From Rhodoferax sp. (GTDB taxonomy: Bacteria > Pseudomonadota > Gammaproteobacteria > Burkholderiales > Burkholderiaceae_C): DNA of 64,000 bases. The notes under the pieces were generated by a model. The model saw only the letters and a program-made list of their open reading frames with translations. It made no database searches and was not told the origin of the DNA. The stretch spans positions 1-64,000 of the forward strand of contig JAIFLV010000052.1 of the NCBI GenBank assembly GCA_020048895.1, in the 5' to 3' direction. The position numbers and the translations under genes are program-made. Below, piece by piece: positions 1 through 64,000 of this stretch (positions are counted from its first letter, which is position 1; each line of letters starts with the position of its first letter).

Positions 1-239
1 CGCCGTACCACGCCAATGTGCCGAGCTTTGGCGAATGGGGCTACGTCATTGCCAGCCACCGGCCCTGGCGCAATCCGACGGTGCTGCCGCCCGGGCTGCG
101 TTTTTTAAGTCTACAGACCCTGCCCTTGCTGTTTGATTTTCCCAACGACATGGTGCGCGTACCCGCCGAAGTGAATCGCCTGTCGAACCAGGTGCTGGTC
201 AGCACCTATGAGCACGAGTGGGGACGCGCGCTGCCCTGA
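1..239 (+). CDS. Spermidine synthase-like aminopropyltransferase, C-terminal part (5' end outside window)
   Basis: The frame is open from the first base and ends at the TGA at 237-239; the ATG at 18 in the ORF track is internal. The visible end reads PYHANVPSFGEWGYVIAS, the motif seen near the C-terminus of polyamine aminopropyltransferases, especially the long membrane-fused bacterial type, followed by a tail ending NRLSNQVLVSTYEHEW, also typical. These enzymes move an aminopropyl group from decarboxylated S-adenosylmethionine to putrescine or a related amine. The N-terminal part cannot be assessed. The last 157 bp are repeated at 11,698-11,854, which marks this gene end as the left border of an island. 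Confidence 0.75.
   Translation, partial: PYHANVPSFGEWGYVIASHRPWRNPTVLPPGLRFLSLQTLPLLFDFPNDMVRVPAEVNRLSNQVLVSTYEHEWGRALP
83..239 (+). repeat. Left copy of 157-bp direct repeat (3' end of spermidine synthase-like gene)
   Basis: Bases 83-239 match 11,698-11,854 without gaps, at a constant offset of 11,615. The first ~65 bp (CTGCCGCCCGGGCTGCG onward) are identical. The rest carries about 13 substitutions, nearly all synonymous, with one Val-to-Leu change. The two copies flank a run of accessory genes. This geometry (a gene 3' end plus a homologous 3' end far downstream) is what integration of an island into a gene end produces. The synonymous divergence argues against a recent simple duplication. 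Confidence 0.9.
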
Positions 240-485
240 CCAATCGGGCTGGTGGGCATGAAACCACGCGGCGATTTTCTAGCTGGCAAGCACACAGGGG
301 CGTGGGGTCGGATCCCGATTCAGGACAGTGAAGTGGACGGAGCGCTCAATCTGACTACGAAATCGGGCTCTGACCCCAGGCACCGGCGCAGTCGGCGCAA
401 GGGGAGCCCAAAGATCTTCGGTCTGATCTACCTGGCTGGCATCAGCGACACGCCCTGTCGCACACATTCAGAGAATTGCAGGTCT
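240..485. other. Island left junction with REP-like inverted repeat; no clear gene
   Basis: About 250 bp between the spermidine synthase stop and the next credible start. It contains an imperfect inverted repeat, 303-320 against 361-378 (18-nt arms with two mismatches; GGGGTCGGATCCCGATT and AATCGGGCTCTGACCCC), with a 40-nt spacer. It resembles REP-type palindromes. The string GGGGTCGGAT recurs at 11,668-11,677 just inside the right border. The ORF that opens with GTG at 252 passes through this segment, but its residues look like non-coding translation, so I place the gene start at 486. Confidence 0.5.
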
Positions 486-2249
486 ATGCCAAGTGACCTT
501 TCATCCGCAAACTTCGCTTCCGCTGAACTCCACGCCTTTCAGCATGATTTGTTCCCGCTGGATCCTTGGGGTGCCGGCCATGTGGTGGGCATTGTCGAAA
601 GACCTTGCGCTGGAATAGCACGGGCCTTGATTGGACCGGTGAGCCTTGGGTGCTGGCATATTCCCCAAGGTGCCGTGGTTCGATGCTTGGCTGTCGCAGA
701 GGACAGAACATTTGCGTCCTTGGCGTTCTTGCCGCAGACTCTCTTTAACGAGGCACCGGGGGAGTTTTGGACGAGGGTGGTAGATAGCATCACCTCAGCC
801 TGCGAAAGTGCTATGTCTTCCAAGGACCCCGGTATGTGCCGCACGCCTCCCGACTGCGTGAAGAGTTGGTCATCCCCATTGGTCTGGATTCCAAATCCAC
901 TATGTGGTGATCCCGTCCATGCCTCTGTCCGTTCACTCTCTCAATTGCACGCTTACAGACCGACCGAAATGGGGCTTATCCACGATCTTGCCGATCCCAT
1001 GCAGATCGAGGCACAAGCCCATGCGCATGCTTGCGAGCAAATTGCATTTGGCGTGCGCCGCTTACTCCAGGCACTTGATCCGGCACTTTTCCAAATTCTG
1101 GTGCAGCGCCCAAAGTTGAGCATCACGGTCGCGCACCAAATCCTGTGCATGGCCAAACGGCATAGCCCGAAGGCCGTCACATATGCTCTGCAAGCAATGC
1201 GAACAGAATCGCAGGGACTCCTGCACCTGATTGCAAGCGACAACCCAAAGAAGGACGCAGAAAAGGTGCGGGAAGCTGTTTTCAGTGGCCAGAGCTTGCC
1301 GGATGCCTTTGTGAGTCTTGGGATCGCCAAAGCGGCACACCGAAAATCCCTCTGCAAGCCAGTGTGTCGCAGCGAGCAATGGAAAGAGCCGGAACCGTCA
1401 TTGAGCGATCTTCCGATGGCGGGTCAGGACTGGTTAGCTGCGATGCGCCTGACCCGGCACGTGCCACTGCACGACAAACACGACTGGACCGAATTCAGCC
1501 GGACTGTTCAGCTTGTTCTTGAGCAAGGTTTCCAGAAGGAGTCCACTGCGCTGCAATTGTTGACGTGCTGCACCCGACCGACCGTCCGAGGAAGTGGCAC
1601 TCGGTTGGAGCGGATCATTTCACACGCCCGGACGCTTTCAAACGGTGTCAAGGGGCTAGCCAATATGGCTGTCACTCTTGATGATGTTGTTTCCAAGTTC
1701 CTGGAAACGGTCGGAGCGGCTGGTGACGATGGACCTTATGGAACAAACTTCCCTTTGTCCCTTGATGCACAAGACTCTTGGCAGCTTGCTGCGGGTGTCG
1801 CGCAAATCACTGGCAAATCGTTGTGCGAAATCCTGGCGAGCCTCTTCGATGCACATCCAACGCTCCCTCATTCGTTCGTAGCCCCTGAACATCTCAGCGT
1901 GTATCCGCTCAACAGCCTGGATCTGGTGGTTGCTCACGGCGCTGACTGCAACACTTGCCTCCAACACCATAGGTTTGCGTTGCGCTATGTGACCGGCGGC
2001 GTTGCGCTCTACGGCCTGCGATCTGGTTCAGAAGCGGTCGGCACGATTGCCTTTCAATATGACGTTTCTGAAGACAAGCCAAGGGTGCAAGTTCAAGAAA
2101 TCACGACCAAGGCCGAAACTGACTTGGCATTTTGTCGTTTGACGCGATCGCTGGAGGATGCATTCAATACAGACCAGGCAATTCCAGCCTGGGTCGCGTA
2201 CCAGGATCAGTGCGCTCAATGGCGCCGACGCGCCACTTCTGCGTCATGA
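486..2249 (+). CDS. Uncharacterised 587-aa island protein, possibly PcfJ-like
   Basis: The track extends this ORF to 252, but the ATG at 486 is the first plausible start; the Shine-Dalgarno is weak. There is no signal peptide or membrane segment. The last ~120 residues contain CNTCLQHHRFALRYV, then LYGLRSGSEAVGTIAFQYDV and VQEITTKAET. This order (Cys-rich start, then beta strands resembling a substrate-shape segment) recalls the PcfJ family of plasmid, phage and island proteins. The match is by eye and weak, and the function is unknown. The gene converges on the minus-strand gene at 2216 and overlaps it by 34 bp. It sits just inside the left island border. Confidence 0.6.
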   Translation: MPSDLSSANFASAELHAFQHDLFPLDPWGAGHVVGIVERPCAGIARALIGPVSLGCWHIPQGAVVRCLAVAEDRTFASLAFLPQTLFNEAPGEFWTRVVDSITSACESAMSSKDPGMCRTPPDCVKSWSSPLVWIPNPLCGDPVHASVRSLSQLHAYRPTEMGLIHDLADPMQIEAQAHAHACEQIAFGVRRLLQALDPALFQILVQRPKLSITVAHQILCMAKRHSPKAVTYALQAMRTESQGLLHLIASDNPKKDAEKVREAVFSGQSLPDAFVSLGIAKAAHRKSLCKPVCRSEQWKEPEPSLSDLPMAGQDWLAAMRLTRHVPLHDKHDWTEFSRTVQLVLEQGFQKESTALQLLTCCTRPTVRGSGTRLERIISHARTLSNGVKGLANMAVTLDDVVSKFLETVGAAGDDGPYGTNFPLSLDAQDSWQLAAGVAQITGKSLCEILASLFDAHPTLPHSFVAPEHLSVYPLNSLDLVVAHGADCNTCLQHHRFALRYVTGGVALYGLRSGSEAVGTIAFQYDVSEDKPRVQVQEITTKAETDLAFCRLTRSLEDAFNTDQAIPAWVAYQDQCAQWRRRATSAS

Positions 2250-2689
2250 CAACTATCACAATAGGTTTTTCTCCAACGGCTACCGCGCAGCAGGCCGGGA
2301 GCGCCACATTGCTCACAAATGCATCGACTCTCGCGCTCAGCTTGCGCCTTTTGTTCTTGCAGTACTTCCGAAACCCGTCCGGTGACGTAGAAACGAAGGG
2401 TTCCGGTTTTTTCCTTGATCTGGCCCACCCGCGGCCAACGCTCTTTGGCAACACCCAGAGCAATCAATCCATCAATTTCTGCCTCGCAGGCTTGGCACAA
2501 ACGATCAACCAAGCCGAACCAGCCGTCGCCGCACTCGATTCCCCACTCATCATAGGGACCCGTGTCATCTTCCAAGTGACTTTCGGCGCAAGATTGGTTC
2601 TCAGGCTCGGGATCGACGAGCCGCTTAACCGGTGAGCGAAAGAATTTCGGATATTGCCGTATCAGTTCAGCCTGCAGGTGTGGGGTCAT
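2216..2689 (-). CDS. Conserved hypothetical protein with C-terminal Cys pairs (157 aa)
   Basis: A small soluble protein with an ATG start at 2689. The middle carries GDGWFGLVDRLCQACEAEI and IKEKTGTLRFYV, a pattern I know from phage- and island-borne hypothetical proteins. The C-terminus has CEQCGAPG and YCDSCH, two CxxC pairs that probably bind zinc. I know no biochemical role for the family. It converges on the preceding gene and diverges from the HAD gene at 2848 across a 158-bp gap that must hold promoters for both. Confidence 0.65.
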   Translation of the reverse strand: MTPHLQAELIRQYPKFFRSPVKRLVDPEPENQSCAESHLEDDTGPYDEWGIECGDGWFGLVDRLCQACEAEIDGLIALGVAKERWPRVGQIKEKTGTLRFYVTGRVSEVLQEQKAQAERESRCICEQCGAPGLLRGSRWRKTYCDSCHDAEVARRRH

Positions 2690-2847
2690 TGTCTTGGCTT
2701 TCTATAGGGTGTGCGCCCATTGTGTCCCGAGCATAGGCCCATCAGGGGCATCTCAGTTTCCAGCTTGGACCGGACGCATTTGATTGTGGATAGCAATGCG
2801 TCACTTTGTGTCGGGTCCGTCTCCATCGCCAATAGGGGATTGCAAAC

Positions 2848-3348
2848 ATGATTCTGTTTCTCGACTTCGACGGTGTCCTACACCCGCAATACGAAGGCCA
2901 ACCAGTGCCCGTCGACGTGGCGTTCTGTCACCTCCCGCGCTTTGAGACCGTCATGCGCGATTTTCCGAGTGTGGAAATAGTCATCAGTTCTACGTGGCGC
3001 GAGCAGTTCAGCCTCGACATTCTTCGTGCGAAGTTCTCGCCCGATATTGCGGAGCGCATCACCGGCACCACTCCATTGGCTGCAGAGGCTTTACCGCCCC
3101 ATATGGTGGAAGTGCGGGAATGGGAAATTGTCACTTGGTTGCGAGTCAACAATCGACAAGGCGAAGACTGGATTGCACTCGACGATTGCGCTTGGCAGTT
3201 CAAAGACCACCGGGACCGGGTGGTGGCTTGCACGGGTTACATCGGGCTGGATTGTGGTGCTGAATGCCGATTGAGGGCAATGTTTTTCGCGCCTCAAACT
3301 ATCGGAAATTTGACCTACACGAGGTACCCACGGTGCCCGCCCGCTTGA
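2848..3348 (+). CDS. HAD-superfamily hydrolase of the RNA-repair-associated (HAD_SAK_2) type
   Basis: A 166-aa single-domain protein that starts straight into HAD motif I (FLDFDGVLH, residues 3-11). Motif II is ISSTWRE (about 46-52) and motif IV is IALDD (about 110). This set, with no cap domain, matches the HAD domain named after Swiss-army-knife RNA repair proteins, which are predicted phosphatases on nucleic-acid ends or nucleotides. Stand-alone copies are common in accessory regions. The substrate is unknown. The stop lies 8 bp from the convergent stop of the UDG-like gene. Confidence 0.75.
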   Translation: MILFLDFDGVLHPQYEGQPVPVDVAFCHLPRFETVMRDFPSVEIVISSTWREQFSLDILRAKFSPDIAERITGTTPLAAEALPPHMVEVREWEIVTWLRVNNRQGEDWIALDDCAWQFKDHRDRVVACTGYIGLDCGAECRLRAMFFAPQTIGNLTYTRYPRCPPA

Positions 3349-3356
3349 TTGCGACA

Positions 3357-4025
3357 CTAATCTTGTGTGAGCCATTCCACGATGTGCTCTTTCACTTTGC
3401 CGCGGCTGTCTAATGGCGAGTAACGGCTCAGATGCGGAAGCCCGTAGACACGAACTTTACGACCGAGATGTGTCGCAACGAATGAACGACACTTCCAATT
3501 GCCATGTCCAGCCAAGATAATTGACTCAAATGCGTTCGAACCGAACTTGTCGAATAAAAAACGATAGGGTGATCGACTGGAATTTCCGAAAACAAGAATG
3601 CGTTTTGGCTGAACGATCTCCAATAGCTTTTCATGAACGGGCCAACAGAGGGCAGCATCTTCTGGAAACTGAATTCCACTCGCATCCCGGCTCTGCATAA
3701 AAATCAAATTGCTTGCACAAACATCTTCAATATAGTGATTCCAGACTTTCAGTAGCTCGGCAAGCCGAATCTGAAGAGGAGCTAGCGTTCCATCCCTATT
3801 ACCCCAGTCTGTTGCCAGATAGTCATTGTCAATTTTGGCGGGAAGCTTTTCAAGATGTTCCGCAAGAGTTGGACCTTGCGTCCCACCAGGATTCAAACCC
3901 AAAATGTAGACATCACCTTTCGTGATCGTTTTGGCCGCGCTGTACAAAACGGCACCGCTTCTGTTCAATAGGTTTTGCTGAGAGAGCAGTCCGCTAACTT
4001 TTTTGACAAGTTCATTTGTATCCAC
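3357..4025 (-). CDS. Uracil-DNA-glycosylase-fold-like protein (222 aa)
   Basis: The start is GTG at 4025, preceded by AAAGGAAAAATA, a good ribosome site. Visible motifs are YILGLNPGGTQG (about residues 40-51; compare the G-x-x-P-G motif 1 of UDGs), LVFGNSSRSPYRF (about 145) and a late VYGLPHLSRYSP in the position of the UDG HPS motif. This spacing suggests a UDG-superfamily protein, though the catalytic residues are not canonical. Base composition is clearly more AT-rich than the flanking chromosome, consistent with transfer. It is the last gene of a minus-strand run with the WYL regulator and the DUF2779 nuclease. Confidence 0.5.
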   Translation of the reverse strand: MDTNELVKKVSGLLSQQNLLNRSGAVLYSAAKTITKGDVYILGLNPGGTQGPTLAEHLEKLPAKIDNDYLATDWGNRDGTLAPLQIRLAELLKVWNHYIEDVCASNLIFMQSRDASGIQFPEDAALCWPVHEKLLEIVQPKRILVFGNSSRSPYRFLFDKFGSNAFESIILAGHGNWKCRSFVATHLGRKVRVYGLPHLSRYSPLDSRGKVKEHIVEWLTQD

Positions 4026-4113
4026 TATTTTTCCTTTGATTTGAAGCTTCCAGAAATTCTTGAGTGCTATCTAGATTTGCGGCATTTCGAAATGGGAGCA
4101 TGGCTTCGCTGCT

Positions 4114-5103
4114 TCAACGGCAATATGTTACAGCCAGTCGCGTGACCTCACTCACCCCATCCCCAAAACTATTGAGCCACCGCCCGAGCACATCAGTGTC
4201 GGCCACCGTCGCCATGATCTCATACCCATCAGGCAGTTCTTTGTATGTCTGGTCCGTCGACAACGGGCATTCCAAGATGTGCAACCCGTTGGGCTTGTCG
4301 ATGCGAAACCGCAAGCGAATCATTTTGGGCGGGCCGTCACCGAACCCCATGTCGTCGTTCAACTGCTGCAATTCAAAATCTTTCGGGCGATCAAACTGGA
4401 AGGTTGACGCTTTTGCGGACTTGATCCGGTGCAGTGCCAGGCTGCGGTTGTCGTCGTAGCCTTCAAAGCGGCAGGCCAAATACATGCGCGGGCCTTGCTG
4501 CACCAAGCCCAGGGGCATTACGCGGTAGCCGCTTGCTTTTGTCACGTTGGCGTTCTGATAGGTCACATCGAGCCAGCGGTTGTCATACAAGGCGTCGCTG
4601 ACCTGCTGAAATACTTCTGGCATGACTTTGGGCGGAAGCAGCGGCTGGCCGGTGCTGACGACACGAATCTTGTCGAGCCATTGCCGTTCAAGCTGCTTCG
4701 TGGCACTATCATCCAGACGGCCGCGTGCCTGACTGAAGAAACCCTCCATGGACTTCATGAGCCGGGCTGGCAACAGATGGCCGAGCTGTTGTTCGGCAAG
4801 TGTCAGCAGCAATGATTCCTGTGGACTCAGGCCGCCAATGCTCAGGGCTTTGGCTGATTCTTTCCAGCGGTAGCGGTATGGCTTGCTGCGCTCATCGCGC
4901 TCAATATCGAGTGTTTTGAAATCAGGGTCAGACAGTGTTTCGAGCAGGTGCTGAATGGTGCGCAGCTCGCGTGTGAACCGGGTGTCGGTGTCGATCAGCT
5001 TTTGGCGCAACTCTGCGGCAGTGACGGCACGGTCCTTTCGGATGCGCTTCAACAGCTCCAGCGTGAGTTGCAGGGTTTCCAGGGAGTCAGGGCGAATTGA
5101 CAT
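4114..5103 (-). CDS. WYL-domain transcriptional regulator
   Basis: 329 aa. The N-terminal ~70 residues are a helical, winged-HTH-like segment (TLQLTLELLKRI, TAAELRQKL, FTRELRTIQ). The central and C-terminal part carries the WYL core (NRWLDVTYQN near residue 175, YRVMPLGLVQQGPRMYLAC, RSLALHRIKSA) and the WCX-like tail (DVLGRWLNSFGDGVSEV). WYL regulators sense nucleic-acid or nucleotide ligands and are often linked to phage-defence islands. It lies 12 bp downstream of the DUF2779 gene stop on the same strand, so the two are probably co-transcribed. Confidence 0.85.
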   Translation of the reverse strand: MSIRPDSLETLQLTLELLKRIRKDRAVTAAELRQKLIDTDTRFTRELRTIQHLLETLSDPDFKTLDIERDERSKPYRYRWKESAKALSIGGLSPQESLLLTLAEQQLGHLLPARLMKSMEGFFSQARGRLDDSATKQLERQWLDKIRVVSTGQPLLPPKVMPEVFQQVSDALYDNRWLDVTYQNANVTKASGYRVMPLGLVQQGPRMYLACRFEGYDDNRSLALHRIKSAKASTFQFDRPKDFELQQLNDDMGFGDGPPKMIRLRFRIDKPNGLHILECPLSTDQTYKELPDGYEIMATVADTDVLGRWLNSFGDGVSEVTRLAVTYCR

Positions 5104-5115
5104 GGTGTCGGGCGG

Positions 5116-6612
5116 CTAAAGTTTCAGATCAGTACGGCCTGCAAACACCTGCCACAGACGTACCATGGCATAGGTGTCAAGCCAGCAATAGGCCAGCAGT
5201 TGTTGTTCGATTTGGGTCTTGCGCTCTGGCAAAGTTTTGGGGTGAATGGCCTCCAAATAGGCGTCCATCGCCATGCCGCCGTCTTGCACGCCATCCAATG
5301 CGTCATATCGCAGTTCGGGCACCACGGCTGGTAAAACTTTCTTGATGCTCCAGCTTCCCTGTTGGCTGGGGTGGTAGTAACGCTTCCTGGCAATGGGCAG
5401 CAAATCCACCATGCGGGCATTGATAGCCAGTAGCGCATCACGCAAGCTTGGGTATCGCGTTGCAAGCTCGTGAATGCGCGATGCCTCAAAGGCGGCGTTG
5501 TAAACATACACCGGGCCACTGGTGCCGCAGCTTGCAATCAAAGCGTAGGCGAATGGCTCAGCGGGATCAGCACCTGAGAGATCAAGAAACCCCTGGTGGT
5601 CAAGCTGACCCGATTCAGACAGGGTATGCAGGCTGAACTGGAAGCTGTTTTGCTGATATGGACGGGTGCCAGCCCAGATGGGCACGGCAAACTGGATGGT
5701 CTCGAAGTCCAGAAAATAGGCAGGCAGCCCATGCATGGCCAAATCGGCGGCGGCACCTTCGGCATCGAAAAACACCGTGTTGGCCAGGGTGTGGGCTTTG
5801 ACTCGCAACTGCCTGGGGTTGAGCAGGTCGTCAGGGACATCTGCCAACTCGATGACGCCCTGTGATGCCAGCTCCTGCGCCTTGGCACCAAAGTACGGCA
5901 GCCAAAGGACTGGGTACTGCGCCTTGGGCTCATCCTGGCTGCAATGGTCATAAAAGCCGCAGGCATAGGGCGTGTCGCAATGTGCTCCTGTATCGATAGC
6001 TGGTGGCGCAATACTGGCGCTGGTTAGCTGGGCTTTTTGTATCCAGGCTTTGACCTCTTCGGTGCGTGAGAAGGCTTCTGCCGTCAAGTCGTTTTCTTTC
6101 AGCAAACCGCTGTAATCCTCGTTGCCCGAATAGGTCCATGAACTGTCAATGTGCGCCAGGGCAATGCTGTGCAACATAACACCTGCCGACTGGGCCACAA
6201 ACGCTTGCACGGCAACGTCGTCGCGGTGATAGTCTTTGACACTGGTGGAAGATTTGACTTCTACCATGCGCCAGACCTGCTGGCCGTCGATGGTCTCGGG
6301 CAGCATGACGTCGGCAAAGGCCAGCGCACCAGCCGCACAAAACCCTGCTTCAAAAATCGGGTTGGGGTGTTTCAACAGTTGGGTGCTGCGCTCGAAGGCC
6401 TTTTTGAAACCATCGCTTTGCACGTCAATCAGGGCACCCAGGTTTTTGGGGTCATAGATGCGGCGGGCAATGTCTCCGACCTGATGGCCAATCTGGAAGC
6501 TGGCTTCGGTGGCGGCAGAATCCTCGCGCAACTCCGGTCGGTGAATCTCCAGCCACAGCCGCTTGGGGCACTGGCGCAAGGCCAGCAGTTTTGATTTTGA
6601 AAAGTTGCGCAA
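5116..6612 (-). CDS. DUF2779 protein: Cas4-like PD-(D/E)XK nuclease plus DnaQ-like exonuclease
   Basis: 498 aa. The start is TTG at 6612 behind a strong GGGAGG 8 nt upstream. The N-terminal half looks like a Cas4/RecB-type nuclease: CPKRLWLE at 15-22, Asp101, and EVKSS at 118-122. Cysteines at 15, 212, 218 and 224 could hold a 4Fe-4S cluster as in Cas4 and AddB. The C-terminal half starts AYFLDFETIQF (Asp302, Glu304), the first motif of a DEDD exonuclease, and matches DUF2779. The likely role is cleavage and trimming of DNA or RNA. It sits between the AAA+/paralog block and the WYL regulator on the same strand. Confidence 0.8.
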   Translation of the reverse strand: MRNFSKSKLLALRQCPKRLWLEIHRPELREDSAATEASFQIGHQVGDIARRIYDPKNLGALIDVQSDGFKKAFERSTQLLKHPNPIFEAGFCAAGALAFADVMLPETIDGQQVWRMVEVKSSTSVKDYHRDDVAVQAFVAQSAGVMLHSIALAHIDSSWTYSGNEDYSGLLKENDLTAEAFSRTEEVKAWIQKAQLTSASIAPPAIDTGAHCDTPYACGFYDHCSQDEPKAQYPVLWLPYFGAKAQELASQGVIELADVPDDLLNPRQLRVKAHTLANTVFFDAEGAAADLAMHGLPAYFLDFETIQFAVPIWAGTRPYQQNSFQFSLHTLSESGQLDHQGFLDLSGADPAEPFAYALIASCGTSGPVYVYNAAFEASRIHELATRYPSLRDALLAINARMVDLLPIARKRYYHPSQQGSWSIKKVLPAVVPELRYDALDGVQDGGMAMDAYLEAIHPKTLPERKTQIEQQLLAYCWLDTYAMVRLWQVFAGRTDLKL

Positions 6613-6814
6613 ATTGCGTGCCTCCCTGTTTTTGATCTCAGTCTATCGCCCAACCCGCCTCGAGCAAAGCGTCCACATCGTCAAACCACAGTTTTTCTTC
6701 GTCGGTTTTGGTTCCTGTGGGTTGATCTACTGATTGTTCACAGAAGTGCGATGCGCTGTGTCGCATGTCTTTGGCCACTTGGCACATCGACCAACGCTGC
6801 GAGACAACCCTGAA

Positions 6815-7216
6815 TTACGATGAAACCAGCTCAAATCGCCGACCATCAAAATGCCAGCAATGAAAGCCGTCTTGCCGCTGCAGGCCAAGCACCAATGATT
6901 GTGGTGATCTGAAGTACGGCGAATAGCTTGCAGAGACATCGTCCATCACCGGTGGGTCCAGACATTCGACCACCACCGCTGATTCTCCGTACTGCGGCCA
7001 TTTGACATATTTCAAACCTGGCTGCCAGCGCACCAGATCACCGGGGCGGAACTTGCCAGGCTCGGTACCATGGATGCGGCGGTACGCATCGCGCAGTGCC
7101 TCGATCTTTTGTGCCCGTGCCTCGCCCGGCGCATCAAGTTCGGGCTGAGTGTTTGCAGCAGCCAGACCATGCAGCATGCTTTGCACGGCCGGATCCAATC
7201 TACGACGTTGATTCAT
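6815..7216 (-). CDS. Small island protein, paralog B (133 aa)
   Basis: The start ATG at 7216 overlaps the stop of the upstream gene (ATGA), indicating translational coupling. The protein has a helical N-terminus, then FRPGDLVRWQPGLKY, YGESAVVVECLDPPV, LVLGLQRQDGFHCWHFDGRRFEL. The same blocks in the same order occur in the 139-aa neighbour, so the two are diverged tandem paralogs. The predicted core is an all-beta domain, perhaps SH3-like. No named family is recognised. The tight link to the double AAA+ ATPase suggests adaptor or effector subunits, which is inference. Confidence 0.75.
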   Translation of the reverse strand: MNQRRRLDPAVQSMLHGLAAANTQPELDAPGEARAQKIEALRDAYRRIHGTEPGKFRPGDLVRWQPGLKYVKWPQYGESAVVVECLDPPVMDDVSASYSPYFRSPQSLVLGLQRQDGFHCWHFDGRRFELVSS

Positions 7217-7632
7217 TTGGATACCTCCACATCATGCGTCACTTCAAAACGACGGCCATCAAAATGCCAAGTGTGAAAATCACCATCAGCACCCTGGATG
7301 CCAAGCACCAAATTCAATGGCTCGCGGTACAGGTTGGTTCCGTCGAGTTCCTTGCTGGTGTCGAGAACCGGTGGATTGAGTACATCCATGACGATGGCAG
7401 GTTCGCCATAGGATGGATGCGCCCTGTTTTGCATGCCAGACTTCCACTGAACAATCTGGCCTGGGTGAAAACCCATTGCGGGCGCCAACGCAAACCGACG
7501 TTGAAACGCCAGCAGGTTCTCATCGCGATCATTGACCAGTTCTTGTGCAAGTTCAGCCGTGTGGTCCGCGCTCTTGAGCATGTTGTCAAGCAGGTGGCTG
7601 AAAGCTGCGTCATTTTTGTATTTGGGTGCCAT
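7213..7632 (-). CDS. Small island protein, paralog A (139 aa)
   Basis: The track starts this ORF at 7953, inside the AAA+ gene. The ATG at 7632, preceded by GAACGAGG, is the right start and leaves a 32-bp gap after the ATPase stop. The protein contains FHPGQIVQWKSGMQN, YGEPAIVMDVLNPPV and LNLVLGIQGADGDFHTWHFDGRRFEV, shared with the next gene. The N-terminal ~60 residues are helical and differ from paralog B. Function is unknown. As a coupled pair downstream of the ATPase, the two may form a heteromeric partner for it. Confidence 0.75.
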   Translation of the reverse strand: MAPKYKNDAAFSHLLDNMLKSADHTAELAQELVNDRDENLLAFQRRFALAPAMGFHPGQIVQWKSGMQNRAHPSYGEPAIVMDVLNPPVLDTSKELDGTNLYREPLNLVLGIQGADGDFHTWHFDGRRFEVTHDVEVSK

Positions 7633-7664
7633 GGTTTTTCCTCGTTCTTGTGGATGGTGACCGC

Positions 7665-9938
7665 TCAGGCGGTCACCGGGATATTTCTGTTTGCTGCGGG
7701 CATGCCATAGGCGCTCACGTACACGGATGAACCTGCCTGACCGGGGCGCCTGCTCACCAACTCGGCATGCAGCCGCTCCAACAGCTCCTGCGGCGTGGGA
7801 ATGTGGCGCAGCAGGCGAAACTGGCGAGTGACAGGTGCGAAGTCGCCCGGCGTCAGACCATTGAGCCGCTGGCGCACCAGCGACTGCAGCGGTGCTGCTG
7901 CTTGCATGCTGCCGCCGAGCAAGTGCAGTTCCTGCAAAAAGAACGCCCAGCACTGTGAGGCGGTCATGGCATGGAATGCAATCTTCCAGTCAAAGCGACG
8001 CAGGCTTGCCGGGTCGAGCTTTTCCAGCAAATTGGTGGTGCAGATAAACAGGCCCTCGTAGTCCTCCATCTGGGTGAGCAACTCATTGACTTGGGTGATC
8101 TCCCAGGAATGCCTGGCCTCGGCGCGGGATTGCAGGAAGGAGTCGGCTTCGTCCAAAATCAATACGCTGGGCTCGGCTGCGGCCGCAGAAAACATCTCGG
8201 CAATGTTCTTTTCAGTGCCGCCAACATACATCGACAACAGGTCCGAGCCGCGCCGCAGTACCACGGGCAGTTCTAGCGCGTGCGCTAAGTAGCGTGCCAG
8301 AGCGGTCTTGCCAGCCCCCGGTGGGCCGTAGAAACACATGGAACCACCTGGTGCCACTCGCAAGGAATTCACCAGTTGGGCAATGGGTACGTTGGTGTGT
8401 AGGTAGGCCAGGTCATACGCGGTGGCCATCGGGCGACTGGCGCGCGGCCTGGGCTGATTCAATAGTTTGGCGGATCGCTCCAAGACCTGCAGAACCCGCT
8501 TTTGCGCAGGAGCAGCATTGCCTTGAGCGAGTGTTTCAGTCTCGACAAGTCTGGCGACTTTGGCGGCCCGCTGCATTTGCGCTGGGGTGAGGTTGGCGCA
8601 TTCAGCCAAGTCTTCAAGCCACGAATCGTCATCACCCTGTTTGGCGATTTCGGAATTGGCCGCGTTGGCGTTGACAATCCCTTGCAGGTGGTGACAGGCA
8701 ATTTCGCGGCGCACAGCCCTTGGCGGCATGGTGAGATGCACTGAATAGTCAAAACGCCTGCGGTATGCCGGATCCAGTGCACTGACAGCATTGGTGATCC
8801 AGATGGATGGCACCGGGTTTTCCTCCAGTGCACGGTTCACCCACGCTTTTCCGGGAACCTCACCACGTTCGAGCATGTCTTCGACCTCATCGAACAAGAC
8901 CAGAGCGTTGCTTCGACGGCTTAACAGGCGTTGACACAAATTGAAAGCTTGCAAGCGCTCGATTCCCCGAATTGGAGCACCTTCATCGTCTGCACAGGCC
9001 ACTTCGTAAAGGTCAGCTTGCAGCACCTGGGCAATCACGCTGGCCAATTCAGTCTTACCCACACCGGGTGGACCGTACAGCAGGATATTGGTGCCATGAA
9101 GACCTTGACGCATGGACTCACGCAGGATGCCTGAGATGATCGACACCTCATCGGCCAGGTGTGGAAAGTGCGATGGATTCAGCGCGCTTGGGCTGCGCGG
9201 TGTGAAGAAATGACCGACCAGTGGCTCAATGGATTCGTGCTGATCCAGCATCAGGGCGGCAAGACCACGAGGCAGCTCCAGATAGTCTTCGAGGTCTTGT
9301 GCGTCTTTGGCAAGCTTCAGTATGCCGGTGCCGCGCAAATTGCCGTGCCGGCGAAAGGCACGTTGCAGATCGGCAGTGTGGCAGCACGTGAGGCAGGCCA
9401 TCAGAGCGACGCAGTCTTTTTCGCTGCCCAGTCGCAGTCTCATTGGAACAACGTTATCGTGGAATTGCTCGTCGCCATCCAGCAATATCAATACGCAAAG
9501 AATGACCATGTCGGTCTCTGTGAGATTCAGCAACTCGCCCAGCGCCTGCACGTTCTCAAACATGGGGTGAGAAAACTCAAGTACCTTGCTGCTAACGTTG
9601 CTCTGTGCTGCTGCCAGCAATTCTGCGGTCCAGCGCTTCTTGCGACGCTGGTCCGCCTCTGGGCCATGCTCCTGATCGTCGTCGTAGTTGATCGGATCGT
9701 CATCGCGTCCATGCCAATAATCCGGATTGCCAACTTTGAACAGTCTGCGCAGGTCTGAATCTTGGGGGAGTCGATCAGCTTTGTTGTACTTCAAAATCAA
9801 GGCCAGGACCCAGCGTTGAATCAAAGGCATCAAAGCGTCGTCGCCACAAGTTGTGGATACGCCTTTGCCCAAAGGCGCGAGTTGAAGTGTGTAGGCCAAT
9901 GTGGAGACCGGGGTGACAGCGTTTGTGCGTTGCGACAT
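7665..9938 (-). CDS. Double AAA+ ATPase (757 aa)
   Basis: ATG at 9938 with AAAGGAAAGAG upstream. After a ~270-residue helical N-terminal region, the first AAA+ module has Walker A GPPGVGKTE (289-297), Walker B ALVLFDEVED (345-354) and an RRRF finger near 393. The second has GPPGAGKTA (538-546), Walker B VLILDEADSF (592-601) and LRRFD near 646. The pore-loop region is MYVGGTEKNI. Both sites look catalytically intact. The architecture resembles Cdc48-, ClpB- or spastin-like remodelling ATPases without a protease partner. It heads a probable five- to six-gene minus-strand run and diverges from the deacetylase-like gene. Confidence 0.85.
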   Translation of the reverse strand: MSQRTNAVTPVSTLAYTLQLAPLGKGVSTTCGDDALMPLIQRWVLALILKYNKADRLPQDSDLRRLFKVGNPDYWHGRDDDPINYDDDQEHGPEADQRRKKRWTAELLAAAQSNVSSKVLEFSHPMFENVQALGELLNLTETDMVILCVLILLDGDEQFHDNVVPMRLRLGSEKDCVALMACLTCCHTADLQRAFRRHGNLRGTGILKLAKDAQDLEDYLELPRGLAALMLDQHESIEPLVGHFFTPRSPSALNPSHFPHLADEVSIISGILRESMRQGLHGTNILLYGPPGVGKTELASVIAQVLQADLYEVACADDEGAPIRGIERLQAFNLCQRLLSRRSNALVLFDEVEDMLERGEVPGKAWVNRALEENPVPSIWITNAVSALDPAYRRRFDYSVHLTMPPRAVRREIACHHLQGIVNANAANSEIAKQGDDDSWLEDLAECANLTPAQMQRAAKVARLVETETLAQGNAAPAQKRVLQVLERSAKLLNQPRPRASRPMATAYDLAYLHTNVPIAQLVNSLRVAPGGSMCFYGPPGAGKTALARYLAHALELPVVLRRGSDLLSMYVGGTEKNIAEMFSAAAAEPSVLILDEADSFLQSRAEARHSWEITQVNELLTQMEDYEGLFICTTNLLEKLDPASLRRFDWKIAFHAMTASQCWAFFLQELHLLGGSMQAAAPLQSLVRQRLNGLTPGDFAPVTRQFRLLRHIPTPQELLERLHAELVSRRPGQAGSSVYVSAYGMPAANRNIPVTA

Positions 9939-10073
9939 GACTCTTTCCTTTCAGTTGAAAGCCAAGTATCCATACCGAAACGACGATTTGTGTCGCACGC
10001 AACAACATGACGTGCGTCTCGTTCTGTCACATCCCTGGGGATACTTGCTGCACCTGAAATTGCCGGAATTACC

Positions 10074-10913
10074 ATGAACCAGATTGATGTGTACTACACC
10101 CCGCAACAGGTTTCATGCCCGTCGGACAGTTCATCGCCTAGCCCCCGCAAGCCTGAGTGGGTGGTGAAGGAATGGTTGTATCGCAAGCTGCCTGTGCGGG
10201 TGATAGCACCCGTTGCAGCCACGCGTGATCAGATCGCTTTGGCGCATCACCCGCGTTATGTCGATGGCATTCTGAGTTGTGAATTGATGAATGGGTTTCG
10301 GGGGCGGAACAAGGACGTCGCGCAATCCTTGCCCTGGACCTGCGGCTCGTTTTTGTCGGCAGCGCGAGGTGCATTGGAAAATGGACTGGTGGCTTGCTCA
10401 CCTACATCGGGGTTTCACCATGCTGGTGTGAAAACCGCTTTTGGCTACTGCACTTTCAATGGTTTGATGGTGGCTGCGCTCAGTTTGAAAGCCGAGGGAA
10501 AAGTGTGTCGAGTCGGGATTCTCGACTGCGATCAGCACTTTGGCGATGGCACCGCTGAGATCATCGCGGCAAAGCGGCTCGACTGGATTCGCCACCTATC
10601 CAAAGAATACGTTGACCCAGATGAAGCCGAAGCATTTATTGCCCAGCTACCGGAGTTGGTAAGGAGCTTTGTTGATTGTGATTTGCTCATGTACCAAGCG
10701 GGTGCAGACCAGCATGTGAACGATCCATTGGGTGGTTTTCTGACCACCGAACAACTTGCCAGACGCGACCAAATCGTATTTACGGTGGCCAAGGCGATGG
10801 GCGTCCCCGTAGTCTGGAATTTGGCTGGCGGGTATCAAGATTCGCTGTACGAAGTTCTCAAGATACATACCAATACGATGTTGGCGTGCTCGGCCGCATA
10901 TGGCTGTGACTGA
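10074..10913 (+). CDS. Histone deacetylase / acetylpolyamine amidohydrolase-like protein
   Basis: 279 aa. The catalytic set of the arginase-deacetylase fold is present: tandem histidines in GFHHAG (115-116), metal ligands in DCDQHFGDG (Asp151, Asp153, His155), Asp212 in GADQH, and AGGYQ with Tyr254. Such zinc enzymes remove acetyl groups from polyamines, lysines or small molecules. It is shorter than usual (300-370 aa) and lacks sequence between the DxH motif and the second Asp. It diverges from the AAA+ gene across 135 bp, so co-regulation is possible. Its place in a candidate defence or remodelling island is unusual. Confidence 0.8.
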   Translation: MNQIDVYYTPQQVSCPSDSSSPSPRKPEWVVKEWLYRKLPVRVIAPVAATRDQIALAHHPRYVDGILSCELMNGFRGRNKDVAQSLPWTCGSFLSAARGALENGLVACSPTSGFHHAGVKTAFGYCTFNGLMVAALSLKAEGKVCRVGILDCDQHFGDGTAEIIAAKRLDWIRHLSKEYVDPDEAEAFIAQLPELVRSFVDCDLLMYQAGADQHVNDPLGGFLTTEQLARRDQIVFTVAKAMGVPVVWNLAGGYQDSLYEVLKIHTNTMLACSAAYGCD

Positions 10914-11033
10914 ACTTGTGCTCAGACGGATACGTCACGACTTGACGCACAGAGCCAGACAATTGCAAGTTGACGACAAGTTGGGCTTGCGTTCTATGGG
11001 CAAAATCAATTCTGCAACGACTGGGAGAAACAG

Positions 11034-11645
11034 ATGAACGAAAACGCGGTTCTGAAATGTGGTGGGTGTGGTGCGAATCTTCAGTATTCAGGTGAAGACC
11101 AGGCTGCGATTGTGTGCGGATTCTGCAATGCAACGACAGTGGTCGCACCGGACGCTTATGAACCCGCAGAGGCGAAGCCGCCGAGTCGAGAAGAGATCAT
11201 TGAAAAACTGCAACTGCTGCACAAAATCGCCGGGGGCATGGTGACAGCGGTTTTCGCTATCTTCTTCGTCAAGATCTTCGGTACGCCCGTCGGAATCGTC
11301 GCATCCCTCGTCTACTTCGGCCTGGACCTTGCATTGGTAGCCCCAGATTCAAGAGTCGGCAAGGCTCGCATGGCCCCCGCCGAATCGCTTTTGATTTGGG
11401 CACTGGGTTCCAAGTGGAAACCGCGCTTGGCGGCCACTGAACTTGGGACCTGTACCTATTGCGGGCTTCAACATGCTGAACAGGGTGGCGCATGCATGAA
11501 AGGTCCAAACAAGACACATCTTGTTTTGGAAATCACAAAATCAGGCAGCGTAGACCTTGCCGGCCTTCAAAGCGTTTCGTTGCTGCAGGATTGGTCAATT
11601 TGGTTGATTGCAGCCACCATAGGGTTTTGCTGGTTCCTTTCGTAA
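11034..11645 (+). CDS. Zinc-ribbon membrane protein (203 aa), unknown function
   Basis: ATG at 11,034 behind GGGAGAAACAG. The N-terminus is a zinc ribbon with two CxxC pairs (CGGCGANLQYS ... VCGFCNATT). It is followed by a hydrophobic segment at about residues 67-100, a central soluble part with CTYCG, and a C-terminal hydrophobic helix (WLIAATIGFCWFLS). It is therefore probably an inner-membrane protein with a cytosolic zinc-binding head. I do not recognise a family. It is the last intact gene before the right island border, 53 bp from the truncated gene-end repeat. Confidence 0.65.
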   Translation: MNENAVLKCGGCGANLQYSGEDQAAIVCGFCNATTVVAPDAYEPAEAKPPSREEIIEKLQLLHKIAGGMVTAVFAIFFVKIFGTPVGIVASLVYFGLDLALVAPDSRVGKARMAPAESLLIWALGSKWKPRLAATELGTCTYCGLQHAEQGGACMKGPNKTHLVLEITKSGSVDLAGLQSVSLLQDWSIWLIAATIGFCWFLS

Positions 11646-11697
11646 CAACCCTTTTGAAGACCAAATGGGGGTCGGATGCAGTGTGTGGCGCCACAAC

Positions 11698-11854
11698 GCT
11701 GCCGCCCGGGCTGCGTTTTTTAAGTCTACAGACCCTGCCCTTGCTGTTTGATTTTCCGAACGACATGGTGCGCTTGCCCGCTGAGGTGAATCGCCTGTCG
11801 AATCAGGTGTTGGTCAGCACCTACGAGCATGAATGGGGGCGGGCCCTGCCCTGA
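11698..11854 (+). pseudogene. Right copy of the 157-bp repeat: orphan 3' end of the spermidine synthase-like gene
   Basis: It encodes LPPGLRFLSLQTLPLLFDF onward to the same C-terminus as the gene at 1-239, including the stop codon, but has no gene body upstream. Sequence before it is unrelated and contains GGGGTCGGAT (11,668-11,677), also present near the left border. Its stop faces the CDF gene stop at 11,875. Identity to the left copy is complete over the first ~65 bp and about 92% overall. I read it as the displaced native gene end, or the one carried by the island. Confidence 0.85.
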
Positions 11855-11874
11855 ACCCATTGACAAAAGTGTCT

Positions 11875-12793
11875 CTACTGCGGGTCCTGCGCATCGTCAA
11901 AGTGCGCCTCCACCCCACTGGGCAGCATCTGGATGGTGGCGCGCAAGCCAGGCACGCTGCGCATCAGGGCCTGTTCGACGCTGGTGCGCAAGGTGGCGGC
12001 ACGTTGCAGCGTCCAATTCGACGGCATGTGCATGTGCAGATCCACAAACCGGCGCTGCCCGGAGCGCCGCGTGATGACGTGGTCAAAGCGGATCGCGCGC
12101 TGGTCGTAGCCAGACAGCACCTTCGCAATTTCACGCAGCACTTCGGGCTCCACCGCTTCGTCCATCAGTCCCTGCGAAGAGCGCCACATCAGGTGGCCGC
12201 CTTCCCACAAAATATTCAAGGCCACGCCAATAGCCGCCACGGCGTCCAGCCACAGCCACCCCGTCAGCGCCACGCCCGCCAGACCTAACACCACGCCAGC
12301 GGAGGTCCACACATCGGTGACCAGGTGCCGGGCATCGGCTTCGAGCGCAATCGAGCGGTGCACTTTGGCCACGCTGAACATTACCCAGGCCAGCAGGCCG
12401 TTGAGTGCCGAGCTCAAAATAGAAAGCGCCAGACCCCAGCCGAGCTCCTGCAAGGGCTGCGGCTCCAGCAGTCGCGCAATGGCGGCCCAGATGATGCCCA
12501 CTGAAACGCCCACGATCAGGATACCCTCAAAGCCGGACGAGAAATACTCGGTCGGCCTTGTGGTGCCCGTAGGGATGGTCCTGGTCTGCAGGGCGCTGCG
12601 CGATGGTCACCATCAGCAAGGCAAACAAGGCGCTTGCGAGGTTGACAAAGGACTCCATCGCATCCGACAGCAAGCCCACCGAGTCGGTGATGTACCAGGC
12701 CAGCGTTTTGAGCACGATGGTGGTGACAGCCACTGCAATGGAAGCCCATAGCAAGTGTTTTGGCGTCAGGAAGCGTGTGGGAAGAGTGGCCAT
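11875..12793 (-). pseudogene. Cation diffusion facilitator (CDF) transporter, frameshifted
   Basis: Two ORFs on the same strand make up one CDF protein. 12,527-12,793 gives the first helices (DSVGLLSDAMESFVNL with the metal-site Asp, ending GHHKAD), and 11,875-12,513 gives the remaining helices (HLVTDVWTSAGVV, the second metal site) and the cytosolic domain. The break is at TCGGTCGG (12,548-12,555). Removing one TCGG restores GHHKAEYFSSGFEGIL, the expected CDF sequence. CDF proteins export Zn2+, Fe2+ or similar ions by proton antiport. It may be a pseudogene, a slippage variant or an assembly error. Confidence 0.85.
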
Positions 12794-12978
12794 AAGTAGT
12801 TTGGGAGCCGCTGGTTTTCAAGCATACAGCGCTTCGCCCACTCAGTGCACTGGAGCACAGAGCAATGTGGTCAAAAGGCCCATGCTCCTAAGGAACCCTT
12901 AAGGCTGGCTGCCTAGTATTCAAAGGGGGCAAGAAATCGTCGTCCTGCGATCCATTTCCCCTCCCCAGCAAGACTCCG

Positions 12979-14205
12979 ATGACCGCCGCGCAGTTGTTGA
13001 CCTACATCAGTGCAGCTGTGCTGCTGCAAGTGCTGCTCGCGGCAGCGGTCACTTTGTGGAAAAGAAAAAACGCCGTGGTGCCAACCCGGGTTGACGCCCC
13101 GCCGGTTGCCACCAAAGCGGACAGTGCATGGCCGGGTTGGCGCGATTTTCGAGTTGCCCGCCGTGCGTGGGAAGACGCCAATCAGAGCCAATGCTCGTTT
13201 TACCTGGAACCGGTCGATGGTGCGGCGCTCAAGCCGTTCAAGCCCGGTCAGTTCCTCACATTTTCCTTGCCAGTGTCGCCACAGACGACGGTGACGCGCT
13301 GCTACTCGCTCTCGGACGCACCGCATCCGCAGCACTTTCGCATCACTGTCAAGCGCGCAATTGCGCCCGATCAGACGCCCGCAGTGGCTCCAGGGGTTGC
13401 TTCGAACTACTTGCACGATCACGTTCAGGTAGGGGACGTGCTACAGGTGCGTGCGCCTTCGGGACACTTCTTCCTGCATGCCGATGATCCGGCGCCAGCG
13501 GTCCTGATCGGCGGTGGCATTGGCATCACACCCATGATGAGCATGCTTCTGTGGAGCCTGCAGACACATCCGAGCCGCGTGCTGCACCTGTTCTATGGTG
13601 TGCGCAACCGCGCCGACCACGCCTACAAGGCGACGCTCGAGAATCTGGCGCAGCGCCAGGCCAATGTGCATTTGCATGTGGTGTACAGCCGCCCTGGGCC
13701 CGCCGATGCCTCGGGCCAGGACTTCCAGCACACGGGGCACGTCGACATCCATCGGATCAGGCAAACGTTGCCGCACGGACGCCATGTGTTCTATATCTGT
13801 GGATCGGCGCCGATGATGGAGAACCTGGTGCCAGCCTTGGCCGATTGGGGCGTGCAGCGCAGCGACTTGCATTTTGAAGCGTTTGGCCCGGCCAATGTGC
13901 TTTTGCCTGGAGATGCCGCAGCGCAAACCCCCGGGGCCGATGCCGCCCCGGTAGAGATCCATTTCGCCGACTCGGGCCGCACACTGGAGTGGCAATCCAG
14001 CGATGGCACGCTGCTCGATTTCGCCGAACAGCATGGCATTGCCATGGCATCAGGTTGCCGTGCCGGGGGCTGCGGTTGTTGTGAGACACGCATCACCCAC
14101 GGCGAAGTGCGCTACGACCATGCGCCCGACTACGATACCGCGCCCGGCCACTGCCTGCCCTGCGTGGCCAGGCCGGCAAGTGCCAGCTTGGGGCTGTCGG
14201 CATGA
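12979..14205 (+). CDS. Membrane-anchored FAD/NAD(P)H oxidoreductase with 2Fe-2S ferredoxin domain
   Basis: 408 aa. The N-terminal helix (LLTYISAAVLLQVLLAAAV) anchors it. A ferredoxin-reductase FAD domain follows with RCYSLSDAP. The NAD(P) domain has GGGIGITPMMSML and CGSAPMM. The C-terminal plant-type ferredoxin has CRAGGCGCC and a distal Cys in HCLPC. It should pass electrons from NAD(P)H through FAD to the 2Fe-2S cluster. Its stop overlaps the next gene (ATGA), so the cytochrome b-like protein encoded there is the likely acceptor. Compare oxygenase reductases and nitric oxide dioxygenase reductase modules; here no oxygenase is present. Confidence 0.85.
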   Translation: MTAAQLLTYISAAVLLQVLLAAAVTLWKRKNAVVPTRVDAPPVATKADSAWPGWRDFRVARRAWEDANQSQCSFYLEPVDGAALKPFKPGQFLTFSLPVSPQTTVTRCYSLSDAPHPQHFRITVKRAIAPDQTPAVAPGVASNYLHDHVQVGDVLQVRAPSGHFFLHADDPAPAVLIGGGIGITPMMSMLLWSLQTHPSRVLHLFYGVRNRADHAYKATLENLAQRQANVHLHVVYSRPGPADASGQDFQHTGHVDIHRIRQTLPHGRHVFYICGSAPMMENLVPALADWGVQRSDLHFEAFGPANVLLPGDAAAQTPGADAAPVEIHFADSGRTLEWQSSDGTLLDFAEQHGIAMASGCRAGGCGCCETRITHGEVRYDHAPDYDTAPGHCLPCVARPASASLGLSA

Positions 14206-14789
14206 GTCTGAAACTGCCCAAGCTGATGACCCGCGAGGTACTGCCGTTTTTGCTGTCCTTTGCGGCGCTGGTGTTTGCCACGCTGTTGGTGGATGTGGCA
14301 CTGCACCTGTTCAATCTGGTGTGGATTGGAAAGTACCTCGGCATCCCGGGTACGCTGCTCATCCTCGGCTCATTTGGCTATTCACTGCGCAAGCGCAAAC
14401 TGATTCAGCGCGGTCATCCGGTGAGCCTGTTGCGCTGGCATGAAGGCATGGCCTGGGCGGGGTCTCTGCTTATTCTGGTGCACGCCGGGATTCACTTCAA
14501 CTCGATTCTGGGTTGGCTGGCAGTCGTGGCAATGCTCATCAATGTGGCCAGTGGCCTGGCAGGCAAGTTTCTGCTGGACCGCGCCAGAAACCGCATGAAC
14601 GAGGCCCTGCAGACGGTACGCGAACAAGATACTCCTGCTGCACAGTGGGAAGACCGGATGTATTGGGACAGCCTGACCTTCGATGCCGTAAAGCAGTGGC
14701 GCGCCGTGCACTTCCCCATCACGCTGGCGTTTGGTGTGCTGGGGTTGGCCCATATCATCGCCGCGCTGCTTTTCTGGGGCTGGAAATGA
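14202..14789 (+). CDS. Cytochrome b-like integral membrane protein (195 aa)
   Basis: About four to five hydrophobic helices. Histidines are placed as possible haem ligands in RWHEGMAW, LVHAGIHF, VHFPIT and GLAHIIAA, as in ferric-reductase-like or YedZ-type cytochromes b. It is translationally coupled at both ends (ATGA with the flavoprotein and ATGA with the multihaem cytochrome). The inferred role is to carry electrons across the membrane from the cytosolic FAD/2Fe-2S protein to the periplasmic haems. No exact family name is claimed. Confidence 0.7.
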   Translation: MSLKLPKLMTREVLPFLLSFAALVFATLLVDVALHLFNLVWIGKYLGIPGTLLILGSFGYSLRKRKLIQRGHPVSLLRWHEGMAWAGSLLILVHAGIHFNSILGWLAVVAMLINVASGLAGKFLLDRARNRMNEALQTVREQDTPAAQWEDRMYWDSLTFDAVKQWRAVHFPITLAFGVLGLAHIIAALLFWGWK

Positions 14790-15496
14790 CGCGTCGCCAG
14801 ATACTTGCGCTCATCAGCGGCAATTTGCTGGTTTTGCTGGCGCTGGTGTTCATCTATCCGCATCTGATGGTGGCACCTGGTCCCCTCGTGCAGGAACATG
14901 CCGCACTGGCGACCGATTGTTTTGCGTGTCATACCGCACTGCGGGGTGTTAGCGTGCAAAAGTGCATAAGCTGCCACACCCTCAAAGATATCGGTGTGCG
15001 CACTACCAAGGGCGAGCCCGTAGCGCTAAAGGAGCGCAAGGTGGCGTTCCACCAGCAATTGGAGCAACAGAACTGCGTGGCCTGCCACAGTGACCATGCC
15101 GGCCCCAAGCTGGTGCAAAAGGACCAGAAGCCTTTCTCGCATGCCATGCTGCGTCTGGCGGTGCGTGAGGATTGCAAGACCTGCCATATCGCGCCACGCA
15201 ACAATTTACACAAGGATGTGACCGTCAACTGCAAGCAATGCCATACCCAGAATGCCTGGAAGCCCGCCACCTTCGAGCACGACAAGCTGTTCCTGCTTGA
15301 CAGCGACCACAAGACCGACTGCGTGACCTGCCACACCAACAATGACTACAGTCGCTACACCTGCTATGGCTGCCACGAACACACACCCGCCAAGATACGC
15401 GCAGAACACGTCGAAGAAGGTATTTCGAACTTTGACAACTGTGTGAAATGCCACCGCAGCGCACAGGGCAAACCTGAGGGCGGGCACGACGACTGA
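14786..15496 (+). CDS. Octahaem c-type cytochrome, membrane-anchored
   Basis: The track begins this ORF at 14,513, but the ATG at 14,786 overlaps the upstream stop and is followed by a hydrophobic anchor (ISGNLLVLLALVFIYPHL). The 236-aa protein has eight CxxCH haem sites (CFACH, CISCH, CVACH, CKTCH, CKQCH, CVTCH, CYGCH, CVKCH) and many extra His for axial ligation. It resembles class III / doubled-CxxCH cytochromes. It should be periplasmic and act as electron outlet of the flavoprotein-cytochrome b pair. The terminal acceptor is not identified. Confidence 0.85.
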   Translation: MTRRQILALISGNLLVLLALVFIYPHLMVAPGPLVQEHAALATDCFACHTALRGVSVQKCISCHTLKDIGVRTTKGEPVALKERKVAFHQQLEQQNCVACHSDHAGPKLVQKDQKPFSHAMLRLAVREDCKTCHIAPRNNLHKDVTVNCKQCHTQNAWKPATFEHDKLFLLDSDHKTDCVTCHTNNDYSRYTCYGCHEHTPAKIRAEHVEEGISNFDNCVKCHRSAQGKPEGGHDD

Positions 15497-15559
15497 TCGG
15501 GTGGATGGGAGCCTGTCTTGGCGCCGAAGATTAGGGCAAAATGGCCCCATCGGACCCAC

Positions 15560-16828
15560 ATGAAGTTCAGTAACCTTTCCATCCGCCTCAAGCTTGTCGC
15601 ACTGCTCGGAGTGAGTGCCGCCATGGCACTGGTGGTATCGGCAATCCTGTCGCTGGTGCTGACCTTTTTCTCGGTGCGTGACGAATCCCTGCGCCACTTG
15701 CGCCAGACCGCCGACATCGCTCAGGACAATCTGACCGCCACGCTGGCTTTCCGCGACAACTCCAGTGCCACCCGCATGTTGGCGTCTCTGGCTTCGAATC
15801 CACGAATTCTGGCCGCGCTTATTACCGACGAAGAGACGCAGCTGTTCAGCATCTATGTTTCGCCTGCGGCCTCGCCACCCGACGTCGCGCACTATCTTGC
15901 GGAAGTGGCGGCGCTGGCCCGGCAGCAACACACCCAGCTTTTCTTGCAGCACGAAGGTTTTGCATCCATTGCCATGGGTTATATGTTTGCAGTCAACCCT
16001 ATCGTCTTTGACGGTCGGACCATTGGCACGCTCACCCTGCTCTCCGACAATGTGATTCTGAAGGAGCGTATCAGCGCTTTTGTATTGATGCAGTTACTGG
16101 TTTCGGTCTTGACACTGGTGATCATCGCGTTCATATCCATCCGGTTGCAGCGTGTCTTCACTACCCCGATCTTTCACATTATCGAGACGATACGCACCAT
16201 CTCGCAGACCAAGAACTACGCCGTGAGTGTGAATACTATCCAGAACGACGAGTTCAAGGTGCTCTACACCCATTTCAACGACATGATTGCCGAGATCCAT
16301 GAGCGCGACAGCCAACTGAGTCGGCTGGCTACGACCGATCCGCTCACCGGATTGGCCAATCGCCGCCACGCCATGGACGTGATGCAGACCATGGTGACGC
16401 GGGCGCGGCGCAAACAGGAGCAGTTTGGCCTGGTGATGTTCGACGTCGACCATTTCAAGCGTATCAATGACCAATATGGGCACCCGGTGGGGGATCTGGT
16501 GCTCAAGTCGGTGGCCACGACACTCACCCGTGCTGCGCGCGAGATCGATCTGGTGGCGCGCATCGGCGGGGAGGAATTTCTGGTGCTGTGCGACAGCAGT
16601 GATCTGGAGACTACCCACCAGATTGCCGAACGCATGCGGTCCGCGATCGAGCAGGCCGTTATTTCCGGCACCGACGGGACGCAGCTCAAGGTGACCGCCA
16701 GCGCTGGCGTGTACGCATCGGTGCCCGATTCGGAAGATCTGAAAGTGTCGCTGTCGCGCGTGGACGCAGCGCTGTATCAGGCCAAGGAAGCAGGACGAAA
16801 CAAGGTAGTCAACTGGGAGAAGCAATGA
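15560..16828 (+). CDS. Diguanylate cyclase with periplasmic sensor and HAMP-like linker (YfiN-like)
   Basis: Start ATG at 15,560 (MKFSNLSIRLKL); the track's 15,518 start adds residues of no value. TM1 is near residues 10-35, a ~120-residue periplasmic domain of the CHASE8/YfiN kind follows, TM2 is at about 165-190, then a HAMP-like linker. The GGDEF domain has ATTDPLTGLANRR and an intact GGEEF site. REID five residues before GGEEF forms an inhibitory I-site. It should make c-di-GMP from GTP and be product-inhibited. The stop overlaps the yfiR-like start (ATGA), matching the known YfiN-YfiR partnership. Confidence 0.88.
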   Translation: MKFSNLSIRLKLVALLGVSAAMALVVSAILSLVLTFFSVRDESLRHLRQTADIAQDNLTATLAFRDNSSATRMLASLASNPRILAALITDEETQLFSIYVSPAASPPDVAHYLAEVAALARQQHTQLFLQHEGFASIAMGYMFAVNPIVFDGRTIGTLTLLSDNVILKERISAFVLMQLLVSVLTLVIIAFISIRLQRVFTTPIFHIIETIRTISQTKNYAVSVNTIQNDEFKVLYTHFNDMIAEIHERDSQLSRLATTDPLTGLANRRHAMDVMQTMVTRARRKQEQFGLVMFDVDHFKRINDQYGHPVGDLVLKSVATTLTRAAREIDLVARIGGEEFLVLCDSSDLETTHQIAERMRSAIEQAVISGTDGTQLKVTASAGVYASVPDSEDLKVSLSRVDAALYQAKEAGRNKVVNWEKQ

Positions 16829-17355
16829 GCAATCGAGCGTGTGTGTGGGTACTGCTGCTGATGGCGCAGCTGTTTTCCGGGGGGGCACTCGCCAGCCAGG
16901 AAGAAAACAAACTGATGGCGGTGTTCCTGGGCCGATTTGCAAGTTACATCGAATTGCCGGACCGCGGATCGAAACAATTCACCATCACCCTGATCGACGA
17001 AAACCCCTTTGGCAGTTTGCTTGACGATCTCTACCTGGGCAAGCAGATCAACGGCAAACCCGTGGTCATCCGCTATGCCACACGGATTGATGACATCGGC
17101 CAAAGCGACTTGCTCTTTATCACCCTGGTCAACCCACGCACCCGCCAGGAAGCGATTGACTATGGCGCCAAAAATTCGATTCTGACCATCAGCACGTCCA
17201 CCGGCTTCGCCGAGCGCGGCGGCATCATCCAGCTGGACTTTTTGCAGCAGCAGACCCGCATCAAGATCAACCACGCGGCGGCCCTCAAGTCCAACATCCG
17301 CATTGGCGCGCCACTGCTCTCGCTGGCCACTGTAGTGAAGGGGGTTGCACCATGA
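16825..17355 (+). CDS. YfiR-family periplasmic regulator
   Basis: 176 aa with a signal peptide (about 24 residues ending GGALA). The mature part fits the YfiR/DUF4154 family: KLMAVFLGRFASYIELP, FTITLIDENPFG, ILTISTSTGFAERGGIIQLDF, IRIGAPLLSLATVV. In Pseudomonas, YfiR binds the periplasmic part of the cyclase YfiN and holds it inactive. The ATGA overlaps with the cyclase upstream and the TonB receptor downstream suggest the three act as one module. The cysteines used for redox sensing in P. aeruginosa YfiR are not evident here. Confidence 0.85.
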   Translation: MSNRACVWVLLLMAQLFSGGALASQEENKLMAVFLGRFASYIELPDRGSKQFTITLIDENPFGSLLDDLYLGKQINGKPVVIRYATRIDDIGQSDLLFITLVNPRTRQEAIDYGAKNSILTISTSTGFAERGGIIQLDFLQQQTRIKINHAAALKSNIRIGAPLLSLATVVKGVAP

Positions 17356-19718
17356 AGACCATTGCCCTGGCCATCACCACCGCCGTGTTGGCTGCATCTG
17401 CGCAAGCACAGGAAAAATCGCTGCAGCAAGCCAATGACTACTACCGCAGACCTTTGGATGAACTACTGCGCGTAGAGACCGCAGTCAAAGCAGAGGTCGG
17501 CTCCCGCACCGGCGCACGTGAAGCCCTGGAATCGGAAGTGCCGATCGACGTGATCACCGCAGCCCAGTTGGAAAGCAGTGGTTTTACCGAGCTCAGCAAG
17601 GCGTTGATGAAACTCGTCCCGGGCTTTAACTCGCCCAGGCCTACCGGGCACGACGGCACCGACCATGTGCCGCCGTTCACCCTGCGCGGGCTCAACCCGG
17701 ACCAGGTTTTGGTGCTGGTCAACGGCAAGCGGTTGCACCAGAGCTCGCTGCTCAATGTCAATATCTCGGTGGGCCGGGGAACGTCGGGGGTCGACATCAA
17801 CACCATCCCCTTGCGTTCCATCGAACGCATCGAAGTGCTGCGCGATGGCGCTGCCGCACAGTACGGCTCCGATGCCATCGCCGGCATCATCAACATCATC
17901 CTCAAAGGCTATGGCCATGACAGCCGGGCTTCGGTCAGTGTCGGGCGCACCGGGCAGGGCGATGGCATCGTGCGACAGGCGGATCTGTTCTACTCACTGC
18001 CGCTGCAAAACGATGGCTTCGTCAACCTGACGGCGGAAACCCGGGACCGTGGGCGCACGAACCGTGCTGGGCCGGATCCCCGCTTGGGCAATAGCATCAA
18101 CCACTTGATTGGCGAGACCCGTGCGCAGGATGGACAACTGGCGCTCAACGCAGAAGTGCCCTCTGATGCGCTGACGCTGTATGCCCACGGCTCGCTGGAC
18201 CGGCGCAACAGCAGCGCCGGTGCGCTGTACCGCTTGCCCACCGAAGCCCGCAACAACCCGGTGCTGTACCCCAACGGGTTCTTGCCGATGATCGAGCCCA
18301 CGATCAGCGACTATTCGCTCAGCGTGGGTGCGCGCGGCGTGAGCTTTGACAATCTGCGCTGGGATCTGAGCCTGACGCGCGGCAGCAACAACTACCATTT
18401 TTACGTGAGCAACACCCACAACGACTCACTGGGCAACAACTCGCCCACCTCGTTTGACAGTGGTGCCACCAGCTACACCCAGGACATCCTCAATCTCGAC
18501 CTGGTAAAGAAGTTTGGCGCACTGCACCTGGCCGGTGGGGCGGAATTGCGGCACGAAAACTACCAGATCAGTCGGGGCGAGGAAGCCTCGTACATGACCG
18601 GCACTTTCAGCACCATTGCGGGGGCCCAGGGGTTCCCGGGTTTCAGGCCCGAAAACGAGGTCAGCGCACCCCGCAGCAATCGGGCCCTGTATCTGGATGC
18701 GCGCTACGACGTCTCGCGCGCGCTGTCACTCGAGGGTGCCGCACGTTACGAAAACTACAGCGACTTTGGTGCCACGCTGGACAAGAAATTGGCCCTGGCC
18801 TACCGGCCCCATGAAGATGTATTGTTGCGCGCCAGTGCCAGCACCGGTTTCCGGGCACCTTCGCTGTCGCAGGCCAACTACACCTCCACCGTCTCGACCC
18901 TCAGCAGCACCGACTCCACGTTCCGCCAGGCGGGTACCTTTGCGGTCAACCATCCGGTGTCGATTGCGCTGGGTTCGCAGCCGCTGCGACCGGAGAAATC
19001 ACAGCACCAGACCATGGGCATGGTGTACCAGCCCACCAGCGATTTCTCGGTCAGCCTGGACTACTTTGCCGCCGACATTGACGACCGCATCATGCTCACC
19101 GGCAATATCATCGATACCGTGTCGGCCCAGGCCAAGGCAGTGCTACAGAAATATGGTGTGCAAAGCGCCCGTTATTTCACCAACGCCATTGCCACCGAAA
19201 CACGCGGCCTGGACGTTCGCCTCAACTACAAGCACGTCTTCAAGGATCACAGCAAGCTCAAGTTGGTCGCCTCCTACCACCGTGACCAGACGACGATTAC
19301 CGATGTGTACCCGCTGGCCTCGATCCTGGGCAACCAGATAAACACGGCGGTGTTGAACGACACCACGCAGTCGTTTATTGAAACCGCGCAGCCGGCCGAC
19401 GGCTACAAACTGTGGACCCAGTACGAGTCCGGGCCGTGGCGCTCCACGTTGAACCTCAACCGCGTGGGCAGCTATTACTACTTCAATGGCACCCACTTTG
19501 GGGCCAAGACCACCACCGACCTCGACCTGGCGCTGCGATTGAGTAAATCCGTGGAACTCGCCGTGGGCGGCAACAATGTATTCGGCGTCTTGCCCGATAA
19601 ATTTTTGGAATCCAGCAACCTGTTTGTCAGCGGCGGCGGCATCATCCAGTACGCACCCATCAGTCCGTTTGGCTACAACGGTGCTTTTTATTACATCCGC
19701 TTGAATCTCAAGTTGTAG
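17352..19718 (+). CDS. TonB-dependent outer-membrane receptor (788 aa)
   Basis: Signal peptide MKTIALAITTAVLAASAQAQ. The plug domain has ITAAQLESSGFTELSKALMKLVPGF, LRGLNPDQVLVLVNGKR and IERIEVLRDGAAAQYGSDAIAGIINI, and the barrel ends FYYIRLNLKL with the usual terminal hydrophobic residues. It should import a scarce ligand (siderophore, haem, sugar or vitamin) using TonB-ExbBD; the ligand is unknown. It overlaps the yfiR-like stop by ATGA and is the last gene of the c-di-GMP operon. The stop is 2 bp from the convergent chemoreceptor stop. Confidence 0.9.
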   Translation: MKTIALAITTAVLAASAQAQEKSLQQANDYYRRPLDELLRVETAVKAEVGSRTGAREALESEVPIDVITAAQLESSGFTELSKALMKLVPGFNSPRPTGHDGTDHVPPFTLRGLNPDQVLVLVNGKRLHQSSLLNVNISVGRGTSGVDINTIPLRSIERIEVLRDGAAAQYGSDAIAGIINIILKGYGHDSRASVSVGRTGQGDGIVRQADLFYSLPLQNDGFVNLTAETRDRGRTNRAGPDPRLGNSINHLIGETRAQDGQLALNAEVPSDALTLYAHGSLDRRNSSAGALYRLPTEARNNPVLYPNGFLPMIEPTISDYSLSVGARGVSFDNLRWDLSLTRGSNNYHFYVSNTHNDSLGNNSPTSFDSGATSYTQDILNLDLVKKFGALHLAGGAELRHENYQISRGEEASYMTGTFSTIAGAQGFPGFRPENEVSAPRSNRALYLDARYDVSRALSLEGAARYENYSDFGATLDKKLALAYRPHEDVLLRASASTGFRAPSLSQANYTSTVSTLSSTDSTFRQAGTFAVNHPVSIALGSQPLRPEKSQHQTMGMVYQPTSDFSVSLDYFAADIDDRIMLTGNIIDTVSAQAKAVLQKYGVQSARYFTNAIATETRGLDVRLNYKHVFKDHSKLKLVASYHRDQTTITDVYPLASILGNQINTAVLNDTTQSFIETAQPADGYKLWTQYESGPWRSTLNLNRVGSYYYFNGTHFGAKTTTDLDLALRLSKSVELAVGGNNVFGVLPDKFLESSNLFVSGGGIIQYAPISPFGYNGAFYYIRLNLKL

Positions 19719-19720
19719 GG

Positions 19721-21127
19721 TTACGCGCGTTGCAACCGCAGTGGTTGCCCGACATCCTCCACGGTGAAAATGGACACGGTAGAGACAAGTTCCTGCGCCT
19801 GAGATTTGAGGTCGCTGGCGGCGGCGGCCATTTCTTCGACCAGTGCTGCGTTCTGCTGCGTGACATGATCCATCTGGCGAATGGCTTCGCCGACCTGCGT
19901 CACACCCTGGCTTTGGGCACTGCTGGCAGCGCTGATGTCACCCATCAATTCTGTGACGCGCTGGATCGAGCGCACTACTTCGGCCATGGTGACGCCGGCC
20001 TGATCGACCAGCGCCGAGCCCTTGTCCACCCGCTCCACACTGGCGCTGATGAGTGACTTGATCTCCTTGGCAGCATCAGCGGAGCGCCCCGCCAGGGACC
20101 GTACCGCGCTGGCGACCACTGCAAACCCGCGGCCCTGCTCACCGGCACGCGCCGCCTCCACGGCGGCATTGAGCGCCAGGATGTTGGTCTGGAAAGCAAT
20201 GATGGATGCAGCGGTTTGCTCGAGCGTGCTCGCCTGGCTTTCGGTGCGGGCACTGAGGTCGCTATTGCCCTGGGCGATCTCGGCACTGGCGTGCGCGACC
20301 CGTTGCGAACCCTCACGAACCCGTCCCACAATGCCCGCTAGATCTTCGCGCATGGATTGGATGGCATACAGCAGACTGGAATCGTCGCCCGTTTTGAGTG
20401 CTACCTCGGTGGTCAGGTCGCCCGCAGCGATGCGATGCGTCACATCGGTCGCGTAGCCGGGTTCGCCGCCAAATTGACGCAGCAAGCTGCGCCTGATCAC
20501 AATACTGACACCGACCAGGAATCCGGCAAGCGCCGCGCAACCCACCACAATGGTCAGCAATCGCAGGTTCATGGCGGCATCAATGGTGTCAATGTAAACA
20601 CCCGAACCTATGACCCAGCCCCACGGAGTAAATCCCTTGACGTAGGAAATCTTGGGTACCGGGGCGGCGCTCCCGGGCTTGGGCCACATGTAGGGCACGA
20701 GTCCGCCACCACTGGCTTTAACCGTTTTAACCATCTCGACAAACAGGTGTTTGCCGTTGGGGTCCTTGTTATCGGTCAGGTCGGTGCCATCAAGTTCGGG
20801 TCGGATCGGATGCATCACCATTTTGGGGTGCATATCGTTGACCCAAAAATACTCGGCGTCGTTGTACCGCAACGATCTGAGGGCATCGAGGGCCTGTTTC
20901 TTGCCTTCGGCCTCGTCGATCTTGCCCTTGCCGACCAGGCTATGGAAATGCGCAACGATCGCCAATGCGGTTTCAACACTTTGCCGAACCCCATCCTGGC
21001 GCTCATCGGTCATGATCTTGCGTTCAGAGTACATGGACACGCCGGCCTGGACCATGACTCCCACCAGTGCAGCAAGCACGATGACCCACAAGCGTTTGGA
21101 AATACTCAGTGCATTGAGGTTGAACAC
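19721..21127 (-). CDS. Methyl-accepting chemotaxis protein with single Cache domain; signalling hairpin shortened on one side
   Basis: The track begins at TTG 21,148. GTG at 21,127, behind AGGAGACGACT, is a better start (468 aa). TM1 at about 10-30, a periplasmic sCache_2 domain ([34 protein letters not shown]), TM2, HAMP, then the MA domain with tip [21 protein letters not shown]. Compared with the second receptor in this window, about 60 residues are absent between LEQTAAS and the tip, only on the N-terminal arm. The C-terminal arm is complete, so the antiparallel coiled coil cannot pair normally. No CheR pentapeptide is seen. Confidence 0.85.
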
Positions 21128-21332
21128 AGTCGTCTCCTGATGGTGCAAACCAACTCCGTGCAGAACCCGCGCTATTTCTTTGACAAGTGGGAGTCAGTGG
21201 GACATTGTTGAGCAAAGCCGACGGCAATGTAAGCCCCCATAGCCGCTCGGAAACCCTTGGTTAAACCGCAGCGATACACTTTGGCATGCCTGTTTGCCGC
21301 CCGCTCTACTTCTGCTTTCGCCAGCATCCGTA

Positions 21333-22988
21333 ATGCGCCGTCGCAACTTTGTTCAGGCAGTGTTGGGCAGCGCGTTGGGGCTGTGCGGCTGTCAGGCAGG
21401 CGAAGGTCTGGCGCATATCACGGGCGGTTTCTCTGGCATGTCCCTCGAGCGCGGTCACGCGATGCGCGATTTCCTGCAAAGCGGCGCAGGTTGGTCGGCT
21501 CCCGCCAAAGTTTTCAGGACTGAAGTGCTCATTGCCGGCGGCGGCGTGGCTGGACTGGCAGCAGCGCGCGCGCTGCGCCTGCGCGGTAGACACGACTTTG
21601 CCATGCTCGAACTCGAAGACAGCGCCGGTGGCAACGCCCGTGGCGGCGCGCTCGGTGGCATCGCGTGTCCGCTGGGTGCGCATTACCTGCCCGTGCCTGG
21701 CGACGATGCACCTGAGGTACAGGACCTGCTGGAAGAATTGGGCTTGCGCCAGCGCTTGGCGGGGCGCTGGGGCTATGACGAGCGCCACCTCTGCCACAGT
21801 CCGCAGGAGCGGCTGTTTTTCAACGATGCGTGGCAAGACGGCCTGCTGCCGCTGCAGGGGGTCGAGCACGACACGCTGGCGCAGTATCAGAAATTTTCCG
21901 TTTTGGTGGAGCAGGAGCGCAAGGTGGGGGTGTGGAGTATTCCCATTGGAAATAGTGCTCTAGCGCCCGCCCAGCGTGCGTTGGCAGCTATTACCTTTGT
22001 AGCGTATCTGGACCGGCATGGTCTTACCGACCCCCACCTGCGCTGGTACCTGGACTACTGTTGCCGCGACGACTATGGTGCCGGACTTGCCACGGTATCG
22101 GCCTTTGCGGGACTGCATTACTTTGCCAGTCGCCATGGCTTTCATGCGCCTGGGTCGGAGGGGGCTGAACGCGAAGGCGTGCTCACCTGGCCCGAGGGGA
22201 ACGCCTGGCTGACCCGTCGACTGGCCGCTCCTTTGGGCGAGCGCTTGCATACCGGGCGGGTCGTACTGCGTATTTCCAACACCCGCGGCGGTGTGGAAGT
22301 AGACGCCCTCAACACCGCCACACAGGCCCTGGAGCGCTGGCAGGCGCGCATGGCGGTGGTGGCACTGCCAGTGCATGTGGCGGCCCGTGTGGTGCAAAAC
22401 CCACCCGATTTCCTCACCCTGGCGGCCCGGCAGCTGGTGCAGGCACCCTGGCTGGTGGCCAACCTGCACCTGCGCGAATCCCTGCATGACCGTCCCGGTG
22501 CGGCACCGAGTTGGGACAATGTGGTTTACGGTGACAGCGTCAGTGCGCCCGGTCTGGGCTACGTGGACGCCCGTCACCAAAGCCTGCAGAGCGTAGCCGG
22601 TGCCACGGTGCTGACCTATTACCGGGCACTGGGCGATGTTGCTGGCGGCCCGTTGGCCGGTCGCCAACTGCTGCTGCACAAGCCTTGGGCGGCCTGGCGC
22701 GACGACATCATCGCCGAATTATCACCGGCCCACCCGGACCTGGCTGGCAAGGTTACGCAACTGGAGATCACCCGCTACGGCCACGCCATGGCGGTGCCGG
22801 TGGCAAACGTTGAGGGTCAAATCGGCCTGTACCGCTCGTCTGATATGCGTAAGCAGCTATCAAAAACGGAGCGTTCTGCGACCCGACCGGTGTTGGCATG
22901 GGAGCACCTGCGCTTCGCCCACAGCGACTGGGCCGGCTACTCCGTGTTTGAAGAAGCGTTTGCTGCCGGGCATGTGGCAGGGAGTTGA
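21333..22988 (+). CDS. FAD-dependent amine-oxidase-like oxidoreductase, Tat/lipoprotein signal
   Basis: ATG at 21,333 gives MRRRNFVQAVLGSALGLCGC, with a twin-arginine start and an apparent lipobox cysteine. The track's earlier start is not needed. The Rossmann motif VLIAGGGVAGLAAARAL and LELEDSAGGNARGG identify the FAD-binding amine oxidase/phytoene desaturase fold. The substrate is unknown. The coding frame contains two Comamonadaceae-type short repeats (21,955-22,001 and 22,848-22,873), read as SALAPAQRALAAITFVA and RKQLSKTER. The stop falls 1 bp before the palindrome in front of the DUF4143 gene. Confidence 0.8.
   Translation: MRRRNFVQAVLGSALGLCGCQAGEGLAHITGGFSGMSLERGHAMRDFLQSGAGWSAPAKVFRTEVLIAGGGVAGLAAARALRLRGRHDFAMLELEDSAGGNARGGALGGIACPLGAHYLPVPGDDAPEVQDLLEELGLRQRLAGRWGYDERHLCHSPQERLFFNDAWQDGLLPLQGVEHDTLAQYQKFSVLVEQERKVGVWSIPIGNSALAPAQRALAAITFVAYLDRHGLTDPHLRWYLDYCCRDDYGAGLATVSAFAGLHYFASRHGFHAPGSEGAEREGVLTWPEGNAWLTRRLAAPLGERLHTGRVVLRISNTRGGVEVDALNTATQALERWQARMAVVALPVHVAARVVQNPPDFLTLAARQLVQAPWLVANLHLRESLHDRPGAAPSWDNVVYGDSVSAPGLGYVDARHQSLQSVAGATVLTYYRALGDVAGGPLAGRQLLLHKPWAAWRDDIIAELSPAHPDLAGKVTQLEITRYGHAMAVPVANVEGQIGLYRSSDMRKQLSKTERSATRPVLAWEHLRFAHSDWAGYSVFEEAFAAGHVAGS
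21955..22001. repeat. Comamonadaceae-type short repeat inside a coding region
   Basis: GTGCTCTAGCGCCCGCCCAG followed by GCAGCTATTACCTTTGTAGC resembles a dispersed repeat I recall from Acidovorax, Rhodoferax and Comamonas genomes (GCTCTAGCGCCC ... AGCAGCTATTA ... TTTGTAGC). It is in frame within the FAD oxidoreductase. The identification is from memory and not checked. Confidence 0.45.
22848..22873. repeat. Partial copy of the same repeat family
   Basis: CGTAAGCAGCTATCAAAAAC then GGAGC is the second half of the same dispersed repeat (AAGCAGCTATCAAAAnnGGAGC). It also lies in the oxidoreductase frame, near its C-terminus. A more diverged relative may occur at the 5' end of the CinA gene (about 57,750-57,780, GCTATCAAAGTCAGAGC on the minus strand). 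Confidence 0.4.
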
Positions 22989-22989
22989 T

Positions 22990-23031
22990 ATCCTTGCAAA
23001 TCATGGAATGAAACTCCATAATTGCAAGGAT
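22990..23031. promoter_or_regulatory. Palindrome overlapping the start codon of the DUF4143 ATPase gene
   Basis: Arms ATCCTTGCAA (22,990-22,999) and TTGCAAGGAT (23,022-23,031) are perfectly complementary and extend inward with TCATGGA/TCCATA across a one-base bulge. The right arm contains the first two bases of the ATG at 23,030. A protein bound here, or an RNA hairpin, would block initiation, so autoregulation by the encoded protein is plausible. Confidence 0.7.
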
Positions 23032-24208
23032 GTTTACACGCCACTTGCTACCCAGAATTTCGGATGAACTGCAACACTCACCGGCGGTGGCCCTGCTCGG
23101 ACCACGGCAAGCGGGCAAAACCACATTGGCACTCGAAGCCGCACGATCCATCCCCAGCATCTACCTCGATCTGGAATCCGAGCGCGATCGGGCCAAGCTG
23201 GCGCAACCAGAACTCTATTTGTCGGACCATCTCGACAAGCTGGTCATCCTGGATGAGGTTCATCGCACGCCGCATTTGTTCCCCATATTGCGGGGACTGA
23301 TCGATCAGGCGCGCCGCTCTGGGCGGCGCGCGGGTCAATACCTTTTGTTGGGCTCGGCGGCACTGGATTTGCTGCAGCAATCCGGCGAGACCTTGGCTGG
23401 GCGCATTGCCTATCTCGAACTGGGCCCCCTGAATCTGCTGGAAATCGGCGCTGCGCAGTTGGACACGCTGTGGCTGCGCGGCGGTTTTCCCGAGAGTTTT
23501 ATGGCAAGCGGCGATGCGCGTAGCCTGCGCTGGCGGCAAAACTTCATTCGCAGTTATCTGGAGCGTGACATACCCCAATTTGGACCACGCATTGCCGCCG
23601 ACACGTTGCGCCGCTTCTGGACCATGCTGGCGCACCATCAAAGCGGTTTGCTCAACGTGGCACACCTGGCGCGCAACATCGGAGTCGATGCCAAAACCGC
23701 ACAAAGCTACATCAACCTGTTGTGCGCCTTGTTGCTGGTGCGCCGACTGCCGCCGTGGCATACCAATCTGAACAAGCGCCTCGTCAAGTCGCCCAAGGTG
23801 TATGTGCGCGACAGTGGCTTGGTCCATGCCTTGCTGGACATTGAATCCAAAGAAACCTTGCTATCACACATGGTGTTGGGAGCCAGCTGGGAAGGATTTG
23901 TGATTGAAAACCTGCTGAGTTGTGCGCCAGACAACGTGCAGGCCTACTTTTACCGCACCAGCGGTGGCGCAGAAGTTGACCTGCTATTGGTTTGGCCGGG
24001 TGGTGAACTCTGGGCGATTGAAATCAAGCGCAGTCTGAACCCCAAGGTCGAGCGCGGATTCCATGCCGCCTGCGATGACTTGTCCCCACAACGCAAACTG
24101 GTGGTTTACCCCGGTACGGAATCGTTCCCGATGGGACATGACATCGTGGCGATGCCACTGGCGGCACTGTGTCAGGAACTGGCGTCGGGCATTGCCGTAA
24201 CACCCTGA
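23030..24208 (+). CDS. ATP-binding protein with AAA and DUF4143 domains
   Basis: 392 aa. The N-terminal ATPase has Walker A LLGPRQAGKTT (about residues 22-32), Walker B KLVILDEVH (about 70-78) and a sensor-like LLLGSAAL. The C-terminal DUF4143 part has LWLRGGFPESF, SYLERDIPQFG, VYVRDSGLVHALL and ends with a PD-(D/E)XK-like core (GGAEVDLLL, WAIEIKRS). This is a very widespread family of unclear function, often mobile or near toxin-antitoxin genes. Its 3' end overlaps the convergent small membrane protein gene by 37 bp. The palindrome across its start is typical of a self-contained cassette. Confidence 0.88.
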   Translation: MFTRHLLPRISDELQHSPAVALLGPRQAGKTTLALEAARSIPSIYLDLESERDRAKLAQPELYLSDHLDKLVILDEVHRTPHLFPILRGLIDQARRSGRRAGQYLLLGSAALDLLQQSGETLAGRIAYLELGPLNLLEIGAAQLDTLWLRGGFPESFMASGDARSLRWRQNFIRSYLERDIPQFGPRIAADTLRRFWTMLAHHQSGLLNVAHLARNIGVDAKTAQSYINLLCALLLVRRLPPWHTNLNKRLVKSPKVYVRDSGLVHALLDIESKETLLSHMVLGASWEGFVIENLLSCAPDNVQAYFYRTSGGAEVDLLLVWPGGELWAIEIKRSLNPKVERGFHAACDDLSPQRKLVVYPGTESFPMGHDIVAMPLAALCQELASGIAVTP

Positions 24209-24585
24209 GCCGCCCAGGCTAGGCACAGATACGCTGCGCCTGCCACGGCGTAGCCCCCAATCAGACTCCATGACAGCGGGGAGCTGAAAGTTGACAACGG
24301 ATCGGCTTGCAGCCGCACGTGCAGGGCGCAATGCACGATGCCAAACAGTGCCAGGCCGATGCGGCTGCGAGCCTGCACAGCGGCGCTTGGGTGGTATACG
24401 AGTGTCAGTACTGCCCAGAACAGCGGGACATGCAAAGCCACAAACCACCAGCGCCCCTGCACATCGCTCAGATCGCGCAGCACATACAGCAGGCGCCATT
24501 CCGACTGTGTCACTGCATCGAGTTCGTGCGCAAAAAGGAGCGCCAGCATGAGGTGGACCGTCCATTGCGCGAATTTGGCAGTCAT
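24172..24585 (-). CDS. Small membrane protein, DUF6713-like (137 aa)
   Basis: Start ATG at 24,585 overlaps the stop of the upstream gene; the track start at 24,717 runs through that gene. There are about four hydrophobic helices. The first contains FAHELDAVTQSEWRLL, a pattern I associate with the DUF6713 family of unknown function. Its 3' end overlaps the DUF4143 gene in convergent orientation. It is probably an inner-membrane protein with no known role. Confidence 0.65.
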   Translation of the reverse strand: MTAKFAQWTVHLMLALLFAHELDAVTQSEWRLLYVLRDLSDVQGRWWFVALHVPLFWAVLTLVYHPSAAVQARSRIGLALFGIVHCALHVRLQADPLSTFSSPLSWSLIGGYAVAGAAYLCLAWAAQGVTAMPDASS

Positions 24586-24869
24586 GGCTTCTTCTTTGCG
24601 GTGATGAAATACAGCAGGGGACCAAATGAGCCGACGGCCAACGAAAAGAGCGCCCAAGGCCAGAACGGGCGCCCGTTTGCCTGGGCATCGCGCCGGATGA
24701 AGACCAAAAGCAGGCACATCACGATGACCAGATCGGTCAGGACTTGCCAGCCCTCTGGATGGCGCAGGTGAAAGAGCACCAGGTCCACAACGCCGCCAGC
24801 GTGGTGCACGCAGTAGGCAGTGAGTGCAGCGAAGATGATGAGCACGGCGATCAAGACAGCTTTGTTCAT
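24582..24869 (-). CDS. Small membrane protein (95 aa), DUF2834-like
   Basis: Three hydrophobic segments (VLIAVLIIFAALTAYCV, LTDLVIVMCLLLVFI, WALFSLAVGSFGPLLYFI), with a charged loop RRDAQANGRPFWPW between the second and third. The topology and the final FGPLLYFI recall the DUF2834 family. It is coupled by ATGA to the DUF6713-like gene. The two are transcribed divergently from the XRE regulator at 24,974, which may control them. Confidence 0.65.
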   Translation of the reverse strand: MNKAVLIAVLIIFAALTAYCVHHAGGVVDLVLFHLRHPEGWQVLTDLVIVMCLLLVFIRRDAQANGRPFWPWALFSLAVGSFGPLLYFITAKKKP

Positions 24870-24973
24870 GACGGTTCCTTTTGAAGCAAAAGGCCAGTGT
24901 GCGTGGCGCTGTGAATCAATGCAATTACGTCCCAGGTAGTTGCGCCGATGTGGGTATGTGCTTCAATGGATGG

Positions 24974-25783
24974 ATGGACACCGCCAGCCCCACGCTTCGA
25001 GACACTCTGCAAACTGCACGCAAGTCGCGCCGGTTGAGCCAACTGGAACTGGCGCTGCGGATCGGTGTTTCACAACGCCATGTGAGCTTTGTGGAGAGTG
25101 GACGGTCCCAACCCAGCCGCGAGTTGCTGCTGGCGTGGTTGCTGGAGCTACAGGCACCGTTGGCATTGCGCAATGTGGCGCTGCAGCAGGCGGGTTTTGC
25201 ACCGGTGTACCGCGACAGCGAGCTGCACGATGCCGTGCTCGCGCCGGTGCGCGAGGCGCTGGGCCACCTGCTGCAAGCACACGACCCGATGCCTGCCCTG
25301 GTGCTGGATGCCTCCTGGAACGTCGTGCAGATGAACCGGGGTGCGCAGTGGATCGCTATCACCCTGATGCCCTGGATGGTGCAACTGCCGCAGGGCCAAC
25401 CGATCAACTTGCTCGATGCCATGTTGCATCCGCAAGGCATGACCAGCCGAATCACCAACCTGGAGGAAGTAGCCCCCGCCATGCTCGCCCACCTTCGGGA
25501 TGACGCCAGCGTGGTGCCTGAACTGCTGCCGCGTGTGGAGCAACTGGCGAACCAGTTTCAATCGCGTCTGGGCAACAAGCGACTCGTTGCCTGGCCGCGC
25601 CAGATGGCTCCAGTACTTACCACCCGTTTTGCAACGGATTACGGCGAGTTGGCGTTCTTTAGCATCTTTTCCACGTTTGGCACCCCGCAAGACATCACCC
25701 TCGCCTCCTTGCGTGTGGAGCACATGTTTGCCGCAGACACGGTGACCCGGCAGGTGGTGATGGAGCAGGTTCGCGGCTTTTGA
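24974..25783 (+). CDS. XRE-family HTH regulator with MmyB-like ligand-binding domain
   Basis: 269 aa from the ATG at 24,974; the ATG at 24,956 is an alternative and the track's TTG at 24,881 is unlikely. The HTH reads TLQTARKSRRLSQLELALRIGVSQRHVSFVESGRSQPS. The remainder is the MmyB-type PAS-like domain (PALVLDASWNVVQMNRGA, FFSIFSTFGTPQDITLASLRVEHMF). Some related regulators bind fatty acids or similar small ligands. It likely controls itself and the divergent small-membrane-protein pair across the 104-bp gap. Confidence 0.85.
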   Translation: MDTASPTLRDTLQTARKSRRLSQLELALRIGVSQRHVSFVESGRSQPSRELLLAWLLELQAPLALRNVALQQAGFAPVYRDSELHDAVLAPVREALGHLLQAHDPMPALVLDASWNVVQMNRGAQWIAITLMPWMVQLPQGQPINLLDAMLHPQGMTSRITNLEEVAPAMLAHLRDDASVVPELLPRVEQLANQFQSRLGNKRLVAWPRQMAPVLTTRFATDYGELAFFSIFSTFGTPQDITLASLRVEHMFAADTVTRQVVMEQVRGF

Positions 25784-25927
25784 ATCAATGCAAACTTATT
25801 GGTCGCAAATATACTGATAAGTATTATTTATAACCACAAAGTTTCTAATGATACTAATTGGTAGTAAATTCTCCCTGCGCCACATTTTTGGCGGCTTGAG
25901 ATGACCTCAACACATTTGGAGAACCCT
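25784..25927 (+). promoter_or_regulatory. AT-rich leader and promoter region of the fasciclin gene
   Basis: It is strikingly AT-rich against the window, with ATACTGATAAGTAT (a small palindrome) and TATTATTTATAA, good candidates for operator and -10 elements. It ends in TTTGGAGAACCCT, the ribosome site of the fasciclin gene. Confidence 0.45.
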
Positions 25928-26383
25928 GTGAAAAAAACGCTGATTGCATCCATTCTTTCCCTTGGCATGGCCTTCTCTGCACATGCCAAAGACATTGTCG
26001 ACACCGCCGTGGCAGCCGGCAGCTTCAAGACCCTTGCGACCGCTCTGGGCGCTGCGGGCCTGGTCGACACACTCAAGGGCAAGGGCCCGTTCACGGTATT
26101 TGCGCCGACCGACGACGCGTTTGCCAAAATCCCGAAAGCCGACCTTGACGCTTTGCTCAAAGACAAGGCCAAACTCACCGCCGTGCTGACCTACCACGTG
26201 GTTGCCGGCAAAGTGATGGCGGCGGACGTGAAGGCCGGCAAGGTCAAGACCGTGCAGGGCTCCGAGCTGACGGTGACCACGACGGACGGCGTCAAAGTGG
26301 ACAATGCCAAGGTCGTCAAGACCGACATCGCGGCTGACAACGGCGTCATTCACGTCATTGACACCGTAGTGATGCCCAAGTAA
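25928..26383 (+). CDS. Secreted fasciclin (FAS1) domain protein
   Basis: The start is GTG at 25,928 with GGAG 7 nt upstream, giving signal peptide [20 protein letters not shown]. The track's ATG at 25,901 would put extra residues before it. The mature ~130 residues are one FAS1 domain: [67 protein letters not shown]1 proteins are periplasmic or surface proteins implicated in adhesion. A strong hairpin follows the stop by 17 bp. Confidence 0.92.
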
Positions 26384-26400
26384 GACGGCTATCCGATAGT

Positions 26401-26432
26401 GGGCAGAAGGCGCCAACGTGCACCTTCTGCCC
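26401..26432 (+). terminator. Strong hairpin downstream of the fasciclin gene
   Basis: Perfect 10-bp stem GGGCAGAAGG / CCTTCTGCCC with a 12-nt loop, 17 bp after the stop. No T-run follows on the plus strand (CCAAAAA follows, which reads as TTTTTGG on the minus strand). It could stabilise the 3' end or terminate transcription weakly. Confidence 0.7.
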
Positions 26433-26451
26433 CCAAAAACCCATCACATCC

Positions 26452-27135
26452 ATGAAAAATCTCGCCATGCCCTACGCGCTTACGTCCAAGCTGCAACCGC
26501 TACGTTGGTCTTACGCGTGGTTTTCCGTGTTTTTCGTCCTCGTTGCCCTCACCATCTCCATGCCTAGCCACGCCATTGAAGAGCCCGAATACACCGTGGT
26601 GCGTCAGTTTGAGGGTATCGAGATTCGCCAGTATCCCGCCTTCACTGTGGCGGAAACTGTCGTGCAAGGGTCTGCCAGTGAGGCCGGCAATCGGGCATTT
26701 CCGATACTGGCCGGATACATCTTTGGCAAGAACAAGGGTGAGCGTAAGTTGGAAATGACGGCACCCGTCACGCAGGCCGCAGTACCGGTCAAACTGGAAA
26801 TGACCGCACCGGTCACTCAAACTGCAGCGCCAGGTGGCTTTCTGGTGCAGTTCGTCTTGCCCCGCGGAGTGACGGTGGATACGGCGCCAGAGCCGCTCGA
26901 CGCGCGGGTGGTGCTGCGTGAAGTGCCAGGGCGCCAGGTCGCTGTGATTCAGTATTCCGGCTTCTGGTCCGAATCCAATTACAACGAACACCTTGCCAAA
27001 CTGCAGTCGGCAATGCAAACCGCTACGGTTGCCTGGACTGGAGAGCCGGTTCTGTCGCGCTACAACGGGCCGATGACACCCTGGTTTCTGCGGCGCAACG
27101 AGATTTGGCTGGCCGTGGAAGCGAAGAATTCCTGA
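26452..27135 (+). CDS. SOUL-family haem-binding protein, exported
   Basis: 227 aa. An N-terminal hydrophobic stretch (WFSVFFVLVALTISMPSHA) acts as signal peptide or anchor. The SOUL domain shows EYTVVRQFEGIEIRQYPAFTVAET, AFPILAGYIFGKN, KLEMTAPVTQ (twice in tandem), SGFWSESNYNEHLAKL and YNGPMTPWFLRRNEIWL. Bacterial SOUL proteins bind or handle haem. Initiation could also be at the ATG for MPYALTSK, five codons later. It follows the fasciclin gene at 68 bp, beyond the hairpin. Confidence 0.9.
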   Translation: MKNLAMPYALTSKLQPLRWSYAWFSVFFVLVALTISMPSHAIEEPEYTVVRQFEGIEIRQYPAFTVAETVVQGSASEAGNRAFPILAGYIFGKNKGERKLEMTAPVTQAAVPVKLEMTAPVTQTAAPGGFLVQFVLPRGVTVDTAPEPLDARVVLREVPGRQVAVIQYSGFWSESNYNEHLAKLQSAMQTATVAWTGEPVLSRYNGPMTPWFLRRNEIWLAVEAKNS

Positions 27136-27149
27136 CCCTGGCTACCGCA

Positions 27150-27878
27150 TCAGTCCAGTACTGCCGCCACCAGCCGGATGCCCAGCGTCCACAAATCGAC
27201 ATCCGCGCCGGTGGATAGGAGTGTGCCGCGCTGTGCCTGTGCTTCGCGCTGTGCCTGTAGTCGGTCGCGTTCGATCATGATCAGGGCATCGGCCAACTCG
27301 GGTGCCTTGACGGCGTTGGGCGTGGTGACGGCCCGGGCATAACCCTGCAGCGCCTTTTCTACTGCTTTGGGGTCCAGCAGCGAAAAAGCCGAGCGGCAGT
27401 GTGGGCAGGCGTGGTCCTTGCGAAGATCGACAGGAGCACCGCAACTGCTGCAGTGGATGACGGCCACACGCCGGGCGATGTCGTCAACCTCCGGCTTGGT
27501 GAGTTGTCGTACAAACCCCTTTTCGATCATGAACGACGAAAACGGCGCGAAGCGACCGTCGCGATTGGGGCAGCGGTAGGTGATGTAACGGCCGCTGCGC
27601 ACCACATCAAAGCCCTGTGCCAAAGCGGCGTTGCAACGCGGACAGTGCACCTTGGCCGCAAGCGGCTGGCGCGCGGATTCACGGCGGTCGTGCAACACGC
27701 GAAACAACTCTGCCACCGCAGCCGGGGTCAGCTTGAGGTTTTCCTGCGGATCAAACCACAGGCCATGGCAGGCAAAGCACAGGTCCAGATCGACCGTTCC
27801 ACCACTCAGGCCCGGCAGGCGCAGGCTTTCCATTGCGTCGCGGCAGGAAGGGCATCGGATCGGCGTGTGCGTATGCAT
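27150..27878 (-). CDS. Zinc-ribbon protein with TFIIB-like and additional CxxC modules (242 aa)
   Basis: ATG at 27,878 behind GGAGTTCCC is preferred over the track's TTG at 27,893. Three Cys modules are seen: CPSCRDAM with LDLCFACHGLWFD (zf-TFIIB type), CPRCNAAL, and CSSCGAP with CPHCRSAF. The C-terminus is helical (ALIMIERDRLQAQREAQAQRG). It is probably a cytosolic zinc protein of unknown role. It is downstream of and on the same strand as the S9 peptidase gene, with an 18-bp gap, so co-transcribed. Confidence 0.75.
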   Translation of the reverse strand: MHTHTPIRCPSCRDAMESLRLPGLSGGTVDLDLCFACHGLWFDPQENLKLTPAAVAELFRVLHDRRESARQPLAAKVHCPRCNAALAQGFDVVRSGRYITYRCPNRDGRFAPFSSFMIEKGFVRQLTKPEVDDIARRVAVIHCSSCGAPVDLRKDHACPHCRSAFSLLDPKAVEKALQGYARAVTTPNAVKAPELADALIMIERDRLQAQREAQAQRGTLLSTGADVDLWTLGIRLVAAVLD

Positions 27879-27896
27879 TTGGGAACTCCGCAATCC

Positions 27897-29900
27897 TTAG
27901 AGTTTAAGCACCGTCTCCATAAAGCGCACCACGGTGTAGAAGCGGAAATCGGCATTTTCTTTTCGAGCGAAGCCATGTCCCTCGTTGTCGGCACGCAGAT
28001 ACCAGACTGGAGTGCCGTTCGCGCGTGCGCGCTCGACCATTTGCTCGGCTTCAGTGACTGGCACACGCGGGTCGTTTTTGCCCTGGATCACCAGCAACGG
28101 CTTGGTGATTTTGTGGGCGTTGGTCAGTGGGGAAATCCTTTCCAGAAACGCACGCATGGCAGGATCGCGCTCATCGCCATATTCCACCCGGCGCAGGTCG
28201 CGGCGGTAGCTTTCGGTGTTGTTCAGGAACGTTACGAAGTTGGAGATGCCCACCGTATCAATCGCTCCGGCAATGCGGTCGGCATAGTGCGTGCTGACGG
28301 CCAGACTCATATAGCCGCCGTAGCTGCCCCCACTCACCATGACCCGTGATGCGTCCAGGTTCGGCTGGGTTGCGATCCAGTCGAGCAAAGCGCCGATGTC
28401 CTTGACCGAGTCCTCGCGCTTCATGCCATCATCCAGCGTCAAAAACGTTTTGCCAAAGCCGCTTGAACCCCTGACGTTAGGTTGAACAATGGCAATGCCC
28501 AGTTCGTTCAAGAAGTAGTTGTAGCGGTTCATGAAGCCGATCTTGGCCTGTCCCTCCGGGCCGCCATGAATGTCGATCAGGACCGGACGTTTTCCCTTGA
28601 ACTGCGCAGGCGGCTGGCTCAACAGCCCGCTGATAGTGCGACCGTCAAAGCTCTTCCAGCGGACAATTTCCTGCTCGACGAAGCGGGTCATATCCACGCC
28701 GGGCGGTGCATACGCCTGGGTCCACTGCTCCACGCGGCCATTGGTGACATCCAGCGTCCACAGCTGACTCGGTCCCTGGGCGCTGTTGAGGGAGAAGGCC
28801 AGTTCCGGTTGCGCGCGGTGAAAATCGGTCGAGCCTACGCTGCCGTTCGGAATCTTCGGTGTTGGCATTTCCTGGAGGGTGCGGCCATTGAAAAGACGGA
28901 GCTCGTCACGTCCGTCCACATTGAACTGCAAGGCGATCCAGCTCGCGTCTTCGGTGGCTGAACCTCCCGCAACATCCCACGGGATGTGTGCGCTGATCCG
29001 GTCAATGGCTCCGGAGCCCAGATTCAGGCGCATGGCTTCACTGAACTCTCCCGCGCGGTTGCTGGTGAAGAACAGCGCTTTTCCGTCCGGAGAAAAGTCG
29101 CGTGAAAAATGTGCAGCTTTCACCGATTCGCCGGCAGCGGGCAACACCTGACGTCGCTCGCCGCTCTGCATGTCCAGTACCCACACTTGCGACTCATTGG
29201 CCGAAAGGTAGCGTGTGAGGGCTAACTGGCGGTCATCACGGGACACCCCCGTGCCCCACCAGCCGCCGCCGGGAAGCTCGGCCACTTTGCGGCGAGCCTG
29301 TGGCTGCAGCGGGTCCATCAACCAGAAGGTGGTGGTGACTTCAGTCCGGCGTCCGCCCTGAGCCGTACGGTCCAGTGGCTGCGACGTGTAGAGCAGCTCA
29401 CTACGGCCATGCAGCCAGGTGAGGGTGTTGTGGCGCTCGTCGGGGTTGGTCAGCAGGGTGGTTTGGCGAGAAGCCAGGTCCAGTCGGAACAGTTGCGCCG
29501 CCTCGTTGCCGCCGCTGGAGCGCTCAAAGACCAGATAACCGCCGTTGCGCGGCTCGAAGGTGGCTGATGTCACGGGCTCCGTTGCATTGGTCAGTTGCTC
29601 CGGCGTTGCGAGGGGTGACTTGATGAGGTAGAGCTGCGCCAGCGTATCGCCTGCCTTGCGGTGTGCCACCACCATCTGGCGCTGTTGCGGATGCCAGTCC
29701 ACGAAAGTATGACCGCGAAAGTCCGTGTAATTGGCCACGCGATCTACCAGCGTCTGCGGTATGGGCGGGATGCCCTGTGTAAAAAGGTTGGCGTTCGGTG
29801 CGAAGACGGCGGCCGGTGCTGGTGGTGAAACCGGAGAATATGCACAGCCAGCGAGTGCTGCCGCAGCCAAAAATAGTGTCGTTGTCAGATAGCGTTGCAT
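27897..29900 (-). CDS. S9-family (prolyl oligopeptidase-like) peptidase, lipoprotein
   Basis: The track runs back to 30,500, but ATG at 29,900 gives a lipoprotein signal (MQRYLTTTLFLAAAALAGC). The 667-aa protein has an N-terminal TolB/DPP-like beta-propeller (repeats around residues 60-390) and a C-terminal alpha/beta hydrolase: DIHGGPEGQ, nucleophile in SGGSYGGYMS, Asp in GKNDPRVP and His in DNEGHGF. The serine-peptidase triad is complete. It should cleave oligopeptides in the periplasm. It diverges from the esterase gene across 135 bp. Confidence 0.9.
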   Translation of the reverse strand: MQRYLTTTLFLAAAALAGCAYSPVSPPAPAAVFAPNANLFTQGIPPIPQTLVDRVANYTDFRGHTFVDWHPQQRQMVVAHRKAGDTLAQLYLIKSPLATPEQLTNATEPVTSATFEPRNGGYLVFERSSGGNEAAQLFRLDLASRQTTLLTNPDERHNTLTWLHGRSELLYTSQPLDRTAQGGRRTEVTTTFWLMDPLQPQARRKVAELPGGGWWGTGVSRDDRQLALTRYLSANESQVWVLDMQSGERRQVLPAAGESVKAAHFSRDFSPDGKALFFTSNRAGEFSEAMRLNLGSGAIDRISAHIPWDVAGGSATEDASWIALQFNVDGRDELRLFNGRTLQEMPTPKIPNGSVGSTDFHRAQPELAFSLNSAQGPSQLWTLDVTNGRVEQWTQAYAPPGVDMTRFVEQEIVRWKSFDGRTISGLLSQPPAQFKGKRPVLIDIHGGPEGQAKIGFMNRYNYFLNELGIAIVQPNVRGSSGFGKTFLTLDDGMKREDSVKDIGALLDWIATQPNLDASRVMVSGGSYGGYMSLAVSTHYADRIAGAIDTVGISNFVTFLNNTESYRRDLRRVEYGDERDPAMRAFLERISPLTNAHKITKPLLVIQGKNDPRVPVTEAEQMVERARANGTPVWYLRADNEGHGFARKENADFRFYTVVRFMETVLKL

Positions 29901-30035
29901 TGGTTGTCCTGTTTCGAAGGTGCGTAGGGAGCGGCCATTGGCGTCATGCCCGCGATCCGGCGAATTATGACGTGCCAGCGTTCGCCAGCGGCGGTACATT
30001 TCTGCTTCTATCGATGCATGAAGGAGTTCCGTGAA

Positions 30036-30878
30036 ATGACTGATCGTATGACGTCGGCGGCGACGCTGGCAGGCGTCCTGACTGTTGCATCGACGCTGGT
30101 AGCGCCGTGCGTGGTTACGGCAACCACTCTGACCGAGACCATCGCAGGGCGCAACGCCATCCTGTACCAGCCGACCAACCTGTCGCCAGTGGGGAGTCGT
30201 GCGCTGGTGGTCGTGCTGCATGGCGGAATGGGCAATGCCGAACGCATTTCCAGCCTGCGGTCTGAGGGCAGCCTGAACCTGAATGCGGTGGCCGATGCAG
30301 GGGGTTTCATGGTCGCCTATCTGAACGGCACGCGCGTGTCCAGCGTGCTGGGTCCCAACATGCTTGGTTGGAATGCCGGTGCGTGCTGCGGTCTTCCCGC
30401 CGATCTGCGGGTGGACGATGTGGCTTATCTGACGCAAGCCATTGGCGCGATTGCCGAGCGTTATGGCATTGATCGCAATCGCATTTTCGGAGTGGGTCAC
30501 TCCAACGGCGCCATGATGACGCAGCGCATGCTATGCGAGACAGACGTGTTTGCCGCTGCGGTTCCGATCGCAGGGGGTCTCGAAACTGGTGCTGCGCAAT
30601 GTCCGGCGGGCAAGGGCAAGCGCCTCATGGCCATTCATGGCGAGATGGACCGCAACGTGCCGCTGGGCGGCGGCCGTGGCAAGGGTCTGGCCCGGATGGA
30701 CTTCACATCGCAAGCGGCAACTGCCACAGTGTGGCAGCGCTCGGGGGTGGTCTATGATCTTCAGGTGATCCCGGGCGCAGATCATTCGGTCGATTCCATC
30801 AACGCACAGGTTCTGAAGACGGAGTCGCAGACACTGGCGCAGAAAGTGGCACGCTTCTTTGGACTGCTCAGGCACTAG
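30036..30878 (+). CDS. Secreted PHB-depolymerase-family esterase (LpqC-like)
   Basis: ATG at 30,036 with AAGGAG upstream; the track start at 29,946 is too early. 280 aa with a signal sequence (SAATLAGVLTVASTLVAPCVVTA). The hydrolase shows the oxyanion HGGMGNAE, GWNAGACCG, the nucleophile in GVGHSNGAMM, and the late GADHSV His. This matches the esterase/feruloyl esterase group of the PHB depolymerase family. The substrate is unknown, probably an ester in the periplasm or outside. Confidence 0.88.
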   Translation: MTDRMTSAATLAGVLTVASTLVAPCVVTATTLTETIAGRNAILYQPTNLSPVGSRALVVVLHGGMGNAERISSLRSEGSLNLNAVADAGGFMVAYLNGTRVSSVLGPNMLGWNAGACCGLPADLRVDDVAYLTQAIGAIAERYGIDRNRIFGVGHSNGAMMTQRMLCETDVFAAAVPIAGGLETGAAQCPAGKGKRLMAIHGEMDRNVPLGGGRGKGLARMDFTSQAATATVWQRSGVVYDLQVIPGADHSVDSINAQVLKTESQTLAQKVARFFGLLRH

Positions 30879-30931
30879 CCAGGCACTAGCCAGGCGAGGT
30901 GCGCTTTGCATGCAGGCAAAATAGAGCTTTC

Positions 30932-33900
30932 ATGAACTCAGACCAAACCCGGTTTTCCCGAAACCTGTGGACGACAGTGGCGCTGCTGTTCGCCCTGGCG
31001 TTTGCCATTGTGCTTTACATGGTTCTGGAGCAACGGGTCGATCAAGCCAATGAGAGGCGTTTGCAGTCGCTCTTGCTGGCCAACGAATTGCGCCAATCGT
31101 CCGATGACCTGACGCGCATGGCGCGGACGTTTGTGGTCACGGGGGATCCCAGCTACCAACAGCATTACCAGGACATTCTGGATATTCGCAACGGAAAAAC
31201 ACGCCGAAGGGGGTGGGTCCGCGCCCGGCCGGCGGTCAATCGGTCGCCCTGCTGGATCTGATGCGTCAGGCCGGATTTACCGACGAGGAATTCCGCATGC
31301 TGGAGGTGGCCAAGGCCAATTCCGACGGCCTGACACGAACCGAGTTTGTCGCCATGGAACTGATGCAAACCACCGGAGCCCAGGCGCAGGCGGATCAGGC
31401 GCGGGCCCGCAGCATCATGCACGATGCACAGTACCACCGGGACAAGGCCTCCATCATGGCGCCGATCGACGCCTTCTATGGCTTGCTCGACCAGCGCACA
31501 TTGCAGGCGGTCAAGGACGCTCGGGCGCTTGCCACCGGGTTGCGCTTGATTCTGGTGGCGTTGGGGTTGGCATTGGTGGCGATGCTGGCGCGCACCAACC
31601 GGTCGCTGTTGGATACGCTGGGGGGCTCGGTGGATGCCGTGTTTGCCCACATGTCACGCATCGGACGGGGCGACTTTTCCACGCCCATCGACGTGCAGGA
31701 CCGGACCGGCATGAGTGTGCTGGGGCAACTCGCGCTGGCGCAGGACAGTCTGCGCGCCCTCGACCAGGCGAACCGGGACGCGCGCCTGGCGCAGGATAGC
31801 GCGGCGCGAGAGTCGGAGACGCTGATGACCGCAATTGATGCGCATGCCCTGGTGTCGATGACCAACCCGGCGGGAACCATCACTTACGCCAACGCCACGT
31901 TCAGCCGTGTCAGTGGCTATTCCAATGAGGAGCTGCTGGGGGCCAATCACCGCCTTGTGAAGTCCGATGTCCAGAGCGACAGTTACTGGGAGGCCATGTG
32001 GAAGGCCATTTCCAGTGGCTATGTGTGGCGTGATGTGGTGTGCAACCTCTCCAAGAGTGGTGCCCCGTATTGGGTGGATACAGTCATCGCGCCGTTTTTT
32101 GATGAGTCCGGCAACATTGAGCGCTATATCTCGATTCGTACCGATATCACCAACGTGCTGGCGGCGCAGGAAGCGCTCGCGGTGGAGCGTTCGCGCTTGC
32201 AGAACATCATCGAAGCGACCCGTGCCGGCACGTGGGAGATCAACCTGCATACCGGTGAAAGCATTGTCAACGCGCGCTGGTACGCGCTGTTTGGCTTTAC
32301 GCCCGAGGAAGTTGGCAATGATCCGGCAGGATTTTGGCGCACGCGGGTGCACCCCGACGACTTGCAGGTTGCCAATCAGAAACTGCAGGCCCACTGCGAT
32401 GGTGGCAGCGAGAATTACGAATTTGAGGCCCGGGTGCAATGCAAGGACGGCCACTGGATGTGGCAGCAGACACGTGGCAAGTTGATGACGCGCACAGCCC
32501 GGGGCGAACCGCAGTGGATGTACGGTATCGATCTGGACATCACGCAAGCGCACCAGATGGAAGTCGATATTCGCCATAAGAACGCGCTGATGCACAGCAT
32601 TCTGGAAAATGTGCCAGTCGGGCTCTGTGTTTTTGATGCGAACCTCGAGCTGGTCGAGTCCAATGCGATGTTCCGGTCCTTGCTGGAGTTTCCGCCGTCC
32701 TTGTTCGAAGGCGCGCACACCACATTCGAGTCGTTGCTGCGCTTCAACGCCCAGCGGGGCGAATATGGCGATGGCGACGTTGAGGAGATCGTGCGTGAAA
32801 AAATGGACCGCCAATTGTTGGCGCAGGCCCACAACTTTCAGCGCTCCCGTGCCAACGGTATGACTCTGGAGGTGCGCGGCGCCCCGATGCCTGATGGTGG
32901 TTTCGTCACCACTTACGCCGACATTACCGATCTGGTCAAGGCCACGGAAGCAGCACAGGCGGCGTCGCGTTCGAAGAGCCAGTTCGTGGCCAATATGAGC
33001 CACGAAATTCGCACGCCGATGAACGCCATTTTGGGCATGCTCAAGCTGTTGCAAAACACCGAGCTCTCGGCGCGCCAGCAAGACTATGCCTCCAAGACCG
33101 AAGGCGCAGCCAAGTCGCTGCTGGGCTTGCTCAACGACATTCTGGACTTCTCCAAGATGGAGGCCGGAAAGATGGTCATCGACCCGCAACCGTTCCATCT
33201 GGACGGCATCCTGCGCGACTTGTCGGTGATTCTGTCGGCCAATGTCGGCGCCAAACCGGTCGAGGTACTTTTTGATGTAGACAGCAGTGTTCCGAAGAGC
33301 CTGTTGGGCGACTCCATGCGGTTGCAGCAGGTGCTGATCAATCTGGGGGGCAATGCCGTCAAGTTCACGGCGCAGGGCGAGGTGATTCTCCAGATCAAGC
33401 TGGTGCAGCGCACTGACACCGATGCGACACTGAAGTTCTGCGTGCGTGACAGTGGTATCGGCATTGCAACCGAGAGTCAAAGCCAGGTGTTTGACGGGTT
33501 TTCGCAGGCCGAAGCATCGACCACACGCCGCTTTGGCGGCACCGGGCTCGGGCTGTCGATCTGTAAACGGCTGGTGGCACTGATGGGTGGGGAATTGGCG
33601 TTGGAGAGTGAACTGGGCAAAGGCAGCAGTTTTTTCTTCACCCTGGTGCTGCCGGTGGTGGACGACGCAGAACGTGGCAGCCAGGATCTGGCGCAGCAGA
33701 TGCAGGAACCGATGGAGGTTCTGGTGGTGGACGACAACCCGTTTGCCCGGGACCTTCTCATCGCCATGGTCGAGTCCTGGGGCTGGCAGGTGGATGCCGC
33801 GGCCAGCGGCCGGGAAGCGCTGGAATTGGTCCAGCGTCGCATCAGCAGTGGCAAGACGCCCTACCAGACCTTGCTGGTGGACTGGCAAATGCCGGGAATG

Positions 33901-35223
33901 GACGGATGGGAAACCATTCGACGCCTGGACGAACTGGCGCCTGGCACCAAGCCCCCCATCACGGTGATGGTGACCGCCCATGGCCGCGAGTCCCTGTCGC
34001 AGCGCAGCGCCCCTGAGCAGGCGCGCCTGAATGCTTTTTTGGTCAAGCCCGTCACGTCCTCGATGCTGTATGACGCCGTCGCCGATGCCCGCGCCGGTTT
34101 GAGCAATCTGCGCAGCCGTCCGCGCACGCAAGCACAGCAGTCCGGTCGCCTGCTAGGTTTGCGGATCCTGGTGGTCGAAGACAACCTGATCAACCAGCAG
34201 GTGGCGCAGGAGTTGCTCAGCGCCGAAGGTGCCGTGGTGCAACTTGCCGGCAATGGGCAACTCGGTGTAGCGGCGGTTGCCAGCGCCAGTCCCCCGTTTG
34301 ATGTGGTGCTGATGGATCTGCAAATGCCGGTAATGGATGGCTACGAAGCCACGCAGATCCTGCGCAATACCCTGGGCCTGACACAACTGCCCGTGATTGC
34401 GATGACCGCCAACGCCATGGCGTCCGACCGTGAGGCCTGTCTGGCCGCCGGCATGAACGACCATGTGGGCAAACCCTTTGATTTGACCCACCTGGTGGAG
34501 GTGCTGCGCAACCACACCGGGCGTGCGCGCAGCGTTGAGGCCACCGCAGCGCCAAGTGCCAGTGAATCGAGGGCGTCGGCGCCGTTGACCTCTATCGCGA
34601 TAGGCCCCGCAGAAGTGGATACCGAAGGTGCACTGGCGCGCCTGGGGGGCAACGCCGAACTTTATGCCGATATTTTGCAGGCCTATCTGCAGGAAACGGC
34701 GGCACTGCCGGACCAACTCGATGCCTTGTTGGCGGCTGCCAACAATACCGCTGCGGTGCGCCTGCTGCACACCCTCAAGGGCGTATCTGCCACCGTGGGG
34801 GCGAACTATCTGTCGACGGTTGCCAAGTCGATGGAAGCCACTATCAAGGCGGACCTGAGCGCAGCGCAACCACCGGAGTTTGCTGCCGCTTTTCGCCAGG
34901 CCGTGCTGTCCACGCTCGGCCCCATCGAGGAGATTGCCCACCGATATGCGCCCGTCGCAGCGCAAGGCGGTGCGCCTGCCAATGCGGCACCGATCGACTT
35001 TGTGCGCGTGCGCGCAGATGCCCTGGAACTGCTCGAACTGCTGCGCGCCTCGGACTTGCGCGCGCTGGAAGTGCACGGCACTTTGCCTCTTGCCTCAGCG
35101 CTGCCACATTCTGACCTGGGAGCAACGCTGGTCGACTTGGGTGCGGCGCTGGCTGCCTTTGACTTTCAGTTGGGCGTTCAGTATTGCGAGTCGTTACTGG
35201 CCCAGCTCGACGCGAGCAACTGA
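30932..35223 (+). pseudogene. Hybrid sensor histidine kinase, frameshifted near the N-terminus
   Basis: ORF 30,932-31,261 carries TM1 (TTVALLFALAFAIVLYMV) and the start of a periplasmic sensor (TFVVTGDPSYQQHYQDIL). The frame continues in 31,213-35,223 with TM2, three PAS domains, HisKA (NMSHEIRTPMN), HATPase (GTGLGLSI), two receivers (LVDWQMPGMDGW; VLMDLQMPVMDGY) and an HPt domain (LLHTLKGVSATVG). The shift lies near ACAC at 31,199-31,202. Dropping one AC joins the frames as GKTPKGVGPRP, but about 16 residues usually found there (the YWDLV segment) are still missing, so a deletion is also likely. The rest is intact. Confidence 0.85.
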
Positions 35224-35235
35224 AGGCGCAGGAAT

Positions 35236-35336
35236 ATTGCGATTCCAAATCTCTCGTGTCTAGGCGCGAAGCCGAAGGCAGTGCTGTTGCACGACAAGGC
35301 GAAGCAACAACGACACGGGTGATTTAGAAACGCAAT
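35236..35336. terminator. Long imperfect stem-loop between convergent genes
   Basis: A 25-nt left arm (35,236-35,260, ATTGCGATTCCAAATC...) pairs with 35,312-35,336 with about five mismatches, and a nested GTTGC/GCAAC stem lies in the loop. It fills the gap between the kinase stop and the UspA stop and even includes bases of the latter. It may be a bidirectional terminator or a REP-like mobile palindrome; the loop motif GCGCGAAGCCGAAGGCAGT looks like a dispersed repeat. Confidence 0.55.
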
Positions 35337-36145
35337 TAATTGGACATCAGCACTGGCAGTGTCATGTGCTGCAGCATATAACGTGTGCCGGCACCGCGGC
35401 TCTCAAACGGGAAGCCCATATTGCCATGCGCGCCCATCACCAACAGGTCGGCCCCCCGATCACTGGCGCGGTTGAGCACCATGTCCATGATGCCGAAGTC
35501 CTCGACCACGAACATATCGGTCTTGACCGCAATGCCGTGCGTACCCAGGTGGTTGGCAATTTCAGCGCTGGTAGATTCGCAATCGTCCTTGCGTGCAGAG
35601 ATCGACAGCACATGGGCCAGCGCGCAACCTTCCATCAGAGGCAGCGCATAGTTCAAAGCACGGGCAGCTTCCGGGGCATTGTTCCAGGCGATCAAAGGGC
35701 ACTCACCGATCGTCGCAAAATCGCCCACGTACGGCACCACCAGTACCGGACGCCCACAGCCCACGATCACCTCAGCGGCCAGATCGTCGTGGACATTTCC
35801 CTTGCCATGCTCGTGTTGGCCGAGAATCACCAGATCGGTATGGCGCGCCAGGTCGACAAATAGCCGCAGCACTTCTGTGTGGCTACCACGGTTGATGAAG
35901 CGCCATTCCGCCCCGTCTAGCCCTTCAGTTGCCTTGGTGAACAGAGCCTTGCTGTCCTCGCAGGCCTGCGTGAACTCGGGCGTCGGCCACGACGTCACTA
36001 CCCCCACCCGCAGCGCACGTGTCCTCTTGCCGAACACACCCACCAGCCGTGCACCGTGACGTTTTGCCAGCGCTACGGCCAGTTTCAGGCGTTCGCTGGT
36101 GCGGGGATCCTGGTCCAGGTGGACCATTACATGCTTGAGTGCCAT
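35336..36145 (-). CDS. Universal stress protein, tandem UspA domains
   Basis: 269 aa with two UspA-like halves. The N-half begins KHVMVHLDQDPRTSERLKLAVALAKRHGARLVGV. The C-half ends DLLVMGAHGNMGFPFESRGAGTRYMLQHMTLPVLMSN, where GAHG...G..G(T) is the nucleotide-binding motif; the N-half has only LVILGQHEHGKG. These proteins aid survival under stress, some binding ATP. It is monocistronic, with a long palindrome 60 bp upstream. Confidence 0.9.
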   Translation of the reverse strand: MALKHVMVHLDQDPRTSERLKLAVALAKRHGARLVGVFGKRTRALRVGVVTSWPTPEFTQACEDSKALFTKATEGLDGAEWRFINRGSHTEVLRLFVDLARHTDLVILGQHEHGKGNVHDDLAAEVIVGCGRPVLVVPYVGDFATIGECPLIAWNNAPEAARALNYALPLMEGCALAHVLSISARKDDCESTSAEIANHLGTHGIAVKTDMFVVEDFGIMDMVLNRASDRGADLLVMGAHGNMGFPFESRGAGTRYMLQHMTLPVLMSN

Positions 36146-36204
36146 AACCTTTGACTCCTTGCTTTATTAGAAGAGATTGGGGCACAAGCGCAGACTGGTG
36201 CCGC

Positions 36205-36234
36205 CACAAATTTCAGTATAGGACGAAATTTGTG
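36205..36234. promoter_or_regulatory. Perfect 10-bp palindrome upstream of the UspA gene
   Basis: CACAAATTTC (36,205-36,214) and GAAATTTGTG (36,225-36,234) are fully complementary around AGTATAGGAC. It lies 60-90 bp before the UspA start and 24 bp after the azoR stop, so it may be an operator for the UspA promoter or the azoR terminator stem. No T-run is present. Confidence 0.6.
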
Positions 36235-36257
36235 ACGTGCCAGCGTGGTGCAGCAGT

Positions 36258-36908
36258 TTAGGCTGCCTGAACTGCGCTGGCCTGGTTGGCGGCCAACTGG
36301 GCCACGGCGCGAATTTCGATGTCGGCTGCGGCCAGCGCCTGTGTTCTGGCGGCATCGCCCATGGCGACACCCTCGGCACGTACGAAGCGCACATCGGTAA
36401 TGCCGAAGAAACCAAATACCGTCTGCAGGTAGCTTTCCTGGTGCTCCATGGCGCGTCCGCCCTCACTGGTGGAGTACACGCCACCGCGGGCCGAGGCCAC
36501 GATCACCGTCTTGCCGCCAGCCAGGCCTTGGGGTCCTTTGTCGGTGTAGGTGAAGGTGCGGCCCGCCTGGGCAATGCGGTCTATCCAGGCCTTGAGCTGG
36601 CTGGGGATGGAAAAGTTATACAGCGGGGCGCCCACCACAATGACGTCAGCCGCGAGGAACTGGGACACCAGCGCCTCCGACAAGGCGTTTTCCTGCTTTT
36701 GCACATCGGTCAACGCGGCATCACCCGCTGGCATGCGAAAACCCAGGGAGTCTGCCGAGAGGTGGCTGGGTGCGTGCGTGGCCAGGTCGAGGTACTCTAC
36801 CGTGGTGCCAGGGTGGCTGGCGCGCCATTTGGCAACAATCCTGGCGGTAAGCTGGCGCGAGGTGGAGTTGGCGGCCAGGATGCTGGAGTCAATGTGGAGC
36901 AGTTTCAT
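36258..36908 (-). CDS. azoR: FMN-dependent NADH-azoreductase
   Basis: 216 aa flavodoxin-like quinone/azo reductase. The start [25 protein letters not shown] is characteristic, as are [27 protein letters not shown] (FMN-binding) and the SARGGVYS loop. It reduces quinones and azo bonds with NADH and FMN in the cytosol and protects against electrophile stress. It diverges from a LysR regulator across 124 bp containing a TTGCGT-type palindrome, the usual arrangement for LysR-controlled azoR genes. Confidence 0.9.
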
Positions 36909-36982
36909 GGTGATTTCCTTGAAGGTTACTGCGAGTTGCAGCGATGGATAAAGTATGCGGGTGGCACCAATATTTGATAAGT

Positions 36983-36996
36983 ACGCAAAATTGCGT
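36983..36996. promoter_or_regulatory. Candidate LysR operator between azoR and its regulator
   Basis: ACGCAA-AA-TTGCGT is a perfect 6-bp palindrome in the divergent gap, 37 bp before the regulator start and 75 bp before azoR. Its placement suits a LysR recognition site controlling both genes. Confidence 0.5.
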
Positions 36997-37032
36997 TAGA
37001 TTGTTCTATTGGCAGGACTATGGAGCCATGCA

Positions 37033-37953
37033 ATGCAGGATTTAAACGACCTGGTGTACTTTGCCGAGGTGGTAGATCGCGGTGGCTTTGCCGCTGCCGG
37101 GCGCGCTTTAGGTTTGCCCAAGTCGCGCATCTCGCGCCGGGTGGCGGAACTCGAGGCGCGCCTGGGCGTGCGGCTGTTGCAGCGCACCACGCGCAAGCTG
37201 TCACTCACCGCAGTGGGCGAGCAATTTCACCGGCATTGCGTTGCCATGCGCGAAAACGCGCAGGCTGCGGCCGATACCGTGGCACAGGCGCAGACCGAGC
37301 CGCGTGGCCTGATCCGCGTGGCGTGCCCGGTGACGCTGGCGCAAACCACGCTGGGGCCCATCCTGCCGCTGTTCCTGGCGCACCACCCGCAAGTGCGCAT
37401 CGACATGCGGGTGAGCAACCGCGCCGTGGACCTGGTGGAAGAGGGCTTCGATGTGGCGCTGCGGGTGCGCCCCACGCTGGAAGACAGTGGCAGTCTGGTC
37501 ATCAAGAACTTTGGCCTCACACGCACCTTGCTGGTTGCCAGCCCGGCGCAGCTGGCGCGCCAAGGGCACCCTGCGGCCGTGATGGACCTCGGCAGGCTGG
37601 ACACGGTCAATATGTCGATGGCGGGTGACCGCGCCACCTGGCAATTGGTGGGGCCGGACGGCGCCACGCACGCCTTTGTGCACCAGCCGCGCTACGTGGC
37701 AGACGACCTGCTGACGCTCAAGCTCGCGGTACTGCGCGGCACCGGTATCTGCGCCCTGCCCGACTACATGTGCAGCGATGAGCTGCGCGACCGTTTGCTG
37801 GTGCCCGTGCTGCCCGGCTGGGCGCCGCTACCCGGTATCTTTCATGCCGTGTTTCCCTCGCGCCGCGGCCTGGTGCCGGCGGTACGGGCGTTTCTGGACT
37901 TTCTGGGCGCAGCGATCGAGCGCGAGGGGCTGGCGCAGGAACTCGCTGGGTAA
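37033..37953 (+). CDS. LysR-family regulator, probably of azoR
   Basis: ATG at 37,033 behind GGAG; the track's 37,009 start is less good. 306 aa. Winged HTH: LNDLVYFAEVVDRGGFAAAGRALGLPKSRISRRVAELEARLGVRLLQRTTRKLSLT. The effector domain begins EPRGLIRVACPVTLAQT. It belongs to the large group of LysR proteins acting on neighbouring quinone or azo-reductase genes. The ligand is unknown. Confidence 0.9.
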   Translation: MQDLNDLVYFAEVVDRGGFAAAGRALGLPKSRISRRVAELEARLGVRLLQRTTRKLSLTAVGEQFHRHCVAMRENAQAAADTVAQAQTEPRGLIRVACPVTLAQTTLGPILPLFLAHHPQVRIDMRVSNRAVDLVEEGFDVALRVRPTLEDSGSLVIKNFGLTRTLLVASPAQLARQGHPAAVMDLGRLDTVNMSMAGDRATWQLVGPDGATHAFVHQPRYVADDLLTLKLAVLRGTGICALPDYMCSDELRDRLLVPVLPGWAPLPGIFHAVFPSRRGLVPAVRAFLDFLGAAIEREGLAQELAG

Positions 37954-38052
37954 GAGGCAAATCAGCCTCCAGCGCCCGTGGAATGTGCGTGAGACGCTAG
38001 CAAAACTGTAGCGCAATCAGTTCGGAAAGCGCTCGGGCTCAGGGCGTACCCA

Positions 38053-38631
38053 CTATTCGCGCAGCGCATGTTCAATCCGTCGGTCAGGGACAAACCAGAT
38101 CAGCGTCACCCCAATAAGCAGTGCACCGGCTGCCCAGGAGTATCCCAGCAGCGCCAGTGGAATGGCCAGCAGGTAGGCCACCAAAGACACCTTGCCTTTG
38201 GTGTCTCCCCCAACCGCGTTGGCAAGTACCGACTCATTGCCGTGCAACGCAATAATCTGCCGCTGCAGGGTGACATAAGCAATGGCACACAGCAGCAGAT
38301 TGGTCGAATACAGTGCCACCGGGGCGGGCAGAAAATGGTTCTCCCCCATCCATCCGGTGGTGAACGGCAGCAGCGATAGCCAGAACAGCAAGTGCATATT
38401 GGCCCACAAAATGCGGCCATTGACCTGTTTGACCGAATGCAGCATGTGGTGGTGGTTGTTCCAGTACACGCCCACATTTACAAAGCTGAGCACATAACTT
38501 AGAAACACCGACCCCAGTGCCGCAAGGTCAGCCCACGCTGCACCGTGCGGCACCTTCAATTCCAGCACCATGATGGTGATGATGATGGCAATAACACCAT
38601 CGCTGAATGCCTCCAAACGTCCTTTGCCCAT
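38053..38631 (-). CDS. TMEM175-family (DUF1211) membrane protein
   Basis: 192 aa, ATG at 38,631 with AAAGGAG. Six hydrophobic helices. The first carries RLEAFSDGVIAIIITIMVLELKVP, the F-S-D signature of TMEM175 K+ channels (bacterial forms have a single six-helix repeat). VYWNNHHHMLHSV is also typical. It should form a potassium-permeable channel. It is the last gene of a three-gene minus-strand operon with an F420-like reductase and a DJ-1 protein, divergent from a LysR gene. Confidence 0.88.
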   Translation of the reverse strand: MGKGRLEAFSDGVIAIIITIMVLELKVPHGAAWADLAALGSVFLSYVLSFVNVGVYWNNHHHMLHSVKQVNGRILWANMHLLFWLSLLPFTTGWMGENHFLPAPVALYSTNLLLCAIAYVTLQRQIIALHGNESVLANAVGGDTKGKVSLVAYLLAIPLALLGYSWAAGALLIGVTLIWFVPDRRIEHALRE

Positions 38632-38656
38632 GGGGACTCCTTTGTCTGTGGTGGTC

Positions 38657-39286
38657 TCAGTCTTTATGCAAGATGCCGAAGGCGAAGTTGCGCCCCAATC
38701 CTTGCTTGAACGCCATGTGAATCCAGGTCATTGCAAACGGCTCCACATAGCGGGCAGCAGACAAAGGCCCCAAGTCCACGGCGTCAAAACCAATGAGCGC
38801 CGCCAGGGCGATGACTTTGGCGCGCGCCTGCGCATCGTCGCCACACACCGGCATGAACGGCAGACCGCGTGCAAAGCTGGCATCGGCCATGTTTTCGGCC
38901 CCGGTGGTGTTGAACGCTTTGACCACCTTGGCCGTGGGTGCCCAGCGGGCAAGTTGCTCGGCTGCACTGGTCGTGGTGCCCACCGTCAGCCCCGCCAGGC
39001 CGGCTGCCAGCGGGTTGGTGGCATCCACCAAAACCTTGCCTTGCCAGTCCGACACGCTGCGGGCAATCGCCTCTGTGGCAGCAAATGGCACCGCCAGAAT
39101 CACCACCTCGCTAGCCGCGACGGCTTGTTCCACGGTGCCAAGCGCTGCCATGGGGCCCAAAGCGGCGGCAGCGCTTTGGTATTTTTCCGGGTTGGGCACG
39201 CCGAAGAAAACTTCTTCGCCTTGCCGAATGAACGCTTGGGCCAGAGCCTTGCCAACATTACCCGCACCGATGATGGAAATACGCAT
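38657..39286 (-). CDS. NADP-dependent oxidoreductase, F420-reductase-like
   Basis: 209 aa with an immediate Rossmann motif (MRISIIGAGNVGKALAQAF) and the pattern of NADPH-dependent F420 reductase-like proteins: VILAVPF, KVLVDATNPL, KAFNTTGAENM, DAVDLGPLSAARYVEP. In non-actinobacterial hosts the role is unclear; a dinucleotide-linked reductase is likely. GGAGG precedes the ATG. It is 15 bp from the DJ-1 gene stop and 25 bp from the TMEM175 start. Confidence 0.85.
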   Translation of the reverse strand: MRISIIGAGNVGKALAQAFIRQGEEVFFGVPNPEKYQSAAAALGPMAALGTVEQAVAASEVVILAVPFAATEAIARSVSDWQGKVLVDATNPLAAGLAGLTVGTTTSAAEQLARWAPTAKVVKAFNTTGAENMADASFARGLPFMPVCGDDAQARAKVIALAALIGFDAVDLGPLSAARYVEPFAMTWIHMAFKQGLGRNFAFGILHKD

Positions 39287-39301
39287 GATGATCCTCCAAC
39301 C

Positions 39302-40072
39302 TTATCGGCCCAAGGTCTCAATGACCAGACGGGCAGTGTCCGCACCTGAGAAGTTCTGCTGCCCGGTGATGAGGTTGCCGTCGCGCACCGCAAACCCGCG
39401 CCACAGTCCAGCTTGCACAAAGTTGCCGCCCAATTCCTTCAGGCGATCTTCAATGCGCCACGGCATCACATGCTTGTCGCGCGGCAGCATGCCGTAGCTC
39501 CACACGGCGTTGTCGGCAAAGTCCTCTTCCACATTGGCAAATCCGGTCACGGTCTTGCCCTTGACCAGGTAGTCGCCATTGCTCAGTTTGGCAAACGCGA
39601 GTACGGCAGTGCCGTGGCACAGCGCGCAGGTGACCTTGCCAGCTTCATAAAACGCGACAAACTTGTTGAGCAGCGCGCTGGCCTTGTCGTATGTGAACAT
39701 GGGGGCCTGGCCGCCCGCGACCACGATGGCGTCGAACCGGGCCACCTCCAGATCGGCTACTTTTCGGGTGTTCTCCACCATAGCGTTCAATTCGGGTGTG
39801 TGAATAAAGCCCTGGGTAATCAGATCGGTCTTGCTGTAACCGCTGGCGTCGTTGGGGTCGCTCATGCCATCGGCATCGCATTTGCCGCCGTCAGGGCTGA
39901 ATATTTCCACTTCGTAACCGGCCTCTTCAAACGCCAGGTAGGGGTGGGTCAACTCGCTCCACCAGAAGCCTATGGGCCAGCCGGTGGTGGTGGACACCGC
40001 CGGGTTGGCGATGACGATGGCAACCCGTTTTTTGCTCTTGGGGTTAGAAACGTTGGGGTCTTTCAGGCTCAT
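39302..40072 (-). CDS. DJ-1/PfpI-family protein (type 1 glutamine amidotransferase-like)
   Basis: ATG at 40,072 with GGAG upstream (256 aa); the track start is 12 codons earlier. The DJ-1 core shows HPYLAFEEAGYEVEIFSPDGG, FDAIVVAGGQAPMFTYD and the nucleophile elbow TCALCHGTAVL. Relatives include Hsp31-like and isonitrile-hydratase-like members; a stress or glyoxalase-type function is likely. It is the first gene of the LysR-divergent operon. Confidence 0.85.
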   Translation of the reverse strand: MSLKDPNVSNPKSKKRVAIVIANPAVSTTTGWPIGFWWSELTHPYLAFEEAGYEVEIFSPDGGKCDADGMSDPNDASGYSKTDLITQGFIHTPELNAMVENTRKVADLEVARFDAIVVAGGQAPMFTYDKASALLNKFVAFYEAGKVTCALCHGTAVLAFAKLSNGDYLVKGKTVTGFANVEEDFADNAVWSYGMLPRDKHVMPWRIEDRLKELGGNFVQAGLWRGFAVRDGNLITGQQNFSGADTARLVIETLGR

Positions 40073-40172
40073 GGAATGCTCCGGTAGGGGTTGATCACTG
40101 CGCTGCAAAAAGCGTGAGCCCGGAGTTTCCAGTACCGCTGAAATTAGATAAATACATCAACTTGCGACATAC

Positions 40173-40192
40173 TGTTGCACCATATAGCAACA
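40173..40192. promoter_or_regulatory. Candidate LysR operator in the DJ-1/LysR divergent gap
   Basis: TGTTGC (40,173-40,178) and GCAACA (40,187-40,192) form a symmetric T-N11-A-like site 13 bp before the regulator start, with GGAGG just downstream. It is suited to autorepression and activation of the divergent operon. Confidence 0.5.
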
Positions 40193-40204
40193 ATGGAGGT
40201 TGTC

Positions 40205-41080
40205 ATGGAGTTGCAAGAGCTGAGCGCGTTCGTCAAGGTGGTGCAAACAGGCAGCTTCACCCGCGCTGCCGAAAGCCTGGGTACCCAGAAAGCGCATTTG
40301 TCCCGCGTCATCACCCAACTTGAAAAGAAGCTGGAGGTGCGGTTGCTGGAGCGCACGACACGGTCACTGTCACTGACCGAAGTCGGGCGCGAAATGTTTG
40401 AGCGTGCGGTGGGTATTTTGGGCGCCGTCGACGACGCGCAACGCGCCGCCCAGAAAACCCAGGCCGAGCCGCGTGGCGTGCTCAAGCTGACCTGCGGCGT
40501 TGAATTCGGCATGGTTGCCGTGAGCCGCTGGATCACCGATTACCTGCAACGCTACCCCCAGGTGCAAGTCCAGGCAGAGTTCACCGGTCGCCTGGTGGAC
40601 CTGGTGCACGAAGGCTTCGATCTGGCCATTCGGGTGGGTAATTTGCCAGATTCCAGCCTTGCGGCGCGCAAACTGGGTAGCCTGGAATACGGGTTGTTTG
40701 CCAGTCCGGAATACCTGTCACGGCGCGGCGTACCGGCTACGCCCGCTGCGCTTTCCGCCCACGATCGCCTGGCGTTTAGCGGCGGAACGCAGTCGCAGAC
40801 CTGGCGTTTACGCAACGGATCAGACGAGGCCTGTGTAGAGACAGCGCCGCGGCTTTTGGTCAACAACAGTTTTGCCGTTCGTGATGCTGTGGCACAGGGT
40901 CTCGGTGTTGCACAACTGCCGCTGGTGGTGATCCAGCACCAGCTCAGCCAAGGTTTGCTCGTGCGCGTTTTACCAGACTGGAAGCCGCCGGATATGCCAG
41001 TGCACGCGGTTTTCCCGAGTGCGCGGTACTTGACGCCAAAGGTCCGGGCCTTCATTGACCTTGGGGTGGAGGCTTTTTAG
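40205..41080 (+). CDS. LysR-family regulator of the DJ-1/reductase/TMEM175 operon
   Basis: ATG at 40,205 behind TGGAGG (the track gives 40,175). 291 aa with HTH MELQELSAFVKVVQTGSFTRAAESLGTQKAHLSRVITQLEKKLEVRLLERTTRSLSLT and an effector domain (EPRGVLKLTCGVEFG). It is similar in style to the regulator at 37,033, and both sit divergent from redox genes. The ligand is unknown. Confidence 0.9.
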   Translation: MELQELSAFVKVVQTGSFTRAAESLGTQKAHLSRVITQLEKKLEVRLLERTTRSLSLTEVGREMFERAVGILGAVDDAQRAAQKTQAEPRGVLKLTCGVEFGMVAVSRWITDYLQRYPQVQVQAEFTGRLVDLVHEGFDLAIRVGNLPDSSLAARKLGSLEYGLFASPEYLSRRGVPATPAALSAHDRLAFSGGTQSQTWRLRNGSDEACVETAPRLLVNNSFAVRDAVAQGLGVAQLPLVVIQHQLSQGLLVRVLPDWKPPDMPVHAVFPSARYLTPKVRAFIDLGVEAF

Positions 41081-41660
41081 GAGGTTGCTGAGTAGATATC
41101 AGTCCAATCGGCCTCCATCGCACGGCGGATTTGCGTGAAGTGCTACTTTTTTGGGATTGAATAGATTGACGGAGTCTGGTGTGGTGGTGCTGGCTGATCA
41201 TGGCATTGTGGGCGATCTGTTTGTGGGGAAAAGCTGCGTATTTGTCCAGCAAAGGATAATGAAGCACCGGCTAACTTGTTGAAAAAAAATGACTTTCTCC
41301 GTTTTTGAATTTCATTATCTTGGGCCAAAGATAATGAAATAGAGCAATCTGTGGCCAAGCAAGCCCGTTGTTTGGCTGCAATTCCACCTGCCGCCATTGA
41401 TGCACCTGAGCCGCCAACGAGCCTGCCGGTTCGTATACGCCACCACAATCTTGTGGGCCACCGGGTGAGCCAACACCACCATGACCGGGCTGTCGGCCGC
41501 CAGTAGAACTTTTAATGCCGACTGCTCCAGTGGGGAGTGAAATCTACTGACCACAGCCAGTTAGCACGGTTTGCCCATCCCATTGCCAATGCGTTGCGGC
41601 CAAGGGTTTTCCCTCAATTAACCCATCGCTGGATAATGACTGCATCCACAAACCTTTGAT
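41081..41660. other. 580-bp non-coding stretch with repeated GATAATGA motifs
   Basis: No credible gene; the small minus-strand ORFs (41,052-41,554) look like noise. It contains GGATAATGA at 41,255-41,263 and 41,631-41,639 and a 13-bp palindrome at 41,309-41,340. A further palindrome lies just beyond, inside the 3' end of the AlbA_2 gene. The stretch is more AT-rich than the flanks and may be a remnant of lost mobile DNA. Confidence 0.5.
41309..41340. repeat. 13-bp palindrome with TTTCATTATCTT arms
   Basis: ATTTCATTATCTT / AAGATAATGAAAT with loop GGGCCA. The arms are perfect. It could be an operator or a recombination/REP-type element. It shares its core (TTCATTATC...GATAATGAA with a GGCC-containing loop) with 41,688-41,715. 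Confidence 0.7.
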
Positions 41661-43184
41661 TTACATAGGTTTTTTGTCATTTCCATTTTCATTATCCAGG
41701 CCAAAAGATAATGAATACGTCAAATCCATCAAACCTGCCAGCTCCGGCTTGGTGTAGCTGGCCTGCTGGCGTGAAGCCGCTGGCAACGCCACCAAGACCC
41801 CCTGCGCCACCCACTGCCGCAGTTGCTTGGATGAGGCCAACGTGTCTAACCCCGAAATTTCGCGCAGCTTGCCGTTGGCGATGGGGCCATTGCGGTCTAT
41901 CCAGTCGCTCACCTGCACCCACAGCGGGGGGCGCTCTTCATTGAGCAGGGTCACCACCAAAGTGGGCACCGCTGCGTCCAACTGCTCGCGGTACAAAGGC
42001 TCGTACAAACTGGCTTGCGCCATCTGCGCAAACATCATGGGCACCCCCTCACCTGCGTCCACATTGGGTGGGTTGGGAAACTCGCGCAGGTTCCGCGCCA
42101 GCAATCCGTTGCGGGTCACGGAACCTGTCTTCTCTATCGTGGCCGGGGTCAGGCTGCCCGGAAGACGGCCTGGGCTCTCCACCTCCACCCTGTCATCAAA
42201 AATACGAATCTGTATGTCACGGTTCAACCGGTAGTCCCGGTGCACCACCGCGTTGGTAATGGCCTCTTTGATCACCCGCTCCGGAAAGCGATAGCGCGTC
42301 TTGAAACCCGAGCCCTCCATGGTCAACCCCACGGCCAAGCGGTCCAGCACATAGGCCTGCGCTTTGGCAATCTGTTCCACCGCCGGTCCGGTTATGGTCT
42401 TAGGTGGCAGCAGCAAGTTTGGCACCTCGCCACGCAAAATCACCTTGCCCTTGTAATGGAACACACGAATGTCCGCCCGCATGCCCTGCCCCGCCAACAA
42501 AGCGCCTGGCTCATCCGCAAACAACAACAGCGCAGCCAGCAAAGGCTGCTGCACACCGTCCATCGACGCCGTCAGCCCCAGCTTTGGCAAGCGTACGGCC
42601 AAGTCCATATCAGCCAAACCGCGCGTGAGGCAGTAGCTGCGCCAGGCATCGGTGTTCAGTAAGTCCAGCTCGACGGGCATGGGCAGAGTCTCTGCACTCT
42701 TCACTCCACGCTGGTAGGCCAGGTCTGCAATCTCTGCCGCGATCAACTGGCGGTTGCTGGCATCCATGCGCGTCCAGGTTCCATCGCCCACAATGGAGTG
42801 CACTTGGTTGCTCTTTTCTACCCGCAACAACACAACATGCCCAGGATGACCGGTGTTCAACGTACAGGCCACACGAATCCAATGCAGCTTGGTGATAGCA
42901 GGCGTAAAGCGGGTGAGCAACTCGGCGCAGAAGTTGTCAAAGCCTTCGAGGTTTTCTTCAATGCCAAACAAACGGCTTTGCGGCTTGTCACCCGGCTTCA
43001 TGGCCTTGGCATCGCCAATACCCATCACCAGCAAACCGCCCTCGGTATTGGCAAAGGCGCAGATGGCTTCATACATGCGCCCCTGTTTGCCACTGATGCG
43101 CTTGAAGTCGAGCGTGCGGCTCTCATGGGCCGCCAGCAATGCGGTGATGCGATCGGCGGATTGGGCGGGGGAGAGATCAATCAT
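41661..43184 (-). CDS. Schlafen-AlbA_2 / RecG-like ATP-binding protein
   Basis: ATG at 43,184 has GAGG 6 nt upstream (507 aa); the track start at 43,268 lies in another gene remnant. The N-terminal AlbA_2 domain shows ESRTLDFKRIS and YEAICAFANTEGGLLVMGIGD. The middle carries the HATPase_c_4-type part (ERVIKEAITNAVVHRDYRLN, VESPGRLPGSLTP). The C-terminus is winged-helix-like. This family is widespread in accessory regions, often beside helicases, toxins or restriction genes. A palindrome (41,688-41,715) lies within its last codons. Confidence 0.88.
   Translation of the reverse strand: MIDLSPAQSADRITALLAAHESRTLDFKRISGKQGRMYEAICAFANTEGGLLVMGIGDAKAMKPGDKPQSRLFGIEENLEGFDNFCAELLTRFTPAITKLHWIRVACTLNTGHPGHVVLLRVEKSNQVHSIVGDGTWTRMDASNRQLIAAEIADLAYQRGVKSAETLPMPVELDLLNTDAWRSYCLTRGLADMDLAVRLPKLGLTASMDGVQQPLLAALLLFADEPGALLAGQGMRADIRVFHYKGKVILRGEVPNLLLPPKTITGPAVEQIAKAQAYVLDRLAVGLTMEGSGFKTRYRFPERVIKEAITNAVVHRDYRLNRDIQIRIFDDRVEVESPGRLPGSLTPATIEKTGSVTRNGLLARNLREFPNPPNVDAGEGVPMMFAQMAQASLYEPLYREQLDAAVPTLVVTLLNEERPPLWVQVSDWIDRNGPIANGKLREISGLDTLASSKQLRQWVAQGVLVALPAASRQQASYTKPELAGLMDLTYSLSFGLDNENGNDKKPM
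41688..41715. repeat. Second GATAATGAA palindrome, inside the 3' end of the AlbA_2 gene
   Basis: TTCATTATC (41,688-41,696) and GATAATGAA (41,707-41,715) with loop CAGGCCAAAA. It has the same core and GGCC loop as 41,309-41,340. Being at the extreme 3' end of the gene, it may mark the edge of a transferred cassette. Confidence 0.65.
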
Positions 43185-43317
43185 CGACATCCTCAACCGC
43201 CTGCCAACCCCGCAAGTCCAGATAGCCCACGCAAAAGCCAGCACGCTTGGAAACCTGCATCGTCCCACGCACGGTGGTTAGCAGTTCTTGCTCAATGTTG
43301 TCGAAGATCCGAGTCAT
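43177..43317 (-). pseudogene. N-terminal remnant of a helicase/PLD-type protein (46 aa)
   Basis: ATG at 43,317 gives a 46-residue peptide with FDNIEQELLTTVRGTMQVSK and AGFCVGYLDLRGWQ. I recognise this as the usual N-terminus of large helicase or PLD-containing restriction/defence proteins (roughly ...VSKRADFCVGYFNLRGW...). It stops just after this motif, in overlap with the AlbA_2 start. The likely reading is a truncated gene whose body was deleted; a genuine small protein cannot be excluded. Confidence 0.45.
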
Positions 43318-43401
43318 GATTTGGCGCGTTGTTTCCCTGTCCGCATTGTGCATTCCAAATCCACTCGACCACATTCTTTCCCGCCCGCACGGTTCGGGGC
43401 A

Positions 43402-45495
43402 TCAACGGTATCGCAGGTCCAGGCTGTAAGCCGTCAGTCCGGGCTGGTGCCGATATCGGTCGGAACTGGACTCCAAAGGGTCAGCTTGCTGCGCGCGTTC
43501 TTGCTCAACCACCGTCATGCGCTCAGATCGGCGGTCACGGGCCTCGTTCAGATCCTTGGGAAGCCCGGGGTAGGCCTCGCCTTCAGGGTGCCATTCGTGC
43601 AGCTGCACCACATACTGCGTTGGGTGAGCCGGGTGGCGCAACGTCAGTGTCAATGGTGCCTGCACCTTGCGTGTTGGATGCAGTCCGGAGCGCGGCACAA
43701 AGCTGCCGTAGCGCACACCAAACACCTTTAGCTCCCCCTGGCTGTCACGTTCAGGCCGCATGGGCAGGCGCGTATCGCCCGCGTACAAGCTCCAGTCCAG
43801 CCAGTGGGTTGCTGTGGGCTGGTCGGTCCTATCGGCAGACGGCGGCAGCCAGCGTACTTCGATCCGGGTGGTGCTGGCGTCCACCATCCTGGAACTGCCA
43901 CTTTGTTCCGGGCTGGCTGCATCACCCACCAGCGGCCAGAATTCGAGACCACGCCACAGCGCCAGGGTGCCAAAGGGCAACTCCACTTTGCCAAAGTACC
44001 GGAATTCGTTTTGCTGCAGGATGCGCTGCAGGGGCATCTCCAGCCCAAGGTCGGCCAACTCCAATTCGGCGAATACTGCGTCCAGATCAGCGCGCAAGTA
44101 AAACGGCAAAGCGAAGCGGTCATGCAGTTCGCGCCCCCATTCGATCAACGGAAGGTCGTAGGGCCTCGTTGCCAGCATGGCAATCACGGCGCGCAACAAG
44201 CAGGCGACAGCGGTGGCACGCTGCGGGGTGTGCTGCATGCGCAGGGAGCGAAATTCCACCAGGCCCAGGCAACCGCGACCGGGCAGGAAGGGGTTCCAGA
44301 GTTTTTCGATATTGATCTCGGCCCGATGGCTGTTGCCAACCGCGTCACACAAAAACGATGCAAGCGCTTTCCAAAGCAGTTCGGGAGACACATCGCCTTC
44401 GCGCTCCAGCAGTGTCAATGCCAGCAACAAATCGTCGAAAGCATCTGTGCCACGCTCGTCCGGGCGCACCGATTGGCCGCTGCCGCCGACAAAATCGTGC
44501 GAAAAGAGATAGCTCAGCGCGGGGTGCCGGTTCAGGTACCGCACCAATCGTGGCAGCAGGCGCGGGTTCTGGACGAACGGGCTCGTCGACGACGTAGCAC
44601 CGCCGAAGGTAATCTGGCCAGCGCCCCCTGAATCAGCCACCTGGCCATTGAAATACAGTCGGTAAGGCGATAGCCCCTGGGTCGCCGCGGCCGCGTACAC
44701 CTGGTTGCTGCGGCTGAGAAATTCTGCGCAATTTACGCTGGGGGCGGTGTTGATTTCGATCACCGCCGGGTCTGGCGTGACGGTGGTGAGCTCCACCGTC
44801 GCGTCCACTGGGGGTGTGGCGCCGGTCAGCACCAGCGCACGCAGACCGCAAGCGAGTGCTGCGTCTTCAATGCAGGAAAGATACGAGAGGAAAAGCCCGA
44901 CGCTTTCCAAGTGTGGAAGCTCGATGGTGATGCAGTGGAGTGGTTCTGCCTGCGACGCCACGGTGTCCGTGTGCAGGTGCAGTACAAACCTGGGTAATCG
45001 CCGTTGTGCATCCACTGCATCGGCAGCGACCGGCAAGGCCTTGGTATCGTCTCCCACTTCGATTTCGACGCACTGAGCAGGCAATTCTTTCACTGAAAAA
45101 GCGTTCGCCAGTGTTGTAGCAAAACTCGAGAATTCCCCGGGGCTGGTTGAACCCACACTTGGACTCAACATGGGATCCGGGGGGCCGTTCCACACGGGAG
45201 CGCCATCGCGCCGGTGCAGCAAGCCCAGGTTCCACCTTGGCAACTTCTCGCCGGGATAGAGCCGGCCGACGCTGCGCAGGAGCAGGCCACCCGGCCGTTG
45301 CCGACTCAGGTCGCAGATGACATCGCGTGCGCGCAACTCCTTGTCGTCGCCCAGCGCCGCATGCAGCCACGCGGGCGTTTGCGCTTCCCGGTCGGTAAAA
45401 GTGGGCTCAGACCCGACCCAGATGGACAAGCCCAGTTCGGCCACGCGCGCGTCATGCCGATGCACCGCCAACTCGAAAGCGTTGTCTGTCTCCAT
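43402..45495 (-). CDS. DUF2126 protein without transglutaminase domain (697 aa)
   Basis: The whole protein matches the C-terminal part of the large bacterial transglutaminase-like proteins: VGSEPTFTDREAQTPAWLHAALG, GRLYPGEKLPRWNLGLLHRRDG, VIEINTAPSVNC, SYLFSHDFVGGSGQSVRPDER, GLVEFRSLRMQHTP. The usual N-terminal transglutaminase (about 400 residues) is absent, and none of the common partners (alpha-E, circularly permuted ATP-grasp) are nearby. A start at 45,495 is supported by AAGG upstream. Its role is unknown, possibly peptide modification. Confidence 0.8.
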   Translation of the reverse strand: METDNAFELAVHRHDARVAELGLSIWVGSEPTFTDREAQTPAWLHAALGDDKELRARDVICDLSRQRPGGLLLRSVGRLYPGEKLPRWNLGLLHRRDGAPVWNGPPDPMLSPSVGSTSPGEFSSFATTLANAFSVKELPAQCVEIEVGDDTKALPVAADAVDAQRRLPRFVLHLHTDTVASQAEPLHCITIELPHLESVGLFLSYLSCIEDAALACGLRALVLTGATPPVDATVELTTVTPDPAVIEINTAPSVNCAEFLSRSNQVYAAAATQGLSPYRLYFNGQVADSGGAGQITFGGATSSTSPFVQNPRLLPRLVRYLNRHPALSYLFSHDFVGGSGQSVRPDERGTDAFDDLLLALTLLEREGDVSPELLWKALASFLCDAVGNSHRAEINIEKLWNPFLPGRGCLGLVEFRSLRMQHTPQRATAVACLLRAVIAMLATRPYDLPLIEWGRELHDRFALPFYLRADLDAVFAELELADLGLEMPLQRILQQNEFRYFGKVELPFGTLALWRGLEFWPLVGDAASPEQSGSSRMVDASTTRIEVRWLPPSADRTDQPTATHWLDWSLYAGDTRLPMRPERDSQGELKVFGVRYGSFVPRSGLHPTRKVQAPLTLTLRHPAHPTQYVVQLHEWHPEGEAYPGLPKDLNEARDRRSERMTVVEQERAQQADPLESSSDRYRHQPGLTAYSLDLRYR

Positions 45496-45627
45496 GTAGC
45501 CTTGACTCCGGAAATCCTGTCACCCACCACAGTGGGGCCCGGCCAGCGCGCGCTTCTGATGCGCAGTACAGGCGCGCTAGAGCGTCAAAGTTACAAGCAA
45601 GTTGCGCGCCACGGCTTGGGCAACGCC

Positions 45628-47238
45628 TTATGTGAGCGCGGGTAACAGGTGCCGCGCCATGGCTCCCGCAGCATGGGTTTGTGGCAGCTGTATGCCATCG
45701 ACCGTCTGCACCAGTTCTTGCGCCTGGCGTGTCAGACTGATGGTTGCTGCCGACATTTCTTCTACCAGGGCGGCGTTCTGAACCGTGGACTCGTCCATGT
45801 GGCTCACCGCATCACTGACCTTGAGCACATCGCGGCTCTGCGCAGCGTCGGCCTCGCTGAGTTCACCCAAGAGGTCGGACACCCGCTTGATAGACGCCAC
45901 CACTTCGTTCATGGTGTTTCCCGCCTGGTCCACGAGCCCATTCCCGTATTCGACCCGCTCCACACTGGCACCGATGAGCGACTTGATTTCCCGTGCGGCC
46001 GCGCCAGAGCGCCCGGCAAGAGAGCGCACCTCGCTGGCCACCACCGCAAAGCCCCGGCCCTGATCACCTGCCCTGGCTGCTTCGACCGCAGCGTTCAAGG
46101 CAAGAATGTTGGTTTGAAAGGCAATTCCGTCAATCACGCCAATGATGTCGGCGATTTTCTTGGAGCTTTCATTGATGCCGCTCATGGTGTCCACCACCTT
46201 GGCCATGACCTCGCCGCCCTTGGTTGCAACATCCGAGGCACTGCGGGCCAGTTGGTTGGCCTGCGATGCGCTTGTCGAATTGCTTTCGAAGGTTGATTTG
46301 AGTTCGTCCAGCGATACGGAGGTGGACTCCAATGCGCTGGCCTGTGTCTCGGTCCGCTGTGACAGGTCACGGTTGCCCTGGGCAATCTCGGCGCTGGCGT
46401 TGGCGATGGTATCGGTTCCGGTACGGATCTGCTGCACGATGGTAACCAGGCTGTCACGCATGGTTTTCATTGCGTACAACAGGCTCGAATGGTCCTGGGG
46501 GGCGGTATCAATCGCAATCGAAAGATTTCCGCTGGCAATGCTCTCCGCCACTTTGGCGGCATAGCTTGGTTCGCCACCGAGCTGCCGGACAAGACTGCGC
46601 GATATACCGAGCAGAAACAGGGCAACCAGCCCCGTGGCGCCGACCAAAATCAGCAACATGACCCATGAACTTTTCACGATTTCGTCTTTGGCACTGGCCT
46701 CGTCCGTCGCGTTGCGCTTATTGGCCATCTCGACCAGCGTATTGATCGAAACGCGGTGCACCGTGTAGTGCTTCTTCATGGCTTCGAGCGCCGCCTGGGC
46801 GGACGCGTTGTCACCCTTGTCAAGCGCCGGAACGAACTGTTCGAACGCAATGCGATAGAACTCCTGTGCGGGCTTGTCTGCATGGGTCAGCAGTTCCACT
46901 TTCAGGGCATCTTCCAGATTTTCCTTGCCCCAATATGCATGTCGTGTGTCGTAGTCGTTCTTGAGTGACTTGAGTGCTTCAATAAATGCCTTGCGCTCCT
47001 CGGGCGCTGCCGTCATTGCCTGCAAGGCTGTGAGGTAGGACTCGATGATGTACTTCGGTGGCGGCAGGATGTCGGCGATCAGGTCTTTGCCTTGAACAAT
47101 CCGCTGGTACACCGGCCCGTTGACTTTGAGCTCATTCAACACCTTGAAAGACCAGGCTCCATAGACAGCAAAGGCGATTACCACTGCGGTCAGTAGCAGC
47201 GCAAAGCGCTGGGTAAGTCTCATGGTTTGAAGGTTCAT
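45628..47238 (-). CDS. Methyl-accepting chemotaxis protein (Tar-like four-helix sensor)
   Basis: 536 aa from the ATG at 47,238 (GGAG upstream); the track start is too early. TM1 ([18 protein letters not shown]), a ~150-residue helical periplasmic domain, TM2 ([18 protein letters not shown]), HAMP, and a complete MA domain with tip [33 protein letters not shown] and symmetric arms. The C-terminus has no CheR-docking pentapeptide. It senses an unknown ligand and drives CheA. It is a useful intact reference for the shortened receptor at 19,721. Confidence 0.9.
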
Positions 47239-47503
47239 CACAATCTCCGTAGCACAGGCCGCTCCGGGCCATTCAAGGGAACGCTTCGCGGTACTTCGAT
47301 GCAACCAGTTGTGCCGGCTGACCGTCGAGCGCGATCTTCAGAGCCTGAATTTTCGTGGTGTATCGGGTGCTGACATTGACGATGATCAGAGAATTGCTCG
47401 CTTGCGTGGCAAACTTCGTTGGCTGCTCCCGCAGCCCGCGCGGTCCCAAGGAAATCTATCTCCATGCGCACCAATGCGGTGCTGAAACCCCACCACGTGG
47501 CAA
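47239..47503. other. 265-bp gap upstream of the chemoreceptor; no gene seen
   Basis: It separates the chemoreceptor start from the stop of the carbamoyl hydrolase on the same strand. No ORF with a credible start, no hairpin of note and no convincing sigma-28 promoter were found by eye. It must contain the chemoreceptor promoter. Confidence 0.4.
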
Positions 47504-48451
47504 CTACAGCGGTGACCCGTCGGCTGCCAGCGTCTCACCCTTACGTTCCACAATCATCCCGTAGGCGTGCGGTTGCCGGTGCAGGTCAAAGTTGAAGGTG
47601 GTGCGTTTATAGATGGCACAAAAGTCGAGGTCACAACGTGCGATGGCCATCTCGTCGCCCTTGGTCAGGCAGCGCGCCACCACCTCGCCCGAGGGGGCAA
47701 TGATGCAACTGCCGCCAATGCTGTCAACGCCTTCTTCAACACCCGCCTTGGCCACACCCACCACCCAGGTACCGTTCTGGTAAGCACCGGCCTGCATCGA
47801 GAGCTGGTTGTGGAACAACGACAGGTCGTCGTGCTGCGGCGCCGGCGCATTGTGCACAGGCGTGTTGTAGCCAATCAGCACCATCTCCACGCCTTGCAGG
47901 CCCATCACGCGGTAGGTCTCGGCCCAGCGCCGGTCGTTGCAAATGGCCATGCCCAAAATGCCGCCAAAGGCCTGCGTGACGCCCCAGCCGTCGCCCGCAG
48001 TGAAGTAGCGTTTCTCCAGATGTTGGAAGCGTCGCCAGGGTTCGTGTTCCTTGTGCCCCGGCAGATGCACCTTGCGGTACTTGGCAATGATCTGGCCGCT
48101 GTGGTCCACCAGGATGGAGGTGTTGTAACGCACCTCGCCGCCGGACTCCTGCGCCAGCTCGGCGTAGCCCAGGTAAAAGCCCACGCCCAACTTGCGCGAC
48201 AAGTCGAACAGCGGCTGCGTGTCGGCATTGGGCATGCTCCGCTCGAAGTAGCTGTTGATCTCGGCCTCGTCCTCGATGTACCAGCGCGGGAAAAAGGTGG
48301 TGAGCGCCAGCTCGGGGAAAACAATCAGTTGCGCACCCACGGCGTGGGCCTGGCGCATCAACTCACAAAGGCGCGCCACCACCTGGTTGCGGGAGTCTGC
48401 GCGTTGTATGGGGCCGAGTTGGCCGAGTGCGACGTTGAGATAGCGGGGCAT
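47504..48451 (-). CDS. N-carbamoyl-(D-)amino-acid hydrolase, nitrilase superfamily
   Basis: 315 aa. The Glu-Lys-Cys triad of the nitrilase fold is visible in FPELALTTFFPRW, YRKVHLPGHKEHEP and ICNDRRWAE. RRFQHLEKRYFTAGDGW and the C-terminal FNFDLHRQPHAYG fit N-carbamoyl-D-amino-acid amidohydrolases, which release the amino acid plus CO2 and ammonia. It is the last gene of a minus-strand set with an M20 carbamoylase and diaminopropionate ammonia-lyase, so a carbamoylated amino acid is the expected substrate. Confidence 0.85.
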   Translation of the reverse strand: MPRYLNVALGQLGPIQRADSRNQVVARLCELMRQAHAVGAQLIVFPELALTTFFPRWYIEDEAEINSYFERSMPNADTQPLFDLSRKLGVGFYLGYAELAQESGGEVRYNTSILVDHSGQIIAKYRKVHLPGHKEHEPWRRFQHLEKRYFTAGDGWGVTQAFGGILGMAICNDRRWAETYRVMGLQGVEMVLIGYNTPVHNAPAPQHDDLSLFHNQLSMQAGAYQNGTWVVGVAKAGVEEGVDSIGGSCIIAPSGEVVARCLTKGDEMAIARCDLDFCAIYKRTTFNFDLHRQPHAYGMIVERKGETLAADGSPL

Positions 48452-48475
48452 GGAGGTAAAGCGACAAGGGTTGAA

Positions 48476-49782
48476 TCAGAATGGTCCGTCGGTCGGGCGA
48501 TTGGCGAGTGCCAGCACCACCTGCAGCAACAGTTGCGCGCCACGATGCAGGTCGACCGGTTCGGTGTGCTCACGTACGTTGTGGCTGAGCCCGCCCGCGC
48601 TGGGCACAAAAATCATGGCGCTGCGGCAGACACGGGCCAACATTTGCGCATCGTGTCCGGCGCCGCTGGGCATGCGGTGGTAGCTGCAGCCCATGGCTTG
48701 TGTCTGCTGCTCCACCAGGTTCACCACCATGGGGTCGAACGCCACCGGCTCAAAGCGGGCCAAGGTGCGGGAGCTCACGCGCGTGCCCTCAGTCTGGGTT
48801 GCTTGCGCAACATAAGCGTGCAAGTCGCGCTCGGCCTGCGCCAGCGCGGCACTGTCCGTATTGCGCAGGTCCACGGTGAAAACGGCTTTTTGGGCGATGA
48901 CATTGACCAGATTCGGGCTGAGCCGCACGGCGCCGACCGTAGCCAATTGATTAGCGCCCATGCGCACAGTCAATTCCCGCACAAACACCGCCACCTGCGC
49001 TGCCACCAGCGCGGCGTCGTGGCGCAGCGCCATGGGCGTGGTGCCGGCGTGGTTGGACTGGCCCTCCACCGTGAACTCGGTCCACGAGATGCCCTGCACC
49101 CCCTCGACCACACCGATCTGCAAACCCAGGCGTTCCAGCACCGGGCCTTGTTCGATGTGCAGCTCCACAAAACTGTCCACCGCTGGCGCGCCCACGGCAG
49201 CGGTGCCCTGGTAACCCATGCGTTGCAACTCGCTGTGTACCGACACGCCATCGGCATCGCGTGTTTCCAGCGCCTCTTGAAGCGGCAAGCCACCCACATA
49301 GACCAGGCTGCCCATCATGTCGGGCTGGAAACGCGCACCTTCTTCGTTGGTGAACACTGCCACGGCCAGCGGCCGACGGGTCTGCAGGGCCGCGTCGCGC
49401 AGAGTCGCCACCACTTCCAGGCCCGCCAGCACGCCGTAGTTGCCATCGTACAACCCGCCCGTACGAACGGTGTCGATGTGTGAGCCCACCATCACCGGGG
49501 GCAGGTCTTCCGTGCCGGGGAAAATGCCGACGATGTTGCCGATGGCGTCGATCGAGACCTGCATGCCGAGTTCACGCATGCGATGCCGACGATGTTGCCG
49601 ATGGCGTCGATCGAGACCTGCATGCCGAGTTCACGCATGCGAGCCACCGTCCAGTCGCGCCCCCGGGCGTCGGCATCTGTCAGCGCCAGGCGGTTGACGC
49701 CACCACCCAGCAAGGCGCCGATCTGGCCCAGTGCGTGCAGGCTGTCCAAAAGGCGCGGTCCGTTGATCTGTGGCGTGGTCAT
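48476..49782 (-). pseudogene. M20-family carbamoylase/amidase (HyuC/allantoate amidohydrolase type), frame broken by tandem duplication
   Basis: ATG at 49,782 (overlapping the upstream stop, ATGA) gives NGPRLLDSLHALGQIGALLGGGVNRLALTDAD up to VSIDAIGNIVGI. The frame then shifts in a 59-bp exact tandem duplication (49,524-49,641). Removing one copy joins to FPGTEDLPPVMVGSHIDTVRTGGLYDG, TNEEGARF and later zinc-ligand motifs of the M20 hydantoinase/carbamoylase group. The single-copy product of about 415 residues has the family's usual length. Substrates are N-carbamoyl-L-amino acids, allantoate or ureidoglycolate-like compounds. It may be inactive or an assembly artefact. Confidence 0.88.
49524..49641. 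repeat. 59-bp exact tandem duplication
   Basis: Two identical units, 49,524-49,582 and 49,583-49,641, each starting ATGCCGACGATGTTGCCGAT. As 59 is not divisible by three, it shifts the carbamoylase frame. The flanking sequence continues normally on each side. Confidence 0.95.
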
Positions 49783-51011
49783 GCGGGGGCACCGTCCTGG
49801 AGCACCTGCGCGGCACTGCGCCCTACCAGTTGCTGGTACAGCGCCGGGTCGGTATCGCCCTCGCTGCCAAACAGCAGCACACGGCTGTCGGGACCCATCT
49901 CCAGGGCGGTGCGCGCGGTGCTGTCCTGTGCTGTGAGCAGTGCTGCAACCAGGCCTGCCACAGCGGACTCGCCGGCCACGATGACAGGGTCACCTCCTTG
50001 CGCGCTGGCCAGCAATCGCATGGTGTCCACCGCGGCGGCATCGGGAATGGCGCAAAACGCGTTGGCACCGGTGTTCAGAATGTCCCACGCCAGCAAAGAC
50101 ACTTCGCCGCAGGCCAGACCGGCCATCAGCGTGTCCAGATCGCCTTTCACCGCCACCACGGTGCCAGCGCGCGCGCTTTGCAGCAGGCAGTCGGCCTGCT
50201 GCGGCTCCACCACCACAAACACCGGGCGCTGCTCTGTGCTGCGCTCCCAGAAATAGGCACAGACGGCCGCTGCGAAGCCCCCCACACCCGCTTGCACAAA
50301 CACATGGGTGGGCCACTGCGGCAGGGCGCTGACGGCCTCGTGCACCATCAGCTGGTAGCCCTGCATCACATCGCGCGGAATGTCCATGTAGCCGGGGTAC
50401 GAGGTGTCTGATATCACAAACCAGCCGTTGGTTTTGGCATCGCGGTCAGCCTGCTGCACCGAATCATCGTAGTTGCCGCTGGTGCGCACCACCTGTGCGC
50501 CATATCGTTCAATGGCGGCCTTGCGGCCTTCGCTGACCGTTGCGTGGATATAGATGACGCAGCGGCAGCCCAGCATGTTTGCGCCCCAGGCGACCGAGCG
50601 GCCATGGTTGCCGTCGGTGGCACAGGTGACGGTGATGTCTGCACAGGCCAGGCGCAGTGCGGGGTCCGTTCGCAACTGCGCATGGCTTACGCTGCGGCCC
50701 AGGCGCTGGCCCAGCACGCGGCACAGCAGACGCGCCACCGCATAGGCGCCGCCGAGCGCCTTGAAGCTGCCCAGACCAAAGCGTGAGCCTTCATCCTTGT
50801 AGTGCAGGCTGGCCACACCGGCGCTACGGGCCAGTCCCGGTAAAGAATGCAGCGGGGTGATCGCGTAGCCGCTCCAGGAGGTGATGACATCGCTGGCCTG
50901 GGACAGTGCCGCTGCGCTGAGCAACGCGCTGCGGTGTGCACCATAGGGCTCAGCGGGCTGAAAGCGGGGGTTGGCCAGCAACGTGAACGGGTGTTGGGGG
51001 AATGAGGGCAT
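49779..51011 (-). CDS. dpaL: Diaminopropionate ammonia-lyase (PLP fold II)
   Basis: 410 aa. PLP lysine in GLGSFKALGGAYAV, with CATDGNHGRSVAWGANMLGC, SDTSYPGYMDIPRDVMQGY and QAGVGGFAAAV, all typical of DpaL/YgeX. The enzyme converts 2,3-diaminopropionate to pyruvate and two ammonia. It is coupled by ATGA to the carbamoylase. In E. coli the homologue ygeX sits beside an M20 enzyme and a hydantoinase-like gene, so this cluster is a variant of a known association. Confidence 0.9.
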   Translation of the reverse strand: MPSFPQHPFTLLANPRFQPAEPYGAHRSALLSAAALSQASDVITSWSGYAITPLHSLPGLARSAGVASLHYKDEGSRFGLGSFKALGGAYAVARLLCRVLGQRLGRSVSHAQLRTDPALRLACADITVTCATDGNHGRSVAWGANMLGCRCVIYIHATVSEGRKAAIERYGAQVVRTSGNYDDSVQQADRDAKTNGWFVISDTSYPGYMDIPRDVMQGYQLMVHEAVSALPQWPTHVFVQAGVGGFAAAVCAYFWERSTEQRPVFVVVEPQQADCLLQSARAGTVVAVKGDLDTLMAGLACGEVSLLAWDILNTGANAFCAIPDAAAVDTMRLLASAQGGDPVIVAGESAVAGLVAALLTAQDSTARTALEMGPDSRVLLFGSEGDTDPALYQQLVGRSAAQVLQDGAPA

Positions 51012-51089
51012 GGATAAAGGGCTTCAAAGCGGTGATTCGAGGGGTCGGCGATCCGTGTCCTGTTGGCATCCCCAGAATAGGGCGTTTGC

Positions 51090-51104
51090 GCACCAGTTTG
51101 GGGC
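51090..51104. promoter_or_regulatory. Candidate NtrC-binding site
   Basis: GCACCA-GTT-TGGGGC differs by one base from the NtrC dyad GCACCA-N3-TGGTGC. It lies about 100 bp upstream of the sigma-54 promoter at 51,191, the typical enhancer distance. Confidence 0.55.
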
Positions 51105-51164
51105 TAGCGGGTAATTTCTCTGGGCCGGAGCGGCGATTCTAGGCACATTGTCAGCGTTCTGTTC

Positions 51165-51179
51165 GCAAGGCTCGTACCA
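51165..51179 (-). promoter_or_regulatory. Possible minus-strand sigma-54 promoter for the dpaL operon
   Basis: On the minus strand TGGTACGAGCCTTGC matches TGGCACG-N4-TTGC with one mismatch. It sits back to back with the plus-strand site and would give a ~140-nt leader before dpaL, which is long. Weaker than the plus-strand site. Confidence 0.4.
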
Positions 51180-51190
51180 GCCACAGCGCG

Positions 51191-51205
51191 TGGCATACAT
51201 CTTGC
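51191..51205 (+). promoter_or_regulatory. Sigma-54 promoter upstream of the ABC transporter operon
   Basis: TGGCATACATCTTGC has the invariant GG and GC with the correct 10-nt spacing (TGGCAYR-N4-TTGC). Its GC element is about 42 bp before the binding-protein ATG, giving a leader of roughly 30 nt. Together with the NtrC-like site it implies nitrogen control. Confidence 0.75.
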
Positions 51206-51246
51206 GCCCGGCAGGCATACCCCATCCTTTATTGACAGGTATCCCC

Positions 51247-52041
51247 ATGAAATTCAAATCGCTTTCTGCACTCGCTGGTGTGTTCGCCGGCGCCGTTCTG
51301 GCTTTCGCAGCGCCCGCGCAGGCCGATGATTCCCTCTCCTCCATCCTGGCCAAAAAGTCCATCGCGCTGGGTGTGGCTTCAGACTTCCCGCCCTACGGTT
51401 ATATGGGCCCTGATTTCAAGCTCACCGGTGTGGACGTGGCCACGGCGCAGTTGATCGCTGACAAGCTGGGCGTCAAGGCCGACTTCGTTCCGGTCAGCAC
51501 GCCCAACCGCATTCCGTATCTGCAAACCAAGAAGATTGACCTGATTGTCTCGGCCCTGGGCAAGAACCCGGAACGTGAAAAGGTGATAGATTTCACCGTG
51601 GCCTACGCACCATTCTTCCAGGCGGTGTTTGGCCCCAAGGCTCTGACCATCAAGAGTTTTGACGATCTCGCCGGCAAGACGATTGCCGTGACGCGCGGCA
51701 CAATTCAGGACGATGTGCTGCAGAAAGTCGCGCCGCCCACACTGAAGATCCAGCGCTTTGAGGACGATGCCACCACCGTTGCCGCCTTCATCTCGCAGCA
51801 GACGCAATTGCTGGCCACCGGCGCCGCCGTGGCTGCGGCTGCGGTGCAGAAGAACCCACAGGTGCAGGCCGAATACAAGCTGCTGCTGAAAGACTCGCCC
51901 AACTTCATTGGCGTACGCAAGGGTGAGACCGCGCTGCTGAACAAGGTGAACGAGATTCTGCGTGCCGCCAAGGCCGATGGCACGCTCGAGCAGTACTCGC
52001 AAAAGTGGCTGGGCCGCGGCACTGGCGTGCTTCCTGACTAA
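51247..52041 (+). CDS. Amino-acid ABC transporter substrate-binding protein (SBP_bac_3)
   Basis: ATG at 51,247 gives signal peptide MKFKSLSALAGVFAGAVLAFAAPAQA; the track start is 33 codons earlier. The mature 238 residues show the family-3 solute-binding pattern: FPPYGYMGPDFKLTGVDVATAQLIADKLG, DLIVSALGKNPEREKVIDFTVAYAPF, KTIAVTRGTIQDDVL. It captures an amino acid or related compound in the periplasm. Sigma-54 and NtrC signals lie upstream. Context suggests diaminopropionate, a carbamoyl amino acid or a hydantoin-like ligand. Confidence 0.92.
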   Translation: MKFKSLSALAGVFAGAVLAFAAPAQADDSLSSILAKKSIALGVASDFPPYGYMGPDFKLTGVDVATAQLIADKLGVKADFVPVSTPNRIPYLQTKKIDLIVSALGKNPEREKVIDFTVAYAPFFQAVFGPKALTIKSFDDLAGKTIAVTRGTIQDDVLQKVAPPTLKIQRFEDDATTVAAFISQQTQLLATGAAVAAAAVQKNPQVQAEYKLLLKDSPNFIGVRKGETALLNKVNEILRAAKADGTLEQYSQKWLGRGTGVLPD

Positions 52042-52099
52042 TTGCCAACGTCGCAGCGGGCCCGTCCGGCACAGCCCTCACACCGTGTGATCCCATAGC

Positions 52100-52762
52100 G
52101 TGATCGAGTTCGATTTTGGAACTGTGCTGGCCCAGTGGCCTATGCTGCTGCGCGGGCTGGTGCTCACCGTTACCCTGACAGCCGCTTCGGCGGTGCTGGG
52201 GGCTTTGCTGGGAACCGCCTGCGCCTGGGCCCGACTTCACGGCGGCGCCTTCCTTAAATGGGCGGTGGGGACTTATGTTGAGCTGGTGCGCAACACGCCA
52301 TTCATCATTCAGTTGTTCTTCATTTTCTTTGGCCTGCCCTCGCTGGGGCTGCGCCTGTCGGTCGAAGTGGCGTGTGTGCTGGCGATGGTGTTCAACCTCG
52401 GGGCCTATGCCTGCGAGATCGTGCGCGCCGGCCTGCAGAGCACACCCCGGGGTCAACTGGAAGCGGCGATGAGTCTGGCGCTCACGCCCTGGCAAACCTT
52501 TTCACGTGTGGTGCTGCCGCCTGCGCTGGCACGCATCTGGCCGGCGCTGGTGAGCCAGATCATCATCGTCATGCTGGGCTCGGCGGTGTGTGGCCAGATC
52601 TCCGCGGAGGAGCTGTCGCAGGCGGCCAATCTGATATCGAGCCGTACCTTTCGCAGCTTTGAGTCGTACATCATTGTGACCATCATCTACCTGATGCTGG
52701 CCATTGCGCTGCGGCAACTGCTGTACTGGGTGGGGCCGCGCTTCATCTTTTCGCGACGTTAG
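52100..52762 (+). CDS. Amino-acid ABC transporter permease 1
   Basis: GTG start at 52,100, 220 aa. HisM/GlnP-type permease with about five helices and the conserved loop GAYACEIVRAGLQSTPRGQLEAAMSLALTPWQTFSRVVLPPALARIWPAL, which contacts the ATPase (EAA loop). ELVRNTPFIIQLFFIFFGLPSLGL is also canonical. It pairs with the next permease. Confidence 0.92.
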   Translation: MIEFDFGTVLAQWPMLLRGLVLTVTLTAASAVLGALLGTACAWARLHGGAFLKWAVGTYVELVRNTPFIIQLFFIFFGLPSLGLRLSVEVACVLAMVFNLGAYACEIVRAGLQSTPRGQLEAAMSLALTPWQTFSRVVLPPALARIWPALVSQIIIVMLGSAVCGQISAEELSQAANLISSRTFRSFESYIIVTIIYLMLAIALRQLLYWVGPRFIFSRR

Positions 52763-52776
52763 CGAGCGCAAGCAGC

Positions 52777-53421
52777 ATGGTTCAGTTTTCGCTCTGGGAT
52801 ATTTTTACCTTTTTGCTGGGCGCGGTGCGCTGGACGGTGGCGCTCTCCCTGATCGCTTTCGTGGGTGGCGGCCTGGTCGGCATGGGCCTCTTGATGTTGC
52901 GTTTCACCAAGCTGCGCGGAGTGGCTACTGCGGTGGCCTGGTATGTACAGATCTTTCAGGGCACGCCGCTGCTGATGCAACTCTTTCTGGTGTACTTCGG
53001 GCTGGCCTTGCTGGGCATGGACACCTCGCCCCTGGTGTCTGCAGCGATCTGCCTCACACTCTATGCCAGCGCCTACCTGACCGAAATCTGGCGCGGCTGT
53101 GTCAATGCCATCCACAAAGGCCAGTGGGAAGCTTCGACCACGCTGGCGCTGAGCTACACGCAGCAAATGCGTTATGTGATTTTGCCCCAGGCCCTGCGTG
53201 TGGCCATTGCACCCACGGTAGGCTTTATGGTGCAAATCATCAAGGGCACGGCGCTGGCCTCGGTCATCGGCTTCGTCGAACTGACCAAGGCCGGACAGAT
53301 GATCTCCAACGCCACCTACCAACCCTTCCTGGCCTACACCTTTGTCGGTCTTTTGTACTTCGCCCTGTGCTACCCGCTGTCGTGGTGGAGTCAGCGGCTG
53401 GAAAACCGCCGCCTGGCCTGA
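52777..53421 (+). CDS. Amino-acid ABC transporter permease 2
   Basis: 214 aa, the same family: YVQIFQGTPLLMQLFLVYFGLALLGM, the EAA loop YLTEIWRGCVNAIHKGQWEASTTLALSYTQQMRYVILPQALRVAI, and KGTALASVIGFVELTKAGQ. With permease 1 it forms the heterodimeric channel. It is 14 bp after permease 1 and 3 bp before the ATPase. Confidence 0.92.
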   Translation: MVQFSLWDIFTFLLGAVRWTVALSLIAFVGGGLVGMGLLMLRFTKLRGVATAVAWYVQIFQGTPLLMQLFLVYFGLALLGMDTSPLVSAAICLTLYASAYLTEIWRGCVNAIHKGQWEASTTLALSYTQQMRYVILPQALRVAIAPTVGFMVQIIKGTALASVIGFVELTKAGQMISNATYQPFLAYTFVGLLYFALCYPLSWWSQRLENRRLA

Positions 53422-53424
53422 CCT

Positions 53425-54180
53425 ATGACTGAAACATCATCCAACCCGCCCTTTGCATTGGTGGACATCCGGGGTCTGCACAAAAGCTATGGCCCCACCG
53501 AAGTGCTCAAGGGCATTGACCTGCAGGTGGGCCGCAAGGAAGTGGTCTGCATCATCGGCAAGAGTGGCTCGGGCAAAAGCACGCTGCTGCGCTGCATCAA
53601 TGGCCTGGAGACATTCGAAAAAGGCAGCCTGTGTGTGGATGGGCAGCCCTTGCGGCACAGCGATGCGAACGCCATGCGCGAACTGCGCCAGCAGGTGGGC
53701 ATGATCTTTCAGAGTTTCAACCTGTTCCCGCATCTGAGTGCCGGGCGCAACGTGATGCTGGCCCCGACCCTGGTCAAGGACATCCCCAAGGAAGAGGCCC
53801 GTGTGCGTGCCCAGTCCCTGCTCGAACGGGTCGGGCTGGGCCAGTTCTTTGACCGCATGCCCGACCAGCTCTCGGGTGGGCAGCAGCAACGCGTGGCCAT
53901 TGCCCGTGCGCTGGCCATGGCCCCCACGGTGTTGTTGTGTGACGAGATTACTTCTGCGCTGGACCCCGAACTGGTAGGTGAGGTGCTGCAGGTCGTGGAG
54001 ATGCTGGCCCTGGATGGTATGACCCTGATCCTGGTCACACATGAAATGGCCTTTGCCCGCAAGGTGAGCGACCGGGTGGTGTTCATGCACCAGGGGTTGA
54101 TCCACGAAGCCGGAACACCCGACGAGATCTTCGGTCGACCGCAAACGCCGGAACTGCGGCAGTTTCTGTCCGCGCTATAA
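53425..54180 (+). CDS. Amino-acid ABC transporter ATP-binding protein
   Basis: 251 aa GlnQ/HisP-type ATPase: Walker A GKSGSGKST, Q-loop IFQSFNLFPHL, signature LSGGQQQRVAIARAL, Walker B VLLCDEITSALDP and switch His in LVTHEMAFA. All catalytic motifs are intact. It closes the transporter operon. Confidence 0.95.
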   Translation: MTETSSNPPFALVDIRGLHKSYGPTEVLKGIDLQVGRKEVVCIIGKSGSGKSTLLRCINGLETFEKGSLCVDGQPLRHSDANAMRELRQQVGMIFQSFNLFPHLSAGRNVMLAPTLVKDIPKEEARVRAQSLLERVGLGQFFDRMPDQLSGGQQQRVAIARALAMAPTVLLCDEITSALDPELVGEVLQVVEMLALDGMTLILVTHEMAFARKVSDRVVFMHQGLIHEAGTPDEIFGRPQTPELRQFLSAL

Positions 54181-54246
54181 AGCCTCGCCAACCCGCTCGG
54201 TGCGCGCGCCTACGCGTTGTGTCTGAAAAAGGCACAATCGCTCCCC

Positions 54247-55059
54247 ATGCCTACAGAAAACCTATCCATTGCCCCGCTGAATCCGGATGCGGCGCAGGCC
54301 CCCAACGTTTTTGAAGAAATCGACGCCATCCTGGATGACATGCGACAGCGCTTTGACGAAACCCCACAGTGGGAGTTTTGTGAGGGCTTTATGGCCGCGC
54401 TGGTGTGCTGCCGCCGCGCCATTGCCGCTTCGGAATACTTCGACGTGCTGCTGGCGGTCGGTGCAACCGATGACGCCACGGCAGAAGGCTCCTTTGCCGA
54501 TGACGCACAACGCCAGCGCTTTATGGAGATTTGGGAACTGCGCTGGCGCGAGGTCCAGACCGCTCTGGACGCGCCGATAGAGTCCCTCGAGGATGAGGCC
54601 GCGTACCACCCGGAAGTGATGGACGTTCGCGGCACCGTGGCCGAGTTGTCCGACGAAGAACGTGCCGGGCTGGCCGGCGAACCTTTGCCCGCGTTTGGCC
54701 AGATCTGGGCCTTGGGTTTTATGTATGCCATAGAGGCCTGGCCCGAGGAGTGGACCGCACCCCGTGACAAGAAAGCGGCGCAATGGCTCGATGCATCGCT
54801 GCAGGCGCTGGTGGCCCTGACCGAAGACGATGAGGGCCCGCCCGAGGTGTCACCCTTCAGCGAGGACGCGCCGCCGTCGATGAGCATTGCCCGCCTGAAC
54901 GCATTTGCCGACGCAGTGTGGGCGGTGTACGACTTGCGGGAGCTGTGGAAGTCGATCAGGCCCCGTGTGGAAACGGTGCACCGCGCCGACACACCTGGCC
55001 GCAATGACCCCTGCAACTGTGGCAGTGGCAAGAAGTTCAAGAAGTGTTGCGGCGTATGA
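54247..55059 (+). CDS. UPF0149/YecA-like protein with C-terminal SEC-C zinc motif
   Basis: ATG at 54,247 (270 aa); the track start 10 codons earlier is not needed. The helical body has WEFCEGFMAALVCCRRAI and FGQIWALGFMYAIEAWPEEW, as in the UPF0149/YecA family. The end RNDPCNCGSGKKFKKCCG is the SEC-C zinc motif known from SecA. Similar proteins bind SecA or ribosomes. Its stop overlaps the TonB receptor start (ATGA), an odd pairing that may be only operon packing. Confidence 0.88.
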   Translation: MPTENLSIAPLNPDAAQAPNVFEEIDAILDDMRQRFDETPQWEFCEGFMAALVCCRRAIAASEYFDVLLAVGATDDATAEGSFADDAQRQRFMEIWELRWREVQTALDAPIESLEDEAAYHPEVMDVRGTVAELSDEERAGLAGEPLPAFGQIWALGFMYAIEAWPEEWTAPRDKKAAQWLDASLQALVALTEDDEGPPEVSPFSEDAPPSMSIARLNAFADAVWAVYDLRELWKSIRPRVETVHRADTPGRNDPCNCGSGKKFKKCCGV

Positions 55060-57245
55060 AGCACACGTCCTCCATGGCCTATGCCGGTGCGCTGCTGGTG
55101 TGGTGCACTGCCCCCGTGCTGGCGCAGGAAGCACAATTCGGCAGCGGCGAAGCAACTCCCCGCGCGGGTGCCAAGCTTGAGCGGGTGGAAATCTCGGGCA
55201 AGCAGGCCAGCGACGACCTGCGACGCCGCGCCCAGGTCGCCAAACAGGTCTATGGTCGCGAAGAACTCGACCGCAATGGCGACACCAACGTGGCCGATGT
55301 GCTCAAACGCCTGCCGGGTGTCACCATGCAGGGCAACGCGCCGCGCATGCGTGGCCTGGGTTCTGGCTACACCCTCATGCTCATCAACGGCGACCCGGCA
55401 CCCCCCGGTTTCGCGTTGGACCAGCTGGACCCTGCCCAGGTGGAGCGCATCGAGGTGACCAAGGGGCCGACGGCCAATCAGAGTGCACAGGCAGTGGCGG
55501 GGTCCATCAACATCATCATGAAAGACGCGCCCAAGGTCTCGCAGCGCGACCTGCGCGTGGGGCTGGGCTACAACGTGGACCGCCCCACCGTCTCGGGCAG
55601 TTTCACCCTGGGCGAGAAGTGGAATGGCTATTCGCTCTCGCTGCCGATCTCCTTGTTTCAGTGGCGCAACAGAAACGACTCGCTCACGCAGCGCGCCGCG
55701 CCAGGTTTGGATGGTGCATCTTCGCTGGCCATGCAGCAGGCAGAACAGTTCAATTACGGGCATGGCTTCAACCTCGGGCCGCGGCTGAACTGGAAGGTCA
55801 GTGACGATGAAAGCGTGGTCTGGCAGAGCTTCTTGCAAAAAGGCAACTGGAACAGCCAGACCCAGTACCGCAACCAGGTGCTGGCAGGCACCCCGACACT
55901 GGAAGACGACGGTGGCTTCCAGGGCGGTTGGCAAAACGTGCGCAGCAATCTGCAGTGGGTGAATCACCTGAGCGCTGCCGACCGGATGGAACTCAAGGCC
56001 GGCGTGTCGGCCTCCAAGGGAACTTTTGACGGACAGACTCTGCGTATGGGGCAGCCCCAGCGGCGCACCATCGCCGACAACGCCGACCTGAGCTTTACCC
56101 AGGCGGGCAACTACTCACGCCTGCTCAACGAAGCCCACAGCCTGACGGTGGGCTGGGACCTGGAATGGCGCCAGCGTGATGAAATGCGCAACGTCACCGA
56201 GAACGGTGTGCCGCTGCTGGCCGAGTTTGAAGGCCAGCCGTTTGCCGCGCGCATCACCCGCCAAGCTTTTTATGTGCAGGACGAGTGGGAGATCAGCAAA
56301 CAGTGGTCCACCTACCTGGGGGTGCGCTCCGAGCAGATCACCACCCGCAGCGAAGGCACGTTGGCCACGCTCTCCAACACCAGCAATGTGCTCACACCCA
56401 TGGTGCACCTGAACTACAAGTTCGACGCTGCCGGGCGCGACCTGCTGCGCGCCAGCGTCACCCGCAGCTACAAGGCGCCGGACCTGTCTGCACTGATGGC
56501 GCGCCCGGCGCTGAGCAGCCAGTTTGCAGATACCAGCAAGGCCAATACCGAGCTCTCGCCCGACCGCATGGGCAATCCCAGCTTGCTGCCTGAGTTGGCC
56601 ACCGGTTTCGACATTGCGCTGGAGCACTACCTGCCCGCTGGCGGTCTGGTCAGTGTGGGCCTTTTCTACCGCCAGGTGGACGACCTGATTCGCAGCGTCA
56701 CGGCGCTGCAAACGGTGGACTGGTCGGGCGTGCCGCGCTGGGTGTCGCGCCCCGTCAACTTTTCACGCGCCATGACCCGTGGACTGGAGGTCGAGCTTAA
56801 GGGTCGGGCCGGTGAACTGCTGCCTGCACTGGTGGACCCCAAATTGCCATTGAACTTGCGCGCCTCGTTCAACGTGTACCAGTCGGAGGTGGAGGCGCTG
56901 CCTGGGCCGAACAATCGTCTGGACTCCCAGCAACCCTGGTCGGGCAATTTCGGCTTTGACTACCGCTTTACCAGCGTTCCGGTCAATATGGGTGCCAGTC
57001 TGGCATTTACACCGGGCTACACCACGCAGCAGTCTCTCACCCAGTCGCTGGACCAGTCGCGCAATCGCAGCATCGACCTGTTTGCCCAGTGGGTGTTCAG
57101 CCGCACCCTGTCGGCACGTTTCTCGGTCAACAATCTGGTACCGCTGGACACGGCGTCGCGTGTGGTGACGGCCGAGGGTTATGCGACCGACACCTGGCGC
57201 AGTGGTCGCACCAACTTCAATCTCGGGATGGAAATCAAGCTGTAG
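55056..57245 (+). CDS. TonB-dependent outer-membrane receptor (729 aa)
   Basis: ATG at 55,056 (MKHTSSMAYAGALLVWCTAPVLAQ signal), overlapping the SEC-C gene stop; the track starts four codons earlier. The plug has NVADVLKRLPGVTMQGNAPRMRGLGSGYTLMLINGDPAPPGFALDQLDPAQVERIEVTKGPTANQSAQAVAGSINIIMK. The barrel has typical repeats and ends FNLGMEIKL. Close relatives are usually annotated as siderophore receptors, but the ligand cannot be told. The 3' end overlaps cinA by 11 bp in convergent orientation. Confidence 0.9.
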   Translation: MKHTSSMAYAGALLVWCTAPVLAQEAQFGSGEATPRAGAKLERVEISGKQASDDLRRRAQVAKQVYGREELDRNGDTNVADVLKRLPGVTMQGNAPRMRGLGSGYTLMLINGDPAPPGFALDQLDPAQVERIEVTKGPTANQSAQAVAGSINIIMKDAPKVSQRDLRVGLGYNVDRPTVSGSFTLGEKWNGYSLSLPISLFQWRNRNDSLTQRAAPGLDGASSLAMQQAEQFNYGHGFNLGPRLNWKVSDDESVVWQSFLQKGNWNSQTQYRNQVLAGTPTLEDDGGFQGGWQNVRSNLQWVNHLSAADRMELKAGVSASKGTFDGQTLRMGQPQRRTIADNADLSFTQAGNYSRLLNEAHSLTVGWDLEWRQRDEMRNVTENGVPLLAEFEGQPFAARITRQAFYVQDEWEISKQWSTYLGVRSEQITTRSEGTLATLSNTSNVLTPMVHLNYKFDAAGRDLLRASVTRSYKAPDLSALMARPALSSQFADTSKANTELSPDRMGNPSLLPELATGFDIALEHYLPAGGLVSVGLFYRQVDDLIRSVTALQTVDWSGVPRWVSRPVNFSRAMTRGLEVELKGRAGELLPALVDPKLPLNLRASFNVYQSEVEALPGPNNRLDSQQPWSGNFGFDYRFTSVPVNMGASLAFTPGYTTQQSLTQSLDQSRNRSIDLFAQWVFSRTLSARFSVNNLVPLDTASRVVTAEGYATDTWRSGRTNFNLGMEIKL

Positions 57246-57786
57246 CCTGGGTGGATGCGCAATGCGACTCGCTTTGCAACAGCACAGTCATGCGCTGCAA
57301 CGCATGCGCAACGGTGGCAGCACGTACCGCAGCGCGGTCGCCATCAAAGGTGCGCATTTCGCTCACCACGCCCTGCGGCGTAGCCCACGCAAACCAGACG
57401 GTGCCCACCGGTTTATCCGGACTACCGCCGCCGGGACCGGCGATGCCGGTCACCGCCAGGCTGACCTGGGCGTGCGAGTGCTGCAAGGCGCCGCGTACCA
57501 TCGCGCGCGCCACATCTTTGCTCACCGCGCCACAGCGTGCAATCACCGTGGTGTCAACGCCCAGCATCTCAGTCTTGGAAGCATTGGAGTAGGTCACAAA
57601 GCCGCGTTCAAACCAGGCGCTTGAGCCCGCAATATCGGTACACGCAGCCGCGATCAAGCCCCCGGTGCAGCTCTCCGCTGTCGCCAGCGACCAGTTGCGG
57701 CTTTGAAGCAAATCGGCCAATAGAGCGCACCAGTCTTGCGTGAGCAGCTCTGACTTTGATAGCAAATCGGGTGCTTGCGGCGTCAT
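57235..57786 (-). CDS. CinA-family nicotinamide-nucleotide amidohydrolase (PncC domain)
   Basis: ATG at 57,786 overlaps the pgpA stop (183 aa); the track start at 57,825 lies inside pgpA. The CinA C-domain is clear: SLATAESCTGGLIAAACTDIAGSSAWFERGFVTYSNASKTEMLGV, AVTGIAGPGGGSPDKPVGTVWFAWA. It deamidates NMN to nicotinate mononucleotide in NAD recycling. It is linked to pgpA in many beta- and gammaproteobacteria. The extreme N-terminus (LLSKSELL) may derive from a diverged dispersed repeat. Confidence 0.93.
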   Translation of the reverse strand: MTPQAPDLLSKSELLTQDWCALLADLLQSRNWSLATAESCTGGLIAAACTDIAGSSAWFERGFVTYSNASKTEMLGVDTTVIARCGAVSKDVARAMVRGALQHSHAQVSLAVTGIAGPGGGSPDKPVGTVWFAWATPQGVVSEMRTFDGDRAAVRAATVAHALQRMTVLLQSESHCASTQATA

Positions 57787-58325
57787 GCAAAAAACCTCCA
57801 GAGTGCCACCACCAGCATCGTGCATAGTGCAGCCACCAGGTCATCGAGCATGATGCCAGAGCCTGCCTTGTGCCATGCCCAGCGGTCCGACTGCGGGTCG
57901 ACATGGTGAAACAACGCATCCGCCCAACCCACCGGGCCGGGCTTGACGGCGTCAAAAAAGCGAAACAAGGCAAACGCCAGCAACTGCCCCATCCAGCCGG
58001 TGGGCATAACCAGCCACAACACCAGCCAGAATGCCACCACTTCGTCCCACACGATGCTACCCGGGTCGGGCACGCCCATGTTGCGCGCAGTGACCGTGCT
58101 GGCCCACCAGCCCATGGGCAGCGTCAGTGCCAGCAGCACCGCCCAGCCGGCATCATCCATCCAGGGTGACAGTGCGGTAAAGGCAAACCAGCTCCACAGG
58201 GTACCCGCCGTACCAGGTGCGATGCGTGACAGGCCCGCGCCAAAGCCCAGCGCAATCACATGCGCTGGATGGGCCAGCATGAATTGCCAGGTTGGCTGCG
58301 TGACTCTGGGGGTCGATGCGGTCAT
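57783..58325 (-). CDS. pgpA: Phosphatidylglycerophosphatase A
   Basis: ATG at 58,325 (180 aa); the track start runs through the upstream repeat. The PgpA signature is present: HVIALGFGAGLSRIAPGTAGTLWSW, DPGSIVWDEVVAFW, LFRFFDAVKPGPVGWAD and IMLDDLVAALCT, with several TM helices. It dephosphorylates phosphatidylglycerophosphate to phosphatidylglycerol in the inner membrane. Its leader contains an 8-bp tandem repeat 16 nt before the start codon. Confidence 0.92.
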   Translation of the reverse strand: MTASTPRVTQPTWQFMLAHPAHVIALGFGAGLSRIAPGTAGTLWSWFAFTALSPWMDDAGWAVLLALTLPMGWWASTVTARNMGVPDPGSIVWDEVVAFWLVLWLVMPTGWMGQLLAFALFRFFDAVKPGPVGWADALFHHVDPQSDRWAWHKAGSGIMLDDLVAALCTMLVVALWRFFA

Positions 58326-58340
58326 GCTGCGATTATCTGG

Positions 58341-58386
58341 CTCTTGGGCTCTTGGGCTCTTGGGCTCTTGGGCACTTGGGCACTTG
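58341..58386. repeat. 8-bp tandem repeat in the pgpA leader
   Basis: Four CTCTTGGG units followed by CACTTGGG and a partial CACTTG (5.75 copies). It occupies 16-61 bp upstream of pgpA, on its 5' side, and ends 19 bp from the response-regulator stop. An 8-bp unit would change spacing, not frame, so expression of pgpA could vary with copy number. Confidence 0.9.
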
Positions 58387-58404
58387 TAGTTGCCGCGGGG
58401 GGCT

Positions 58405-59070
58405 TCAAGTGGGCGCGTCCGCGTCCACGTTGAGCAGACCCCAGCGAATGGCAAAGCGGACCAGGTTGGGCAGATCAGGGATATCGAGTTTTGTCATCAG
58501 GCGACTGCGGTAAGTCTCTACAGTCTTGGGTGACAGAGACAGGCTGACGGCAATGGTCGCACTGGTGCTGCCGCGTATGACCATCTCCAGAATTTGCAGC
58601 TCGCGCACTGACAACCGGCCCAGTGGGTTGCCTTGCACCACGTTGGCGGAGGGTTCCTGCGCCAGTGCACGCACGGCCTTGCTCAGGTATTTCTGTCCGG
58701 CGCTCACGGCCTCGATGGCCTGCAACAAGTCACTGGAGGGGGAACCCTTGAGAACGTAGCCCAAAGCTCCCAGGCGCAACGCCTCACTCACATGCCGTGG
58801 CTGGGCAGACATGGTCAGCACCACGGTGCGGACGGGCAACTTCAGATCCCCCAGCGTCTGCAAGACCGTCAACCCCGAACCCGACTCCAGATGAATGTCC
58901 AGGATCAGCACCTCGGCTTGCGAGGAGAGCAGCAAGTCTGTGATGCCTTGTGCACAGTCGCAATCCCCTACCACCACGTGCCCCGAGGCCTGCAGAACAC
59001 TGCGCAGCCCTTCGCGCACCATCTGGTGGTCATCGAGCAAAAAAAGCCGCGTCACTTGTGTGGCTCCCAT
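58405..59070 (-). CDS. NarL/FixJ-family response regulator
   Basis: 221 aa. Receiver: LFLLDDHQMVREGLRSVL (acidic pair DD), phospho-Asp in VLILDIHLESGSG, and Lys in YVLKGSP. LuxR-type HTH at the C-terminus: LSVRELQILEMVIRGSTSATIAVSLSLSPKTVETYRSRLMTKL. Its start lies 19 bp inside the end of the kinase gene, so the two are a coupled two-component pair. Confidence 0.94.
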   Translation of the reverse strand: MGATQVTRLFLLDDHQMVREGLRSVLQASGHVVVGDCDCAQGITDLLLSSQAEVLILDIHLESGSGLTVLQTLGDLKLPVRTVVLTMSAQPRHVSEALRLGALGYVLKGSPSSDLLQAIEAVSAGQKYLSKAVRALAQEPSANVVQGNPLGRLSVRELQILEMVIRGSTSATIAVSLSLSPKTVETYRSRLMTKLDIPDLPNLVRFAIRWGLLNVDADAPT

Positions 59071-60860
59071 GCAAGTTTGACGCGCGAACCATCGCCGGGC
59101 TCAGAGCCAACGGACAGGCGGGCACTGACTGCGGCCGCGCGCTCCTGCATACCCACCAGGCCTAGATGGCCCGCTCGCCGCTCCATGCCTGCGGCCGGGA
59201 ACCCCAAGCCGTCGTCGATGACCTCGACGGTCAGGCCCTCGTGCGCCACTTCAAGACGCACCTGAATCAACTTGGCGCGCGAATGTACCAGTGCATTGGT
59301 AATGGCTTCCCGCGCAATCATGAAGAACGCGTACTCGATGTCGGATGGCCAACGACGTTCCATGGCCTCGTCAGTCACATGAAAGAGCAAGTCGCACACC
59401 TGGGTGAGCGACTGCGCCCGCCGAACCTCATTGTCCAGTGCAAAGCCCAGACCGCGCTCTTCAAGCATCGGGGGTCGCAGGTCCACCAGCAGGTCGCGCA
59501 CCTGTTCCATGGCCTGGGTCATCAGTCCATCCATGCGGATGGCTGCCTCGGAAGGATGCGATTGCAGCTGCAAATCCAGCATCAGTCGCGCGGCGGTCAG
59601 GGTTTGACCCAGCTGATCGTGCAGCACTTGTGCCAGCTTTTTGGTGGTCTGCTGTTCCTGCTGCATCAGCTGCACAGTCAGGGTGGACAGTTGGCGCCGG
59701 TGGTCCAGCAGAACATGCTCGGAGCGACGCCGGTCCGTGATGTCCCAGTTCATCCCCAGCAGGGACCGTGCGCCACTGGCGGCGTTGGTGGAAACGTGGC
59801 CCCTGGAGGCCAGCCAGCGCGTCTGCCCATCGGGCCAGTGCACTCGAAATTCGATCGACAGCGAAAGACCATGCTTGAGGCTCTTGGCCAGCCAGCGGTT
59901 GCATCGTGCATAGTCCTCGTCGGACAGCGCGTCCCGGTAAATCTCCGCTGGCAGTCTGGAAGTGCCAGGGTCGTAACCGTAGATCCGATAGGTTTGCGGG
60001 TCCCAGATGGAGGTGTAGTCCTCAAACATCTCCCAGGTACCCATATTGGCCGCGGTGATCGCCAGCCAGGCCCGCTCGTTGTCGCGGATGCGATTGAGCT
60101 CGGCCACCTTGCTGGCGTGGATGTCCTCCAGCGTGCCGCGTGCATAACCCGCCGCCGCGTTGCCGCTGCGGGCGGTCGAGAGTTGACCCTGCAGACGAAA
60201 CCACTTGAAACTGCCGTTGGCGCAGATCAGGCGCAGGGGCAAATCCAGAACGCGGTTCTCCAGCTTCAATGCATCGAGCGACGCCAACAAGGTCGGCACG
60301 TCCTGGGCATGCACATAGGCCGCAAACGGGCCCGATCCACGCGCCGCCCCGGTCCGTTCAAGCAACTCCCAGGCGCTTGGTGAAAACTCCACCTCCAGTG
60401 TTTCCAGGTTGCAGTGCCATGCACCTGCCACCGTGCCCCGCAGGGCTACCGACAACTGGTCACGAGCGGATCTGAGTTCTTCTGTCAGGTGGATTTGGTC
60501 ACTGCAATCCACTATTGCCACCAGAAAACACGTCGCGCCCGAGAAGTTCACCGCTTCGATCGACAGTTCGGCATCAAACTCCTTGCCTGTGCGCCTAAGC
60601 AATCGAACCGCACGCTTGGTCAAACGCCGGTCCTCAGAAAACACATGCATCAGCCGTGAGCGGTCCATGGGCTGTGCCCACATGCCGATATCGATGGTGG
60701 TCTTGCCCAGCACGCTGGCACTGTCGCAGTCCAGAAGGGTCAACGCGGCACGGTTGGCGTCGACGATGGCGCCGCCCTCGACATTGATCAACATCAAGGC
60801 GCAGGGCGCACCGTGAAATACCAAAGAATAGTCGGGCCGGGAGGTCAGCAGGTCATGCAT
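59052..60860 (-). CDS. PAS-rich sensor histidine kinase of the NarL group
   Basis: ATG at 60,860 (602 aa), no membrane segments, so probably cytosolic. Three PAS domains (around residues 10-120, 135-255 and 260-380, the last two with PAC-like ends). HisKA_3 has phospho-His in LAQVLHDQLGQTLTAARLML. HATPase has EAITNALVHSRAK and VIDDGLGF. It phosphorylates the response regulator encoded next. It diverges from the bacteriophytochrome gene. Confidence 0.92.
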   Translation of the reverse strand: MHDLLTSRPDYSLVFHGAPCALMLINVEGGAIVDANRAALTLLDCDSASVLGKTTIDIGMWAQPMDRSRLMHVFSEDRRLTKRAVRLLRRTGKEFDAELSIEAVNFSGATCFLVAIVDCSDQIHLTEELRSARDQLSVALRGTVAGAWHCNLETLEVEFSPSAWELLERTGAARGSGPFAAYVHAQDVPTLLASLDALKLENRVLDLPLRLICANGSFKWFRLQGQLSTARSGNAAAGYARGTLEDIHASKVAELNRIRDNERAWLAITAANMGTWEMFEDYTSIWDPQTYRIYGYDPGTSRLPAEIYRDALSDEDYARCNRWLAKSLKHGLSLSIEFRVHWPDGQTRWLASRGHVSTNAASGARSLLGMNWDITDRRRSEHVLLDHRRQLSTLTVQLMQQEQQTTKKLAQVLHDQLGQTLTAARLMLDLQLQSHPSEAAIRMDGLMTQAMEQVRDLLVDLRPPMLEERGLGFALDNEVRRAQSLTQVCDLLFHVTDEAMERRWPSDIEYAFFMIAREAITNALVHSRAKLIQVRLEVAHEGLTVEVIDDGLGFPAAGMERRAGHLGLVGMQERAAAVSARLSVGSEPGDGSRVKLAWEPHK

Positions 60861-61050
60861 GCTATTCAATGTGAGAGCCGTTCGGTGGCATTGCCCGGAT
60901 TATGAGCGCTGGCACGCACAGTTGCCAGGCACCGACAGTCCGCATCACGCCGAAAAGTATTTTGAAAGGTGTCAAGGTTTCCCTACAGACGGGTTGTTGC
61001 AGCGTCCTTAGCATCCATGCACCGAAAAAAATACAAGATGAAGTGTCGTT

Positions 61051-64000
61051 GTGCGTCTGAACACAGAATATCAGGTTGACCCTGAAGCCTTGCGCAATTG
61101 CGCCAAAGAGGCGATCCATCAAATCCAGCGGGTGCAAACCCACGGGTTTCTGCTCGCCTGCGACCGGTACAGCGGCGTCATCAGCTTTGCCTCGCGCAAT
61201 GCCACGCAGATACTGGCGCTGGCGCGGGAATCGCTGCTGGGCGAGTACCTTGGCGAGTTGTTGCAGGACGAGCGTGCGAATGTCATGGACATTCTTGCCA
61301 AGATTGCGCCCGGTACGCCAGCCGTGGTCAATCTGAGGTTCCGCCTCGAAGGCGGCTCGACTGCGCGCTGGGAAGTTTTGGCGCACAGCGTCGACAACAC
61401 GGTGGTGATAGAGGCCATGCCGTGCGAGGAGTCCATCGACGCGGTGCATGACCGGGAAAAGATGGAGGACCTGCTGACCGAGATTGGCTCGCTGCATCGG
61501 GAAAAGTCTTTGCCCGAGTTCCTGCAGGCCTGTGCCTTGCAGGTGCGGGAATTGACGCAATACCAGCGCGTCATCATCTACCGCCTTCTTCCCGACTGGA
61601 GTGGCGAGGTTCTGGCCGAGTCGGTCGACGCTGGCGTTGAGACGCGCTTTCTGGGTTTGCGCTTTCCGGCCTCCGACATTCCACCGCAAGCCCGCGAGCT
61701 GTACCGGATCAACCTGCTGCGCATCATTGGTGATACGCAGGCAACCCCGGTGCCGCTGGAATCGGCAGTGGCCGGGGCGTTACTGGACCAAAGCCACAGC
61801 CTGTTGCGCGCACCGTCGCAAATGCACGTGGGCTACCTCAAAAACATGGGTGTGCGCGCCAGCATGACGGCATCGCTGATGAAGGACGGTGCGTTGTGGG
61901 GCGTGGTGTCGTGCCATCACCATGAGCCCAAGACGCCACCCGTGCATTTGCGCCGGATCACCCGAATGCTCTGCGCGTTGATCGCAGAAACGGCGGTTCT
62001 ACGGATTGACTCCCTGGAGCACCAGGCCAAAGTCAGCCGCAGCCTGGGCATGCATGAAATCTTGATGCGTTTGGTGACCGCGTTGGATCCCAACCAGAGT
62101 TTTCACTCCCAGGTATCGGAGGCCTTGCGCGACGCATCCCAACTGCTTCATGTGCACGCGGTAGGCCTGATGGTGTCCGGCCAATGGCTGATCAGGGATC
62201 AGATTCCCCCGGCGCTGGTGGACTCGCTGCAGCAAGCGGCGCGCAAGCTGGGCGCGGATGCAAGTTTCTTTACCCATAAACTGGCATCGGACCTGGGGAT
62301 GCGGGGCGCCGGCAAGCTGCCGTGGGCGGGCGCGGCCATCATCAGGCTCAACGGCCACGAAGACAGCTTTCTCGTCCTGCTGCGCGAGGAACTGGTGCAA
62401 CACATCCACTGGGCCGGCGCGCCGAGCACCACCGCGGAGGTATTGCCCAATGGACTGCGCGTGCTGGGCCCCAGAAATTCGTTCGACACCTGGACGCAAA
62501 CGGTGCACGAAGAGAGTGAGTCGTGGTCCGAAATCGACAAAACGCTTGTGGCAGATATCGCCCGGGCAGTGGGCGGTGCCTACCGCGACTATCGCAACGT
62601 GGTCATGCAAGCCGAGCTGCACATGCTGGGCTCGTGTATGGCGCGACTCAATGACATGGTGCTGGTGACGGAGACAGATTGCCTGGACGAGCCCGGCCCG
62701 CGCATTCTCTATGTCAACGATGCTTTCGTTGCCAAGACCGGCTACACGCGTTCCGAGGTGATTGGTCGCTCACCCCGTTTTTTGCAGGGTGAGCAGACCG
62801 ATCGGGCCACCTTGGACGTCCTGCGGACTGCCATCAAGGCCTGGAGTCCGGTGACCGTAGAACTGGTCAACTACAAGAAGAGCGGCGAGCCCTATTGGGC
62901 TGAAATCAGCATGGCCCCGATTGCCGATGACGCCGGATGGTCTACCCACTGGGTGGCGATAGAGCGGGACATAGAAGAGCGCAAGCGTGCGGAAATGGAC
63001 ATTCAGAAGCTGGTCTACTACGACAGCCTGACCAATTTGCCCAATCGACGGTTGCTGATGGACCGCTTGCGCGTAGCCTTGAGCAACAGCAAGCGTTACG
63101 GTCGCAATGGCGCGCTCATGTTTGTCGACCTGGACTACTTCAAGGATCTCAACGACACCGCTGGCCACCATGTTGGCGACGAATTGTTGCGTCAGGTCGC
63201 CATACGGCTGGTCTCCGAAGTGCGCCTGGAAGACACCGTGGCCCGGCTCGGAGGCGACGAATTCATGATCCTGCTCGAAGGACTGAGTGCAAACATCGAG
63301 GACGCTGCGGCGTCCGCGCAGCAGGTAGCCGAGAAACTCATCGCCAGCCTGGGGCGGGTCTATGAGCTCGACGGTCGTCAGCACTCCACCACGGCAAGTC
63401 TGGGCATCTCGCTCTTCAGGGACAAGGACAAGGAACAGGAGCAGACCGCCGACGAACTCGTGAAGCGGGCCGACTTTGCGATGTACCAGTCCAAGGCGGC
63501 CGGGCGCAATGCCTGGCGTTTCTACGATCCGCAGACACAGGCTGCCCTGCTGCGGCGCAGCCTGCTGGCGGCCGACCTGAAGCAGGCGTTTGAGGCCAGG
63601 GAGCTGGCGGTCCATTACCAGCCCATCATGAACCGGGACCGCAAGCTAAGTGGCGTGGAGGCGCTGTTGCGCTGGCACCACCGCGAGCGTGGTTGGGTCT
63701 CGCCGGCAGAGTTCATACCAATTGCCGAACTCAACGGCATGATTGTTCCCATCGGAACCTGGGTGCTGGAGCAGGCCTGCCAACTGCTGCATGCGTGGGC
63801 GGCCGATGCGTCGCGCTGCGACCTCACCGTGTCGGTGAATGTGAGCGCACGCCAGATCAGCCTGCCGTCCTTCGTGCAGGAGACAAAAGCGCTGATCGGG
63901 CAAGCCGGATTCGATCCAAAGTGTTTGAAGCTGGAATTGACCGAAAGCCTGTTGCAAAACAATTTCGATGCCACGGTTTCCAAAATGGAAGAGTTGCGTG
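61051..64000 (+). CDS. Bacteriophytochrome with PAS, GGDEF and EAL domains (3' end outside window)
   Basis: This frame is open from after the TGA at 61,039 to the end of the window and is absent from the ORF track. I place the start at GTG 61,051; the ribosome site is weak. The N-terminal Cys in RNCAKEAIHQIQRVQTHG fits the biliverdin-binding site. The GAF part has YRLLPDWSGEVLAE and RFPASDIPPQARELY; the conserved His pair is in GVVSCHH. PHY and then a PAS domain (GRSPRFLQGEQTD) follow. GGDEF is intact, with I-site RLED. EAL is intact (GVEALLRWHH) but unfinished. It is a red/far-red sensor controlling c-di-GMP synthesis and breakdown. Confidence 0.9.
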   Translation, partial: MRLNTEYQVDPEALRNCAKEAIHQIQRVQTHGFLLACDRYSGVISFASRNATQILALARESLLGEYLGELLQDERANVMDILAKIAPGTPAVVNLRFRLEGGSTARWEVLAHSVDNTVVIEAMPCEESIDAVHDREKMEDLLTEIGSLHREKSLPEFLQACALQVRELTQYQRVIIYRLLPDWSGEVLAESVDAGVETRFLGLRFPASDIPPQARELYRINLLRIIGDTQATPVPLESAVAGALLDQSHSLLRAPSQMHVGYLKNMGVRASMTASLMKDGALWGVVSCHHHEPKTPPVHLRRITRMLCALIAETAVLRIDSLEHQAKVSRSLGMHEILMRLVTALDPNQSFHSQVSEALRDASQLLHVHAVGLMVSGQWLIRDQIPPALVDSLQQAARKLGADASFFTHKLASDLGMRGAGKLPWAGAAIIRLNGHEDSFLVLLREELVQHIHWAGAPSTTAEVLPNGLRVLGPRNSFDTWTQTVHEESESWSEIDKTLVADIARAVGGAYRDYRNVVMQAELHMLGSCMARLNDMVLVTETDCLDEPGPRILYVNDAFVAKTGYTRSEVIGRSPRFLQGEQTDRATLDVLRTAIKAWSPVTVELVNYKKSGEPYWAEISMAPIADDAGWSTHWVAIERDIEERKRAEMDIQKLVYYDSLTNLPNRRLLMDRLRVALSNSKRYGRNGALMFVDLDYFKDLNDTAGHHVGDELLRQVAIRLVSEVRLEDTVARLGGDEFMILLEGLSANIEDAAASAQQVAEKLIASLGRVYELDGRQHSTTASLGISLFRDKDKEQEQTADELVKRADFAMYQSKAAGRNAWRFYDPQTQAALLRRSLLAADLKQAFEARELAVHYQPIMNRDRKLSGVEALLRWHHRERGWVSPAEFIPIAELNGMIVPIGTWVLEQACQLLHAWAADASRCDLTVSVNVSARQISLPSFVQETKALIGQAGFDPKCLKLELTESLLQNNFDATVSKMEELR

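Follow-up and report, generated by a model that had tools for sequence, protein, structure and literature searches.

In the 64,000-nucleotide stretch of Rhodoferax DNA analysed here (the window), a three-gene operon appears to encode an electron conduit across the inner membrane. We consider it rather probable that its products form one module transferring electrons from NAD(P)H to the periplasm, and that this module is a low-oxygen outlet in many relatives. The predicted domains, cofactor residues, membrane anchors and gene linkage, together with FNR-type promoters in relatives, are read from the DNA itself. The genes and their junctions are located as follows:

12979..14205, + strand: gene for an N-anchored NAD(P)H reductase, 408 aa (ORF and Pfam)
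14202..14205, + strand: ATGA overlap of the reductase stop and the cytochrome b start (ORF reading)
14202..14789, + strand: gene for a small membrane cytochrome b, 195 aa (alignment and helical model)
14786..14789, + strand: ATGA overlap of the cytochrome b stop and the cytochrome c start (ORF reading; kept in 69/76 relatives)
14786..15496, + strand: gene for an octahaem c-type cytochrome, 236 aa, true ATG at 14786 (translation)

An earlier note on this DNA had described a three-gene operon with two 4-bp overlaps, and this observation is borne out by the open reading frames, the Pfam matches, the eight CXXCH motifs and the conserved histidines. Its suggestion that the overlaps fix the stoichiometry of the products goes beyond what overlaps can show; what they would imply is translational coupling of neighbouring genes. 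In relatives, the reductase/cytochrome b junction is variable, being of −4 bp in 15/76 loci and of −1 bp in 23/76. All three proteins contain membrane segments: the reductase and the octahaem protein have N-terminal anchors, and the cytochrome b has several helices.

The octahaem protein served as query in a single scan of genome contigs; this found 132 relatives, of which 80 were kept. A cytochrome b gene lies beside the multihaem gene in 78/80 of them, and the reductase gene is directly upstream, in the same order, in 76/80; because of these figures, the linkage of the trio cannot be put down to chance. The four loci without reductase are two that lie at contig ends (L115 and L140) and two with the cytochrome b only (L116 and L118). 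In L116, a DUF4010/MgtC-like gene occupies the place of the reductase beside the cytochrome b and the multihaem cytochrome c.

The reductase matches Pfam families FAD_binding_6, NAD_binding_1 and, at its C-terminal end, Fer2. Its transmembrane helix is predicted at about residues 1-28, and an N-terminal transmembrane segment is present in 72/75 orthologues. Among these 75 sequences, the FAD motif RCYS (residues 107-110), the NAD motif GGIGITP and the plant-type [2Fe-2S] ligands C360, C365, C368 and C395 are near-invariant. The solved structures nearest to this protein are flavohaemoprotein reductase domains.

The product of the second gene has no match in Pfam or NCBIfam. An alignment of 46 sequences (A1) contains six invariant histidines, and upon adding 26 distant relatives four remain conserved: H80, H94 and H184 in 72/72 sequences and H170 in 71/72. 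Identification of the protein as a cytochrome b is supported by these four predicted ligands, which form two H-X13-H pairs, H80/H94 and H170/H184, on helices three and five of a five-helix membrane protein (helical AlphaFold model of moderate confidence, pLDDT 74). Because the two pairs lie on these helices, one b haem should be located near each membrane face, the two bis-His haems being stacked in a NOX-like manner. The same pattern of two b haems, one toward each face of the membrane, is found in cytochrome bc1. A Foldseek search with the cytochrome b model gave no match below E 0.001; the top matches, which are non-significant and suggestive only, were complex III cytochrome b and NOX5.

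We then compared the front half of the module with known flavoprotein/di-haem systems. Like the module, MsrQ together with Fre combines a separate cytosolic FAD/NAD(P)H flavoprotein, a small di-haem membrane protein and a periplasmic recipient (PMC5676040). The acceptor of MsrPQ, however, is a molybdoenzyme and not a multihaem cytochrome c, and Fre has neither a 2Fe-2S domain nor a membrane anchor, both of which are present in the reductase of the module. Neither the window cytochrome b nor the families listed for the 46 relatives included a match to MsrQ/Ferric_reduct (PF01794) at E<=1, and profile alignment of the cytochrome b with 17 MsrQ-like sequences (hhalign) gave no signal (P=0.27). 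No conserved adjacent cluster with the msrP molybdoenzyme was found among the 80 loci. The NOX/ferric reductase family shares with the module the path from NAD(P)H through FAD to two bis-His haems with HX12-14H spacing, and both pairs of the cytochrome b, H80-X13-H94 and H170-X13-H184, have this spacing; comparison with a NOX profile gave a weak similarity (P=7e-4, probability 26%). Against membership of NOX speaks that the FRD and FNR parts, fused in NOX, are encoded by two genes here and in relatives. Furthermore, the NOX FAD motif HPF[TS] (PMC5676040) is absent from the reductase, which has the near-invariant RCYS instead. Unlike NOX and ferric reductases, the module has a 2Fe-2S cluster and ends in a multihaem cytochrome c rather than in O2 or Fe(III). 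Since the cytochrome b lacks the PF01794 match, the NOX fusion and the NOX FAD motif, we have filed it under neither family.

The third protein carries exactly eight CXXCH motifs in translation, an N-terminal membrane anchor at about residues 3-35 and Pfam matches of class III/c7 type (Cytochrom_CIII/Cytochrome_C7). A 43-sequence alignment (A2) shows nine invariant histidines outside the CXXCH motifs, so that all eight c haems can be bis-His and six-coordinate. This protein therefore looks like an electron wire rather than an enzyme. As for a vacant or lysine-ligated haem of the OTR/HAO type, the nine spare histidines permit bis-His ligation throughout, the structure model being poor (pLDDT 57). 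A decahaem protein of the MtrA/DmsE type (TIGR03508) was ruled out, with 32.8 bits against a cut-off of 192.2. The octahaem cluster of the Gallionellaceae pangenome paper was also discarded, being listed there as a tetrathionate reductase, another protein type.

The electron path proposed in the earlier note, running from NAD(P)H through FAD, 2Fe-2S and b haems to eight c haems, agrees with the domains, ligands and anchors, and with the linkage of the genes in about 76 relatives. Cytosolic NAD(P)H would reduce the FAD of the anchored reductase, and the [2Fe-2S] cluster of this protein would receive the electrons from there. From the cluster they would reach the b haem on the cytosolic side (H80/H170) and, across the membrane, the one on the periplasmic side (H94/H184). 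The latter would reduce the anchored octahaem cytochrome c, and this protein in turn periplasmic partners encoded elsewhere. From these features we infer the direction of flow and the complex itself. As judged from its predicted parts, the module would belong with the transmembrane haem bridges that feed extracytosolic redox proteins.

Inner-membrane bridges to periplasmic multihaem cytochromes c are also known from Geobacter, as CbcL, CbcBA and ImcH, CbcL being a bc-type cytochrome (PMC12307469). In contrast to the module, these are fed by menaquinol and have no NAD(P)H flavoprotein, and the presence of a predicted NAD(P)H reductase within the operon argues against a quinol-fed bridge of the CbcL/ImcH type. 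The cytochrome b could in principle be reduced by quinol. As in the module, the Ohc, Nhc and Hmc systems of sulfate reducers combine a multihaem cytochrome c, a cytochrome b and an Fe-S subunit in one operon; their Fe-S subunit is of the 4Fe-4S type, has no FAD/NAD domain, and the complexes either feed menaquinone and hydrogenase systems or are fed by them. Assignment to the Ohc octahaem complex, which is defined by a 4Fe-4S subunit and a NarI-type cytochrome b, was rejected, as the partner in the module has FAD, NAD and 2Fe-2S domains and its cytochrome b has no NarI match. The earlier note had not recognised this three-part combination, and we likewise found no known complex to which the whole trio could be assigned, nor any model or paper covering it within the limited full-text literature searched. 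The nearest known systems are MsrQ plus Fre, or a split NOX, for the front half and CbcL/ImcH without quinol for the back half.

We next looked at the regions upstream of the reductase gene, using as controls the upstream regions of other genes at the same loci. In the window, this region is shared with a divergently transcribed neighbour:

12794..12978, + strand: intergenic region shared with the divergent CDF gene, GTCAA half-site near 12861-12874
11875..12793, − strand: divergent CDF (cation efflux) transporter, Pfam Cation_efflux and ZT_dimer on the C-terminal part; candidate neighbour

A TTGAY-N4-RTCAA box (at least 9/10 positions) is present upstream of the reductase in 31/71 relatives, compared with 11/518 controls (p=6e-23). 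This FNR/ANR-like box lies 48-149 bp before the reductase start, and a −10-like hexamer follows 21-22 bp downstream of it, with almost no other spacing; such a layout reads as that of a class-II FNR/ANR-type promoter. Box and −10 element together score at least 12/16 in 39/71 relatives against 12/516 controls, the 71 relatives being related and hence non-independent, and the full architecture is absent in the other 32/71. Because of this enrichment, the operon in many relatives is probably induced by low oxygen. On the tree, the occurrence of the box is patchy and requires 12 changes, at least eight of them forced by well-supported branches; the box therefore does not represent one inherited sequence. 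Its consensus equals that of the Burkholderia Anr box TTGATCTCGATCAA found upstream of cytochrome bd genes (PMC9104464). CRP-type boxes were discarded as an explanation, their upstream count being slightly above that of shuffles and far under the FNR signal. The upstream region of the window copy has no good FNR/ANR box: it scores 9/16, the commonest value among controls, so that the case for low-oxygen control concerns relatives rather than this copy. Near kin within the genus of the window have partial boxes upstream. The promoter finding is new to this analysis; like the seven- and ten-haem forms and the cation-transport and stress genes beside the module, it lay beyond what the earlier note could draw from the window sequence.

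Many relatives probably express the operon under oxygen limitation, so the module probably serves mainly as a drain: while the oxidases are slow, surplus electrons from NAD(P)H would leave for the periplasm without entering the quinone pool. This low-oxygen use is again what we infer. Operation in the reverse direction, from periplasmic electrons to NAD(P)H, might be considered for carriers from lithotrophic lineages (Thiodiazotropha, Parasulfuritortus, Sulfuritalea). The module has no coupling site for such an uphill reaction, however, and both the heterotrophy of hosts and an induction of the FNR type speak rather for export, so that we regard this as extremely improbable. FNR/DNR boxes also overlap with NO-type control, which would be compatible with the module acting as a donor to small O2/NO-binding periplasmic haem proteins in a detoxification chain. 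A set comprising SHP (the SHP-type DUF1924), DHC and cytochrome b561 is indeed encoded near the module, at varying distance, in about 6-7 of the 80 loci, and directly upstream of it in L089 and L073. This set is nevertheless absent from more than 90% of loci and has its own cytochrome b, and we consider a role in such a chain very improbable.

As the destination of the electrons, the earlier note had suggested a periplasmic or extracellular reductase; a neighbourhood survey of the 80 loci found no terminal reductase linked in a conserved way. Neighbouring genes were called by a codon-position GC score, since longest-ORF calling gave antisense artefacts. The counts, taken within 900 bp unless otherwise said, are raw numbers and serve as leads. 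In about 10 loci the module has a P2-type cation ATPase gene beside it; several loci, that of the window among them, have a CDF exporter gene there. Subsets of loci have DUF4010/MgtC, aquaporin, universal stress, BON, GDT1, VIT1 or PRC-barrel genes as neighbours. The universal stress and BON proteins partly resemble the contents of lxa, a low-oxygen locus in Burkholderia cenocepacia, where they occur with a cytochrome c (PMC6127331).

The transporter genes might suggest a metal-ion reductase or a module for metal homeostasis, in which Fe(III), Cu(II) or Mn would be reduced in the periplasm for the adjoining importers or exporters. Apart from the cation ATPases and CDF exporters, VIT1 and GDT1 genes beside the module are in line with this, as is a distant seven-haem form among copper-resistance genes of Sphingobium and Salinimonas plasmids; a VIT1 gene beside NAD-linked MsrQ-like systems has been read as iron assimilation (PMC8238504). 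The type of transporter varies, however (P2 ATPase, CDF, VIT1, GDT1, DUF4010/MgtC, aquaporin), most loci have none adjacent, and the version on a Legionella plasmid occurs without metal genes. We therefore judge a metal-related role of this kind rather unlikely.

Another outlet to be weighed is extracellular electron transfer, for which the module would provide an NAD(P)H entry via MtrA/MtrB towards minerals or humics. The genome of the window has mtrCAB-like genes, and within its genus MtrA is present in 8/10 module carriers and in 8/27 other genomes (p=0.009), an association that may reflect genome size. These genes lie on another contig (C124, 6000-25000; locus L179), in a cluster with two MtrC/OmcA-like decahaem cytochromes, MtrA and a split MtrB/PioB porin, which also holds its own pair of a nonahaem cytochrome c and a cytochrome b561. 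An MtrA-type protein scored over the cut-off in 9/30 carrier genomes only. This rules out a universal link to MtrA and makes a single universal acceptor unlikely; entry to Mtr as the function of the module we consider decidedly unlikely. The best reading is that of a general valve from NAD(P)H to the periplasm whose outlet varies by host, the final acceptor probably differing between hosts.

Carriers of the module belong to Burkholderiales, Rhodocyclales, some Gammaproteobacteria (Thiodiazotropha, Methylococcaceae) and some Alphaproteobacteria. In the genus of the window its occurrence is patchy, with a long or strong match in 10/37 genomes, and a class-wide draw gave strong matches in 8/369 genomes, that of the window among the eight; we conclude that it is an accessory module. 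Rhodoferax MAG Bin2_7 has two copies (L132 and L133) from distant branches of the tree, which suggests horizontal transfer or an old duplication. Eight haem motifs are found in 65/80 proteins and ten in 13/80 (L090, L091, L095, L096, L099, L102, L106-L108, L111, L112, L122 and L124), the other two being read incompletely. The ten-haem form has an extra two-haem stretch and is spread over different parts of the tree. At least four changes are forced, so that the stretch must have been gained or lost more than once.

A plasmid version of the module was found in Sphingobium, Salinimonas and Legionella, in the same three-part order as in the window, with a longer reductase (525-645 aa), a cytochrome b of 205-252 aa and a cytochrome c with seven CXXCH motifs. 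All three of its proteins are homologous to those of the module, the reductase with E values of 1e-32 to 1e-42, and in two of the three plasmids, those of Sphingobium and Salinimonas, it lies among copper-resistance genes. Plasmid pEMTOL02 of Emticicia oligotrophica (L141, Bacteroidota) encodes a related cytochrome b with ccsA and a 4Fe-4S/pyridine-nucleotide oxidoreductase; cytochromes with 23 and 40 CXXCH motifs belong to this cluster, followed by a 538-aa protein resembling an outer-membrane barrel. The plasmid and Emticicia arrangements show that the membrane core is paired with differing cytosolic donors and differing wires. Tentatively, and with somewhat more doubt than confidence, we propose that the trio represents a widespread, hitherto undescribed family of oxidoreductases between NAD(P)H and multihaem cytochromes c, with a split NOX-like core and a wire of seven, eight or ten haems. 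These would provide proteobacteria that otherwise live aerobically with a safety valve for electrons at low oxygen, and would have been recruited into plasmid copper-resistance regions.

The best-studied routes to periplasmic multihaem cytochromes (CymA, ImcH, CbcL) begin at quinol. A direct route from NAD(P)H, if true, would let cells dispose of reductant at low potential, with neither the quinone pool nor proton pumping involved. It would bear on the survival of aerobes, strict or facultative, upon loss of oxygen, and on how many bacteria lacking mtr genes could still weakly reduce metals or electrodes. Strong FNR-type boxes, perfect or nearly so, stand upstream of the operon in cultured carriers such as Aquabacterium humicola RJY3 and Ideonella sp. 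A 288, which makes the proposal open to testing there.

Several further genes surround the module in the window. The CDF gene is frameshifted near 12545 by four extra bases, CCGA being repeated (frame analysis); this is either a pseudogene or an assembly error in the MAG. At lower coordinates are a gene for a histone-deacetylase-like hydrolase (10074-10913, + strand) and one for a 757-aa AAA ATPase with two predicted P-loop regions (7665-9938, − strand). Directly after the module (15518-17355, + strand), a CHASE8-GGDEF diguanylate cyclase gene overlaps by 4 bp with a YfiR/HmsC-like gene, behind which lies a gene for a TonB receptor. In the relative L061 (89% identical), the cyclase gene and the one after it are likewise adjacent.
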